Part shown: positions 1-38,339 of the stretch, piece by piece | Layout: each line of letters starts with the position of its first letter | How positions within the stretch are numbered: position 1 is the stretch's first letter | IMG/VR virus record: IMGVR_UViG_3300037485_000393 | Coordinates: 1-38,339 of that record | From: a virus | Length of the DNA: 38,339 bases | Direction: 5' to 3' (one strand) | Translations under genes and position numbers: made by a program | Notes under the pieces: generated by a model | Database searches by the model: none | What the model was told of the DNA's origin: nothing | Seen by the model: only the letters and a program-made list of their open reading frames with translations

Positions 1-35
1 CGGTGGTGAATAGCCGCGCAAGAGTGTTTCTGTGA
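1..35 (+). CDS. 3' end of the 166-residue head-block protein (partial copy)
   Basis: These bases are the final codons and the TGA stop (33-35) of the protein encoded complete at 37736-38236. They appear here only because the contig ends overlap. It is not a separate gene and should be merged with the complete copy when the circle is closed. Confidence 0.85.
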   Translation, partial: VVNSRARVFL

Positions 36-126
36 TCTGAAGAAAAGGAAAAAGCAATGAAAGCAACTCTTCTCCAGGACTACACTTGCGCGCCAGAAGG
101 TCATACGGTCTTGAAGTTCAAAGCCG
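1..126. repeat. Terminal direct repeat, left copy
   Basis: Bases 1-126 match 38202-38327 without a difference that I can find. The repeat holds the last 35 bases of one gene and the start of the next, so both gene order and reading frames join smoothly across it. This is what an assembler leaves at the ends of a circular or circularly permuted molecule. The unique length is therefore about 38,201 bp. A physical 126-bp terminal repeat on the virion DNA is possible but less likely, because it lies inside the head gene block rather than near the terminase genes. Confidence 0.9.
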
Positions 127-254
127 GAACAATCCTTGAAAGCCCCATTGCCGAAATGGCAATAGCCGATGGCGCGGCAATCGAAATCCAGTCAATCGCT
201 GATCTCGAAACCAAGATCGAAGCCACGACCAAGAAAGGCCGTTATCGCAAATGA
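57..254 (+). CDS. Small conserved phage protein before the head-tail connector
   Basis: A 65-residue protein starts at ATG 57 behind an AAGGA ribosome site at 45-49 and overlaps the next gene by an ATGA junction. It carries the APEGHTV and FKAGTI turns seen in short phage proteins that sit just upstream of a connector gene; no function is established for these. It has no membrane segment or signal peptide. From position it may be a small head-completion or scaffold-like factor, which is inference. A broken second copy of its start lies at 38258-38332 because of the contig-end overlap. Confidence 0.75.
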   Translation: MKATLLQDYTCAPEGHTVLKFKAGTILESPIAEMAIADGAAIEIQSIADLETKIEATTKKGRYRK

Positions 255-931
255 GCCTCCGCCCCGCCGTCTCTCTCTACCAGCAACGCGGTTCCGTTCT
301 TGTCACGGCTCCCGGCTCAGAACCTGTGACGGCAACGGAACTCCGCACGCATCTTCGAACCGACAGCACAGAACTCCCCGACGCGGAGGCCAATGCGCTG
401 ATCACGGACGCCCGATCCGAGATCGAGAACATGATCGGCCTTGCATTCATCTCGCAGTCGTGGCGGCTTTCAATCGACCGCTGGCCCGCTGGCGGTGAGG
501 CTTGGTGGGATGGCGTGCGCGAGATGTCGATCACGGAACTCTATCGCAGCAACACGCTACAGTCTGTTGTCCTGCCGCGCTGGCCGCTTGTCTCGATCAC
601 CTCGATCACGACCTTTGACGAGGACAGCAACTCGACATCCGTCACGACCGCCAATGTCTTCGACGTTGACACCTATCAGACGCCGGGACGCTTGACACTC
701 AAGCGCGGCCAGACATGGCCGACTGCCTTGCGGGCCAACAACGCAATCCAGATCGTCTATGTGGCGGGCTATGCCAACGCTGCCGCTGTTCCATCGACCA
801 TGAAGCGCGCAGTGAAGCAACTCGCGGCATTCCTCTATGCCCATCGCGGTGACGATTGCGATCCGTCGCAAGCCTATGTGGATTCCGGCGCTGAAGCCAT
901 CATGGCGCAGTTCAAGGTCATGCGCGTATGA
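251..931 (+). CDS. Head-tail connector protein, phiE125 gp8 / HK97 gp6-like
   Basis: A 226-residue protein. The first 70 residues form a helical segment (ELRTHLR, then an acidic helix leading to IENMIGLAF), followed by a beta-rich middle and a C-terminal part with YVAGYAN and VPSTMKRAVKQLAAFLYAHRG. That closing pattern (a VAGY turn, a VP, then a long helix ending in Y-x-x-R) is typical of the connector family that forms the ring under the portal. It overlaps both neighbours by four bases, consistent with translational coupling. Its place between the head genes and the H-T adaptor supports the role. I am sure of the family but not of the ring order. Confidence 0.85.
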   Translation: MSLRPAVSLYQQRGSVLVTAPGSEPVTATELRTHLRTDSTELPDAEANALITDARSEIENMIGLAFISQSWRLSIDRWPAGGEAWWDGVREMSITELYRSNTLQSVVLPRWPLVSITSITTFDEDSNSTSVTTANVFDVDTYQTPGRLTLKRGQTWPTALRANNAIQIVYVAGYANAAAVPSTMKRAVKQLAAFLYAHRGDDCDPSQAYVDSGAEAIMAQFKVMRV

Positions 932-1698
932 GCTGGCCCAGCAGCCTCGACATTGCGCGCGGCCTTGCTCCTGGCTGTCGGTCGTTCAATAAGTTTGGCC
1001 GGAACACAGCCATAGGTTCGACTTTCACGCCTGTGTCGAGGTCTGGCTTTTATCGCACGCCGCAAGCTAATGCTCACGTTCATCTCCGCATTGCGGCTGG
1101 TGGCAATGCCAACGACACTGCCAACGGCTCCGGTGCGCGGGAAATTACACTTATCGGCATTGATGAATTCGGCGATTATACGACGCAAGCACTGGCAACA
1201 GCGGGCGCATCCGCAAGCGCGGCAACGTCGAAGTCATTCATCCGGCTGTTCGACGCCTATGTTTCCAAGTCTGGAACATATGCAACCCAGACTGCGGGAT
1301 CGCACGCTGGAAAGATCACCATTGAGAACGCCGCAGGAGGCGTGGACTGGGCTGTTATAGCTGACGGCACACTTGCCCGTGGCAAGACCGAGATGGCCGT
1401 CTACACCACTCCCAGAGACCGCAGCGCGGCACTCCGCAATGTCACCATATCAAGCGATGCAGACAAGAAGGCTAACATCGTCCTCTACAAGCGAGAGAAC
1501 ATCCTCGAAGTCGCCGCTCCATATACCTCGATGCTTCTCGTCACCGAGTATCCCCAGAGTTCCGGCCTGTTCGATGTGATCTTTGATCCGCCGCTCTACT
1601 TCCCGCCGCTGACTGATTTCGGCTTCCTCGCCAACGTATCGGCCAGCACGGTCGATGTCGCTGTCAACATGGACATTGTGGAGTTCAACTCACGATGA
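928..1698 (+). CDS. Beta-rich virion protein, function unknown
   Basis: A 256-residue protein that begins with an FNKFGRN segment near residue 21 and continues as mostly beta-strand sequence. Residues about 70-130 hold GAREITLIGIDEFGDY and SKSFIRLFDAYVSKSGTY, which resemble a module I know from structural proteins of marine and rhizobial phages (a GAR-x-V-x-I-x-G-x-D run, then F-x-R-x-x-x-AYV). Its place inside the connector cluster suggests a head- or neck-attached protein, perhaps a head spike. It overlaps the genes on both sides by four bases. No catalytic motif is visible. Confidence 0.6.
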   Translation: MSWPSSLDIARGLAPGCRSFNKFGRNTAIGSTFTPVSRSGFYRTPQANAHVHLRIAAGGNANDTANGSGAREITLIGIDEFGDYTTQALATAGASASAATSKSFIRLFDAYVSKSGTYATQTAGSHAGKITIENAAGGVDWAVIADGTLARGKTEMAVYTTPRDRSAALRNVTISSDADKKANIVLYKRENILEVAAPYTSMLLVTEYPQSSGLFDVIFDPPLYFPPLTDFGFLANVSASTVDVAVNMDIVEFNSR

Positions 1699-2039
1699 AG
1701 TGCTGCGATCTTAATTCCGGCAAGCTGAAGGAACCCGTCACGTTCCAGCGCAAGACGCTCACGAGCGATGGCGCTGGCGGCATGACGCAGACATGGGCAA
1801 CAGTCAGCAACTCCCCCAGCCGCGCCTATGTGCTGCCGATCAGCGGATCGGAGCGTTACACCTCGGATCGCGTCGAGGCCACCGTGCGGCTGCGGCTTGT
1901 GGTGCGCTATACCAGCGGCCTTCTGGAAAGCGACCGCGTGCAAATCAGGAACAAGGTCCACAACATCCGGTTCATCGACAACATCGAGTTCGCCAATAAG
2001 TGGTTGCAGATCGACGTTGATGGCGGGGTTGCTGCGTGA
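1695..2039 (+). CDS. Head-tail adaptor (H-T join / SPP1 gp16-like)
   Basis: A 114-residue protein with the hallmarks of the phage head-tail joining family. There is a short N-terminal GKLKEPVTFQR strand, a DGAGGMTQTW turn, a central ERY...E.TVRLRLVVRYT hairpin and a C-terminal RIRFIDNIE-type strand. In related siphoviruses this protein closes the connector and acts as the gate where the tail docks. The start ATG overlaps the previous stop and its own stop overlaps the GTG start of the next gene. Confidence 0.85.
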   Translation: MKCCDLNSGKLKEPVTFQRKTLTSDGAGGMTQTWATVSNSPSRAYVLPISGSERYTSDRVEATVRLRLVVRYTSGLLESDRVQIRNKVHNIRFIDNIEFANKWLQIDVDGGVAA

Positions 2040-2494
2040 GGGATGTCAAGATCGAGATCAATGGCCTGAAGGAGGTGCAGGACGCGATCCGCGCCTATCA
2101 GGGCGACATCTCGAAGCAACTTGGCCTGATAGTGAATGCTGCGGCACTTGAGGCTGTCAGTGACGTTCGCCGCGCCATCCAAGGGCCACCTAAGACGGGC
2201 CGAGAATACCCGCGTGGCCGGGATAAAGTCCATCGTGCATCCGCTCCAGGCCAAGCCCCTGCGACCGATACAGGCACGCTGGTCAGTTCGATCTACAATG
2301 AAGATCGAGGCCGCAACGCAAAGGCTATAGGATCACGATTGCCTTATGCTTTCTACCTCGAGTTCGGCACGTTCAAGATGGATGCCCGCCCATCATGGAT
2401 TCCCGCCGTCGAGCGTGCAATCCCCAAGATGCTGAAGCGCGTTGAACTTGCAATCGCAAAAGCCAAAGCCCGTGCGGAGAAAACCACAAAATGA
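2036..2494 (+). CDS. HK97 gp10-like neck/tail-terminator family protein
   Basis: A 152-residue protein beginning with GTG at 2036 inside a GTGA junction with the previous stop. It shows the order seen in the HK97 gp10 family: an N-terminal amphipathic helix (LKEVQDAIRAYQGDI), a helix rich in Ala ending in VRRAIQGPPKTG, a basic loop with APGQAPATDTGTL, and a C-terminal AFYLEFGTFKMDARPSW segment. Family members lie at the head-tail interface. Synteny with the adaptor upstream and the DUF3168-like protein downstream supports this. Confidence 0.85.
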   Translation: MRDVKIEINGLKEVQDAIRAYQGDISKQLGLIVNAAALEAVSDVRRAIQGPPKTGREYPRGRDKVHRASAPGQAPATDTGTLVSSIYNEDRGRNAKAIGSRLPYAFYLEFGTFKMDARPSWIPAVERAIPKMLKRVELAIAKAKARAEKTTK

Positions 2495-2919
2495 AATCCG
2501 ATGATCTGCAACAGGCGATCTATACACGGCTCAACGATAGCGCCGTCACTAGCCTTCTCAGCACCTACTACAGCCCCCTCGTGGCGATCTTCACGGACGT
2601 TCCCCAAGCGGCAGACAGCGAGCTGGAGACGGCCTTCCCGTTCATCACTATCGGGGCCGACACTATCAACCCCTTCGACAGCAAGGACGATCTCGGTGGC
2701 TCGGCGGTGGTGCAGATCGATGTCTGGGATCGGGCCGCATCCATGCTCGATCTCAAGACCGTGGTCGATGCCGTCGATGGCCGCTTGCGCCGCCAGTCGC
2801 TTTCCATCGCTGGCGTAACGCACATCACGACCGAATTGGATTCTTGCAATTTCTCGCGCGATCCAGACGGAAAGACCAAACGGGCGCTCATACTCTACCG
2901 CGTCTTGTGGATTGCATGA
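2491..2919 (+). CDS. Tail completion/terminator protein, DUF3168-like
   Basis: A 142-residue protein. It starts with a helix typical of the family (DDLQQAIYTRLNDSAVTSLLS), followed by FPFITIGADT, a VVQIDVWDRA strand and a helix leading to VVDAVDGRL. These proteins cap the end of the tail tube that docks to the head. Its position immediately before the tail-tube genes fits. The ATG at 2491 overlaps the preceding TGA. The 3' end contains the -35 of a predicted promoter (2905-2934) for the tail-tube genes. Confidence 0.8.
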   Translation: MKSDDLQQAIYTRLNDSAVTSLLSTYYSPLVAIFTDVPQAADSELETAFPFITIGADTINPFDSKDDLGGSAVVQIDVWDRAASMLDLKTVVDAVDGRLRRQSLSIAGVTHITTELDSCNFSRDPDGKTKRALILYRVLWIA

Positions 2920-2934
2920 TCTTCGTGGTAAAAT
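2905..2934 (+). promoter_or_regulatory. Predicted promoter for the tail-tube genes
   Basis: A TTGTGG -35 (2905-2910), an 18-base spacer and a TAAAAT -10 (2929-2934, five of six matches to TATAAT) lie at the end of the DUF3168 gene. Transcription would begin near 2941, about 18 bases before the tail-tube ATG at 2959, leaving room for the GAAAGGG ribosome site. An extra promoter here makes sense because tail-tube subunits are needed in large amounts. Similar TTGTGR boxes occur at 27909 and 32001. This is a prediction from sequence only. Confidence 0.45.
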
Positions 2935-2958
2935 AGGCGAAACGAAAGGGTTGCTTTC

Positions 2959-3639
2959 ATGGCTATCTCTGGCCGCTCAGTCCGCATCAGCCGTGCTGGC
3001 TCCAACATTGTAGGCGCACGCGCAGATAGCGTGACCATCAACAATGAGCCGCTCGACATCACGGACAAGGACGATTCCGGCTGGCGCACCATGCTGGCCG
3101 ATGTCGGATTGCGATCTGTCTCCTGCGAGATCGAGGGCGTGCTGAAAGACACCACGCTGCTGGCCGATAGCATGGGCAACGCCACCACGGCGCTTCTCAA
3201 GGAGTGCGTTGTCACGATCTCTGGCATCGGCACGCTGACCGGAGACTTCATGCTCCAGGGGCTTCAGATCGGCGCGGAACAGGCGGATGTGACCACCTTC
3301 ACCGCCACGCTCGAAAGCGGCGAGAGCATGACCGCCACCATCGGACCATACAACACAGTTCTCCCGGCCATCACTGGCACGCTCTCTGGCACGAACGTCC
3401 AGACCACCACGAACGGCACATGGGCTGGCGATGCCACCATCACCTTCGCCCGCCAATGGCAGCGCGGCAACGCTGCCGATGCCAACGATCCGTCTTGGAC
3501 TGACATCGCATCCGCTACTGGCCTCACCTACACTCTCACCGGATCGGACACCGGAAAATATATCCGGTGCCGCGTAACCGCCACCAACAGCGTCGGCTCC
3601 ACGGTGGCATTCTCAAACATTCGTGGACCCGTGACCTAA
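2959..3639 (+). CDS. Major tail tube protein A with C-terminal Ig-like domain
   Basis: A 226-residue protein. Residues 1-135 form the tail-tube domain (ISGRSVRISR, VTINNEPLDITDKDDSGW, then VSCEIEGVLKDT), characteristic of the TP901-1/phage_tail_2 family that stacks as hexamers into the siphovirus tube. Residues about 140-226 form an extra beta domain with FARQWQRGN, TYTLTGSDTGKYIRC and VTATNSVGS, the pattern of Ig-like modules that decorate tail tubes. The next gene is a paralogue without this domain. A promoter is predicted just upstream and a good GAAAGGG ribosome site precedes the ATG. Confidence 0.88.
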   Translation: MAISGRSVRISRAGSNIVGARADSVTINNEPLDITDKDDSGWRTMLADVGLRSVSCEIEGVLKDTTLLADSMGNATTALLKECVVTISGIGTLTGDFMLQGLQIGAEQADVTTFTATLESGESMTATIGPYNTVLPAITGTLSGTNVQTTTNGTWAGDATITFARQWQRGNAADANDPSWTDIASATGLTYTLTGSDTGKYIRCRVTATNSVGSTVAFSNIRGPVT

Positions 3640-3654
3640 GAAAGGAACTAAAAC

Positions 3655-4044
3655 ATGCCCGCAATCGCTGGACGAAAAGTCCGTATCAAGCGCGGCGCAA
3701 CCGCCGTGGCTGGTGCTCGCGCCGATAGCTTCACCATCAACAACGAGCCGATTGACATCACCGAAAAGGATGATGCTGGTTGGCGCAAGATGCTTGCTGA
3801 TGTCGGCGTGCGATCCATTGACTGCGAAGTCGAAGGCATCCTTGAGGACACCACCTTCCTGGCGCTTGCTGTTGGCACCGCCTCGGCACTGCTCGAAGCC
3901 TACACCATCGAACTGCTCGGGCTTGGATCGTTCACTGGCAACTTCTTCCTTGCCAGCTTCGCCGTCACTGGCGAACAGGCAGACGCCACGACCTTCACGG
4001 CGTCGATTCAGTCCTCTGGCACCATCACCTTCACGGCGTCCTAA
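3655..4044 (+). CDS. Major tail tube protein B, paralogue lacking the Ig domain
   Basis: A 129-residue protein that aligns along its whole length with the first 135 residues of the protein just upstream. Both share GARADS, INNEP, DITEKDD or DITDKDD, GWRKMLADVG or GWRTMLADVG, and GEQADATTFTA or AEQADVTTFTA. By eye, well over half of the positions are identical, so this is a tandem gene duplication. It stops where the Ig-like extension would begin. Its own AAGGAAC ribosome site is at 3641-3647. Both could be tube subunits, or one may form a specialised ring at a tube end; the sequence does not decide between these. Confidence 0.85.
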   Translation: MPAIAGRKVRIKRGATAVAGARADSFTINNEPIDITEKDDAGWRKMLADVGVRSIDCEVEGILEDTTFLALAVGTASALLEAYTIELLGLGSFTGNFFLASFAVTGEQADATTFTASIQSSGTITFTAS

Positions 4045-4412
4045 TGGCTGTCTTCCGCGAGCTAACAATCAAGTGGAAAGGGACGGAATATCGCTTCGTC
4101 CCTTCCATGAAACTCATGCGCTCCATCGAGATGGGCGACATCTCCTTCACGGACATCGCTGTCCGCACATCGCAGGGCCGACCGCCCGTCAGCCACATTG
4201 CCTTCGTGCTTTCAAAGATGTTGACGGCGGCAGGATGCAGGGTCACAGATGAGGATGTCTATGCCGAGTTGATCGGCGGCAGCGCCGACGAGGTGGCTAA
4301 TCTGATTTCGTTCGTGCTTATGGCCTTCTCGCCAGCGGAGACGGACGGAAAAAATCTCGACGCCCAGACCGTGAGCCAGTCGAAGGCGAGGGCGGAACCG
4401 CAGGAAGCCTAG
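4044..4412 (+). CDS. Tail assembly chaperone, upstream frame (gpG-like)
   Basis: A 122-residue protein between the tail tube and the tape measure, which is where the two-frame tail chaperones of siphoviruses lie. Its start ELTIKWKGTEYRFVPSMKLM and the later VSHIAFVLSKMLTAAGCRVTDEDVY resemble the GTA-gp10 type (Phage_TAC_11-like) chaperones. The last 20 residues are low-complexity and polar. A run of six A (4349-4354) forms a slippery sequence 58 bases before its TAG stop, and the -1 frame is open from there into the second chaperone segment. The ATG at 4044 overlaps the last base of the preceding stop. Confidence 0.8.
   Translation: MAVFRELTIKWKGTEYRFVPSMKLMRSIEMGDISFTDIAVRTSQGRPPVSHIAFVLSKMLTAAGCRVTDEDVYAELIGGSADEVANLISFVLMAFSPAETDGKNLDAQTVSQSKARAEPQEA
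4349..4355 (+). promoter_or_regulatory. Predicted -1 ribosomal frameshift site A-AAA-AAT
   Basis: In the frame of the upstream chaperone the codons are GGA AAA AAT, preceded in -1 register by another A, giving the heptamer A AAA AAT at 4349-4355. Slipping back one base re-pairs the P-site lysine tRNA perfectly. The next stop in the -1 frame is not reached until 4601-4603. Bacterial tail chaperones of the lambda G/GT type use such a site, so the context is right. AAT is a weaker A-site codon than AAG, so efficiency would be modest. Confidence 0.55.
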
Positions 4413-4603
4413 ACTGGAATGGAATGTACTTGTGGGCCAGGAAGTGGGGAATCCAGCCTAGTGAGTTCTGGGAGATGACGATCTCGGAATGGTGGCTTGA
4501 ATATGAAATCAACGTACCATCCGATCCGAAAGAGAAATACGCGGGCAAGCTAACGAGAGCCGAAGTAGAGGAACTGAAGGAATTGCTGCATGGCTCAAGT
4601 TAG
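4355..4603 (+). CDS. Tail assembly chaperone, -1 frame extension (gpT-like)
   Basis: The -1 frame is open from the slippery site to the TAG at 4601-4603 and overlaps the tape-measure start at 4590. Its second half reads DWNGMYLWARKWG, then PSEFWEMTISEWWLEYE, which matches the short Phage_TAC_6/TIGR02216-like chaperones found just before tape-measure genes in GTA-like tails. A frameshift at 4349-4355 would give a fusion of about 186 residues. The alternative is a free-standing gene from ATG 4424, but that start has only a weak ribosome site and would cut off the DWN that normally opens the domain. I favour the frameshift. Confidence 0.65.
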   Translation, partial: SRRPDREPVEGEGGTAGSLDWNGMYLWARKWGIQPSEFWEMTISEWWLEYEINVPSDPKEKYAGKLTRAEVEELKELLHGSS

Positions 4604-6359
4604 CGGGATCGAAGTAAAGTTCAGCGCCGACACAAGCAGCCTTGAGCGTGGGATTGGCAAGGCTCAAGGCGCTATTTCTGGATTTGCAAGAGGTGCTGCA
4701 GCTTCTCTTGCTGGTGCGCTTTCCGCTGGTGTGTTTATAGCTGCTGGAAAAGCAGCTATCGATTTTGCTGACAACATTGGCAAGATGGCTCAGAAAGTCG
4801 GCATGACAACTGAAGAGTTGTCGAAGCTGTCTTATGCTGCAAAATTGTCAGACGTATCCCTTAGCGAATTGCAAGTAGGCGTTCAGCAGCTTGCAAAAAA
4901 CATGGAAGCTGGCTCTGAAGGATTGTTTGCGCTTGGTATCAGCGCAACAGATGCAAGTGGAAATCTTCGTTCTACAAATGAAGTCTTTGCAGAGATAGCA
5001 GAAGCATTCGCAGGAATGGAAGATGGCGCTGGCAAGACTGCCATTGCCATGAATATTTTTGGCCGTTCTGGTACGCAACTAATACCAATGTTGAATGCAG
5101 GGCGAACCGGCCTTGCTCAAATGGGAGATGAGGCGCAGCGTTTTGGAGTTGTTGTAACAAGCACTGCGGCTAAAGGTGCAGAAGATTTCAACGACAATCT
5201 GACAAGATTAAAAACAATATCAGAAGGCTTGGCGCAAAGCCTAGTGAATGATCTTGTGCCTCATCTAAATGATGTTCTTGAAACTCTTCTTGAATACGTT
5301 TCAAACGGAGACGGGATTGCTGGAGCGGTTTCTGGAATAAAAACAGAATTTCAAGACCTTGCACGCGTTGTCAATATGTCTTCTAGTGGCATTGAAACAT
5401 TGCGTGATTGGTATACGGCGATTGATAACTTCACAAAAGCGTATGGACCGTTTTCTAGTGCAGCGCAAAATGGATTTTTCGGTTTATTTCCGGAGAATGT
5501 TAATCCAGACCCAACCGGATCACTTGCCAGTATTGATGCTTTTAATCCACAAACAGTTAACCGCGAAGAAAAAGTAACCCTTCCTAAACCTAAAGCTACA
5601 TCGCTTTCTGATTCCGGTGAAGACAAGAAAGACAAAGACAAGAAAGACGAAGACATCGTTCCCGGCGTTGCTCCCTCGCAAGAGGTTGATGCGTTTTATC
5701 TGGCGCGTCTTGAATCAATTCGGGAAGGCTTCATGTCAGAGCGAGAAATCCTTCAAGCAGAATATGAAGCCGACAGGCTATTGCTTGAAGGCCATCTGAC
5801 TGGCAAGGACGAGTTAGATGCCGAGTACAAAGAACTCATGCGCCAGCGCGCAGAGCAGCACGCGCGTGATCTTAACGAGATCGAGCGGATGCGAGTTCAG
5901 AATGATTTGCAAAATGTAGAGACGGGCCTTGGAAGTATGGCTGCTGCCTTCCAAAGTGGCGGAAAGAAAATGTTGAAGCTTGCGAAAGCATCAGCAGCCG
6001 CACAAGCAATCGTTGCTACTCTTGTGGCTGCTACTCAGGCAATGCAAGTCGGCCTTACTCCTGCTGAAAAGTTCGCCGCTTACGCCGCCGTCTTTGCCAA
6101 GGGCATGTCAGCCGTGGCGGCTATCAAGGGCGTCTCCGAAGGCGGTGGAGGCGGCGGAGGCGGCGGTGGCGGCGGAGGTGGTGGTCGAGGCGGCGGTGGT
6201 GCATCCGCAGCGCCCGCAGCAGCAGCACCCACGACTACGTTCCAATTCACAATGATGAATGATCCGATGGGCTTTGGCGAGAAGTTCGCACGGCAGTTCA
6301 TCGACCAACTCAACAGCACGCAGCGCAACGGCGGAACAATTCGCGGAGTGATAGCCTGA
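4590..6359 (+). CDS. Tail tape measure protein
   Basis: A 589-residue protein that sets tail length; at about 0.15 nm per residue it predicts a tail near 90 nm. The N-terminus is amphipathic helix with hydrophobic Ala/Gly stretches (GFARGAAASLAGALSAGVF) and TMP-like NIGKMAQKVGMTTEELSKLSYA. A Lys/Asp-rich linker (residues about 345-358) precedes a long charged coiled coil. Next come another hydrophobic helix, a tract of 15 glycines (6142-6186) and an Ala/Pro linker. The end GEKFARQFIDQLN...GGTIRG is typical of tape-measure C-termini. The first two thirds (about 4600-5900) are clearly richer in A/T than the flanking tail genes. Confidence 0.88.
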   Translation: MAQVSGIEVKFSADTSSLERGIGKAQGAISGFARGAAASLAGALSAGVFIAAGKAAIDFADNIGKMAQKVGMTTEELSKLSYAAKLSDVSLSELQVGVQQLAKNMEAGSEGLFALGISATDASGNLRSTNEVFAEIAEAFAGMEDGAGKTAIAMNIFGRSGTQLIPMLNAGRTGLAQMGDEAQRFGVVVTSTAAKGAEDFNDNLTRLKTISEGLAQSLVNDLVPHLNDVLETLLEYVSNGDGIAGAVSGIKTEFQDLARVVNMSSSGIETLRDWYTAIDNFTKAYGPFSSAAQNGFFGLFPENVNPDPTGSLASIDAFNPQTVNREEKVTLPKPKATSLSDSGEDKKDKDKKDEDIVPGVAPSQEVDAFYLARLESIREGFMSEREILQAEYEADRLLLEGHLTGKDELDAEYKELMRQRAEQHARDLNEIERMRVQNDLQNVETGLGSMAAAFQSGGKKMLKLAKASAAAQAIVATLVAATQAMQVGLTPAEKFAAYAAVFAKGMSAVAAIKGVSEGGGGGGGGGGGGGGGRGGGGASAAPAAAAPTTTFQFTMMNDPMGFGEKFARQFIDQLNSTQRNGGTIRGVIA

Positions 6360-6973
6360 TGGCCGACATTAAGATCAGCGCACTATCGGCACTCACCGGA
6401 GCCAACACGGCAACGGATGATGTCTATGTGGTCGTGGATACGAGCGTACCCGAGACGAAAAAGCAGACCCGCGCGGAACTCTTCCAGAACGTTCCGGCAT
6501 CGTCCTTCGCAGGAGCCAACGTCTTCAATGACGCGGGCGCGGATGTAGATCAGCGCATCGAAGGCGACACGGATGCAAACCTTGTCTTCGTGGACGCATC
6601 CACGGATCGCGTTGGCATCGGCACGGCAACGCCTACTGCGAAGCTGCAAGTGAATGGGTCGTTCGCTCTGACCGCCCCGGTGACTGTCACGACCGATTAC
6701 ACGGTGGCGGCGACTGCTAACTTCATCATATCAAATCGTGCTGCTGCTTCTAATACGATCACACTTCCGGCTGCGTCAACCAATACAGGGCGTATCTTGA
6801 AATTCATGACGCGCACCGCACAGTTCGTTGTGTCGGCTTCAACGAATGTAGTTCAAAGGACTGGCGGCAGCGCAGGATCGGCTACAAGTGCAATTCTACC
6901 CAATACCATTGGCGCATGGGCTGAGTTGGTTTCAGACGGCACCAACTGGATTATCGTGACGAGTTCAGCATAA
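6359..6973 (+). CDS. Tail-fibre-like virion protein
   Basis: A 204-residue protein whose start (ADIKISALSALTGA, then DVYVVVDTS) is common in short tail-associated phage proteins. Residues about 58-86 carry FNDAGADVDQRIEG and TDANLVFVDASTDRVGIGT, a module that recurs in tail-fibre and neck proteins of marine phages, ending in the VGIGT-P loop. The C-terminal part is a predicted beta sandwich (NTITLPAAST, GRILKF, AELVSDGTNWIIV). It starts at the stop of the tape measure (TGATG). It may be a tip or side-fibre protein; I see no chaperone or peptidase domain. Confidence 0.6.
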   Translation: MADIKISALSALTGANTATDDVYVVVDTSVPETKKQTRAELFQNVPASSFAGANVFNDAGADVDQRIEGDTDANLVFVDASTDRVGIGTATPTAKLQVNGSFALTAPVTVTTDYTVAATANFIISNRAAASNTITLPAASTNTGRILKFMTRTAQFVVSASTNVVQRTGGSAGSATSAILPNTIGAWAELVSDGTNWIIVTSSA

Positions 6974-7755
6974 TGACCATCAGCACCGCCAGCTACACAG
7001 TCGGAACGAACGAGCCGCTTAACCACGCGCGTATTCTCTATGCGCCGCTCACTGGCACGATCACTGGCGGCGGGACGAATCCATCTTATGCGGCAAACGA
7101 CTACACCTCTCAGCGTTGGGAGCTTGCACCAGGATCGAACACTTGGACCTTGCAAACCGCATCGGATGCCACGATTGATTGCGTATTCATCGCAGCGCAC
7201 AACCTGTCTGGCAAGGTGGTGACGATCTCGACTGCATCGACGGCTGGTGGCGCGCACACAACGCGCGCAACCGTCAGCCCGACAGACAACACGACCATCT
7301 GTGCTCTCTTCAATAACGCTGGCATCGTATACACCATCCGCGAGGTGCGGCTCGTTATCAATGACGGCACAGACATCGCCATCGGAGTGGTTCGCGCGGG
7401 CGTGGCTCTGCAAATGCCAATCCCGCTCTACGGCGGGCATAAGCCACTTAATCTCAACCGCGTGACCGAGGCACAGCAGCAGTTCTCCGAGACAGGTCAA
7501 TGGCTCGGGCGCATCATCAAGCGCCGCGCCGTTACGTCTTCCTATGATTGGGAGTATCTCACAACGTCTTGGTACGATACCTACTTCGAGCCGTTCGCCA
7601 AGACGATCCCGCTTAATCCGTTCTTCATCGCTGGTAATCCGTCCAAGATCACGACCGATGTCGGCTTCGTCTGGACTGATCGAGATGTGGAACCCGTCAA
7701 CATGGGCATCAACGCTTATCGCTCTGTCAGCCTCAGCGTCACGGGATACTACTGA
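6973..7755 (+). CDS. Minor tail protein, distal-tail position
   Basis: A 260-residue protein directly after the tape-measure block and before the hub protein, the usual place for the distal tail protein. The N-terminus is beta-rich (NHARILYAPLTGTI, then SQRWELAPGSNTW), and residues 150-200 hold HKPLNLNRVTEAQQQFSETGQW. The end (SASWYDTYFEPFAKTIPLNPFF-like stretch, then NMGINAYRSVSLSV) reads as a closing sandwich. I recognise this type from alphaproteobacterial siphoviruses but have no biochemical role for it. It overlaps its neighbours by single bases. Confidence 0.6.
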   Translation: MTISTASYTVGTNEPLNHARILYAPLTGTITGGGTNPSYAANDYTSQRWELAPGSNTWTLQTASDATIDCVFIAAHNLSGKVVTISTASTAGGAHTTRATVSPTDNTTICALFNNAGIVYTIREVRLVINDGTDIAIGVVRAGVALQMPIPLYGGHKPLNLNRVTEAQQQFSETGQWLGRIIKRRAVTSSYDWEYLTTSWYDTYFEPFAKTIPLNPFFIAGNPSKITTDVGFVWTDRDVEPVNMGINAYRSVSLSVTGYY

Positions 7756-9554
7756 TGACATTTGCTGCGCGCCCCGTTGAGATTGTGGAGATCATCCAGC
7801 CGCTGTGTTCGCGCACATTCGGCGTGTCTCCTTGCAATGCGACTGGCGATGCGTGCTGGAACACTGACAAGACTTGCAAGTTCCTGTCGGCCCTCGACCT
7901 GAGCAAGTCGCTCACACTGCGGTTCGTCAACGATGACGTATACGATTGGCAAGACAACAACATCAACCTTCTGACAGAGAACGGCAACACGCTCGTCACC
8001 GAGGCGAATGATCCGTTCCTTATTGATTATTACTATCAGCCCGCGTTGGCGATCCCGGCTCTGCAAAGCTACCAGACAGCGCCAACGGTGTTGAACGTGG
8101 CGTCTGGATCGCGCAACAAAAGCCCGCTGGGCTATCGCGCCGTGAGCAATGTCCGCATCAAGGACTTCCCATGGAATGACCTAGGCACCGACCCTTATGT
8201 CTCCACGCGATCCTATGACCCCGACCAGATCGGCAGCTTCTGGACCAAGTGGCTTGCGCGCAATCCGTATCACATTGGATACACGCTCAACATCTACGAG
8301 GGACTAATAGGTGAGCCTCTTTCGCTCATGACGCGGCGCGAATATGTAATCGAGAAGATCGATTCCGGTCGCAACGGCGTGGCGATCACGGCCAAGGACA
8401 TTCTGCGAAAGATCACTGACACCAACCTGACCGCGCCCTATCTGAGCACTGGCGAACTCGCTGCGAACATCACGAACGTGGCGACAACCCTGACAGTCGC
8501 TGGCGCAGTTTTGAACGATTACCCTGCGGCTGGTTATGTCAAGATCAACAACGAAGTGATCCAGTATACGCAGCGTTATGAAACCACTGGCGGAAATATT
8601 CTGTTCGATGGCCTGACGCGCGGCTTGGCCGGAACAACCGCAGCGGCTCAAAGCCAGAACGACCGCGTGCAGCGTGTAATCTATTACAATGCCAGACCAT
8701 TCCACGAGATACTCTATGACCTTCTCGTGGTCTGGGGCGGCATCCCGGAGCGGTACATCAATCTAGCCGAATGGGCGTCAGAGAAAACCACATATCGCCC
8801 TGACTACAACTTCACGGCTTGGATCACCGATCCCAACAAGATCGATGAACTATTGGGCGAGGTCTGTCTCCAGGCGGTGTCAAATCTCTGGTGGGATGAA
8901 CGCGTTCAGAAGATCATCATGCAGCCCGTCAGGCCGCAGCCATCACCGACGATCCTGACAGAAGACGATGCCATCGTCGCTGGCAGCTTCACGCTGGAAG
9001 AAAAACCGGAAGAGCGCGCATCGCAGACGTACGTTTATTACTTGCAGCGCACGCCGATTCCAAGTGTGACAGAGAAGACCAACTATTCGCGTGTAGCCGT
9101 GTTCATCGACGTACTGAAGCAAGTGCAGTATGGAGGAGAGCCGCAGACGAGAGAATTGTTCTGTCGTTTCATTAGCACGCAAGCCATCGCTAACGCTCTG
9201 GCGCAGACCTATCTTGAGCGGTTTTCCGATGTGCGAAAAGAAGTCACGTTCGATTTATCTGCAAAAGACGCGGCCAACATTTGGACCGGATCGGTGGTGC
9301 AGATACAGCACTATCTCGATGTCGATTTCACGGGTGCGCCTCGCTCTGGCGAATGGCTAATTACCTCGGCAGAAGTAGCACGTAATGGCCTTACTTATCG
9401 CTTCACAGCGGAAGACAACGAGAAGGGCGGCGTCCTTTGGAACTGGCTCACCGACGCTGGCCTCGATGCCAATGGCGTGGCCCAGCCGTGGCGCTGGCTC
9501 GATGATAGTGGTAATGACAGCGGTGGCAATCCTCAACCGTACAGGTGGCTCTGA
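7755..9554 (+). CDS. Tail tip / baseplate hub protein with N-terminal four-Cys motif
   Basis: A 599-residue protein. Residues 1-45 carry C18, C27, C34 and C41 (C-x8-C-x6-C-x6-C), the pattern of phage tail proteins whose cysteines probably hold an Fe-S cluster or zinc, as in lambda gpL or the GTA hub. The middle is a large mixed hub region with a strand-rich insert near residues 235-300 (NITNVATTLTVAGAV, then FDGLTRGLAGTTAAA). The C-terminus ends in three imperfect W-x-WL repeats (LWNWL, PWRWL, PYRWL) about 17 residues apart. Position after the distal-tail protein supports a central hub through which DNA passes. Confidence 0.7.
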   Translation: MTFAARPVEIVEIIQPLCSRTFGVSPCNATGDACWNTDKTCKFLSALDLSKSLTLRFVNDDVYDWQDNNINLLTENGNTLVTEANDPFLIDYYYQPALAIPALQSYQTAPTVLNVASGSRNKSPLGYRAVSNVRIKDFPWNDLGTDPYVSTRSYDPDQIGSFWTKWLARNPYHIGYTLNIYEGLIGEPLSLMTRREYVIEKIDSGRNGVAITAKDILRKITDTNLTAPYLSTGELAANITNVATTLTVAGAVLNDYPAAGYVKINNEVIQYTQRYETTGGNILFDGLTRGLAGTTAAAQSQNDRVQRVIYYNARPFHEILYDLLVVWGGIPERYINLAEWASEKTTYRPDYNFTAWITDPNKIDELLGEVCLQAVSNLWWDERVQKIIMQPVRPQPSPTILTEDDAIVAGSFTLEEKPEERASQTYVYYLQRTPIPSVTEKTNYSRVAVFIDVLKQVQYGGEPQTRELFCRFISTQAIANALAQTYLERFSDVRKEVTFDLSAKDAANIWTGSVVQIQHYLDVDFTGAPRSGEWLITSAEVARNGLTYRFTAEDNEKGGVLWNWLTDAGLDANGVAQPWRWLDDSGNDSGGNPQPYRWL

Positions 9555-10180
9555 TGACAACGTGGACTACAATTTCCAACGCAGCGGTTGCGGTGGGTGC
9601 TATCCCATCAAGTTCTATTGTTACCGCGTTGCGAGACAACCCATCGGCAGTAGCCGAGAGTTCTTCTGGCGCTCCGGTGATGGTGTCAGGCTGGCATCCT
9701 GTCGATAAAGTCAGCACTGGTGATGGTAAAACGGGACTGATTTACGATCACGCAGTGAACGGAACTCAAGCAAGCGTGGTGACGCCTGATTTTGTAGACG
9801 GCTACGAATACCGCGTTGTGGCGTTAGGCTTGAGGCATAACGCAGCCCTGATCGGCACTGATCGTAAGCTTCAGATGGAAGCATTCAAGCAAACAGATGC
9901 TGCGTATCGTCTAATTAGACAGTCAGATCAGGGAGTTAATGACCAAGACTTTGGCTTTCATGCAGAATTCTATTTTCCAAGACTTGAGAGCACTGCTCAT
10001 TTTGTTATGACAATGACCTATCGGAATGGATCATTTAGCAGTAACGTTGATGCGAATTCAGCCATGTTCGATGAGCCAGCACAGAAAATATTGCGTGCTC
10101 GCATCTCGTTCACTGGCGACAGCATAGCCGCCGGAAAAGTCTGGATGTTCCGCCGCCGCGAATATGCGTCAAGCCCGTAA
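9554..10180 (+). CDS. Tail-associated protein, ALRDNP type
   Basis: A 208-residue protein. The ATG at 9554 overlaps the stop of the hub gene (TGATG); an in-frame ATG at 9545 is possible but would overlap further. It begins MTTWTTISNAAVAVGAIPSSS and continues with VTALRDNPSAVAE, a motif that I know from structural proteins in the tail-tip region of rhizobial and roseobacter phages. The rest is beta-rich and closes with ARISFTGDSI. It is probably part of the receptor-binding tip, by position. Confidence 0.6.
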   Translation: MTTWTTISNAAVAVGAIPSSSIVTALRDNPSAVAESSSGAPVMVSGWHPVDKVSTGDGKTGLIYDHAVNGTQASVVTPDFVDGYEYRVVALGLRHNAALIGTDRKLQMEAFKQTDAAYRLIRQSDQGVNDQDFGFHAEFYFPRLESTAHFVMTMTYRNGSFSSNVDANSAMFDEPAQKILRARISFTGDSIAAGKVWMFRRREYASSP

Positions 10181-10192
10181 AGGAATAAAGCA

Positions 10193-10531
10193 ATGGCAAC
10201 GCCGATCACAAAGAGCATCAACTTCAAGCGCGGCGATACGTTGTCCTTAACGTGTCAGCGCCTTACGGCTGCACTCGCGGCGTTCAACCTTACTGGCTAC
10301 ACGATAGCGGCAACCGTAAGGAATGGCGGTTTCTCCCAGTCGCTGAGTGTCTCAATGCCAAGTCCAACAACCGGGCAATTCACGCTCTCGCAAACAGCGA
10401 CGAATACTGCTCTATGGCCTGTCTCTGACAGTGACGATTCCGTGATGTATTGTGATATACAATTTACTAGCGGAAGTGTGGAGAGCACTGAGACATTCAA
10501 GATCGTGGTGCAAGAGGACATCACGACATGA
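10193..10531 (+). CDS. Small baseplate-like protein with BppU-N/Ig-like fold
   Basis: A 112-residue protein with the opening KSINFKRGDTLSLT followed by FNLTGYTIAATVR. This matches the N-terminal domain of baseplate/fibre adaptor proteins such as BppU, where it anchors fibres to the tail tip. The remainder is a short beta sandwich with a FTLSQTATNT turn. An AAAGGAATAAAGC ribosome region precedes the ATG. In this phage it stands alone, so it may act as an adaptor between the tip and another fibre. The assignment rests on pattern similarity. Confidence 0.55.
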   Translation: MATPITKSINFKRGDTLSLTCQRLTAALAAFNLTGYTIAATVRNGGFSQSLSVSMPSPTTGQFTLSQTATNTALWPVSDSDDSVMYCDIQFTSGSVESTETFKIVVQEDITT

Positions 10532-10737
10532 CCGTTAGCCTTGTTGTCAACAATCCAGCGCAGACAATCAGCATCGATATGTTGCAGGAGCAGCCAACGC
10601 AAACGCAATCGTTGATCATAACGACTGGCTCTGTAGTTGTGGCAAGGCAACCTGTGTCTGCCGTCGAAATGCCATTGCTCGGGGAGAGCGGGCTTAACAT
10701 TGATTTCTTGATTAACGAGTACGCATGGAAGGGATGA
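10528..10737 (+). CDS. Hypothetical small protein in the tail/lysis junction
   Basis: A 69-residue protein that overlaps the previous gene by four bases (ATGA). It is rich in beta-branched residues and Gln (VSLVVNNPAQTISI, then TQTQSLIIT). No signal peptide, membrane segment or known motif is visible. It ends on the TGA at 10735-10737, inside the start region of the next gene. It may be a small virion protein, but I cannot support a function. Confidence 0.55.
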   Translation: MTVSLVVNNPAQTISIDMLQEQPTQTQSLIITTGSVVVARQPVSAVEMPLLGESGLNIDFLINEYAWKG

Positions 10738-10739
10738 TG

Positions 10740-10979
10740 ATGGACAACGAAACCTTCCGAATTTTGAACTCGATCATGCAGTGGATCATCATGCCAGTGG
10801 CAGCGTTCGTCTGGGTGATCTATCGACAGCAGCAAGTCCACGAGACAGCCATCGCTGTGCTACAAGCCGAGACAGCAACTGCTCGACTGGCGCATGACCG
10901 TGAGATCAAAGAAATCCGCGAGACGAGCCGCGCCATCATGGCGAAGTTAGACAGCATCGAACAGGCACTCCGCAAATGA
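10740..10979 (+). CDS. Small membrane protein with cytoplasmic or periplasmic coiled coil
   Basis: A 79-residue protein starting at the last of three consecutive ATGs (10734, 10737, 10740); the GGAAGGG ribosome site at 10727-10733 fits 10740 best. Residues about 10-28 form one hydrophobic segment (IMQWIIMPVAAFVWVIY), and the rest is a charged helix with heptad spacing (TARLAHDREIKEIRETSR). One-pass proteins with a long helical tail next to an endolysin are often spanin-like or accessory holins. There is no lipobox partner in sight, so a spanin role is only a suggestion. Confidence 0.6.
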   Translation: MDNETFRILNSIMQWIIMPVAAFVWVIYRQQQVHETAIAVLQAETATARLAHDREIKEIRETSRAIMAKLDSIEQALRK

Positions 10980-11395
10980 AGCTGAGCACATCGTCCATTG
11001 CGAAGCTGCGAGGCGTGCATCCTGACTTGGTGCGTGTGGTCAATCGATGTGCTGCCGAATGGAGTGACAAGACGCTCGCTTTTATCATCACTTGTGGCCC
11101 GCGCACTTTAGCAGAACAAAAAGTGCTGAAAGCAAGCGGCGCATCCAGCACTATGCGTTCTCGCCATCTTATCGCTAAGAACGGCTTCTCTCATGCAGTA
11201 GATGTTGGAGCTATCATCAACGGAAAATACCGTGGCGATTGGCCTCTTTACCACAAAATCGCCGCTGCTATGAAAGCAGCGGCTAAAGCAGAAGGCGTTC
11301 TGATCGAATGGGGCGGCGACTGGACGAGTTTCAAAGATGGCCCGCATTATCAACTGCCGTGGAAGCAATATCCTGGCACAGCAAAAAGGAAATAA
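10976..11395 (+). CDS. Endolysin, peptidase M15 (L-Ala-D-Glu/D-Ala-D-Ala type)
   Basis: A 139-residue protein with the zinc-peptidase signature of M15 enzymes that cut the peptide cross-links of peptidoglycan. It has SRH (residues 62-64), SHAVDV (72-77) and WGGDW...KDGPHYQL (112-127). Predicted zinc ligands are H64, D76 and H124, and D121 is the likely catalytic base. The loop between H64 and D76 is longer than in Ply500-type enzymes, as in several phage relatives. There is no signal peptide, so release depends on the holin downstream. It overlaps the preceding gene by four bases. Confidence 0.88.
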   Translation: MKLSTSSIAKLRGVHPDLVRVVNRCAAEWSDKTLAFIITCGPRTLAEQKVLKASGASSTMRSRHLIAKNGFSHAVDVGAIINGKYRGDWPLYHKIAAAMKAAAKAEGVLIEWGGDWTSFKDGPHYQLPWKQYPGTAKRK

Positions 11396-11396
11396 C

Positions 11397-11558
11397 ATGT
11401 CGAAAGAAATGGTCTGGGGCGTGGTGCGCGCTGTTCTCGCGGCTGGCGGCGGCTATGTTGTAGGAACGGGCGTTGTTGATAACGCCACGATGAACGACAT
11501 CATTGGCGCGCTCGGCGTGATCTTCGCTGCTGGCTGGTCCATTTGGGCGAAGAAGTGA
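11397..11558 (+). CDS. Holin-like protein, Pam3-gp28 type
   Basis: A 53-residue protein from ATG 11397, with AAGGA six bases upstream; a longer reading from 11337 runs through the endolysin end and lacks a ribosome site. It has two hydrophobic stretches (VVRAVLAAGGGYVVG and DIIGALGVIFAAGWSIW) joined by a short acidic turn, and ends in KK. This layout and the conserved GGG turn fit the Pam3-gp28 family of putative phage holins. It lies directly after the M15 endolysin, as expected of a lysis cassette. Confidence 0.78.
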   Translation: MSKEMVWGVVRAVLAAGGGYVVGTGVVDNATMNDIIGALGVIFAAGWSIWAKK

Positions 11559-11785
11559 ACTGGATCGAGGTGGCGCTGATTGCTGCTGTACTCACTGGCT
11601 TGATCGCTGGTGGTATTCTTGCTGCACAGCGTCCCTCATTCTGGTTTGGTCTTGGCGCGGTAATGTTGCGTGCCGCGCTGCCATTCATCGCCAAAAGAAT
11701 GTCTCCCATAAAAGAGCAAGAATGGCGAGACTGCATTCGTCGTGGAGGCGAATGGGATCACATCAGGAAACGATGCAAGAGGTGA
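11555..11785 (+). CDS. Small membrane protein of the lysis cassette
   Basis: A 76-residue protein from GTG 11555, forming a GTGA overlap with the holin stop; a TTG at 11543 is an alternative. An N-terminal membrane helix (VALIAAVLTGLIAGGILAA) is followed by a second hydrophobic stretch (FWFGLGAVMLRAALPFIA) and a polar tail with EWRDCIRRGGEWDHIRKRC. The RGGEWD...RKRC ending is seen in small proteins near lysis genes of other alphaproteobacterial phages. It may help regulate lysis. No lipobox or spanin pair is visible. Confidence 0.62.
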   Translation: MNWIEVALIAAVLTGLIAGGILAAQRPSFWFGLGAVMLRAALPFIAKRMSPIKEQEWRDCIRRGGEWDHIRKRCKR

Positions 11786-11788
11786 ACC

Positions 11789-12037
11789 GTGCCGCGCCGC
11801 AAGATCACCATCGAATGGAAGACCTGCGAGCGCGCCTGGGGCTGGGCTTATATCGGCGAAAACCACATCCAGCTAGACCCACGGCTGCTTCAAAAGCCGA
11901 AGTTGCTCTTGGAGATCGCCGCGCATGAAGTGGCGCATCTTGTTTTCCCAGAGGCTGAAGAAAAGCAGATCGACATCCTGGGCAAGCAAGTCGCAGATGT
12001 GATCTGGCGATTAAATTTCCGCCGCGCGCAGGAGTAG
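11789..12037 (+). CDS. Mini zinc-metallopeptidase-like protein (HExxH)
   Basis: An 82-residue protein beginning at GTG 11789 with an AGAGGTG ribosome site. It has HEVAH at residues 46-50, the zincin signature, followed by an FPEAEEKQID helix that could supply a third ligand, and a C-terminal VADVIWRLNF helix. Similar short proteins (a strand pair, the HExxH helix, then an acidic helix and a W-rich end) are common in phages and are usually annotated as SprT- or WLM-like. Whether it is catalytic is unknown; the minimal size suggests a stripped-down core. Confidence 0.6.
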   Translation: MPRRKITIEWKTCERAWGWAYIGENHIQLDPRLLQKPKLLLEIAAHEVAHLVFPEAEEKQIDILGKQVADVIWRLNFRRAQE

Positions 12038-12040
12038 AAG

Positions 12041-12997
12041 ATGCCGAAGAAGTATTCTGACGAAGAGTTCATCGGCGCGTGGAAGCGTCTAGGATCGCCG
12101 TCTGCTGTTGCCAAGGAATTGAACCTTAACATTCGTAGCGTCAACGCAAGGCGGGATAGCCTTGAGCGCAAATACGATATTATTCTAGAGACTGTTTCGC
12201 AACCAGCCCAACGGGTGAAGAAAGAAATTCCCAAGCAAGGTTTCCGCGCCATAAAAGAAAAGGTTGTCGGCCCTGTCATCATCGGCAGCGATGGACATTT
12301 CTGGCCGGGAGAACGAAGCACTGCATTCGGGGCGATGATCGAGATCATCAAAGACTTGCAGCCATCGATGGTCATCATGAACGGCGACAGCTTTGACGGC
12401 GCCCGTATCAGCCGTCATGCACCCAGCACTTGGATACAGACGCCTAGCGTTGCTGAGGAATTGGATGCAGTGAAAGAGCGGCACGCTGAGATCGAGGCGC
12501 ACGCCCCTCCTGATTGCAATCTAATATGGACTGACGGCAACCACGACAATCGCTTCATGGCACGGCTGGCACAAGCCGCACCGGAGTACGTGCAAGTTCA
12601 AGGCTTCAGCATAGTTGACCACTTCCCGGCTTGGCAGTTCTGCACGAGTCTGTGGCTGAACGATCACACAGTTGTGAAGCACCGATTCAATCAAGGCGTC
12701 CACGGGGCTTACAACAACACATTGAAGAGCGGCAAATCAACCGTGACTGGCCACACGCACAGGCTCCAGGCGATCATGTTTTCGGACTACAATGGCCTTC
12801 GCTGGGGAGTCGAGTGCGGGACGCTTTCTGAATACGGGCCTGAGAATGACAAGTTCGCCTATGCGGAGGACAACCCTGTGAACTGGTCACAGGGCTTTGT
12901 TGTGTTGCATTTCGCTCCTAGCGGCATATTGCTGGAGCCAGAGTTCTGCCGCGTCATCAACGGTCGCGCTTGGTTTCGAGGCCAGCCTGTGGTGTGA
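12041..12997 (+). CDS. Metallophosphoesterase with N-terminal HTH-like segment
   Basis: A 318-residue protein. Residues 1-60 read as a helix-turn-helix-like segment (SAVAKELNLNIRSVNARRDSL). The phosphoesterase core follows, with D84-x-H86 (GSDGH), G115-D116 (MNGDS), G166-N167-H168-D169 (GNHD), H221 and G237-H238-T239-H240 (GHTH), so all metal-binding motifs of the calcineurin-like fold are present. Related phage proteins are widespread, but their substrate (nucleotide, cyclic nucleotide or DNA end) is unknown. It is the last rightward gene before the convergent early operon; its last 41 bases overlap the end of the gene on the other strand. Confidence 0.85.
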   Translation: MPKKYSDEEFIGAWKRLGSPSAVAKELNLNIRSVNARRDSLERKYDIILETVSQPAQRVKKEIPKQGFRAIKEKVVGPVIIGSDGHFWPGERSTAFGAMIEIIKDLQPSMVIMNGDSFDGARISRHAPSTWIQTPSVAEELDAVKERHAEIEAHAPPDCNLIWTDGNHDNRFMARLAQAAPEYVQVQGFSIVDHFPAWQFCTSLWLNDHTVVKHRFNQGVHGAYNNTLKSGKSTVTGHTHRLQAIMFSDYNGLRWGVECGTLSEYGPENDKFAYAEDNPVNWSQGFVVLHFAPSGILLEPEFCRVINGRAWFRGQPVV

Positions 12998-13238
12998 GCC
13001 ACCGCTCGATGAGCGTGGCATAGCCCGCAATGTCACGCCAATGATCGATCTCGTGCGGATTTCCCGACATGATTCGCCCGACCTTGCTGGCGATCATCTC
13101 CAGCGTCTCGCGTTCAGTATCATCCAGTGTCTTCCAGTTCTTTCCCCGGCGCATGACATCCTTCAGTTCCTGGGCGGTTCCAGCCACGCGATGAAAGTCG
13201 CCGTGCGTCTTCTCGCGTTCATCAAGAATGTCGGTCAT
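12957..13238 (-). CDS. DUF6378-like protein (MazG-like helical fold)
   Basis: A 93-residue protein, last of the leftward operon, whose 3' end overlaps the metallophosphoesterase gene tail-to-tail. It has EKTHGDFHRVAGTAQELKDV, then ETLEMIASKVGRIMSG and HWRDIAGYATLIERWL, the pattern of DUF6378. That group looks like an all-alpha NTP-pyrophosphohydrolase and would act on nucleotides, but catalysis is unproven here. An AAGGAG ribosome site lies 8-10 bases before the start at 13238. Confidence 0.72.
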   Translation of the reverse strand: MTDILDEREKTHGDFHRVAGTAQELKDVMRRGKNWKTLDDTERETLEMIASKVGRIMSGNPHEIDHWRDIAGYATLIERWLTPQAGLETKRDR

Positions 13239-13500
13239 TGCTGTTCTCCTTTAACGCGCGGATGGCGGCGGCGATATCGTCCGCGCCGTCAGACTTGCCT
13301 TCCATGTGACTGTCGCATTTGAGGCCATTGCGCCACACTGTCGCCCACTCGTCGCACTTGGCTTCCGCTAGCTTCGCCGCTTCCTCCAACGCCACGGCGA
13401 TGGCGGCGCGGGCCATACCAAGCTCCCATTGCGACGGCTCATCAGTCTTCCACATAGCCCTCGCAGCCGCTTCCACCAGTTCATCGCGCGGGTCAGTCAT
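13222..13500 (-). CDS. Hypothetical small helical protein
   Basis: A 92-residue protein starting MTDPRDELVEAAARAMW. It is mostly predicted helix, rich in Ala and Glu, with two cysteines and a WRNG turn. It overlaps both neighbours in the chain of tiny early genes. The pattern of AAR-A and an Ala-rich C-terminal helix is common in short phage proteins of unknown role. I cannot assign a function. Confidence 0.6.
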   Translation of the reverse strand: MTDPRDELVEAAARAMWKTDEPSQWELGMARAAIAVALEEAAKLAEAKCDEWATVWRNGLKCDSHMEGKSDGADDIAAAIRALKENSNDRHS

Positions 13501-13732
13501 TGCTGTTCTGCCTCGGCAGGGGAAGGATTATGTATGGCACTTCTACCACTTCAATGGGCGAAGTGCGTGACCACGAAAAATGCCGGTCCATAATTTCTCG
13601 GCGCATCCCCGGCCACGCCTTCAGCATAGCGATACAGGCGGCGCGGACGGGGTCTTCTCCATCTCCACGGGCATTCATCGACGCCACCCTAGCTGCCCTC
13701 AGCGCCTCTGGCGGAATGGTGATGTCAGTCAT
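13493..13732 (-). CDS. Hypothetical protein (ITIPPEAL type)
   Basis: A 79-residue protein that begins MTDITIPPEALRAARVAS and continues with a short helix (PVRAACIAMLKAWPGM). Proteins starting with ITIPPEAL are frequent in alphaproteobacterial phages and prophages; none has a known role. It is translationally coupled to both neighbours by overlaps of four to eight bases. Confidence 0.6.
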   Translation of the reverse strand: MTDITIPPEALRAARVASMNARGDGEDPVRAACIAMLKAWPGMRREIMDRHFSWSRTSPIEVVEVPYIILPLPRQNSND

Positions 13733-13947
13733 ACGCTCTCTCCCGCCGCATCCTCGTACAATTGCGTGATCTCTCGCTGCGCCTCATCAAGCGCCGCCCG
13801 CAGCTTCTCGTTCTCGGCCTCAAGCGCGGCGCGGAGGGCTGTAATCTCGGCGTGTGCTACACTGCACAGCCGTTCTGCCGTGCCGTCTCTATTGACGCGG
13901 CGAATCAGCAGAGAGTTGAACTCGGCTTCAGTCATGCGCTCACTCAT
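13729..13947 (-). CDS. Small coiled-coil protein
   Basis: A 72-residue protein. After a short start (MSERMTEAEFNSLLIRRV), the second half is a long heptad helix (ITALRAALEAENEKLRAALD) that would form a coiled coil. There is no DNA-binding or catalytic motif. It lies among similar small genes whose 3' ends encode related helices (see the 105-residue gene at 14493-14810). Confidence 0.6.
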   Translation of the reverse strand: MSERMTEAEFNSLLIRRVNRDGTAERLCSVAHAEITALRAALEAENEKLRAALDEAQREITQLYEDAAGESV

Positions 13948-14293
13948 CTCTCGTCTCCTGTGTGATGGCTGCGCGGGCGATGTCGCGCATTACGCCAAGT
14001 TTCGAGCGCAACGTCTCCCTGGCGTCCTCATCGTACACCTCGATCCTGTCTATTCTTTCTAGCGCCCCCTCCAACTCATCCACTCGGGCGGTGAGACGTT
14101 CGATCTCGGCAGCCATCTCAGGGGCGCGGGCTATCAGCGCGGCGTTAGCCTCGCGTTCCGGCCTATCGTCGTAATCAACAGGCACGCACGCGACAGGAAC
14201 ATATTCGCCCTCACGGCCAGCCGCCTCAATTACGAGGCCGTCAAAATCGTCTTCGTGCGTTACTGTCCACGGGCCGGGTGTGTGCTTGCTCAT
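13940..14293 (-). CDS. Hypothetical protein with C-terminal coiled coil (KHTPGPW start)
   Basis: A 117-residue protein. I use the ATG at 14293 (MSKHTPGPWTV), which has an AGGAG ribosome site eight to nine bases upstream; the longer reading from 14320 lacks one. The KHTPGPW opening and the GREGEYVPVACV strand are widespread in phage proteins of unknown role. The middle is an Ala-rich segment (ANAALIARAPEMAAEI) leading into a coiled coil, and it ends RAAITQETRDE. That ending and the following junction are repeated in two nearby genes. Confidence 0.65.
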   Translation of the reverse strand: MSKHTPGPWTVTHEDDFDGLVIEAAGREGEYVPVACVPVDYDDRPEREANAALIARAPEMAAEIERLTARVDELEGALERIDRIEVYDEDARETLRSKLGVMRDIARAAITQETRDE

Positions 14294-14496
14294 CTCTCGT
14301 CTCCTGTGTGATGGCGGCAATAGGCGTTTCCGTCTTCATCCCACTTTTTTATTGTTTCTGCGGTAAGCAGATCGCCACACAGTTCGCAGCGGACGTTCTT
14401 CCCGTCGCCGTTCATCGAGCACTGGCGCAGCATTTTTTCGCGTGCGCTGCGCTCATCGCAGCCGCTCCGACTGAACAGTCTCATAATGCCGCTCAT
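14290..14496 (-). CDS. Small zinc-finger-like protein
   Basis: A 68-residue protein from ATG 14496 (MSGIMRLFSRSGC); the reading from 14547 runs into the repeat that ends the neighbouring gene. The C-terminal half has CELCGDLLTAET, then YCRHH, a C-x2-C...C-x2-H set that could bind zinc. The role is unknown; small treble-clef or zinc-ribbon proteins are common in phage early regions. It overlaps the downstream gene by four bases. Confidence 0.6.
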   Translation of the reverse strand: MSGIMRLFSRSGCDERSAREKMLRQCSMNGDGKNVRCELCGDLLTAETIKKWDEDGNAYCRHHTGDER

Positions 14497-14810
14497 CCTT
14501 CCCTCTTCTCCTGTGTGATGGCGGCGCGGGCGTTCCAGAACGGACAATCGACCTCGCTGCGGCTACAGGCTGCACCGTTTGGTCGGTCGCATGTACACGC
14601 CAACGGCTCCAACGCCGCCCGCAGCCTCTCGTTCTCGGCGGTCAGCAGTTTGCACTTTTCACCTGCCGACCAAACGACAGCTTGTAGTAGGGATACAGTG
14701 ACTTTGTGCCGCTCCAAAAGCTTGTTATACTTCTGGCCCCACTTGTTGCGTGTTTTGTTCAGCTTCTCGACCTCGGCGCGGAGGGCGGCGCACTGTTCAC
14801 AGTCACTCAT
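14493..14810 (-). CDS. Small coiled-coil protein with Cys-rich end
   Basis: A 105-residue protein. The ATG at 14810 (MSDCEQCAALRAEVEKL) follows a strong GGAGGAG site, while the upstream reading to 14897 lacks one. Heptad helices (residues about 8-40 and 60-80) are followed by LACTCDRPNGAACSR and DCPFWNARAAITQEKREG. The cysteines could form a small metal site. Its ending resembles that of the gene at 13940-14293, which suggests that segments of this cluster were copied. Confidence 0.62.
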   Translation of the reverse strand: MSDCEQCAALRAEVEKLNKTRNKWGQKYNKLLERHKVTVSLLQAVVWSAGEKCKLLTAENERLRAALEPLACTCDRPNGAACSRSEVDCPFWNARAAITQEKREG

Positions 14811-15001
14811 CGCTTCTCCTCCGTTGCGTTCCAGTAGCGGACGAAGAAATGATTTTCTTCGGTAAGCTGCCGGGGGTAACCATTTTCGACAAGCCATTCC
14901 CTAACGCGGTGCAGATGCTCGCGCGGGATGCGCTTGGGGAATCCGTACTGCCAGCCTGACGGCGGGTCGATCATCAGGTAATCGGGGTCTAGGTCACTCA
15001 T
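14807..15001 (-). CDS. Hypothetical small protein (IDPPSGWQYGFPK type)
   Basis: A 64-residue protein from ATG 15001 with GGAGGAG five bases upstream; a GTG at 15004 is directly in front. It contains DYLMIDPPSGWQYGFPK and HLHRVREWLVENGYP, a compact pattern that I recognise from many unrelated phages, where it is always annotated as hypothetical. It may bind a partner protein. It overlaps both neighbours. Confidence 0.62.
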   Translation of the reverse strand: MSDLDPDYLMIDPPSGWQYGFPKRIPREHLHRVREWLVENGYPRQLTEENHFFVRYWNATEEKR

Positions 15002-15252
15002 CACTTCTCCTCCTGTACAACCATTTCACCGTTCTCGTCATAATCCACAGCACCACGGCTTCGATCAGATCCGCCCAGCGCACCATCAATGTATCCTCTC
15101 ACCATCGGTGATCCCCACCGCCTCACACGCTGCAAGACGGTGCGGAGCCTCTCGATCTCATTTGCCGCCTCGCGCAGTGTCACCGTGATCGACTGCGGCG
15201 CATGTTGATCTTCAAACTGATGGGCGTATAGCCTCAACCGATCCGGCATCAT
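15001..15252 (-). CDS. Hypothetical small protein
   Basis: An 83-residue protein from ATG 15252, which overlaps the stop of the transglycosylase gene (TAATG) behind a GAGGAGG site. Residues 1-45 include LYAHQFEDQHAPQ and an Ala/Glu-rich helix (LREAANEIERLRTVLQ). The end is acidic (DYDENGEMVVQEEK). No motif allows a function to be named. The reading that starts at 15390 is only the antisense of the upstream gene and is not used. Confidence 0.55.
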   Translation of the reverse strand: MMPDRLRLYAHQFEDQHAPQSITVTLREAANEIERLRTVLQRVRRWGSPMVRGYIDGALGGSDRSRGAVDYDENGEMVVQEEK

Positions 15253-15644
15253 TAACGCCTCCTCTTTTTCTTGCCGTACAAAACACTGATCCCGACCTGA
15301 TGGCATCGCCTCGCCAATGCCTGATTGCCTCTCGCACCTCGATAACACATCGCCAAGTGCTTCATGCCATAGTGCGTCTGCGTAGCGCACGATGCACGCC
15401 GGATGTCACCACGGTAGCCCATAGCCCGTGCTGTGCCGCGTAGCACCTGCAACGGTCCAGATGCACTGCTTTTCCTGTTATGGTTATGGCATCGAACACC
15501 GCTCTCGATCTTCGCCATCCTCAAAGCAAAGGCCACCGGAACGCCTTGCCGCCTTGCTTCCGCCGTCACCATGCCTGTTGCGTCTCCTGCCATTGCGCCA
15601 GTTGGCAAGGCCAGAAATACCGCAATGGAAAGCCATTTCTTCAT
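15252..15644 (-). CDS. Exported lytic transglycosylase (SLT-type)
   Basis: A 130-residue protein from ATG 15644. It starts with a classical signal peptide (KKW, then LSIAVFLALPTGAMA, likely cut after A19). The mature part has ALRMAKIESG with catalytic E47, SSASGPLQV, and a HYGMKHLAMCYRG helix, which is the layout of soluble transglycosylase domains that cut the glycan strands. Cysteines C52, C86, C100 and C114 could make two disulphides, which fits a periplasmic enzyme. It sits in the early leftward operon, far from the M15 endolysin, so it is unlikely to be the ordinary lysis enzyme. Confidence 0.82.
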   Translation of the reverse strand: MKKWLSIAVFLALPTGAMAGDATGMVTAEARRQGVPVAFALRMAKIESGVRCHNHNRKSSASGPLQVLRGTARAMGYRGDIRRASCATQTHYGMKHLAMCYRGARGNQALARRCHQVGISVLYGKKKRRR

Positions 15645-15688
15645 CGTCTTGTGCCTTCTTAATATGTTGGATATCATGCACTGCATTA

Positions 15689-15719
15689 GACCTAGGGCGA
15701 TGCTCGCCGCCGCTAGGTC
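15689..15719 (-). terminator. Inverted repeat between nuclease and transglycosylase genes
   Basis: GACCTAG at 15689-15695 pairs with CTAGGTC at 15713-15719, with an inner stem GGCGA/TCGCC (15696-15700 with 15704-15708). The stem begins at the stop codon of the VRR-NUC gene. On the minus strand no run of T follows, so it may act as an RNA-processing or pausing element rather than a strong terminator. A short palindrome ATGCA-C-TGCAT lies next to it (15676-15686). Confidence 0.4.
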
Positions 15720-16102
15720 CGGGGCGGTGGATGCCCTCCTTCATCTGCCGCCCCATCCAGTTTCAGTACCCGCAACAGCTTGTCGCTGGCATCCATCGCA
15801 CCATAGCCAACGATAACGGTGTGTCCAATCTCTTCAAGGTATTGGATCATCGCGTCTTGATCCGGCGATGTGCGGCCACCTTTCTGGCGCTTCATCTCGA
15901 TCCATATTCCCCACGCTGGAATGTATAGATCAGGAACTCCTGGCGTCACGCCCTCCCGCCGCAGCCGCTTGGCAGTCACGATGCTTCGCTTGCCGCCATT
16001 CGGTATTGCAAAAACCAATACACGCGGCCACTTGGCGCGAAACCATTGAACAAATCCGGCTTGCTCGTCATGTTCAGAAGGGAGGGAAGGGGTCACGCGC
16101 AT
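15713..16102 (-). CDS. VRR-NUC domain nuclease
   Basis: A 129-residue protein; the ATG at 16102 has AAAGG in front, while the reading from 16165 adds an unsupported hydrophobic start. It has HDEQAGFVQWFRAKWP, IPNGGKR (33-39), PGVPDLYIP with D58, IWIEMK with E69 and K71, then a Q-x-x-x-x-x-L helix. This is the PD-(D/E)XK core of VRR-NUC proteins, stand-alone phage nucleases thought to process branched or damaged DNA. Next to the SF2 helicase it suggests a joint role in replication or recombination. Confidence 0.85.
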   Translation of the reverse strand: MRVTPSLPSEHDEQAGFVQWFRAKWPRVLVFAIPNGGKRSIVTAKRLRREGVTPGVPDLYIPAWGIWIEMKRQKGGRTSPDQDAMIQYLEEIGHTVIVGYGAMDASDKLLRVLKLDGAADEGGHPPPRT

Positions 16103-16178
16103 CACAACCTTTCTCCAATATGTCGCTAGGAACAACATCACGCCAATGAGTGCAATATCGACCATCGTAGAGGCTCAT
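16074..16178 (-). CDS. Possible very small Cys-rich protein
   Basis: A 34-residue reading from ATG 16178 gives MSLYDGRYCTHW, then VVPSDILEKGCDARD, lying between the helicase stop and the nuclease start. The C...C-x-H...VP...GCD pattern resembles small zinc-binding phage proteins, and a CSNC pair directly before the ATG in the same frame would complete the site. No start codon lies close upstream in that frame and no ribosome site precedes the ATG, so either an unusual start or a relic is possible. Confidence 0.3.
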   Translation of the reverse strand: MSLYDGRYCTHWRDVVPSDILEKGCDARDPFPPF

Positions 16179-16182
16179 GCAG

Positions 16183-17808
16183 TTAGAACAGCGGCTCCAT
16201 GAGTTCTGCTCGCTCGGCGTCTGTGAGCCGCTGGGGCTGGCTGTAGTCGAGTTGTACGATGTCGTGGAACTTGTCATTCGGCTTCACCTTGATCCTTCTC
16301 GGCCTTGTCCAGTGGTCGCATTCAAGAATGGCCTCTTCTGTGGTGTTGGCACTGGCCCCTAGTGCGGCCTTGCGCTTGATGTAACGCTCAGCAGCATAGC
16401 CTCCGTGATCGGGACAAAGCCACTCCGAAACCTTGATGAGGCCACAATAGTAAGTGACGCGGATACTGTCTGGCTTGCCTTCCTTGCGCCAGCGGGAATA
16501 TCCCACATCGTCAACGTCAACCCATTCGGCCTGTACCTGTGTCGAGATCATGGCTCCACTATAAGCCTTGTTCCCGTGATTGAGAACAGGCGGCGGGAAA
16601 GCGTAACCGCAAACAACACAATTCCGCATTGCCGCGTGCTGTATCGTCTGGCAGCTAGGGCATTCCTTGCACGGCGCTTCGCCGTCATCGGTCTTGCTCT
16701 TGATCTTCGGCTTTACCTTATCGATGAACCCGTGGCGCATCACGTTGTCGCCGTAGTCCAACACAAGGCAATCGGTCTTGCCCGGCGCAATCCGAGTTCC
16801 TCGCCCGACGATCTGGACGTAAAGCCCTGCGCTCTCGGTCGCCCGCACCAAGGCCACAAGATCGACATGCGGAACATTGAAGCCCGTGGTCAGGACGTTG
16901 ACGTTGATCAGGCACTTGTAGTCGCCCCGGCGGAACCGTTCAATCTTCTCGCCCCGCTCTGTCATGCCATCGGCTCCGGTCACAACATGCGCCTCGATGC
17001 CGTGCGTTTGGAACTCATCGCGGATCATATTCGCGTGGATGACACCGCAAGCGAAGATCAGCCATGCCCTGCGCTCCGCACCATACTTGACAATCTCGGC
17101 CACCGTCTCGCGCACCAATTCGGGATCAGATGCCGCCTTGGCAAGCTCGCTCTCGATGAACTCTCCACCGCGATGTCCTACCTCGGAGAGATCAATCTTG
17201 CGCGCTCCTGCCTTGCTTACCACCGGAGCCAGGAACCCCTGTTCCATGAGATCGGCAACCGGAATATCGTAGGCGATCCCGTCGAAGATCGCGCCTTCGC
17301 CCTTGTGCAGCCATCCGCTATCGAGCCTGTAGGGAGTTGCCGTGAGGCCGACGATCTTGATTGCTGGGTTGCATAGCTTCAGATCGGACAGGAACTTGTT
17401 GTAACGCGTGCTGTCGGATCGCGGGATCAGGTGGCACTCGTCCACGATCACCAAGTCAGGCGGCGGCATCATCTCGAACGCTCGCTTGTGGATCGACTGG
17501 ATGCCCGCAAAGGTGACGGCGCGATGCAACACTTTCTTCTTGAGGCTGGCAGAATAGAACCCGACATCGGCCTCTGGATACAGGTTTAATAGTTCCTTTG
17601 CGTTCTGCTCCAGCAACTCCTTGACATGCGTCAGCATCAAGACTCGCGTGCCTGGAAAGCTCATTGCATCCTTGACCAAGTGCGCAATGATGAGGCTCTT
17701 GCCTGATCCGGTCGGCGCAACAATCAAGGGGTTGTCGCCCTTCTTGTCAGACCAATAATTGTAAAGACCATCAATGGCGGCGCGCTGATAGGGGCGAAGG
17801 TCAAACAT
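16183..17808 (-). CDS. SF2 DEAD/DEAH-box helicase with zinc ribbon
   Basis: A 541-residue protein starting at ATG 17808, which overlaps the stop of the upstream gene (TAATG). Motif I is APTGSGKS (31-38), motif II DECH, motif III GLTATP, and the C-terminal RecA lobe has VNVLTTGFNVPHVD and motif VI QIVGRGTR. A zinc ribbon follows (CKECPSCQTIQ...CVVCGYAFP), then an uncharacterised C-terminal part with a CGLIKVSEWLCPDH segment. This is the RecQ/UvsW-type architecture of phage helicases that remodel forks or recombination intermediates, or help start replication. Confidence 0.88.
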   Translation of the reverse strand: MFDLRPYQRAAIDGLYNYWSDKKGDNPLIVAPTGSGKSLIIAHLVKDAMSFPGTRVLMLTHVKELLEQNAKELLNLYPEADVGFYSASLKKKVLHRAVTFAGIQSIHKRAFEMMPPPDLVIVDECHLIPRSDSTRYNKFLSDLKLCNPAIKIVGLTATPYRLDSGWLHKGEGAIFDGIAYDIPVADLMEQGFLAPVVSKAGARKIDLSEVGHRGGEFIESELAKAASDPELVRETVAEIVKYGAERRAWLIFACGVIHANMIRDEFQTHGIEAHVVTGADGMTERGEKIERFRRGDYKCLINVNVLTTGFNVPHVDLVALVRATESAGLYVQIVGRGTRIAPGKTDCLVLDYGDNVMRHGFIDKVKPKIKSKTDDGEAPCKECPSCQTIQHAAMRNCVVCGYAFPPPVLNHGNKAYSGAMISTQVQAEWVDVDDVGYSRWRKEGKPDSIRVTYYCGLIKVSEWLCPDHGGYAAERYIKRKAALGASANTTEEAILECDHWTRPRRIKVKPNDKFHDIVQLDYSQPQRLTDAERAELMEPLF

Positions 17809-18158
17809 TAGTTGTACCACGGCGGGATTGGTTTTGATTTTGACTTTTGTTCACGCTCCCATGATTGCATTGTTCTTAAAAGCGTCCTTGTTTCGGAATC
17901 TAAACTACTGATAATAATTTCAATAGTATTTTTAATGCCTTTGCAATCTCTTCCAACAATTACTGCGGCCATTGAAATTGTGTCAAAAAATAATTTTTTT
18001 GCCTCTGGTATTTGCCACAATTCCCTAGGATCGTTATCCCACAATCCAGTAAAAAGCATAATTATTTTTTTATCTTCAACCGCATCTAATAAAATGTTGG
18101 CGTTTGTTTCAATGTCTTCTGACAAGCACAACGCTAATAAATCATAACTTTTAGACAT
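17808..18158 (-). CDS. Hypothetical AT-rich protein
   Basis: A 116-residue protein coupled to its neighbours by overlaps (TAATG to the helicase, eight bases to the Cas4-like gene). Base use is much richer in A/T than in the genes on either side, with Lys/Ile codons such as AAA and ATT/ATA dominant. It has short helices (IIMLFTGLWDND, FFDTISMAAVIVGRD) and a Lys-rich end KSKSKPIPPWYN. No family is recognised. The composition suggests recent acquisition. Confidence 0.65.
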   Translation of the reverse strand: MSKSYDLLALCLSEDIETNANILLDAVEDKKIIMLFTGLWDNDPRELWQIPEAKKLFFDTISMAAVIVGRDCKGIKNTIEIIISSLDSETRTLLRTMQSWEREQKSKSKPIPPWYN

Positions 18159-19071
18159 TCCCCATCCTCCCCTTGTGGTTCCGCACCACTTCGCCTTCCT
18201 CAGTCACATACTCAACCCAATCCTCGCCCGTGTCATGCACGGGGAGCTTCACGAGGTCGGGAATATAGATGTGGTCGCCGCAGCCTGTGTATTGCTCGAT
18301 CTCATCGAGTGCCTTCTTATGCCTCGCGCAGGACCAGTTGCCTGACTTCTCAGGCGTCGAGAAGGCGCATGTGCGGCAATTCAATTCTGGCATCTGGTCA
18401 CCGTGGCAAACTGAATGATAGGCGCAGAACTTGCACTCGAACCAAGCCGGATCGGAACTGATGCCAGACGGCGGCTTATCAGAAAAGATGATGCCACCGG
18501 CCTTGTCGAGCAGCGTCTGGCAATATGCCTTGTCATGCCGAACGCGCTCCGCATAGATTTCATCTGTGTTCTTGTTCACCGAGATGAATAAACAACGCTC
18601 CAGGCGGCTCAACTGCATTCCGATCTGGCATTGCGCCCAATAGATCGGCTTCGCCTTCTCAAGGCCAAGGTTGCTCAATGCCTTGAAATACTTCTCGCTC
18701 ATCGTCTTGACTTCGAGAGTGTGCGGCTTGGTGCTTTCTGGCAAGCCCTCAATCACGCCGTCAAGGCTCAAGGCAAAATGCCCACCGTGCGCCGTGAACC
18801 GAGGCTGCATTCCCGTATCAGGATCACGCTCCCAGACGGTGCAGCCAGCAGCACGCAAGTTCTGGATCACCCGCGCCTCTTCCCGGTCTCCCGTCTCGAA
18901 TAGCCGCAGGATGCGCCCCTCGTGCGTCTCATGCCAAGCCCAGCGGAACTGATACCACAATGCCCGCCCGCATTCGTTGCCAATCTGAGAGCCACCTAGA
19001 TGCGGCCTGTGAGCAGTGCGCCGCTTGTCTTCATAGGCTTGATAGATCGCCTTTATGATCGGCGCTCGCAT
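18151..19071 (-). CDS. Cas4-like PD-(D/E)XK exonuclease with Cys clusters
   Basis: A 306-residue protein. ATG 19071 is chosen; a GTG at 19092 would add seven residues and overlap the upstream gene. The N-terminus (RPHLGGSQIGNECGRALWYQ) supplies one cysteine (C34). The nuclease core has SLDGVIEGL, HTLEVKTM and WAQCQIGMQL. A C-terminal cluster CKFCAYHSVCHG would complete a four-Cys iron-sulphur site as in Cas4 and RecB-type enzymes. A further zinc-like domain follows (CRTCAFSTP, then a WSCARH...GCGDH end). The likely role is trimming DNA ends during recombination or replication. Confidence 0.82.
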   Translation of the reverse strand: MRAPIIKAIYQAYEDKRRTAHRPHLGGSQIGNECGRALWYQFRWAWHETHEGRILRLFETGDREEARVIQNLRAAGCTVWERDPDTGMQPRFTAHGGHFALSLDGVIEGLPESTKPHTLEVKTMSEKYFKALSNLGLEKAKPIYWAQCQIGMQLSRLERCLFISVNKNTDEIYAERVRHDKAYCQTLLDKAGGIIFSDKPPSGISSDPAWFECKFCAYHSVCHGDQMPELNCRTCAFSTPEKSGNWSCARHKKALDEIEQYTGCGDHIYIPDLVKLPVHDTGEDWVEYVTEEGEVVRNHKGRMGNV

Positions 19072-19079
19072 GTCTAGCT

Positions 19080-19859
19080 TCACAGGCCACACATCCCTTC
19101 ACATTCATTCATGAACATATCAATCTGTCCTTTTTCTTCCGCAGTTCGGAAGTCTATCTGATCCAGCGGCTTCAAGCTGCGATGCATAAATTGCTGCCCG
19201 CGAAATCCTGGCTGATTGCGGATCGCACGGTCGACCTCAACAGCGTCGGCAAACTCTTCAGATGTTAATGCTCGCCACTGGGCATCGCTATGAAATGGGC
19301 AACCGATGCAGGAGCTTTTAGGTGGCTTTGGGTACTGCCGATCTTCCATCCAGCGCAAGCAAGCCTGACGGGTGATGCCACTATCAATAAGCGGGAACTT
19401 GTTGACAATATACTGAACCCGAGATGGCTTCATACGCCACACCTCATCCATGCTGATTCCAATCAGCATTTCGCACCCCCCCCGGTTGCGTTTTCCATTC
19501 ATGAGTTCAACAACCTTGCGCTGAAGTGGGCGCAACTTGTATTCCGCCGTACACTGGCGGCGACCCATTCCTTGCTTGCCTTTGGGCGACAAAGTGAACC
19601 AAGGGACGGCAGCGAATCGCTGCCGTGTGCTATTTAAACCGCTCATTTGATCGGCCCTAATATCACCTGCCGAAACTCGAAATACAGGGAATGGCAATTG
19701 AGTTTCGAGCCAGTTCAACCATTCATAAACTGCTTTCGGCTCCCAGCCCGTATCAGAAAATATGGCACAATCAACAGGCGGCAATTCTTCGCGCGCGATC
19801 ATGAGCGCAAGGGTAGATGACTGTACGCCAGCACCGAGAGATAAAACCCTTAGCTTCAT
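19080..19859 (-). CDS. PAPS-reductase-like PP-loop ATPase
   Basis: A 259-residue protein with an N-terminal PP-loop variant SLGAGVQSST (7-16), FSDTGWEPKAVYEWL, MGRRQCTAEYK, and a C-terminal SSCIGCPFHSDAQW plus ECEGMCGL cysteine set. This is the phage branch of the phosphoadenosine-phosphosulphate-reductase/ATP-sulphurylase-like family. Members bind ATP and activate a substrate by adenylation or sulphur transfer, and they are abundant in phages without sulphur metabolism. The true substrate (nucleic acid base, tRNA or cofactor) is unknown. It overlaps no gene but is followed closely by the Cas4-like gene. Confidence 0.8.
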   Translation of the reverse strand: MKLRVLSLGAGVQSSTLALMIAREELPPVDCAIFSDTGWEPKAVYEWLNWLETQLPFPVFRVSAGDIRADQMSGLNSTRQRFAAVPWFTLSPKGKQGMGRRQCTAEYKLRPLQRKVVELMNGKRNRGGCEMLIGISMDEVWRMKPSRVQYIVNKFPLIDSGITRQACLRWMEDRQYPKPPKSSCIGCPFHSDAQWRALTSEEFADAVEVDRAIRNQPGFRGQQFMHRSLKPLDQIDFRTAEEKGQIDMFMNECEGMCGL

Positions 19860-20318
19860 CTATTCCTCCTCAAGAATTTTTACGATGAACTGCCTGTTAT
19901 AGCCTGTCTCTTTTCGGATACGAGCGTAATCCCAGCCTTCGGCCTTCATCCTGCGCACTTCTTCGATCTTGATGTTCGCCTTGTTCTTGGCTGCGCCGCG
20001 CACGGCTTGCAGCGCGGCTACTCGTCTTGTCCGCTTCATGCGATTGCAGTAATCCGTGAGCGTCGAATCCGGCACTTGGAATATGTCAGCTATCATCGTC
20101 CACGACATCTTGTCGGCGCGCATTTCGAGGATGAGGTCATAGGATTCATCACTCCACTTCACGGCCTGTTCTTGCTTGACCACAGCGCCGTATGGATTGT
20201 TTCCTCTGTGCGATGGCATCCAATCAATCTCGACAAACTGGTGGTGCAGCTTGCCCTCCTGATCGAAAAACCACCAGTTGCCGTCGAGTTCCTTCTTGAT
20301 GAGTGCTTCGGTCCACAT
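19860..20318 (-). CDS. Two-HTH DNA-binding protein
   Basis: A 152-residue protein. I use ATG 20318; a GTG at 20324 overlapping the previous stop is also possible. There are two homeodomain-like helix-turn-helix segments: one around residues 66-90 (MSWTMIADIFQVPDSTLTDY) and one near the end (AEGWDYARIRKETGYNRQFI). Two HTH units in one chain suggest binding to a paired or long site. The N-terminal 50 residues (LIKKELDGNWWFFDQEG) look like a separate small domain. It could be a regulator or a replication factor; neither is proven. Confidence 0.65.
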   Translation of the reverse strand: MWTEALIKKELDGNWWFFDQEGKLHHQFVEIDWMPSHRGNNPYGAVVKQEQAVKWSDESYDLILEMRADKMSWTMIADIFQVPDSTLTDYCNRMKRTRRVAALQAVRGAAKNKANIKIEEVRRMKAEGWDYARIRKETGYNRQFIVKILEEE

Positions 20319-20320
20319 TG

Positions 20321-20542
20321 TCACTCTGCCGTCTTTGTCGCCAAGTCTTCGATCATCGTTTCCAGATATGTGAAGTCAGGCTCTTTGGGAAAATCACTCC
20401 ACGGCTTTGCTCCGAAGCTCTCAGCAACAAAACGTGCAGCCTTGTAACCGTTCAAGAATGCAGCGATCTCTCTAAACTCGTTCAGTTCCTTGCGGGCATC
20501 ATTCTCACACGCCCATGTGATCTGGACTGGTTCACTCGGCAT
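20321..20542 (-). CDS. Hypothetical small protein
   Basis: A 73-residue protein. ATG 20542 (MPSEPVQITW) has a GAGGTGG ribosome site and overlaps the stop of the upstream gene. A longer reading to 20578 begins inside that gene and lacks a site. It is helical, with a FLNGYKAARFVAESFG segment and a C-terminal acidic helix (ETMIEDLATK). No function can be assigned. Confidence 0.6.
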   Translation of the reverse strand: MPSEPVQITWACENDARKELNEFREIAAFLNGYKAARFVAESFGAKPWSDFPKEPDFTYLETMIEDLATKTAE

Positions 20543-20756
20543 TTTCCACCTCGTTGCTTCTCGCATGATTAATTTCAAACGTGATAGTTGGCTTGATAGC
20601 CGGGTGCGTCATGATCCCGACGCGATGGCCCGTAATATCAACGCGCTTTGTCTTCCATCCCTTGCCATGCTTTACTGTGTAACAGACCTTAACGTCCGCC
20701 TGAGGATGACACTTCGCCATCATGGCAGTGATTTCCGCGAGTTGCTCAATTTTCAT
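20532..20756 (-). CDS. Hypothetical small protein
   Basis: A 74-residue protein from ATG 20756 with a perfect AAGGAG site six bases before it. It reads MKIEQLAEITAMMAKCHPQ, then VKVCYTVKHGKGWKTKRVDI and a His/Thr-rich beta stretch (MTHPAIKPTITFEINH). It overlaps the next gene by 11 bases. No known motif. Confidence 0.62.
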   Translation of the reverse strand: MKIEQLAEITAMMAKCHPQADVKVCYTVKHGKGWKTKRVDITGHRVGIMTHPAIKPTITFEINHARSNEVENAE

Positions 20757-20765
20757 GATTGCTCC

Positions 20766-21296
20766 TTATCTTCGTTCTAGATATTCTATGTAATCCAACA
20801 ATTGCCAACCACTAATCTGATAGCGTTTGGCCGTTGTTTCATTTCCGTTGCTGTTCTTTTTTACAACCTCTCCCAATAGCATTGCACCAATTTCATTTTG
20901 CTCGATCTTTTGGCGCAATGTGGACTCACTTATATTAAGCACTTGCGCTGCTTCGTTGATTTTATAAACCGGATTAAGGACAACAATTTTGTGAGTTATT
21001 GCTTTACGAGGTTCATCTCTTTGCTGCGGCAAATCTTTAATAACGGTTTGAAGTCTTTTATTGTAAATTGGTTTTTCCTGAGCAACAGCGCGGCGTTCTT
21101 CCTCTAATGCTTTTTCACGGGTATCAAACCAAACAACATCTACTCTAGCTATATCATCAAACCATGCAGATAACGTGCTGTGTTGTGACAACCGGGCAAC
21201 TGCGCTTAATGAAATACCTACATAAAGAAGATTGTTTTTCGCATCAAAGTGACGATAAAGAGCAGTTTTTACAGTCATTGTTGTGCTTGTGTCCAT
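20766..21296 (-). CDS. GIY-YIG nuclease-like domain fused to a helix-turn-helix
   Basis: A 176-residue protein from ATG 21296 (an ATG at 21278 is also possible). The N-terminal half is a GIY-YIG domain variant, with ALY (12-14) and YVG (25-27), R35, Q38-H39, a later acidic EEERR helix and a closing IYNKR. It continues to a MerR/excisionase-like HTH (YKINEAAQVLNISESTLRQKI). The gene is AT-rich compared with its neighbours and begins just after the hairpin at 21301-21328, so its expression depends on readthrough. It may be a regulator derived from a homing-type nuclease. Confidence 0.7.
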   Translation of the reverse strand: MDTSTTMTVKTALYRHFDAKNNLLYVGISLSAVARLSQHSTLSAWFDDIARVDVVWFDTREKALEEERRAVAQEKPIYNKRLQTVIKDLPQQRDEPRKAITHKIVVLNPVYKINEAAQVLNISESTLRQKIEQNEIGAMLLGEVVKKNSNGNETTAKRYQISGWQLLDYIEYLERR

Positions 21297-21300
21297 TTTG

Positions 21301-21328
21301 AAATTAAAGGGGCGACCGAAGTCGCCCC
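21301..21328 (-). terminator. Rho-independent terminator with UUCG loop (leftward)
   Basis: On the minus strand GGGGCGAC, loop TTCG, GTCGCCCC form an eight-pair stem (21309-21328), followed by TTTAATTT (21308-21301). The C(UUCG)G loop is unusually stable. This ends transcription of the AlpA-like gene or attenuates it before the GIY-YIG gene, which starts only five bases further on. Confidence 0.75.
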
Positions 21329-21342
21329 CGGTTAATGTTAAG

Positions 21343-21552
21343 TTAACGATCATCTTTCCAGTTATTAACAGCAACAGTTGCATATGTTCTGGCCTCAAGC
21401 CATTTCTCTATGTCTGATCGCTTCCAAGCCACCGCGCGCAGCCCTATCTTTACTGACTTCGGAAAGCGCCCTGCTTTTACTTCTTCGTGAAGCCATGTTG
21501 ATTTCATGGCAATGGCTTGAAGGACTTCACACTTCCGCATAAGGCTGTCCAT
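21343..21552 (-). CDS. AlpA/excisionase-like DNA-binding protein
   Basis: A 69-residue protein (ATG 21552; ATG 21540 is an alternative). It shows EVLQAIAMKSTWLHEEVKAG, FPKSVKIGLRAVAWKRSDI and EKWLEAR, the winged-helix layout of AlpA-like and Xis-like regulators: a recognition helix, a wing with the FP-x-x-V-x-I-G-x-R pattern, then W-x-x-x-x-I-x-x-WL. Without an integrase it is more likely a transcription regulator of this operon than an excisionase. A strong terminator follows its stop. Confidence 0.78.
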   Translation of the reverse strand: MDSLMRKCEVLQAIAMKSTWLHEEVKAGRFPKSVKIGLRAVAWKRSDIEKWLEARTYATVAVNNWKDDR

Positions 21553-21556
21553 CACA

Positions 21557-22021
21557 TCACCGCTTCCAGGGCGGCACATTCGATGGCGCGGGAGCCGCTA
21601 CCGCTGTCGTAGCCACCGGAGCCGCAGCACCACCGCAAGGCTCGTATCCGGCGACCTTGTTGCGTGTGCCGTAATCCTTGGTGGTCTCCACCGTCACCGT
21701 CACCAGCAAGGGCTTGTTGTGGAGATCGCTGCTGTCCTGCGGCATCATCACGCCAGTTGCGCGGCAGATAGCCGAGAGCGTGCGCTGGGCAATCTCCATC
21801 GCCGTCTGCGAGGGGTTGTTGACGTTCAGCTGGTCGAAGACCATCTGCCCCTGATGTGGCCCCTCGATGACCTGCATCTGGAGCTTCAGCATCGTGCCTG
21901 TCATCGCCTTGGTCGGCTGTTCGCCGCTGGCCGTGATCACGCACTTGTACTTGCCCGCAGGGATCGTTCCGCGCGGTGCCGCTGGCTCAATGGCCCCGGC
22001 GTTAAAACCGTCAAGTCTCAT
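21557..22021 (-). CDS. DUF669-like ssDNA-associated protein
   Basis: A 154-residue protein with GTIPAGKYKCVITASGEQPTK, then TMLKLQMQVIEGPHQGQMVFDQLNV. This is the DUF669 pattern often found next to a Sak4/RecA-like ATPase in phage recombination modules, where it probably helps ssDNA binding. The C-terminus is an Ala/Pro linker ending in VPPWKR, resembling the tail of SSB-like proteins. It lies 10 bases downstream of the ATPase. Confidence 0.82.
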   Translation of the reverse strand: MRLDGFNAGAIEPAAPRGTIPAGKYKCVITASGEQPTKAMTGTMLKLQMQVIEGPHQGQMVFDQLNVNNPSQTAMEIAQRTLSAICRATGVMMPQDSSDLHNKPLLVTVTVETTKDYGTRNKVAGYEPCGGAAAPVATTAVAAPAPSNVPPWKR

Positions 22022-22031
22022 TCTCAGTCTC

Positions 22032-22787
22032 CTACTTTGCTATGAAATCGTTGAAGGGGTTGCCGCCGCCAAATGTAAAGGCGACAGGCTTGTCAATGTT
22101 GAAGCGGTTCTTCGTGACGCTCGACGCTTGCGGGTGGCAGATGATCTCCCGGTCGGCAGTCGATACAGCGCGTTTCTTCTCGCCCGTTCCGGTCAGGTAT
22201 GTCTTGAGCCGGATGAAGCCCACGAGGTCCACGTTGTCGGTATAGTGCGGAATGCTCTTCTTGTGCATTCGTATGGTATAGCGGGCATACGGATCGCTGT
22301 CAGGCAGGTCTAGCGTCTCTGTGTCGGCATGGCCGATGAAGACCACGTTCATCCCCTTGTCGTAGGCCAACGCACCCGCCCACTCCCGAACCTTCCGGTG
22401 CATCTCCGCAGCGGTGTTGTATCCCGCTCCGTATCCGCCCCCGGCTTGGTTGATGCTCTTGGCCTTGGGATCAGCCGCCACGATCTCGCTCTCGATCAGC
22501 GTGGCAAGCTGCGTGATGCTATCAACAACGAGCGTCTTGTAGTCATGCGGCTGGCTTGCCAGCGCCTCGATGGCGTCGAACACGTCTTGGCTCTTGGTCG
22601 CCAGTGGGAAGAGTGCAACGCCCTCGTTTCCTGCCAGTGATGCCGTACCGTCCTCAGTGCGGATGAACACGGGCTTCGGCATCATTGCTGCCAATGTGGT
22701 CTTGCCCATGCCGCCTTCGCCAAACAGCGTCATGATGACGGGGCGTTGGCCCATTGGCTTGGATAGTGACTTCAAATCAATTGCCAT
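22032..22787 (-). CDS. RecA/Sak4-like AAA ATPase
   Basis: A 251-residue protein with Walker A GEGGMGKTT (near residue 23), a RTEDGTASL segment and a Walker B-like KTLVVDSITQL. Its order (ATPase, then DUF669 protein) is the usual phage single-strand-annealing/recombinase module. The enzyme would drive homologous pairing in replication-dependent recombination. A GGAGG site precedes ATG 22787, and ten bases overlap the preceding gene. Confidence 0.85.
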   Translation of the reverse strand: MAIDLKSLSKPMGQRPVIMTLFGEGGMGKTTLAAMMPKPVFIRTEDGTASLAGNEGVALFPLATKSQDVFDAIEALASQPHDYKTLVVDSITQLATLIESEIVAADPKAKSINQAGGGYGAGYNTAAEMHRKVREWAGALAYDKGMNVVFIGHADTETLDLPDSDPYARYTIRMHKKSIPHYTDNVDLVGFIRLKTYLTGTGEKKRAVSTADREIICHPQASSVTKNRFNIDKPVAFTFGGGNPFNDFIAK

Positions 22788-22956
22788 TGTTGGGAGCCTC
22801 CTTGATCCCCAAGATGTCCATCACCTCGCGGATGTTCTCGCGGGCGCAGTTGATGTCGTGGTCCCGCTGTATGCCGCGAGATGCTCGCGCGACAACCAAG
22901 TGGTCTCTAGCGTTCTGCAAGCTGTCAGCCGCTTCCCAGATGTTTCTCTTGCTCAC
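22777..22956 (-). CDS. Hypothetical 59-residue protein
   Basis: A short gene starting at GTG 22956 in a GTGA junction with the DUF7173-like gene, a type of start also used elsewhere in this genome. It is a helical, moderately charged protein (KRNIWEAADSLQNARDHLVV, then IREVMDILGIKEAP). Role unknown. It overlaps the ATPase start by 11 bases, so translation is coupled. Confidence 0.6.
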   Translation of the reverse strand: MSKRNIWEAADSLQNARDHLVVARASRGIQRDHDINCARENIREVMDILGIKEAPNNGN

Positions 22957-23342
22957 TGATCGATCTCCTTGACCTCGACGCCAACCTTTCCCGGCGAGAC
23001 GGTGAAGGCTTCCGCAACCAGCGCCCACAAGTCAGGCCGCTCTTTCGCCAGCCACTTGCAGCCAGCGGGATCGGCCTCAACGACCATCTTGATCGGCCAG
23101 AACTCCTGCCCGATGAGCGTCTTGACGGTCGGCCACTTTTCAAGGTCCAGCTTCCGATAGATCGGCTGGGTCAAAGTGACCTTATAGTGTTCCAGCTTGT
23201 GAGTGATCGCCCCTTCGGGCTTTTTCTCCAAGGCCGCACCAATCTGGGCCTCGACTTCCAGACGCGCCTTCTTGGCCTCGTCCTCGCGGCGTTTGGCTTC
23301 AAGCCAGGCTCCGCAAAGCCCTTCGATATTGCTACTGTGCAT
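22953..23342 (-). CDS. DUF7173-like phage protein, first gene of the leftward operon
   Basis: A 129-residue protein from ATG 23342 with an AAGGAGG site. A long N-terminal helix (WLEAKRREDEAKKARLEVEAQ) is followed by a basic/beta segment (YKVTLTQPIYRKLDLEKW) and an end with PGKVGVEVKEIDQ. Proteins of this type lead recombination gene blocks in many phages; no activity is known. The gene faces the HTH gene across the control region at 23343-23436. Confidence 0.72.
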   Translation of the reverse strand: MHSSNIEGLCGAWLEAKRREDEAKKARLEVEAQIGAALEKKPEGAITHKLEHYKVTLTQPIYRKLDLEKWPTVKTLIGQEFWPIKMVVEADPAGCKWLAKERPDLWALVAEAFTVSPGKVGVEVKEIDQ

Positions 23343-23373
23343 CTCGCACCTCCTTCTTCAACACGGCCATCTC

Positions 23374-23422
23374 TTGCATGTTTTGCAATCTTCTGCAATA
23401 ACAAAATTGCAATCCTCCGCAA
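23374..23422. promoter_or_regulatory. Divergent control region with paired TTGCA-N6-TGCAA operators
   Basis: Site A is TTGCA-ATCTTC-TGCAA (23383-23398, perfect palindrome arms). Site B, starting 24 bases later, is TTGCA-ATCCTC-CGCAA (23407-23422, one mismatch). An extra TTGCA-N5-TGCAA overlaps site A at 23374-23388. The region lies between the leftward recombination operon and the rightward HTH/primase operon. A possible rightward promoter is TTGCAT (23374) with AATAAC (23397), 17 bases apart. The same palindrome pair, with the same 24-base spacing, recurs at 26293-26332. Confidence 0.7.
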
Positions 23423-23436
23423 GAAAGGCTTAAACC

Positions 23437-23610
23437 ATGATGACCATTGAAGAAATCACAACGGCACTAAAGGAGCGTCGAACCGTCGATGTCGCCCGCG
23501 AGACTGGCCTTGCCTACAACACGATCAAGTCTCTGAAGGCAGGGCATCGGCGCGCGTACAGCGACACCATCGAGAAACTGTCAAGGTATCTGAAGCCTAT
23601 GGAGGGCTGA
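23437..23610 (+). CDS. Very small Cro/CI-like HTH protein
   Basis: A 57-residue protein from ATG 23437 (or 23440) with AAAGG upstream. Residues about 16-36 (TVDVARETGLAYNTIKSLKAG) form a compact HTH like Cro/XRE proteins, with the variable helix Y-N-T-I-K-S-L, followed by a DTIEKLSRYLKP helix. It is directly beside the paired palindromes at 23374-23422 and is therefore the first candidate to bind them. It is tightly followed by the primase gene. Confidence 0.72.
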   Translation: MMTIEEITTALKERRTVDVARETGLAYNTIKSLKAGHRRAYSDTIEKLSRYLKPMEG

Positions 23611-23612
23611 TC

Positions 23613-25934
23613 TTGGACATCATTGCGAGCGTGAAACACTATACGGAACTCGGCTGGGCGCTCGTCACCATCCCAGCCGGGTCCAAAGCGCCAACCAACT
23701 ACGGATGGCAACAGCCGGAACGCGCCTTGCGTCAGCCCGACGATGCAATGCGGTATTACAAGGCCAACCCCACGCACAATGTAGGCTTGCTCCACTCAGC
23801 ATCCGGCACCTGCGCGATCGACATCGACCATCTCGAATGGAGCCGGATGGCCTTCACGGCGCTCGGCCTCGATCTTGATGACATCCTTGCCAAGGCCCCG
23901 CGCATCATCGGTCGCCCCGGTCGCGGCAAGGCGATTTTCAAAGCCCACCGCGACGATCTCAAGACGCACAAGATTGCTTGGCCTGATCCCAGTGGCAAAG
24001 GCTCATCTGTTGTGTTTGAGTTTCGCGGCGGTGCCACGCAAGACGTTCTGCCGCCGTCGCTGCATCCCGATACGATGCAATCATACACATGGGACGGGCC
24101 ATCCTACGTCGATCTGCCTCTCCTGCCAGAACCGCTCCAGATCATGTGGGATCAATGGGAGCGGTTCCGGGTGCAACTCCTCGATGCTTGCCCCTGGAAG
24201 CCAAAGCCGCAGTTCCAAGCCCCGCTTCGCAAACGCATTCAGTCCGAGGCCACGAGCGTCATCGATGCCTATAACGCGGCGCACTCAATGGCGCAGTTGC
24301 TCCCGCAATACGGCTATCGGCAGACTGCCAAGGATCGCTTTCTCAGCCCGAATTCCAAGAGCGGCCTTTCCGGCGTGATCCTCTTCGAGGACGGGACCGC
24401 GTACAGCCATCACGGCTCCGACCCATTCGACAGCGCTCACTCCTTCGACTGCTTCGATCTCTACACCCACTGCGAACATGCCGGAAACACCCGTGAGGCC
24501 GTCAAGGCGGCAGCGGCCTATCTCAACATCAACACCGATCCGGCCTATACCTATGGCCCCCAAGACGCTGAGGCCATCGCCCACGGCGGGCAGGTGGCGA
24601 ACAACATCATCCCTAGCCGCCGCGTAGCCCCTATCGGTGAGCCAGACAACCCGCTGGCCTCGATCCCGGAACATCTCCTCTCGATCCCCGGCATCCTCCA
24701 AGATGTGGTCAATTACTATGAAACGACCGCCATCAAGACACAGCCGCAGTTTGCCGTGCAAACAGCCATTGCCCTTGGATCGGTTGCAATGGGGCGACGG
24801 TGGACAACCAGCCAGCGCAACTTCACGAGCCTGTACCTTCTCAACATTGGCGAGACGGGCTGCGGCAAGGAGCACGCCAAGACGGTCATCGAGGCGATGC
24901 TAGACGCCGCCGGCATCGGCAACCTGATTGGCCCGTCTGGCTACACATCGGCATCCGGCGTCTTCTCGGCCCTCTTGTCCCGGCCCATTCACGTTGCCGT
25001 GATCGACGAACTAGGCCGCGCCCTCAAATCAGCCGCTAACCGGAACATGCAACACAAGGCCGATAGCCTGACTGCCATCATGGAAGCCTTCGGGCGGCAG
25101 GACGGGGCGTTGCGCCCCCAAGGCTACGCCACGCTCGGCTTGACCAAGGAACAGCAGGAGAGCTTCGAGAAGGTTGTCCGCCGCCCATCCCTGACGCTGC
25201 TAGGCATGTCCACGCCATCTGAGTTCTATGGTGCGATCTCCGGGGGCGACATTGCATCCGGCCTTCTGAACCGCTTCCTGATCGTCAAGTCAGAGATCGG
25301 CGCACAGATGAGCCAGGAGCGGCGGATGGTCGAGATTGGCGACCGCATCAAGGATTGGCTCAGAGAGGCCGCTACGGCGGTCGGAGACGGCGGGAACCTG
25401 TCAGGGTTGGACACGGCAGACATGCCGCCTAGCCCCGTCGTGGTGGCCTTCTCTAGGGGGTCCTTGGACCTTCTCAGGGATTACGAGGCCGAACTGCTGG
25501 CAGCCATCAAGGCGGAAGGCGAATCTGGCTTGGAGGCGATGCACAACCGCAGCCGCGAGATCGCCATGCGGATCAGCCTGATCGTGGCGAGATCGATGGG
25601 CCAAACCGAGATCGGGCCGGAACCGATGCGGTGGGCTATCGACTATGTGCGGTTCTACTCTGGCCGCGCTATCGAGATGTTCAAGGAGAACATGGCAGAA
25701 TCCGACCACCAAGCCGCCGTGAAGGCTTGCTTCGCCAAAATCCAGAAGGCGGGTCTCAAGGGCGTGACCGAAGCGGAACTCGAAAAGAAGGTGCGGAAGT
25801 TCGCTGCCTTGGAACCGATCCGCCAGAAGGCGGTCATGGACAAGCTGGCAAGCAACTACGGGTGCGAGTGCCGCAACGTCAATGAAGGGAAGCGAGGGCG
25901 ACCTCGAATGGCGTGGTTCGTCCCGGTGTCGTAA
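23613..25934 (+). CDS. Primase-polymerase fused to a DUF3987-type helicase
   Basis: A 773-residue protein starting at TTG 23613 behind GGAGGG. Residues 1-195 form a bifunctional prim-pol domain (ELGWALVTIPAGSKAP, then AIDID with D70 and D72 as catalytic acids, VFEFRGG and QDVLPPSLHPDT). A linker precedes a DUF3987-like helicase with Walker A GETGCGKE (near 413-420), then PIHVAVIDELGRAL as Walker B. The C-terminal part ends in a possible winged helix. It would lay primers and unwind DNA at the origin. The terminator after its stop closes the operon. Confidence 0.85.
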   Translation: MDIIASVKHYTELGWALVTIPAGSKAPTNYGWQQPERALRQPDDAMRYYKANPTHNVGLLHSASGTCAIDIDHLEWSRMAFTALGLDLDDILAKAPRIIGRPGRGKAIFKAHRDDLKTHKIAWPDPSGKGSSVVFEFRGGATQDVLPPSLHPDTMQSYTWDGPSYVDLPLLPEPLQIMWDQWERFRVQLLDACPWKPKPQFQAPLRKRIQSEATSVIDAYNAAHSMAQLLPQYGYRQTAKDRFLSPNSKSGLSGVILFEDGTAYSHHGSDPFDSAHSFDCFDLYTHCEHAGNTREAVKAAAAYLNINTDPAYTYGPQDAEAIAHGGQVANNIIPSRRVAPIGEPDNPLASIPEHLLSIPGILQDVVNYYETTAIKTQPQFAVQTAIALGSVAMGRRWTTSQRNFTSLYLLNIGETGCGKEHAKTVIEAMLDAAGIGNLIGPSGYTSASGVFSALLSRPIHVAVIDELGRALKSAANRNMQHKADSLTAIMEAFGRQDGALRPQGYATLGLTKEQQESFEKVVRRPSLTLLGMSTPSEFYGAISGGDIASGLLNRFLIVKSEIGAQMSQERRMVEIGDRIKDWLREAATAVGDGGNLSGLDTADMPPSPVVVAFSRGSLDLLRDYEAELLAAIKAEGESGLEAMHNRSREIAMRISLIVARSMGQTEIGPEPMRWAIDYVRFYSGRAIEMFKENMAESDHQAAVKACFAKIQKAGLKGVTEAELEKKVRKFAALEPIRQKAVMDKLASNYGCECRNVNEGKRGRPRMAWFVPVS

Positions 25935-25938
25935 GGTC

Positions 25939-25962
25939 AAGCCCCGCGAGGGGCTTTTTCTT
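25939..25962 (+). terminator. Rho-independent terminator after the primase-helicase
   Basis: AGCCCC (25940-25945), loop GCGA, GGGGCT (25950-25955), then TTTTTCTTT. The stem of six G-C-rich pairs with a run of T is a standard terminator on the plus strand. Confidence 0.85.
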
Positions 25963-26292
25963 TGGCCGACGCTAGGGGCTAGCCTATTATCGGCAGCATT
26001 TAATCAACACCGCCTGTACCCGAATTGGAATCGAAGGAACCCTAGCAAACATTGGTCTTCTTATAGATAGATAGTAATATTCTCTATTATTATATATATG
26101 TACACACTCTCTCTCTCATGTCTATGCGACCCCCTCCCAGGGGGAGACCCTCCCAGACCCCCCGAAATCGTACCCATAAATACCTTAATACCACCTAGCA
26201 TAGGCCAAGCCTTTGAAAGCAAAGGCAAATCTTGCCAAAGAATGCGATTTTGGGCCTGAATTTAATATGCCTTTTAATCCAGAGGCCGTTTT
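25963..26292. other. AT-rich, repeat-rich intergenic stretch, possible replication origin
   Basis: About 330 bases without a supported gene. It contains a TTATAGATAGATAG and TATTATTATATATATG tract (26060-26100), a CTCTCTCTCTCT tract (26108-26118), a C/G-rich stretch with a repeated CCCTCCCAG (around 26133 and 26149), and two overlapping hairpins: GCCTTTG-AAAG-CAAAGGC (26209-26226) and GGCAA-ATC-TTGCC (26224-26236). The two hairpins cannot form together. An AT tract beside the replication helicase gene fits an origin, but this is inference. Possible promoter boxes TTGGTC (26052) and TAATAT (26075) are weak. Confidence 0.45.
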
Positions 26293-26332
26293 TTGCAGTG
26301 GTCTGCAATATTCCGCTTGCAAGTCTCTGCAA
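26293..26332 (+). promoter_or_regulatory. Paired TTGCA-N6-TGCAA operators before the middle operon
   Basis: Site C is TTGCA-GTGGTC-TGCAA (26293-26308) and site D is TTGCA-AGTCTC-TGCAA (26317-26332); both are perfect in their arms and are 24 bases apart, start to start. A plausible promoter uses TTGCAA in site D (26317-26322) as -35 and TATGGT (26339-26344) as -10 with a 16-base spacer, so a bound protein would cover the promoter. Downstream is the small middle operon (26374-27855). Confidence 0.7.
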
Positions 26333-26373
26333 GATTGGTATGGTTGGGACATAGAGAGAAAGGAACGACCAAC

Positions 26374-26535
26374 ATGACCAAGATTACCCAAGACCTCAAG
26401 GACCGCGCCGCGAAGTTGTACGAAACAGCATTCTGGAATGCTCTGGGCCACGGCATGAGCGAAGACGAGGCTGACACCTACGCGACCAAGAAGATGAATG
26501 CACACCCCGCCGTCAAGCTCGCTTACCGCTTCTAA
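26374..26535 (+). CDS. Hypothetical small protein, first of the middle operon
   Basis: A 53-residue protein from ATG 26374 with GAAAGGA upstream. It is helical and acidic in the middle (YETAFWNALGHGMSEDEADTY), then DTYATKKMNAHPAV. No known motif. It may share a translated segment with the gene at 26585, which starts with the same MTKI sequence, hinting at a small duplicated family. Confidence 0.6.
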   Translation: MTKITQDLKDRAAKLYETAFWNALGHGMSEDEADTYATKKMNAHPAVKLAYRF

Positions 26536-26539
26536 CACC

Positions 26540-26557
26540 GAGGGGCTTTGGCCCCTC
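26540..26557 (+). terminator. Strong hairpin without T-run between two small genes
   Basis: GAGGGGC (26540-26546), loop TTTG, GCCCCTC (26551-26557) form a seven-pair stem. It is followed by CCACCCG rather than T, so it is not a classical terminator. In a polycistronic message it may stabilise or reduce readthrough into the next gene. Confidence 0.45.
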
Positions 26558-26584
26558 CCACCCGTCCCTAAGGAGAAACCCCCA

Positions 26585-26770
26585 ATGACCAAGATCGAAA
26601 CAGCCTACGAAACCTTCACACCCGGCAGCGACGGCTTCTGCCAGTTCGTTGCATCGTACGCTAACCTGAACCTTACCGCCAAGGAAGCCTACGCCATCGC
26701 CCAGCATGCCGAGACCCCCGATGAGTTCATGCACATCTGGCTAAACGAAGACTTCTGGCTCGACGCCTAA
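26585..26770 (+). CDS. Hypothetical small protein
   Basis: A 61-residue protein from ATG 26585 behind AAGGAG. It starts MTKIETAYETFTPGSDGF and has an acidic AETPDEFMHIWLNEDFWLD end. It has no known domain. Similar short acidic proteins are sometimes phage inhibitors of host enzymes, but nothing here proves that. Confidence 0.6.
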   Translation: MTKIETAYETFTPGSDGFCQFVASYANLNLTAKEAYAIAQHAETPDEFMHIWLNEDFWLDA

Positions 26771-26796
26771 CACCCATCCCCAAGGAGCAACCCACA

Positions 26797-27006
26797 ATGA
26801 CCACCGCAATGGCCGAACTCGTCAACCGCCCCCGCAAGCCCCCGCAGACCGACTCCGAGGCCACCCTCGTCATCGAGGAGATGCGCCGCCATACCAAATC
26901 CAAACCCGCCCGCATCCGCATGGCCGAGATGGCACTCAGCATCGGCAACATCAGCCCCGGCGCTCGCGTGGTCTGGCTGACCTACCTCGCAGAGGAACGC
27001 GCCTGA
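26797..27006 (+). CDS. Hypothetical small protein
   Basis: A 69-residue protein with AAGGAG upstream of ATG 26797. Basic N-terminal part (LVNRPRKPPQ), then ATLVIEEMRRHTKSKPAR and a helical C-terminus (RMAEMALSIGNISPGA). No motif known. It meets the methyltransferase-like gene by a single overlapping base (TGATG). Confidence 0.58.
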   Translation: MTTAMAELVNRPRKPPQTDSEATLVIEEMRRHTKSKPARIRMAEMALSIGNISPGARVVWLTYLAEERA

Positions 27007-27560
27007 TGCGCGTCCTTATCGCCTGTGAGTATAGCGGCATCGTCAGAGACGCTTTTGCCACACTCGGACATGACGCATGGTCATGCGACCTGCTGCCCAC
27101 CGAACGCCTTGGCAATCACATCAACGGCAACGTGCTGGATCACCTGCACCGCAACTGGGACATGATGATCGCCCACCCGCCTTGCACCCACCTCGCCGTT
27201 TCAGGCGCACGATGGTTCAAGGACAAGCTCCGTGAACAGGCCGAGGCACTCGACTTTGTGCGCCGCCTCATGGATGCACCCATCCCCCGCATCGCCATCG
27301 AAAACCCAATCTCGATCATCTCCAACCGCATCCGCAAGCCAGATCAGATCATCCAGCCTTGGCAGTACGGCCACGGAGAAACCAAGGCGACATGCCTTTG
27401 GCTCAAGAACCTCCTCAAGCTGGTGCCGACCAACATCGTCGAGGGCAGAGAAGCCCGCATTCACAAGATGCCCCCCGGACCAGACCGCTGGAAGGAGCGC
27501 AGCCGCACCTATCAAGGCATCGCAACCGCAATGGCAACCCAATGGAGCAACCACCAATGA
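27006..27560 (+). CDS. Small C5-cytosine-methyltransferase-like protein without a recognition domain
   Basis: A 184-residue protein. Residues 1-31 (MRVLIACEYSGIVRD, then HDAWSCDLLP) form the SAM-binding start; HPPC (57-60) corresponds to motif IV with catalytic C60; ENP at 99-101 corresponds to the ENV motif. The C-terminal third (PWQYGHGETKATCLWLKNL, then the R-S-R-T-Y-Q-G-I-A segment) resembles the late C5-methyltransferase motifs, but the target-recognition domain is too short or absent. This compact type is common in phages and has no proven substrate. It sits in the middle operon under the paired operators. Confidence 0.75.
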   Translation: MRVLIACEYSGIVRDAFATLGHDAWSCDLLPTERLGNHINGNVLDHLHRNWDMMIAHPPCTHLAVSGARWFKDKLREQAEALDFVRRLMDAPIPRIAIENPISIISNRIRKPDQIIQPWQYGHGETKATCLWLKNLLKLVPTNIVEGREARIHKMPPGPDRWKERSRTYQGIATAMATQWSNHQ

Positions 27561-27661
27561 TCCGCGATCTTGCCTTCCTCGCCACACAGATGGCCCTCGC
27601 CTTTGGCCTCGTGGCTTCGATCTACGGCCTCACCTATGCCTTCCTGCTGGTGACGCCATGA
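27557..27661 (+). CDS. 34-residue single-pass membrane protein
   Basis: A short gene (ATG 27557 in an ATGA overlap with the methyltransferase stop) whose product is almost one hydrophobic segment (LAFLATQMALAFGLVASIYG, then YAFLLVTP). The next gene overlaps it in the same way, so the three are coupled. A small membrane peptide in a middle operon may modify the cell envelope, but no specific role is supported. Confidence 0.6.
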   Translation: MIRDLAFLATQMALAFGLVASIYGLTYAFLLVTP

Positions 27662-27855
27662 CGCCGCCAAAGAAGATCGGACGCCCGTTTAAGTATCCGT
27701 GGTTGACCGTCGAGGTTGGCGAATCTTTCTTTGTTCCTGGCCGCACATCGACATCACTGCAGCATGATGCAGTCTGCCACCGCCCGCGCCGATACCGCTG
27801 CAAACAAATAATGACAAAAGGTGTGATCGGCATTAAGGTGACCCGCGTATCCTAA
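27658..27855 (+). CDS. Hypothetical basic protein, last of the middle operon
   Basis: A 65-residue protein (ATG 27658, ATGA overlap). It opens KKIGRPFKYPW and has LTVEVGESFFVPGRTSTS and a basic C-terminus (HRPRRYRCKQI, then GVIGIKVTRVS). Similar small proteins with a KYPW start and a VGESFFVPG turn occur in many phages with no known role. A terminator follows. Confidence 0.62.
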   Translation: MTPPKKIGRPFKYPWLTVEVGESFFVPGRTSTSLQHDAVCHRPRRYRCKQIMTKGVIGIKVTRVS

Positions 27856-27898
27856 TCCTCCCTGACTGCGGCGTATTTCCTCCCCGTCGCAGTGACTT

Positions 27899-27927
27899 AG
27901 CCCCGCCCTTGTGGCGGGGCTTTTTTT
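27899..27927 (+). terminator. Strong rho-independent terminator before the terminase operon
   Basis: AGCCCCGCC (27899-27907), loop CTTGT, GGCGGGGCT (27913-27921), then TTTTTTT to 27927. A nine-pair G-C stem with seven T in a row. It ends the middle operon. Its loop and descending arm contain the TTGTGG box of the next promoter. Confidence 0.92.
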
Positions 27928-27944
27928 ATTGCATAATAGTGCAA
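27909..27944 (+). promoter_or_regulatory. Late promoter of the terminase operon with overlapping TTGCA-N6-TGCAA operator
   Basis: TTGTGG (27909-27914) and CATAAT (27932-27937, five of six) are 17 bases apart. The palindrome TTGCA-TAATAG-TGCAA (27929-27944) covers the -10 box, so a bound protein would be expected to block RNA polymerase. Unlike the other two control regions only one copy is present, with no second copy 24 bases further on. It governs the terminase, portal and head genes. Confidence 0.6.
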
Positions 27945-27968
27945 CGCAATATTACCTTATGCAGGAAA

Positions 27969-28331
27969 ATGGCATACAAAGACCCCCCTAAACATCGCCA
28001 GTTCCAAAAGGGCGAAAGCGGCAACCCAAAGGGCAAAACATCGGAGCAGCGCAAGGCTGAACTTCGCAACGCCGAACTCGCGACCAACATCCGAACCCGT
28101 CTTCTGGAAGCCGTACAGGCTACATTGCAGGACGATACAAGCACCGCCAATGCCATCGCCCGCATTGAGGCGAACATCTTGAAGCTCATCAAGGACAGCG
28201 AAGATCGCGGGCTGGGCCAAGCCAAGGCAGCGGTTGACGTATCAAACGATGATGGATCACTCCAGCAGGGGCCGATCCTCGAAGCAGTTCTTGCAGCACT
28301 AGCGGCGAAGCATGGCACTAAGCCCAAATAA
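27969..28331 (+). CDS. DUF5681-like protein in the small-terminase position
   Basis: A 120-residue protein from ATG 27969 with AGGA upstream. It begins KDPPKHRQFQKGESGNPKGK, the F-x-K-G-x-SGNPKG pattern of DUF5681, followed by a helical middle (TRLLEAVQATLQDD) and a short Asp-rich stretch near the end. Proteins of this type often replace or accompany the small terminase. Its 3' end overlaps the large-terminase start by 20 bases. I see no classical HTH. Confidence 0.72.
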   Translation: MAYKDPPKHRQFQKGESGNPKGKTSEQRKAELRNAELATNIRTRLLEAVQATLQDDTSTANAIARIEANILKLIKDSEDRGLGQAKAAVDVSNDDGSLQQGPILEAVLAALAAKHGTKPK

Positions 28332-29700
28332 AAGATCGGACCTTTACGCCGATCTCAATGCCTTTTCCCGCCATATGTTTCGCGCCAAGCGCAATATCGA
28401 CATGCTAGACAACTGGCATCAAGTCAGCATTTGTGACGCCTTGGAACAGGTGCTTTTAGGCAACACAAACCGCCTCATCATTAACGTGCCACCTCGATCA
28501 GGCAAGACCGAGATCGCCGTGAAGGCTTTCATTGCATGGGCGATGGGCCTCGCACCCGATTCCGAATTCATCCATGCGTCTTACTCCAAGCGTCTCGCCA
28601 CCGCGAACGCCTACGACATCCGTGCGATGATGCAGCACGAGGCTTATCGGCTGGTCTTCCCTTGGCTCAAACTCCAAGACGATAGCAAGGCTAAGGACGA
28701 GTTCCGCACCACCGCTGGCGGCATCGTCTATGCAACAGGCGCAGAAGGCACTATCACAGGCTATGGCGCATCCAAGATGCGGGACAGCTTCGGTGGTGCC
28801 ATCATCATCGATGATCCACACAAGGCGGGCGAAGCCACCTCTCCCGTCATGCGGCAGTCAGTGATAGACTGGTATCAATCGACAATCCAATCCCGCCTTA
28901 ACAAACCAGACGGCCCGATCATCATCATCATGCAGCGCCTCCACGAGGAAGATTTGTCCGGCTGGTTGCTCAACGGCGGATCAGGCGAACCGTGGGAGCA
29001 CCTCGTTATTCCCGCCCGTGACGAATCCGGCCAATCTTTCTGGCCCGAACAATTCCCGCCCGAGATGCTCGACCGCCTGGAACTCACCAGCCCCTATGTC
29101 TTCGCGGGACAATACATGCAACGCCCCGCACCACTTGGCGGCGGCATCTTCAAGGATGAATGGTGGCGCTACTTCGACGCCATGCCGCCCATCAAGCACC
29201 GCTCGATCTATGCAGACACCGCGCAAAAAACAAAGGAGCAGAATGACTATTCCGTTTTGCAATGCTGGGGCCTCACGCAAGACAATCAGATGGTCATGCT
29301 CGACATGGTGCGCGGCAAGTGGGAAGCGCCGGAACTGGAGACGATGGCCCGCGCATTTTGGCAGAAGCATCATGGCATTCCGAACACGGGGCCGCTCCGA
29401 ACCTTCAAGGTCGAGGACAAAGTAAGCGGCACTGGCCTAATCCAGAAGTTGAAGCGAGAGGGCATCCCCATCGTGCCGATCCAGCGCAACGTGGATAAGG
29501 TCACCCGCGCATTCGACGCCGCGCCCTATATTCAATCCGGCAACGTCTACCTCATGCGAAACACGCCTCACCTTGCAGATTTCCTGTCGGAAGCCGCCGT
29601 GTTTCCAAATGGCACCCACGATGATATGATAGACGCAACAATGAGTGCAATTGCAGATTTAACAGCGCCGCAGTCGGCCCCCGCCATTCGCGCCTTATGA
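28312..29700 (+). CDS. Terminase large subunit
   Basis: A 462-residue motor and nuclease. The ATPase half has Walker A VPPRSGKTE (59-67), a coupling region with TAGGIVYATGAEGTI, and a Walker B-like GGAIIIDDPHKAGEA (around 162-174). The nuclease half has YADTAQKTKEQNDYSVL with the first catalytic Asp and later NGTHDDMIDA with the last acidic residues, the RNase-H-like site of packaging nucleases. It is closest to the psiM2/TIGR01630-type terminases. The stop TGA at 29698-29700 is followed by the portal ATG eight bases on. Confidence 0.92.
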   Translation: MALSPNKRSDLYADLNAFSRHMFRAKRNIDMLDNWHQVSICDALEQVLLGNTNRLIINVPPRSGKTEIAVKAFIAWAMGLAPDSEFIHASYSKRLATANAYDIRAMMQHEAYRLVFPWLKLQDDSKAKDEFRTTAGGIVYATGAEGTITGYGASKMRDSFGGAIIIDDPHKAGEATSPVMRQSVIDWYQSTIQSRLNKPDGPIIIIMQRLHEEDLSGWLLNGGSGEPWEHLVIPARDESGQSFWPEQFPPEMLDRLELTSPYVFAGQYMQRPAPLGGGIFKDEWWRYFDAMPPIKHRSIYADTAQKTKEQNDYSVLQCWGLTQDNQMVMLDMVRGKWEAPELETMARAFWQKHHGIPNTGPLRTFKVEDKVSGTGLIQKLKREGIPIVPIQRNVDKVTRAFDAAPYIQSGNVYLMRNTPHLADFLSEAAVFPNGTHDDMIDATMSAIADLTAPQSAPAIRAL

Positions 29701-29707
29701 GGACATA

Positions 29708-31201
29708 ATGGGACTTTTCGACATCTTCCGCCGCGAGCCGGAACGCAAAGAAAGCCAATCCTCCAAGCTGCTAGTGATGAACCCAGGCCAGCCTGTCTGG
29801 TCGCCGCGCAATTATGAGAGCTTCGCCCGAGAAGCCTACGGCAAGAACGTCGTGGCCTATCAGTCCATCAACCGCATCGCTGACGCCATTGCATCCGTCA
29901 GGATGGCCGTCTACAGGGGCGAACAGGAACTCACCGAACACCCGCTCTTGACGCTCTTGCGCCGCCCGAACCCGATGCAGTCTTATGGCGACTATATGCG
30001 GGCCAAGGTGTCCTTCATCATGCTCGCTGGCAACGGCTACGAGGAGCGGTTCCTTGTCGGCTCCGAGGTCAAGGAACTGTACCAGCTTCGCCCAGACCGC
30101 ATGTCGATCCTGCCGTCTGCCAGTGGCGTCCCTGCAGCCTACATCTACAAGGTCGGCCAGAACACCACCCGCTGGGAGGTCGATCCCCGCACGCTCAACT
30201 CCGATGTACGGCATCTGAAACTCTTCAACCCGCTGAACGACTGGTATGGCATGTCCCCAGTCGAGGCGGGAGCCTATGCGCTCGATCAGAACAATGAGAG
30301 CATGGCGTGGATGCAAGCCCTGCTTCAGAACTCCGCACGCCCATCTGGCGCGCTGACCATGAAGGATGGCGGAACGCTTTCCGATGAGAACTTCAATCGG
30401 CTCAAATCCCAGATCGAAGAGCAATATTCCGGCTCGATCAACGCGGGCCGACCGATGCTCTTGGAAGGCGGGCTTGAGTGGCAGCAGATGGGGTTAAGCC
30501 CCACCGACATGGGCATAATTGAGAGCAAGTTCGCGTCGGCTCGTGACGTTGCCCTTGCCTTCGGCGTGCCGCCTCAGTTGCTCGGCATTCCAGGCGACAA
30601 CACATACGCGAACTACGCCGAAGCGCGTCTTGCCTTCTGGGAGGATACGGCGCTGCCGCTCCTCGACATGATCGTTCACGACTGGAACGCTTGGCTAGGC
30701 GCACTCTACGGCGTGACCATCCGCCCCGACATTGATTCGATTCCGGCCATTGCCGAGAAGCGTTTGTCGATGTGGCAGATGGCGGATCAAAGCCAAGACC
30801 TCACCATCAACGAACGCCGCGCGCTCAAGGGCTACGGGCCGACAGATGGCGGTGACGTTCTCTTCGTGTCTAGTGCAAGCATCCCGCTCTCGATTGCAGA
30901 CACAGGCGATGAATCAGCCGATGGCGACCCCATGATGACAGGCGCAACAAGCGTGCAGGAAACCGCATTGAACGGCGCTCAGATCGCTAGCATGGTGCAG
31001 ATCGTGCAATCCGTGGCGGATGGAATGCTGCCGCCCGAAAGCGCAATCCAGATGATGATGGTCGCATTCCCGAGCATGGACGAGGCCGAGGCCCGTGCGA
31101 TCATCAATCCAGCCGCTGCATTCGAGCCTACGGTTGCCGACACCAATCTCACAATTGATCAGATGAAAGCCGTGGCCTATGGCACGACGCCTAGTCGATA
31201 A
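29708..31201 (+). CDS. Portal protein, HK97 family
   Basis: A 497-residue protein with the HK97 portal layout: an N-terminal region with AYGKNVVAYQSINRIADAIA, then HPLLTLLRRPNPMQSYGDY, a FNPLNDWYGMSPVEAGAYAL segment, and GVPPQLLGIPGDNTYANY followed by the C-terminal helical part. It forms the ring at one capsid vertex through which DNA enters. The GAGG ribosome site overlaps the terminase stop region. Confidence 0.92.
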   Translation: MGLFDIFRREPERKESQSSKLLVMNPGQPVWSPRNYESFAREAYGKNVVAYQSINRIADAIASVRMAVYRGEQELTEHPLLTLLRRPNPMQSYGDYMRAKVSFIMLAGNGYEERFLVGSEVKELYQLRPDRMSILPSASGVPAAYIYKVGQNTTRWEVDPRTLNSDVRHLKLFNPLNDWYGMSPVEAGAYALDQNNESMAWMQALLQNSARPSGALTMKDGGTLSDENFNRLKSQIEEQYSGSINAGRPMLLEGGLEWQQMGLSPTDMGIIESKFASARDVALAFGVPPQLLGIPGDNTYANYAEARLAFWEDTALPLLDMIVHDWNAWLGALYGVTIRPDIDSIPAIAEKRLSMWQMADQSQDLTINERRALKGYGPTDGGDVLFVSSASIPLSIADTGDESADGDPMMTGATSVQETALNGAQIASMVQIVQSVADGMLPPESAIQMMMVAFPSMDEAEARAIINPAAAFEPTVADTNLTIDQMKAVAYGTTPSR

Positions 31202-32006
31202 CAACAAGCGCAGGGAGCATCGCCGCCAAGTCGCCTTGCTGGATCGCTTGACAGCGCAATTTCGTAACAGACTCCAGCGAGAAATCGCCGCCGCCATGAA
31301 AGAAATGGTGGAGATGTGGCTCCAGACCAATCAAGTGACACTGCCGCGTGGTTTTTATGATCGTATAGAAGCCACATATCGCCAAATGGTGCTCGCTTCT
31401 GTTACGCAATTCGGCCTTCGCATCCTCGACCAAGGCAAGGCGCACGGGTTGCCTCTAGAAACCAAGGAGAGCTTTGCCCAGATCATGACGCGGCTGGCAT
31501 TGCGCTATGTCCAGCAGGAGATGATCCGCCGCCGCATCACTGAGGTTACCGAAACCACCCGCCGCCAGATCGTTAATGCGGTGGATCGCGGCTATCGTGA
31601 CGGCTTAGGACAGCGCGGCGTTGCCGATGCCATCCTCGATCTTGTGCCTTCCCTGTCCTCGACCCGCGCCAACGTGATCGCCCGCACGGAGACGCACGGG
31701 GCTGCGAACTACGGCTCCCAAGAAGCCGCCAAGCAGACGGGGTTGCCGATGAAGAAAGAGTGGGTTGCGGCAGCGGATGAGCGAACCCGATCAATCAAAT
31801 CTGATCCTCCTGCCGAATTCGGCCACGCTGAAGCTGATGGCGATGCCGTTGGCATGGATGAAGACTTTGCAATCCCAATGCTGAATGGCGACACCGAGGC
31901 GCTCCAGTATCCCGGCGATCCAAAAGGCTCCGCTGGCAATGTCATCAACTGCCGCTGCACTCTCGCCTATATCATCGATGACGAAGCCCTAGAGGCCATG
32001 TTGTGA
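31179..32006 (+). CDS. Phage Mu F-like head morphogenesis protein
   Basis: A 275-residue protein overlapping the portal by 23 bases. Residues 100-275 form the Mu-F domain: RQIVNAVDRGYRDGLGQRG, ANVIARTETHGAANYGSQEA, and a C-terminal VINCRCTLAYI. Such minor head proteins are made beside the portal and may protect DNA or aid injection. The last 30 bases also hold the -35 of a predicted promoter for the next gene. Confidence 0.88.
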   Translation: MARRLVDNNKRREHRRQVALLDRLTAQFRNRLQREIAAAMKEMVEMWLQTNQVTLPRGFYDRIEATYRQMVLASVTQFGLRILDQGKAHGLPLETKESFAQIMTRLALRYVQQEMIRRRITEVTETTRRQIVNAVDRGYRDGLGQRGVADAILDLVPSLSSTRANVIARTETHGAANYGSQEAAKQTGLPMKKEWVAAADERTRSIKSDPPAEFGHAEADGDAVGMDEDFAIPMLNGDTEALQYPGDPKGSAGNVINCRCTLAYIIDDEALEAML

Positions 32007-32029
32007 AATCAATCAAGCAATGATATATT
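32001..32029 (+). promoter_or_regulatory. Predicted leaderless promoter for the protease-capsid genes
   Basis: TTGTGA (32001-32006, four of six), a 17-base spacer and TATATT (32024-32029, five of six). Six bases (CCCCTC) separate the -10 from the A of ATG 32036, so transcription would begin at the start codon itself. The gene has no recognisable ribosome site in front, as expected for a leaderless transcript. Confidence 0.55.
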
Positions 32030-32035
32030 CCCCTC

Positions 32036-33163
32036 ATGCCAATGCCCGGATCATCTGAAACCGAGGACGAATTCATCTCCCGTTGCATGGGAGATGAGGA
32101 GGCTATGGCCGATTTTCCCGATGAAGATCAACGCTATGCAGTCTGCATCTCGAACTGGGAAGGCAAGGCCGATGGCTTCTCACCCAACGAGGCAATGGCG
32201 CGCGAGGCAACGCGCGGCCTCGAATGGCGTGACGAATTCAACCGGGGCGGCACCGAGATCGGCGTTGCCCGCGCCCGCGACATAAAGAACCGCAAGAACC
32301 TCTCTCTCGATACCGTCAAGCGGATGGTCTCCTACTTCGCCCGCCATGAGGTGGACAAGCAGGGCGAGGGGTTCTCTCCCGGCGAGGACGGATACCCTTC
32401 CGCTGGCCGCATAGCCTGGGCACTTTGGGGTGGTGATCCCGGCAAGTCATGGGCCAACAACATCGTAGACCGCGAGGACAGCAAATCTATGGAACCCATC
32501 CAGCACAAGGCGGTTGCCCTCACACTCAAGCGCGAACCCGATCAAGATGGCGTCTTCGAGGGGTATGCCTCCGTCTTCGGCGTTGTTGATCAGGGAATGG
32601 ATGTGGTCGAACGCGGTGCATTCCGCAAATCGCTCGGCTCTCGTAAAGTCAAGATGCTGTGGCAGCACGATATGTCGCAACCCATCGGCGTCTGGGATGA
32701 TATCTACGAGGACGAACGTGGCCTGTTTGTCCGTGGCCGTCTACTCAAGGAAGTGGAAAAGGGCCGCGAGGCAATGGCGCTCCTTCGCGCCGGGGCCATC
32801 GATTCGATGTCTATTGGCTACCGCACAATGGAAGCCATCCCCGAGGGCGATGGCCGCGTGCGAAAGCTGATGGAGGTCGATCTGTTCGAGATCAGCCTTG
32901 TGACGTTCCCGATGCTTCCCGATGCAAAGGTGACAAACGTCAAGTCGATCACGACCGAAAGAGATTTCGAGAGGTTCCTGCGTGACGCCGGATACTCTCG
33001 TAAGGATGCCGTGGCGATCACGCTTCACGGCTTCAAGGCCCTACTTAGACAGCGGGACGCTGGCGAGGATGAGGCAGTCACCGGAGAGCTAGACGCTCTC
33101 TTGTCAAAACTGACCAAACTCAAAGGTGTTCTAAATGTCAGAGGAAATCAAGAAGGCCGCTAG
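32036..33163 (+). CDS. Prohead protease with an extra N-terminal domain
   Basis: A 375-residue protein. The C-terminal half is a HK97-type prohead serine protease: EGYASVFGVVDQG, KMLWQHD with catalytic H211, AIDSMSIGYR with catalytic S259, and DLFEISLVTFPM. Residues 1-150 are a separate domain (FISRCMGDEEAM, LEWRDEFNRGGTEIGVARARD, GYPSAGRIAWALWGGDPG) that is not part of the protease fold in HK97. A second start at ATG 32486 (MEPIQHK) could make a short form, but I see no ribosome site for it. The first ATG lacks a ribosome site too. Confidence 0.85.
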   Translation: MPMPGSSETEDEFISRCMGDEEAMADFPDEDQRYAVCISNWEGKADGFSPNEAMAREATRGLEWRDEFNRGGTEIGVARARDIKNRKNLSLDTVKRMVSYFARHEVDKQGEGFSPGEDGYPSAGRIAWALWGGDPGKSWANNIVDREDSKSMEPIQHKAVALTLKREPDQDGVFEGYASVFGVVDQGMDVVERGAFRKSLGSRKVKMLWQHDMSQPIGVWDDIYEDERGLFVRGRLLKEVEKGREAMALLRAGAIDSMSIGYRTMEAIPEGDGRVRKLMEVDLFEISLVTFPMLPDAKVTNVKSITTERDFERFLRDAGYSRKDAVAITLHGFKALLRQRDAGEDEAVTGELDALLSKLTKLKGVLNVRGNQEGR

Positions 33164-34430
33164 CGCAATCGACGCGCTGCACGCCGGATTCGAAGAGTTC
33201 AAGAAGGCCAACGACGAACGGCTTGCCCAGATCGAAAAGAAGGGCAGCGCCGATGTCGTGACCGAGGCCAAGCTTCAGAAGATCGAAGCCGACATCGAAA
33301 AGGCGCAGAAGATCGCTGACGAGGCCGTGCTGGCTTCCAAGCGCCAGTCTCGCGTTGTGACCGATGCTAACGGTGATGCCGTTGACCTCGATCGCAAGGC
33401 CCAGGATTGGGCGACCATGAACGCTCGTCGCCGTGGCACCGTTGCTGGCTCCTTCGGCGCTGCCGACATGGACGGCTACAAGGCCGCATTCGATACCTTC
33501 ATGCGCAAGGGCGAAGAGGTCATGGGACCGGACGAGCGTAAGGCTCTCTCGGTCGGCACCGATCCCGATGGCGGCTATGTGGTCAACCCCGACCTCTCTG
33601 GCCGTATCGTGATGAAGGTGTTCGAGAGCAGCCCGATGCGTGCATACGCCTCGACGCAGGTCATTTCCTCGGACGCGCTCGAAGGTCTGTTCGATCTCAA
33701 CGAAGCCTCTTCGGGCTGGGTTGGCGAGACGGACAGCCGTGGCGACACCAACACGCCGCAGCTTGGCAAGTGGCGCATTCCCGCCCACGAACTCTATGCG
33801 AAGCCCAAGGCAACGCAGAAGCTGCTCGATGACGCCTCGATCAACATGGAAGCATGGCTCGCGTCCAAGGTTGCCGAGAAGTTCGCCCGTGACGAAGCCA
33901 ATGCCTTCGTTGTTGGTAACGGCTCGAACAAGCCGCGTGGCTTCCTCACCTACTCGTCTGGCACCACTCTCCCCGGCACCATCGAGCAGTTCCCCACGGG
34001 CGCTTCTGCGGCTCTTGCGGCTGCTCCCGATGGTGGCGATGCGCTGATCAACGCCCTCTATGGCTTGAAGCAGCAGTATCGTGCCAATGCCACTTGGTTC
34101 ATGAACCGTTCTACTCTCAAGCTGGTTCGCAAGGCCAAGGATTCGGATGGTGCATACCTCTGGTCTCCCGGCATCGCGGCTGGTCAGCCCGCCACGCTGC
34201 TCGGCTATCCGGTGGCCTCGTTCGAGGACATGCCCGATCCGGCTTCGAACTCGCTCTCCATCGCTGTTGGCGATATGCGCGAGGCTTACCAGATCGTGGA
34301 TCGCCTCGGCATCCGCACGCTGCGTGACCCCTACTCTGCCAAGCCCTACGTGGAGTTCTACACCACGAAGCGCGTCGGCGGTGATGTGGTCAACTTCGAA
34401 GCCATCAAGCTGGTAAAGCTCGGCTCGTAA
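33135..34430 (+). CDS. Major capsid protein, HK97 fold
   Basis: A 431-residue protein. The first roughly 100 residues are a charged coiled coil (IDALHAGFEEFKKANDERLA, then ADIEKAQKIADEAV), the delta/scaffold domain that the protease removes. The rest has ALSVGTDPDGGYVVNPDLSG, EASSGWVGETDSRG, NKPRGFL and DPYSAKPYVEFYTTKRVGG, all typical of HK97-type capsids. It starts at ATG 33135 behind AAAGGTG, overlapping the protease by 29 bases. A hairpin follows its stop. Confidence 0.93.
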   Translation: MSEEIKKAASAIDALHAGFEEFKKANDERLAQIEKKGSADVVTEAKLQKIEADIEKAQKIADEAVLASKRQSRVVTDANGDAVDLDRKAQDWATMNARRRGTVAGSFGAADMDGYKAAFDTFMRKGEEVMGPDERKALSVGTDPDGGYVVNPDLSGRIVMKVFESSPMRAYASTQVISSDALEGLFDLNEASSGWVGETDSRGDTNTPQLGKWRIPAHELYAKPKATQKLLDDASINMEAWLASKVAEKFARDEANAFVVGNGSNKPRGFLTYSSGTTLPGTIEQFPTGASAALAAAPDGGDALINALYGLKQQYRANATWFMNRSTLKLVRKAKDSDGAYLWSPGIAAGQPATLLGYPVASFEDMPDPASNSLSIAVGDMREAYQIVDRLGIRTLRDPYSAKPYVEFYTTKRVGGDVVNFEAIKLVKLGS

Positions 34431-34435
34431 TAATC

Positions 34436-34462
34436 GGGGGCGGCAATCACGTCGCCCCTTTC
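34436..34462 (+). terminator. Hairpin after the capsid gene
   Basis: GGGGCG (34437-34442) pairs with CGCCCC (34453-34458), followed by TTTC. The stem has six G-C pairs with a ten-base loop and only a short T-run. It may give partial termination or protect the abundant capsid message from decay. Confidence 0.5.
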
Positions 34463-34487
34463 ACTCTTGCGCTGAAAGGATACTAGA

Positions 34488-34931
34488 ATGCGCGATATGC
34501 TTTCCAACAAGCAGGTTGTCCTGCTCGGTACTGTAACGCTTTCCGGCACCACGGCGGGAGCCACTTCGTGGGTCGATACCCGCGAGTTCGATGCTGCTAC
34601 TCTGGTGCTCGTGACGCAGACTGTCACGGACGCTGGCACGTCTGCGGGCTTCACCTTCACCGCCCAGCACTCTGATCTCACGACTGCGGCTTCGGCTGCT
34701 GCTATCGTCGCTGCTGACGCAATCAACGGCACGATTTCCCTGACGGTGACGGCTGACGGTGACGATGACAAGGTGATTGGTGGCATCGGCTATGTCGGCT
34801 CCAAGCGGTATCTGCGCCTGAACGGCGTAGGCACCACTGGCACTGATGCTGTTGTCAAGGTGCTGGCGATCCTGAACAAGCCGCATCGCGCCGCAACCAC
34901 CTTCGTCGGCACGGCGGTTGCTGCTACGTAA
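34488..34931 (+). CDS. Capsid decoration-type protein
   Basis: A 147-residue, strongly beta-rich protein directly after the capsid gene. It has REFDAATLVLVTQTVTD, FTFTAQHSDLTTA, and GIGYVGSKRYLRLNGVG, a pattern (GY-x-G-x-KRYLR) common in proteins at this place in many siphoviruses and thought to decorate the capsid. A GAAAGGA ribosome site precedes ATG 34488. A second hairpin follows its stop. Confidence 0.65.
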   Translation: MRDMLSNKQVVLLGTVTLSGTTAGATSWVDTREFDAATLVLVTQTVTDAGTSAGFTFTAQHSDLTTAASAAAIVAADAINGTISLTVTADGDDDKVIGGIGYVGSKRYLRLNGVGTTGTDAVVKVLAILNKPHRAATTFVGTAVAAT

Positions 34932-34938
34932 CAAGACT

Positions 34939-34965
34939 GGGAGCGGGCTTCGGCTCGCTCCTTTC
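34939..34965 (+). terminator. Hairpin with TTCG loop after the decoration-type gene
   Basis: GGAGCGGGC (34940-34948), loop TTCG, GCTCGCTCC (34953-34961) form nine pairs with one G-T, followed by TTTC. Probably a weak terminator or a stability element between structural genes. Confidence 0.5.
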
Positions 34966-34991
34966 ATCTCTCGAAATGAACGAGGAAGATT

Positions 34992-35276
34992 ATGGCACAG
35001 AACACAACGATCAATACCACTGCGAATGGTTGGGTCCAGTTGACGGATTCCAACATTGCAACCATCACGTTGCAGAATGTCGGATCCAATCACATCCTTA
35101 TCAAGGCAACGGTTGGCGCAGTCGCGCCAACAAGCACTGCCGGGGCGATCCGCTACAATCCTGGGCAAGGCGAGCGCAACGGTGCGCTGACCGATCTTTT
35201 CCCCGGTGTCGCTGGAGCCAATCGGGTCTATGCCTACGCCACGGAAGTCGTTCCAGTGGTCGTGAGCCATGCGTAA
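34992..35276 (+). CDS. Small beta-rich virion protein
   Basis: A 94-residue protein (ATG 34992, with GAGGAAG upstream). It has ANGWVQLTDSNIATITLQN, KATVGAVAP, and LFPGVAGANRVYAYATEV, a single beta-sandwich layout typical of head-fibre or decoration proteins. It lies in the head block before a large fibre-like protein and could be its anchor. No family name is certain. Confidence 0.58.
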   Translation: MAQNTTINTTANGWVQLTDSNIATITLQNVGSNHILIKATVGAVAPTSTAGAIRYNPGQGERNGALTDLFPGVAGANRVYAYATEVVPVVVSHA

Positions 35277-35415
35277 GCTTGTCAGCCCGCTCGATGGGAT
35301 CAAATCACCGCTTGGTCGGCGCGATCAAAATACGGCTGTCACTTTGCTGGGAAGCGAAGGCAATGGCCTTGCGATTGATTTCACCACGAATAGCGTTGCA
35401 GTGAGGGTTTCCTAA
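35269..35415 (+). CDS. 48-residue protein between two virion genes
   Basis: A short gene starting at ATG 35269 inside the end of the previous gene and ending at TAATG (35413-35417), where the next gene begins. It contains KLVSPLDGIKSPLGRRD and an IDFTTNSVAVRV end. No motif is known. Perfect overlaps on both sides argue that it is real. Confidence 0.58.
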   Translation: MRKLVSPLDGIKSPLGRRDQNTAVTLLGSEGNGLAIDFTTNSVAVRVS

Positions 35416-37736
35416 TGCCTACCGTAACAGGCCGCGCCACCGATTATATTACTTTCTCCCGCGCTTCCAACGCCACTGTCACCGACAGCAGTGGCTTGAT
35501 CGAGTGGGCGGGGCATAATCTGCTCACGAACAGCGAGAGCTTTTATGCGGCGGCGTGGACGAAGTCCTCAGTCACGCCTACGGCTAACAGCATCGCTGCA
35601 CCGAACGGCACCACGACTGCCGACACGCTTGCTGCATCAGGTGCAAACGGCACCACGCTTCAGACGTTTACGGCAGAGGCCATCTCGTACACGTTTGGCG
35701 TATGGTTGAAGCGCAAGACGGGCACCGGGAACATCCAGATTGCCGCCGATAGCGGAACCTATACGACTGTCACCATCACCTCGGATTGGGCGCTGTACAC
35801 TGTAACGCAGACGCCAGCGGCAGGCAGCAAGTCTGCGGGCATTCGCATCGTGACAAGCGCGGATGAAGTCTACGCATGGGGCGCTCACCTCTACCGCAGC
35901 GACCTCGGCGGCATGGTGCTGAACCCCGCGCGTGGCGATGCGTACTATCCGACAACGCCGCCTAATCTGCTGGGGTACACGGAGGCGTTTGATAATGCGG
36001 CGTGGACGAAGACGAACATTCTTGCATTTGGAAGCGGCTCTATTTCCAATTCAATTATTGCTCCAAATGGATTGCAGACGGCTGACACTATTTCAGAAAA
36101 CACTGCTAATGATGTTCACGCACTGTCGCAATCAATTACCGCTGTTGCAAATACGAACTTCTGCGCAAGCGTCTATCTGAAGTATATTGATTGCCAGTAT
36201 GTAACCTTGGCTTTGAACAAGCTGGCGACATCTACTTTGTGGGCCTCCGCTGTGTTCGACCTCGTAAACGGCACGGTATCAGGCACTAACGCCAGCGGTG
36301 GCGGAACTTTGGTGTCTAGCGCAATTTCGTCTGTTGGCAATGGCTGGTTCCGTTGCAACATCATTGGGAACATTGGCGCAAACACCGACTTGCTGCTCTA
36401 TGTTGCAACTGCAAATTCTGCTACTGGTGCTTCATTCCGTGGCGCTCAAGTGTTCACGGGAACAAACCGTACTTTCTACGCATGGGGCGCGCAACTCTCC
36501 GACAGCGCCTCTCTCGACACCTACAGCCCCGTCTACGGCGCGGCGGTGACATCTGCTGCGTACTATGCGCCCCGGCTGGATTACGATCCGTCAACGCTGG
36601 CGGCAAAGGGGCTGCTGGTGGAGGAGCTGAGGGCAAATTTGGCGCGTTGGAGTAATCGCCTTGGTGTAAGTCATTCGCTTGTGGTTACTGGCGTAACCGG
36701 AACATTCCAGAATGGTGAAACCGTAATTGCAACAGGAGGTGGCAGCGGTATATACGTTTCTGCACTTTCTTCTTCATCTACGTTTATTCTTACAGCAGGC
36801 AGCGGCACGTTCACAGGTACGCTGACTGGCGGAACCAGTGCTGCAATAGCAACCATTTCAAGCGCCACGGCAATTTGGACGCCGTCAAACGTCACCACGG
36901 CGGCAACGGCCACGGGTCCAGATGGGACTGCCAATAGCGCCACAACGCTAACGGCATCAGCAGTCAACGGCACTGTCCTACAGGCCATCACCAGTACATC
37001 CGCTGCCCGTATCACCAGCATGTACGTGAAGCGCCGCACGGGGTCCGGTATCATCGACATGACGCAGGATAACGGCACAACGTGGACTACTGTCACTGTT
37101 ACCAGTAGTTGGACACGTGTCAATATTGCTTCAACTACAGCAGCAAACCCCACCGTTGGAATTCGCATTCAGACGAGTGGTGACGCTATTGATGTGTTTG
37201 GCATGCAGCACGAACTTGGGGCATTCATAACCAGTGTAATACCCACGACCACCGCAAGCGCCACCCGCTCTGTTGACCTTGCCAGCGTGAGCACGCAAGC
37301 GTTTCCGTATAACGCGACGGAGGGGACGTTGGTGGTTTACTACCAGCCCGTATACGAACTGTCTACATATCGAACCCAGATTAACCTGACGAATGATGCT
37401 GGAACAAACTTCGCTCGCACCCGCGCATTTCAGACAAGCACAAATATAGGTGCTAATAACCAAGTTCAGGAAGGAACTCTCCAAGTCGATTACCTCAGTT
37501 CTGGAGTGGCTTCTCCGTATCTCATTAAGACGGGAATTGCGTTGAAGGCGAACGACTTTGCCAACAGCACAAACGGATCTGCTGCCACGCCAGACACCTC
37601 TGGCTCTATGCCGACTGGTATCACCAAGCTTGGTTTCAATGGCGGTGCGTTCGATATTGGTGCAACTTATATTCGCCAGATCACCTACCTCCCGCGCCGC
37701 CTGACCAATGCCGAACTTCAAGCGAGGACCACATAA
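35415..37736 (+). CDS. Large fibre-like adhesin with repeated sandwich modules
   Basis: A 773-residue protein. It holds at least three copies of a jelly-roll-like module: NLLTNSESFYAAAWTKS...WLKRKTGTGNIQI...EVYAWGAHLY; NLLGYTEAFDNAAWTKT...VYLKY...FYAWGAQLS; and NLARWSN...MYVKRRTGSGIID...DVFGMQHELGA. The third is interrupted by a Gly/Thr-rich insert (NGETVIATGGGSGIYV, 36711-36850). A final sandwich (GTLVVYYQPVYE) closes it. Such modules bind sugars in tail and head fibres. It lies inside the head block rather than the tail block, so it may be a head fibre. There is no chaperone peptidase at its end. Confidence 0.75.
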   Translation: MPTVTGRATDYITFSRASNATVTDSSGLIEWAGHNLLTNSESFYAAAWTKSSVTPTANSIAAPNGTTTADTLAASGANGTTLQTFTAEAISYTFGVWLKRKTGTGNIQIAADSGTYTTVTITSDWALYTVTQTPAAGSKSAGIRIVTSADEVYAWGAHLYRSDLGGMVLNPARGDAYYPTTPPNLLGYTEAFDNAAWTKTNILAFGSGSISNSIIAPNGLQTADTISENTANDVHALSQSITAVANTNFCASVYLKYIDCQYVTLALNKLATSTLWASAVFDLVNGTVSGTNASGGGTLVSSAISSVGNGWFRCNIIGNIGANTDLLLYVATANSATGASFRGAQVFTGTNRTFYAWGAQLSDSASLDTYSPVYGAAVTSAAYYAPRLDYDPSTLAAKGLLVEELRANLARWSNRLGVSHSLVVTGVTGTFQNGETVIATGGGSGIYVSALSSSSTFILTAGSGTFTGTLTGGTSAAIATISSATAIWTPSNVTTAATATGPDGTANSATTLTASAVNGTVLQAITSTSAARITSMYVKRRTGSGIIDMTQDNGTTWTTVTVTSSWTRVNIASTTAANPTVGIRIQTSGDAIDVFGMQHELGAFITSVIPTTTASATRSVDLASVSTQAFPYNATEGTLVVYYQPVYELSTYRTQINLTNDAGTNFARTRAFQTSTNIGANNQVQEGTLQVDYLSSGVASPYLIKTGIALKANDFANSTNGSAATPDTSGSMPTGITKLGFNGGAFDIGATYIRQITYLPRRLTNAELQARTT

Positions 37737-38236
37737 TGAGCAACATTGAAATCTTCGCTTGGTGTTCCTCCCGCGAACTCTTCGTCACAGGAATGACCAC
37801 CACCGCGCTCCCTGACGGATCAATGCTGGCAACGCTCTCGGAAGACGGGCGCTTGATCCCGCACACTGGCGTCATCATTGACGAGATTGGCCCGGTCGTT
37901 AAGACCCCTGCCGTGCTGGACAAGGATGGCAAGATCGTCACCCCCGCCGTCATCATCGAGGGCCACCACGTTAACCTCGTGGCATGGGGCGAGATGGCGA
38001 CACTCCTAACGATGGGACCGCCGGATGCAGAAGGCAACCCTACCCAGCTTCCGCAGTATGACGAAGACGGCAAGCTGCTCTCGGTGTTTCAGCGCACTAA
38101 CATCCTCGGCCTGATCCCCGGCATGGTCTGGAAGCCAATCCCCGGTCCCGGTGTTCCCGGTGGCTACGAAGGGCCGAACGGCGTCTGCCTCTACGATCCT
38201 GCGGTGGTGAATAGCCGCGCAAGAGTGTTTCTGTGA
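37736..38236 (+). CDS. Hypothetical head-block protein
   Basis: A 166-residue protein (ATG 37736 overlaps the previous stop). It reads as beta-rich (EIFAWCSSRELFVTG, ATLSEDGRLIPHTGVIIDEIG, NLVAWGEMATLLTMG) with a Pro/Gly-rich end (IPGPGVPGGYEGPNG). No catalytic motif is visible. Its last 35 bases are repeated at the left end of the contig. It may help the fibre-like protein attach to the head. Confidence 0.58.
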   Translation: MSNIEIFAWCSSRELFVTGMTTTALPDGSMLATLSEDGRLIPHTGVIIDEIGPVVKTPAVLDKDGKIVTPAVIIEGHHVNLVAWGEMATLLTMGPPDAEGNPTQLPQYDEDGKLLSVFQRTNILGLIPGMVWKPIPGPGVPGGYEGPNGVCLYDPAVVNSRARVFL

Positions 38237-38327
38237 TCTGAAGAAAAGGAAAAAGCAATGAAAGCAACTCTTCTCCAGGACTACACTTGCGCGCCAGAAG
38301 GTCATACGGTCTTGAAGTTCAAAGCCG
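38202..38327. repeat. Terminal direct repeat, right copy
   Basis: Same 126 bases as positions 1-126. It shows that the two ends of the contig are the same place on the molecule. The true sequence continues from 127 after this copy. Confidence 0.9.
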
Positions 38328-38332
38328 TATGA
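38258..38332 (+). CDS. Broken copy of the start of the 65-residue gene
   Basis: This repeats the first 23 codons of the gene at 57-254. It then runs into the foldback bases, giving an artificial Val codon and stop (38327-38332). It is an assembly product, not a gene. Confidence 0.8.
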   Translation: MKATLLQDYTCAPEGHTVLKFKAV

Positions 38333-38339
38333 CCTTCTG
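38295..38339. repeat. Foldback inverted repeat at the contig end
   Basis: CAGAAGGTCATACGG at 38295-38309 is followed, after 15 bases, by its exact reverse complement CCGTATGACCTTCTG at 38325-38339. The left copy of the repeat continues differently (GAACAATCC from 127), so the last 12 bases do not belong to the genome. They look like a hairpin or template-switch artefact of sequencing or assembly. Confidence 0.8.

Follow-up and report, generated by a model that had tools for sequence, protein, structure and literature searches.

Five minus-strand ORFs, overlapping or lying close together as an earlier note on this DNA had described, occupy positions 15713 to 19859 of the window, the whole 38,339-nucleotide stretch of virus record IMGVR_UViG_3300037485_000393 analysed here. 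The gene at 19859-19080 encodes an SspD-like PP-loop protein of 259 aa, as indicated by PHROG, its motifs, an AlphaFold2 model and an SspD profile; gene and protein are here called PPL. It is followed by a Cas4-like PD-(D/E)XK exonuclease (18151-19092; 313 aa), an AT-rich ORF (17808-18158; 116 aa), an SF2, RadD-like helicase with a zinc ribbon (16183-17820; 545 aa) and a VRR-NUC-like nuclease (15713-16165; 150 aa). From PPL to the helicase, neighbours overlap by 8-13 bases, and a gap of 17 bases separates the helicase from the VRR-NUC gene. Upstream of PPL and on the same strand lie an HTH protein (19860-20324), which directly adjoins Cas4 in phages without PPL, a DUF669 single-strand-binding-like protein (21557-22021; PF05037 5.8e-21, phrog_6015) and a Sak4-like annealing ATPase (22032-22787; PF13479 6.5e-40, phrog_124 1.7e-45).

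The recombination module and its inserts

The Cas4-like nuclease, the SF2 helicase and the VRR-NUC nuclease are parts of an ordinary Sak4/SSB phage recombination module, whose order (Sak4, DUF669 SSB, Cas4, helicase, VRR) is conserved in 60 dereplicated phage lineages. The nuclease matches the Cas4-domain exonucleases of phrog_1990 (6.6e-98) and has both the PD-(D/E)XK residues and a four-cysteine cluster. Both of the Cys-rich sites that the earlier note had seen in it are real and conserved: C41, C220, C223 and C229, together with D111, E127 and K129, are kept in 95% or more of 83 sequences, and this first set is probably of the Fe-S type; the second cluster consists of C239, C242, C255 and C271. 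The helicase (phrog_16 DNA helicase, 1.2e-104) has conserved zinc-ribbon cysteines (C387/C390/C401/C404), again as described before. It scores 306.7 bits against the RadD equivalog NF053632 of NCBIfam, below the cut-off of 720, and is therefore called RadD-like only. The VRR-NUC ORF matches phrog_824 (8.9e-37) and stays below the Pfam cut-off for PF08774 (17.5 against 23.8 bits); its VRR-NUC likeness is backed by PDB entry 4qbl (E 4e-4) and by the conserved D79, E90 and K92.

The 116-aa ORF is indeed AT-rich, with a GC content of 34% against 51-57% in the neighbouring genes. It had no Pfam or PHROG match, and a search of viral contigs found no relatives. The sister phage L161, 84-87% identical in the flanks, has the whole module without this ORF and without PPL, which marks both as inserts. 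The DNA-level likeness of the closest PPL, that of L002, to the window is confined to PPL. Furthermore, the PPLs of the window and L004, of L021 and of L049 fall in separate parts of the PPL tree, which suggests that the module acquired PPL on three or more occasions.

The earlier note had proposed a joint system of the PP-loop protein with the nucleases and the helicase, and had held that random association in related phages would speak against it; co-occurrence is rare, with PPL in two of the 58 lineages from which Cas4 was recovered, and Cas4 in four and the helicase in eight of 79 PPL loci. That the five genes form one machine making, processing or degrading modified DNA, as their adjacency, their overlaps and the apparently repeated arrival of PPL might suggest, is extremely improbable given these counts, the sister phage and the PPL-only match of L002, and we reject it on the counts and the sister phage.

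PPL and its kinship with SspD

PPL carries the motifs SLGAGVQSS (7-15), DTGWEP (36-41), RRQCT (100-104) and GISMDEVWR (134-142), and in its C-terminal half C167, CIGC (184-187) and ECEGMCG (252-258). Across 54 aligned PPLs, the loop, cysteine and D/E/R residues vary little or not at all. The AlphaFold2 model (pLDDT 93) was compared by Foldseek and VIA, which point to a PP-loop fold with several close families. The best structural match was a PAPS reductase (7rge, Z 13.3), with LarE, CysD and NcsA about 1 Z below; SspD and DndC were not among the rows shown. Because several PP-loop families are this close, the fold does not discriminate between substrates.

A phmmer search of a single PPL against solved structures returned nothing meaningful. 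In hhalign, the PPL profile matched a profile of eight SspDs over 208 columns (probability 99.1, E 2.1e-18, 28% identity) and a single SspD sequence (98.2, E 3.1e-14). One K-12 CysH sequence (8.8, E 0.0038) and one 422-aa DndC sequence (7.1, E 0.005) were missed; as these two were compared as single sequences, the misses are weak evidence. The PADLOC SspD model was matched by 54/54 PPLs. The similarity to SspD spans most of the length, and the alignment has RxCTx3K, GIxxDE-R, SxCxxC and a terminal Cys pair in common, thus including the cysteines of RxCT, of CxxC and of the C-terminus. The PP-loop differs, with SLGAGVQS in place of SGGKDS, and the PPLs stand apart from the eight SspDs in a maximum-likelihood tree, in which CysH and DndC sit on long branches, that of CysH on the PPL side.

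A plain PAPS reductase, as the PHROG (phrog_424 'phosphoadenosine phosphosulfate reductase', 1e-43) and GenBank annotations have it, is a poor description of this protein. ECGxH is the catalytic motif of CysH and PAPS reductase, whereas PPL has ECEGMCG in place of the ECGLH tail of K-12 CysH. The window PPL scores 13.4 bits against Pfam PAPS_reduct (PF01507), below the cut-off of 22.5; among its 54 relatives, this family finds 19 at E 0.01. The authors of other phage papers, in the parts that bear on such genes, read them as auxiliary PAPS/APS reductases that boost host sulfate assimilation during infection (PMC9144972, PMC12418951), and the fold match to 7rge agrees with this. We nevertheless regard this role as very unlikely, as the hhalign comparison favours SspD over CysH and the recurrent neighbours are DNA-modification or anti-restriction genes, with no sulfur-assimilation family among those listed. 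Of the PAPS-reductase-like PP-loop protein of the earlier note, the PP-loop fold is retained and the plain reductase is not: judged by sequence, PPL is a stand-alone relative of SspD, the PP-loop sulfurtransferase that phosphorothioates single-stranded DNA.

Neighbours of PPL in phages and plasmids

Among 47 virus records with PPL, dereplicated at 95% DNA identity only, 27 have a DNA methyltransferase, which lies within 1 kb of PPL in 13 of the 27. This compares with 2.3 expected over whole records (p 5e-5) and 3.9 expected within 8 kb (p 1e-4), at a 1-kb cut-off chosen after the distances had been seen. No such excess was found for the SF2 helicase (1/14) or RusA (0/6). Twenty of the 47 records, the window included, have neither methyltransferase class. 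In the window's phage group (60 lineages), the adjacent slots hold DpdA-like and YhhQ genes in six lineages and a phrog_799 methyltransferase in three. Genes of the DpdA/YhhQ type modify phage DNA. The DpdA-like phrog_887 occurs in 3/47 virus records with PPL. In two of them it adjoins PPL, one of these matches being a weak fragment, and in the third some 4 kb separate the two genes; these distances were worked out by hand. Genes handling single-stranded DNA lie near PPL in phages HTVC034P and PK5.1.

PPL was also found in 186 plasmid records. In bacterial genome contigs, the gene for the anti-restriction protein ArdC lies within 1 kb of PPL in 31 of 51 lineages; in 26 of the 51 the distance is at most 100 bp. 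It is almost always upstream of PPL and on its strand, and on a conjugative Mesorhizobium plasmid the two frames overlap. As ArdC was present in only one of the 47 virus records, we assign this link to plasmids and to mobile elements in chromosomes. Among the literature matches listed for ArdC with a PAPS-type gene, none had ArdC. The survey of recurrent neighbour families took in every one of the 92 proteins listed at position 1 and 42 of 95 at position 2, the latter hand-picked and mostly longer; ORF prediction in the analysis was crude. The repeated position of PPL beside DNA-modifying or anti-restriction genes, in phages as well as conjugative plasmids, suggests that it helps these elements past bacterial defences.

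Known phosphorothioation partners were sought as well. SspB (DUF4007) was found in 0/47 PPL virus records, many of which are fragments. The 14 built-in controls of this search were also silent, and a positive control was therefore added, in which DUF4007 was found in 8/8 genomes with a strong SspD; a sample of 299 genomes from one phylum had yielded these eight. The cysteine desulfurase family PF00266 matched 0/47 records and 14/14 controls. A classic Ssp/Dnd cluster in the window was rejected, since PADLOC at 1e-5 gave SspD and helicase-type matches only among its 60 ORFs, and none to DndD, DndE, SspC or SspB.

A possible role in DNA sulfur modification

An SspD-like protein without partners, frequent in mobile elements such as the plasmids above, could be a decoy against host Ssp, Dnd or BREX-4, which binds host partners or blocks phosphorothioation and is not itself a DNA enzyme. 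We consider this quite improbable, because the near-invariant loop, cysteine and D/E/R residues suggest catalysis, and strong SspD is rare in comparison with the breadth of PPL. Alternatively, PPL could thiolate tRNA, so that host tRNAs are replaced or protected while a phage takes over the cell or a plasmid enters it. The fold matches to the tRNA-modifying PP-loop enzymes NcsA, TtuA and MesJ/TilS (Z 11-12), a cysteine layout fit for an Fe-S cluster and the lack of an encoded DNA-binding partner are in line with this. Such a role is still unlikely, given the sequence kinship with SspD and the position of PPL beside DNA methyltransferases and ArdC.

The reading we prefer, at a probability of about 0.48, is that PPL is a mobile accessory gene for a stand-alone SspD-like sulfurtransferase, which puts sulfur into the element's own DNA as an anti-restriction measure. 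The predicted fold, the SspD kinship, the conserved cysteines, the mobility, the association with methyltransferases, ArdC and DpdA-like/YhhQ genes and the lack of a phage-encoded SspB or desulfurase match are results of the analysis; sulfur transfer by PPL, a DNA acceptor, a metal cluster and an anti-restriction outcome are what we infer. A host cysteine desulfurase would supply the sulfur, and either the C-terminal Cys pair or a cluster bound by C103, C184 and C187 may carry it. ATP would activate the acceptor through adenylation, and PPL would then place the sulfur in the backbone or a base of the element's DNA, probably while it is single-stranded. DNA marked in this way might be acted on less by host restriction or other nucleases. 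The suggestion in the earlier note of a PP-loop gene that produces or shields modified DNA gains support from kinship and gene neighbourhood, separately from the nucleases and helicase, and in the preferred reading PPL probably modifies DNA.

Several observations count against this reading. Known phosphorothioation needs partners such as SspB, DndD, DndE or SspC, which the searches above did not find. The altered PP-loop, the grouping apart from SspD, the records without methyltransferase and the near absence of ArdC from virus records also weigh against it, as does an in-frame stop in the PPL of L003.

It is more tentative, and rather doubtful, that phages and conjugative elements of unrelated lineages have a one-gene DNA sulfur-modification system, in which an SspD-like enzyme, needing only the cysteine desulfurase of the host and perhaps an SSB or ArdC encoded by the element, marks entering or replicating DNA with sulfur so that it escapes restriction. 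Such a system would be interchangeable by slot with methyltransferases and 7-deazaguanine modification. Should DNA be the target, sulfur would be a further natural modification through which phage and plasmid DNA evades defences, beside methylation and 7-deazaguanines. In passages of two papers (PMC9144972, PMC11437467), phage PAPS-reductase homologues are mostly classed as sulfur-metabolism morons or given no firm role. According to PMC11437467, the Thermus phages P23-77 and Tsatsa carry a homologue and IN93 lacks it. The neighbourhood evidence would recast the widespread PPL family as SspD-like anti-restriction cargo.

Among known systems, SspD of the SspABCD phosphorothioation system resembles PPL in the long profile match, the RxCTx3K, DE-R and SxCxxC motifs and the terminal Cys pair. 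It differs in its SGGKDS loop, its separate tree group and its score (299-461 bits against about 55 for PPL), and PPL has no SspB nearby. PDB entry 21fy, 'PptA', for which a literature search found no publication, is the top PDB sequence match of both the PPL profile (E 0.0078, weak) and the SspD profile (5.4e-12). DndC has the RWCT..K motif, GVREDE and CxxC, yet it is longer (422 aa) and the profile match to this one DndC was not significant; DndC belongs with DndD and DndE, as part of one paper states (PMC12707154). CysH and APS reductase have the PP-loop fold, and FGIQ of CysH resembles the PPL loop GAGVQS, whereas PPL lacks the ECGLH tail and falls below the Pfam cut-off. The DpdA/YhhQ genes of 7-deazaguanine modification belong to a type that sister lineages carry in slots of this module, but their chemistry and fold are unrelated to those of PPL, which is of the sulfur type.

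Recombination module and its variable slots

The earlier note had proposed a five-gene nuclease-helicase-PP-loop cluster with a possible joint purpose, perhaps the making or protection of modified DNA or else the degradation of host DNA. All five ORFs were borne out at the coordinates it gave, on the minus strand. From 5' to 3' they encode an SspD-like PP-loop protein (hereafter PPL; 259 aa, 19859-19080; phrog_424, 1e-43), a Cas4-like nuclease (19092-18151; phrog_1990, 6.6e-98), a 116-aa protein without a PHROG family assignment (18158-17808), an SF2 helicase (17820-16183; phrog_16, 1.2e-104) and a VRR-NUC nuclease (16165-15713; phrog_824, 8.9e-37). Upstream lie genes for an HTH protein, two small ORFs, a GIY-YIG endonuclease, a 78-aa ORF, a DUF669 SSB-like protein, Sak4 and DUF7173. 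A 773-aa ORF (23613-25934, plus strand, TTG start) diverges from the module, and many relatives have an opposite-strand ORF of similar length (about 770 aa) in its position. The window covers the entire 38,339-base virus record, and a 12-kb region of it matched no phage record by megablast.

The nucleases and the helicase belong to an ordinary module. Of 212 Cas4 relatives found in viral_contigs, 80 were kept and pooled with three further loci (L003, L021 and L049), and the resulting 83 loci were dereplicated to 60 lineages. Wherever the contig extends far enough, the genes run Sak4, SSB, Cas4, helicase, VRR-NUC; slots of variable content separate SSB from Cas4 (slot A) and Cas4 from helicase (slot B). 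Among the genes carried in these slots are a DpdA-like transglycosylase (phrog_887) paired with YhhQ (Vut_1) in six of the 60 lineages (slot B in five, slot A in one), a phrog_799 DNA methyltransferase in three of the 60 (slot B), GIY-YIG and HNH genes, and genes without assigned function. The DpdA-like/YhhQ pairs, seen in the modules of sister phages L164, L165, L167, L176, L187 and L232, are likely 7-deazaguanine DNA modification cargo. Slot A of the window holds a GIY-YIG endonuclease with an HTH domain (20766-21398), possibly a homing-type mobile gene, whose relatives occupy this slot in many sister phages too.

PPL occupies slot A in three loci (L003, L004, L021); in L049 it separates helicase from VRR-NUC. 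Because L021 and L049 entered through the PPL search, they were left out of the unbiased frequency, which is two of the 58 lineages recovered by the Cas4 search. In one of these two (L003/L197) the PPL frame (L003:7998-8774) contains an in-frame stop, a single TAG at the position of Q102 of the window protein; the remaining frame is open.

PPL as an insert

Comparison with sister phage L161 shows that PPL and the 116-aa ORF are clean insertions. In L161, identity to the window is 87% across Cas4 and 84% across the helicase-VRR stretch; both genes are missing, and the Cas4 region directly abuts the helicase region. The closest PPL found, that of locus L002 (86% protein identity), is all that L002 and the window have in common at the DNA level. 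PPL has a GC3 of 0.53 and the 116-aa ORF one of 0.32, compared with 0.68-0.79 for Sak4, SSB, HTH, Cas4 and helicase; VRR, however, has 0.58. The AT-rich 116-aa ORF (GC 34%) is an orphan, for which a search of viral_contigs found no relatives.

A phmmer search of 79 PPL loci, many of them short, with the window's proteins as queries recovered Cas4 in four, the helicase in eight and VRR in six. Since window/L002/L004/L005, L021 (together with L023) and L049 (together with L044) occupy three separate places in the PPL tree, PPL seems to have entered the module at least three times.

Neighbours in viruses, bacteria and plasmids

At positions 1-2 on either side of PPL, the dereplicated viral loci encode 187 proteins of 70 aa or more. 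We used 134, all 92 at position 1 and 42 of the 95 at position 2, the latter hand-picked and mostly longer; the family matches, N6_N4_Mtase (9), DNA_methylase (6) and ParB_N (4), carry this selection. PF01555 occurs in 13 and PF00145 in 16 of 47 PPL virus records, together 27, and in 13 of these 27 the nearest methyltransferase lies less than 1 kb from PPL. Random placement would give 2.3 over the record (p 5e-5) or 3.9 within 8 kb (p 1e-4). Both classes contribute, and neither SF2 helicase (1/14) nor RusA (0/6) showed an excess near PPL. The other 20 records, including the window, have neither class. Individual settings vary: a DNA methylase, then PPL a little further on (mycobacteriophage prophi91-1), an adjoining SSB (Geobacillus phage PK5.1), a nearby annealing protein and nuclease (Pelagibacter phage HTVC034P) or replication protein (Thermus phage P23-77), or unannotated flanking genes (Salisaeta icosahedral phage 1).

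A genome scan found 517 relatives, of which 80, mostly from Alphaproteobacteria, were kept (51 lineages). ArdC, an anti-restriction protein, lies within 1 kb of PPL in 31 of the 51 lineages and within 100 bp in 26 (for one representative, Pfam confirmed the identity: PF08401, 1.2e-43); a ParB-type protein lies less than 1 kb away in 27. PPL is present in 186 plasmid records, 83 typed as conjugative. On conjugative plasmids of Mesorhizobium and Aminobacter it directly follows ArdC, with tra genes near, and on a Yoonia plasmid it follows a ParB protein.

Proposed role and kinship with SspD

The AlphaFold2 model of PPL is confident (pLDDT 93; about 52 for the final residues) and predicts a PP-loop ATP-pyrophosphatase fold, with PAPS reductase, [4Fe-4S] LarE, CysD and NcsA as neighbours at Z 12-13. 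In an alignment of 54 relatives, which are 42-86% identical to the window protein, residues conserved without exception include G9, A10, G11, Q13, S14, D36, E40, R101, C103, K108, D138, E139, R142, C167, C184 and C187, while C253 and C257 are almost invariant. Judged by its sequence, PPL is not a CysH: Pfam PAPS_reduct falls under the cut-off and the CysH ECGLH tail is absent.

We consider it close to an even chance (about 0.48) that PPL is an anti-restriction sulfurtransferase acting on DNA. We hold a general anti-restriction or DNA-modification role to be more likely than this exact chemistry, for which tRNA thiolation by PPL is the strongest alternative. If PPL does act on DNA, the host would have to supply the sulfur, and a partner on the DNA side would be either not a recognised one or dispensable, since the desulfurase family and SspB (DUF4007) were each found in 0 of the 47 PPL virus records. 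In known phosphorothioation, a PP-loop sulfurtransferase works with a desulfurase, an ATPase and a subunit that recognises or nicks DNA (PMC12707154, PMC10853773).

The literature catalogues PAPS-reductase homologues in mobile elements as worth studying (PMC11437467), reports PADLOC SspD matches in Sinorhizobium prophages as still needing verification (PMC12429752), describes a BREX-4 PAPS reductase (PMC12839542), interprets PAPS-reductase-type genes as sulfate assimilation (PMC9144972, PMC12418951) and treats a host PAPS reductase (PMC5705681). No paper proposing an ArdC or methyltransferase link was found, in a search that most subscription papers and preprints fell outside.

The PADLOC SspD model matches all 54 PPLs, the window protein at 54.8 bits; it also picks up proteins of GMP-synthetase length, with scores of about 21 bits. 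Strong SspDs (299-461 bits) occur in eight of 299 genomes, all eight with DUF4007. Conversely, scores with the PPL profile were 42-60 bits for SspDs, 82-88 for the L357-L359 group, 8 for CysH and 4 for DndC. By hhalign, PPL matches the SspD profile at E 2.1e-18 and a single SspD at 3.1e-14, versus 0.0038 for one CysH and 0.005 for one DndC sequence. L357, L358 and L359 form a third SspD/PPL-like family, with an SYGGGVNS loop and a terminal CxCYD, in genomes without DUF4007. Kroppenstedtia carries PPL and a true DndC in one genome (L149, genome G048; L348). A solved 'PptA' protein (PDB 21fy chain C) shows kinship with SspD and weak kinship with PPL; a literature search found neither a paper on it nor its function.

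Common to PPL and SspD are RxCTx3K, GIxxDE-R, SxCxxC and a pair of Cys residues at the C-terminus, but their ATP loops are unlike each other. On all these grounds we name PPL SspD-like rather than SspD.
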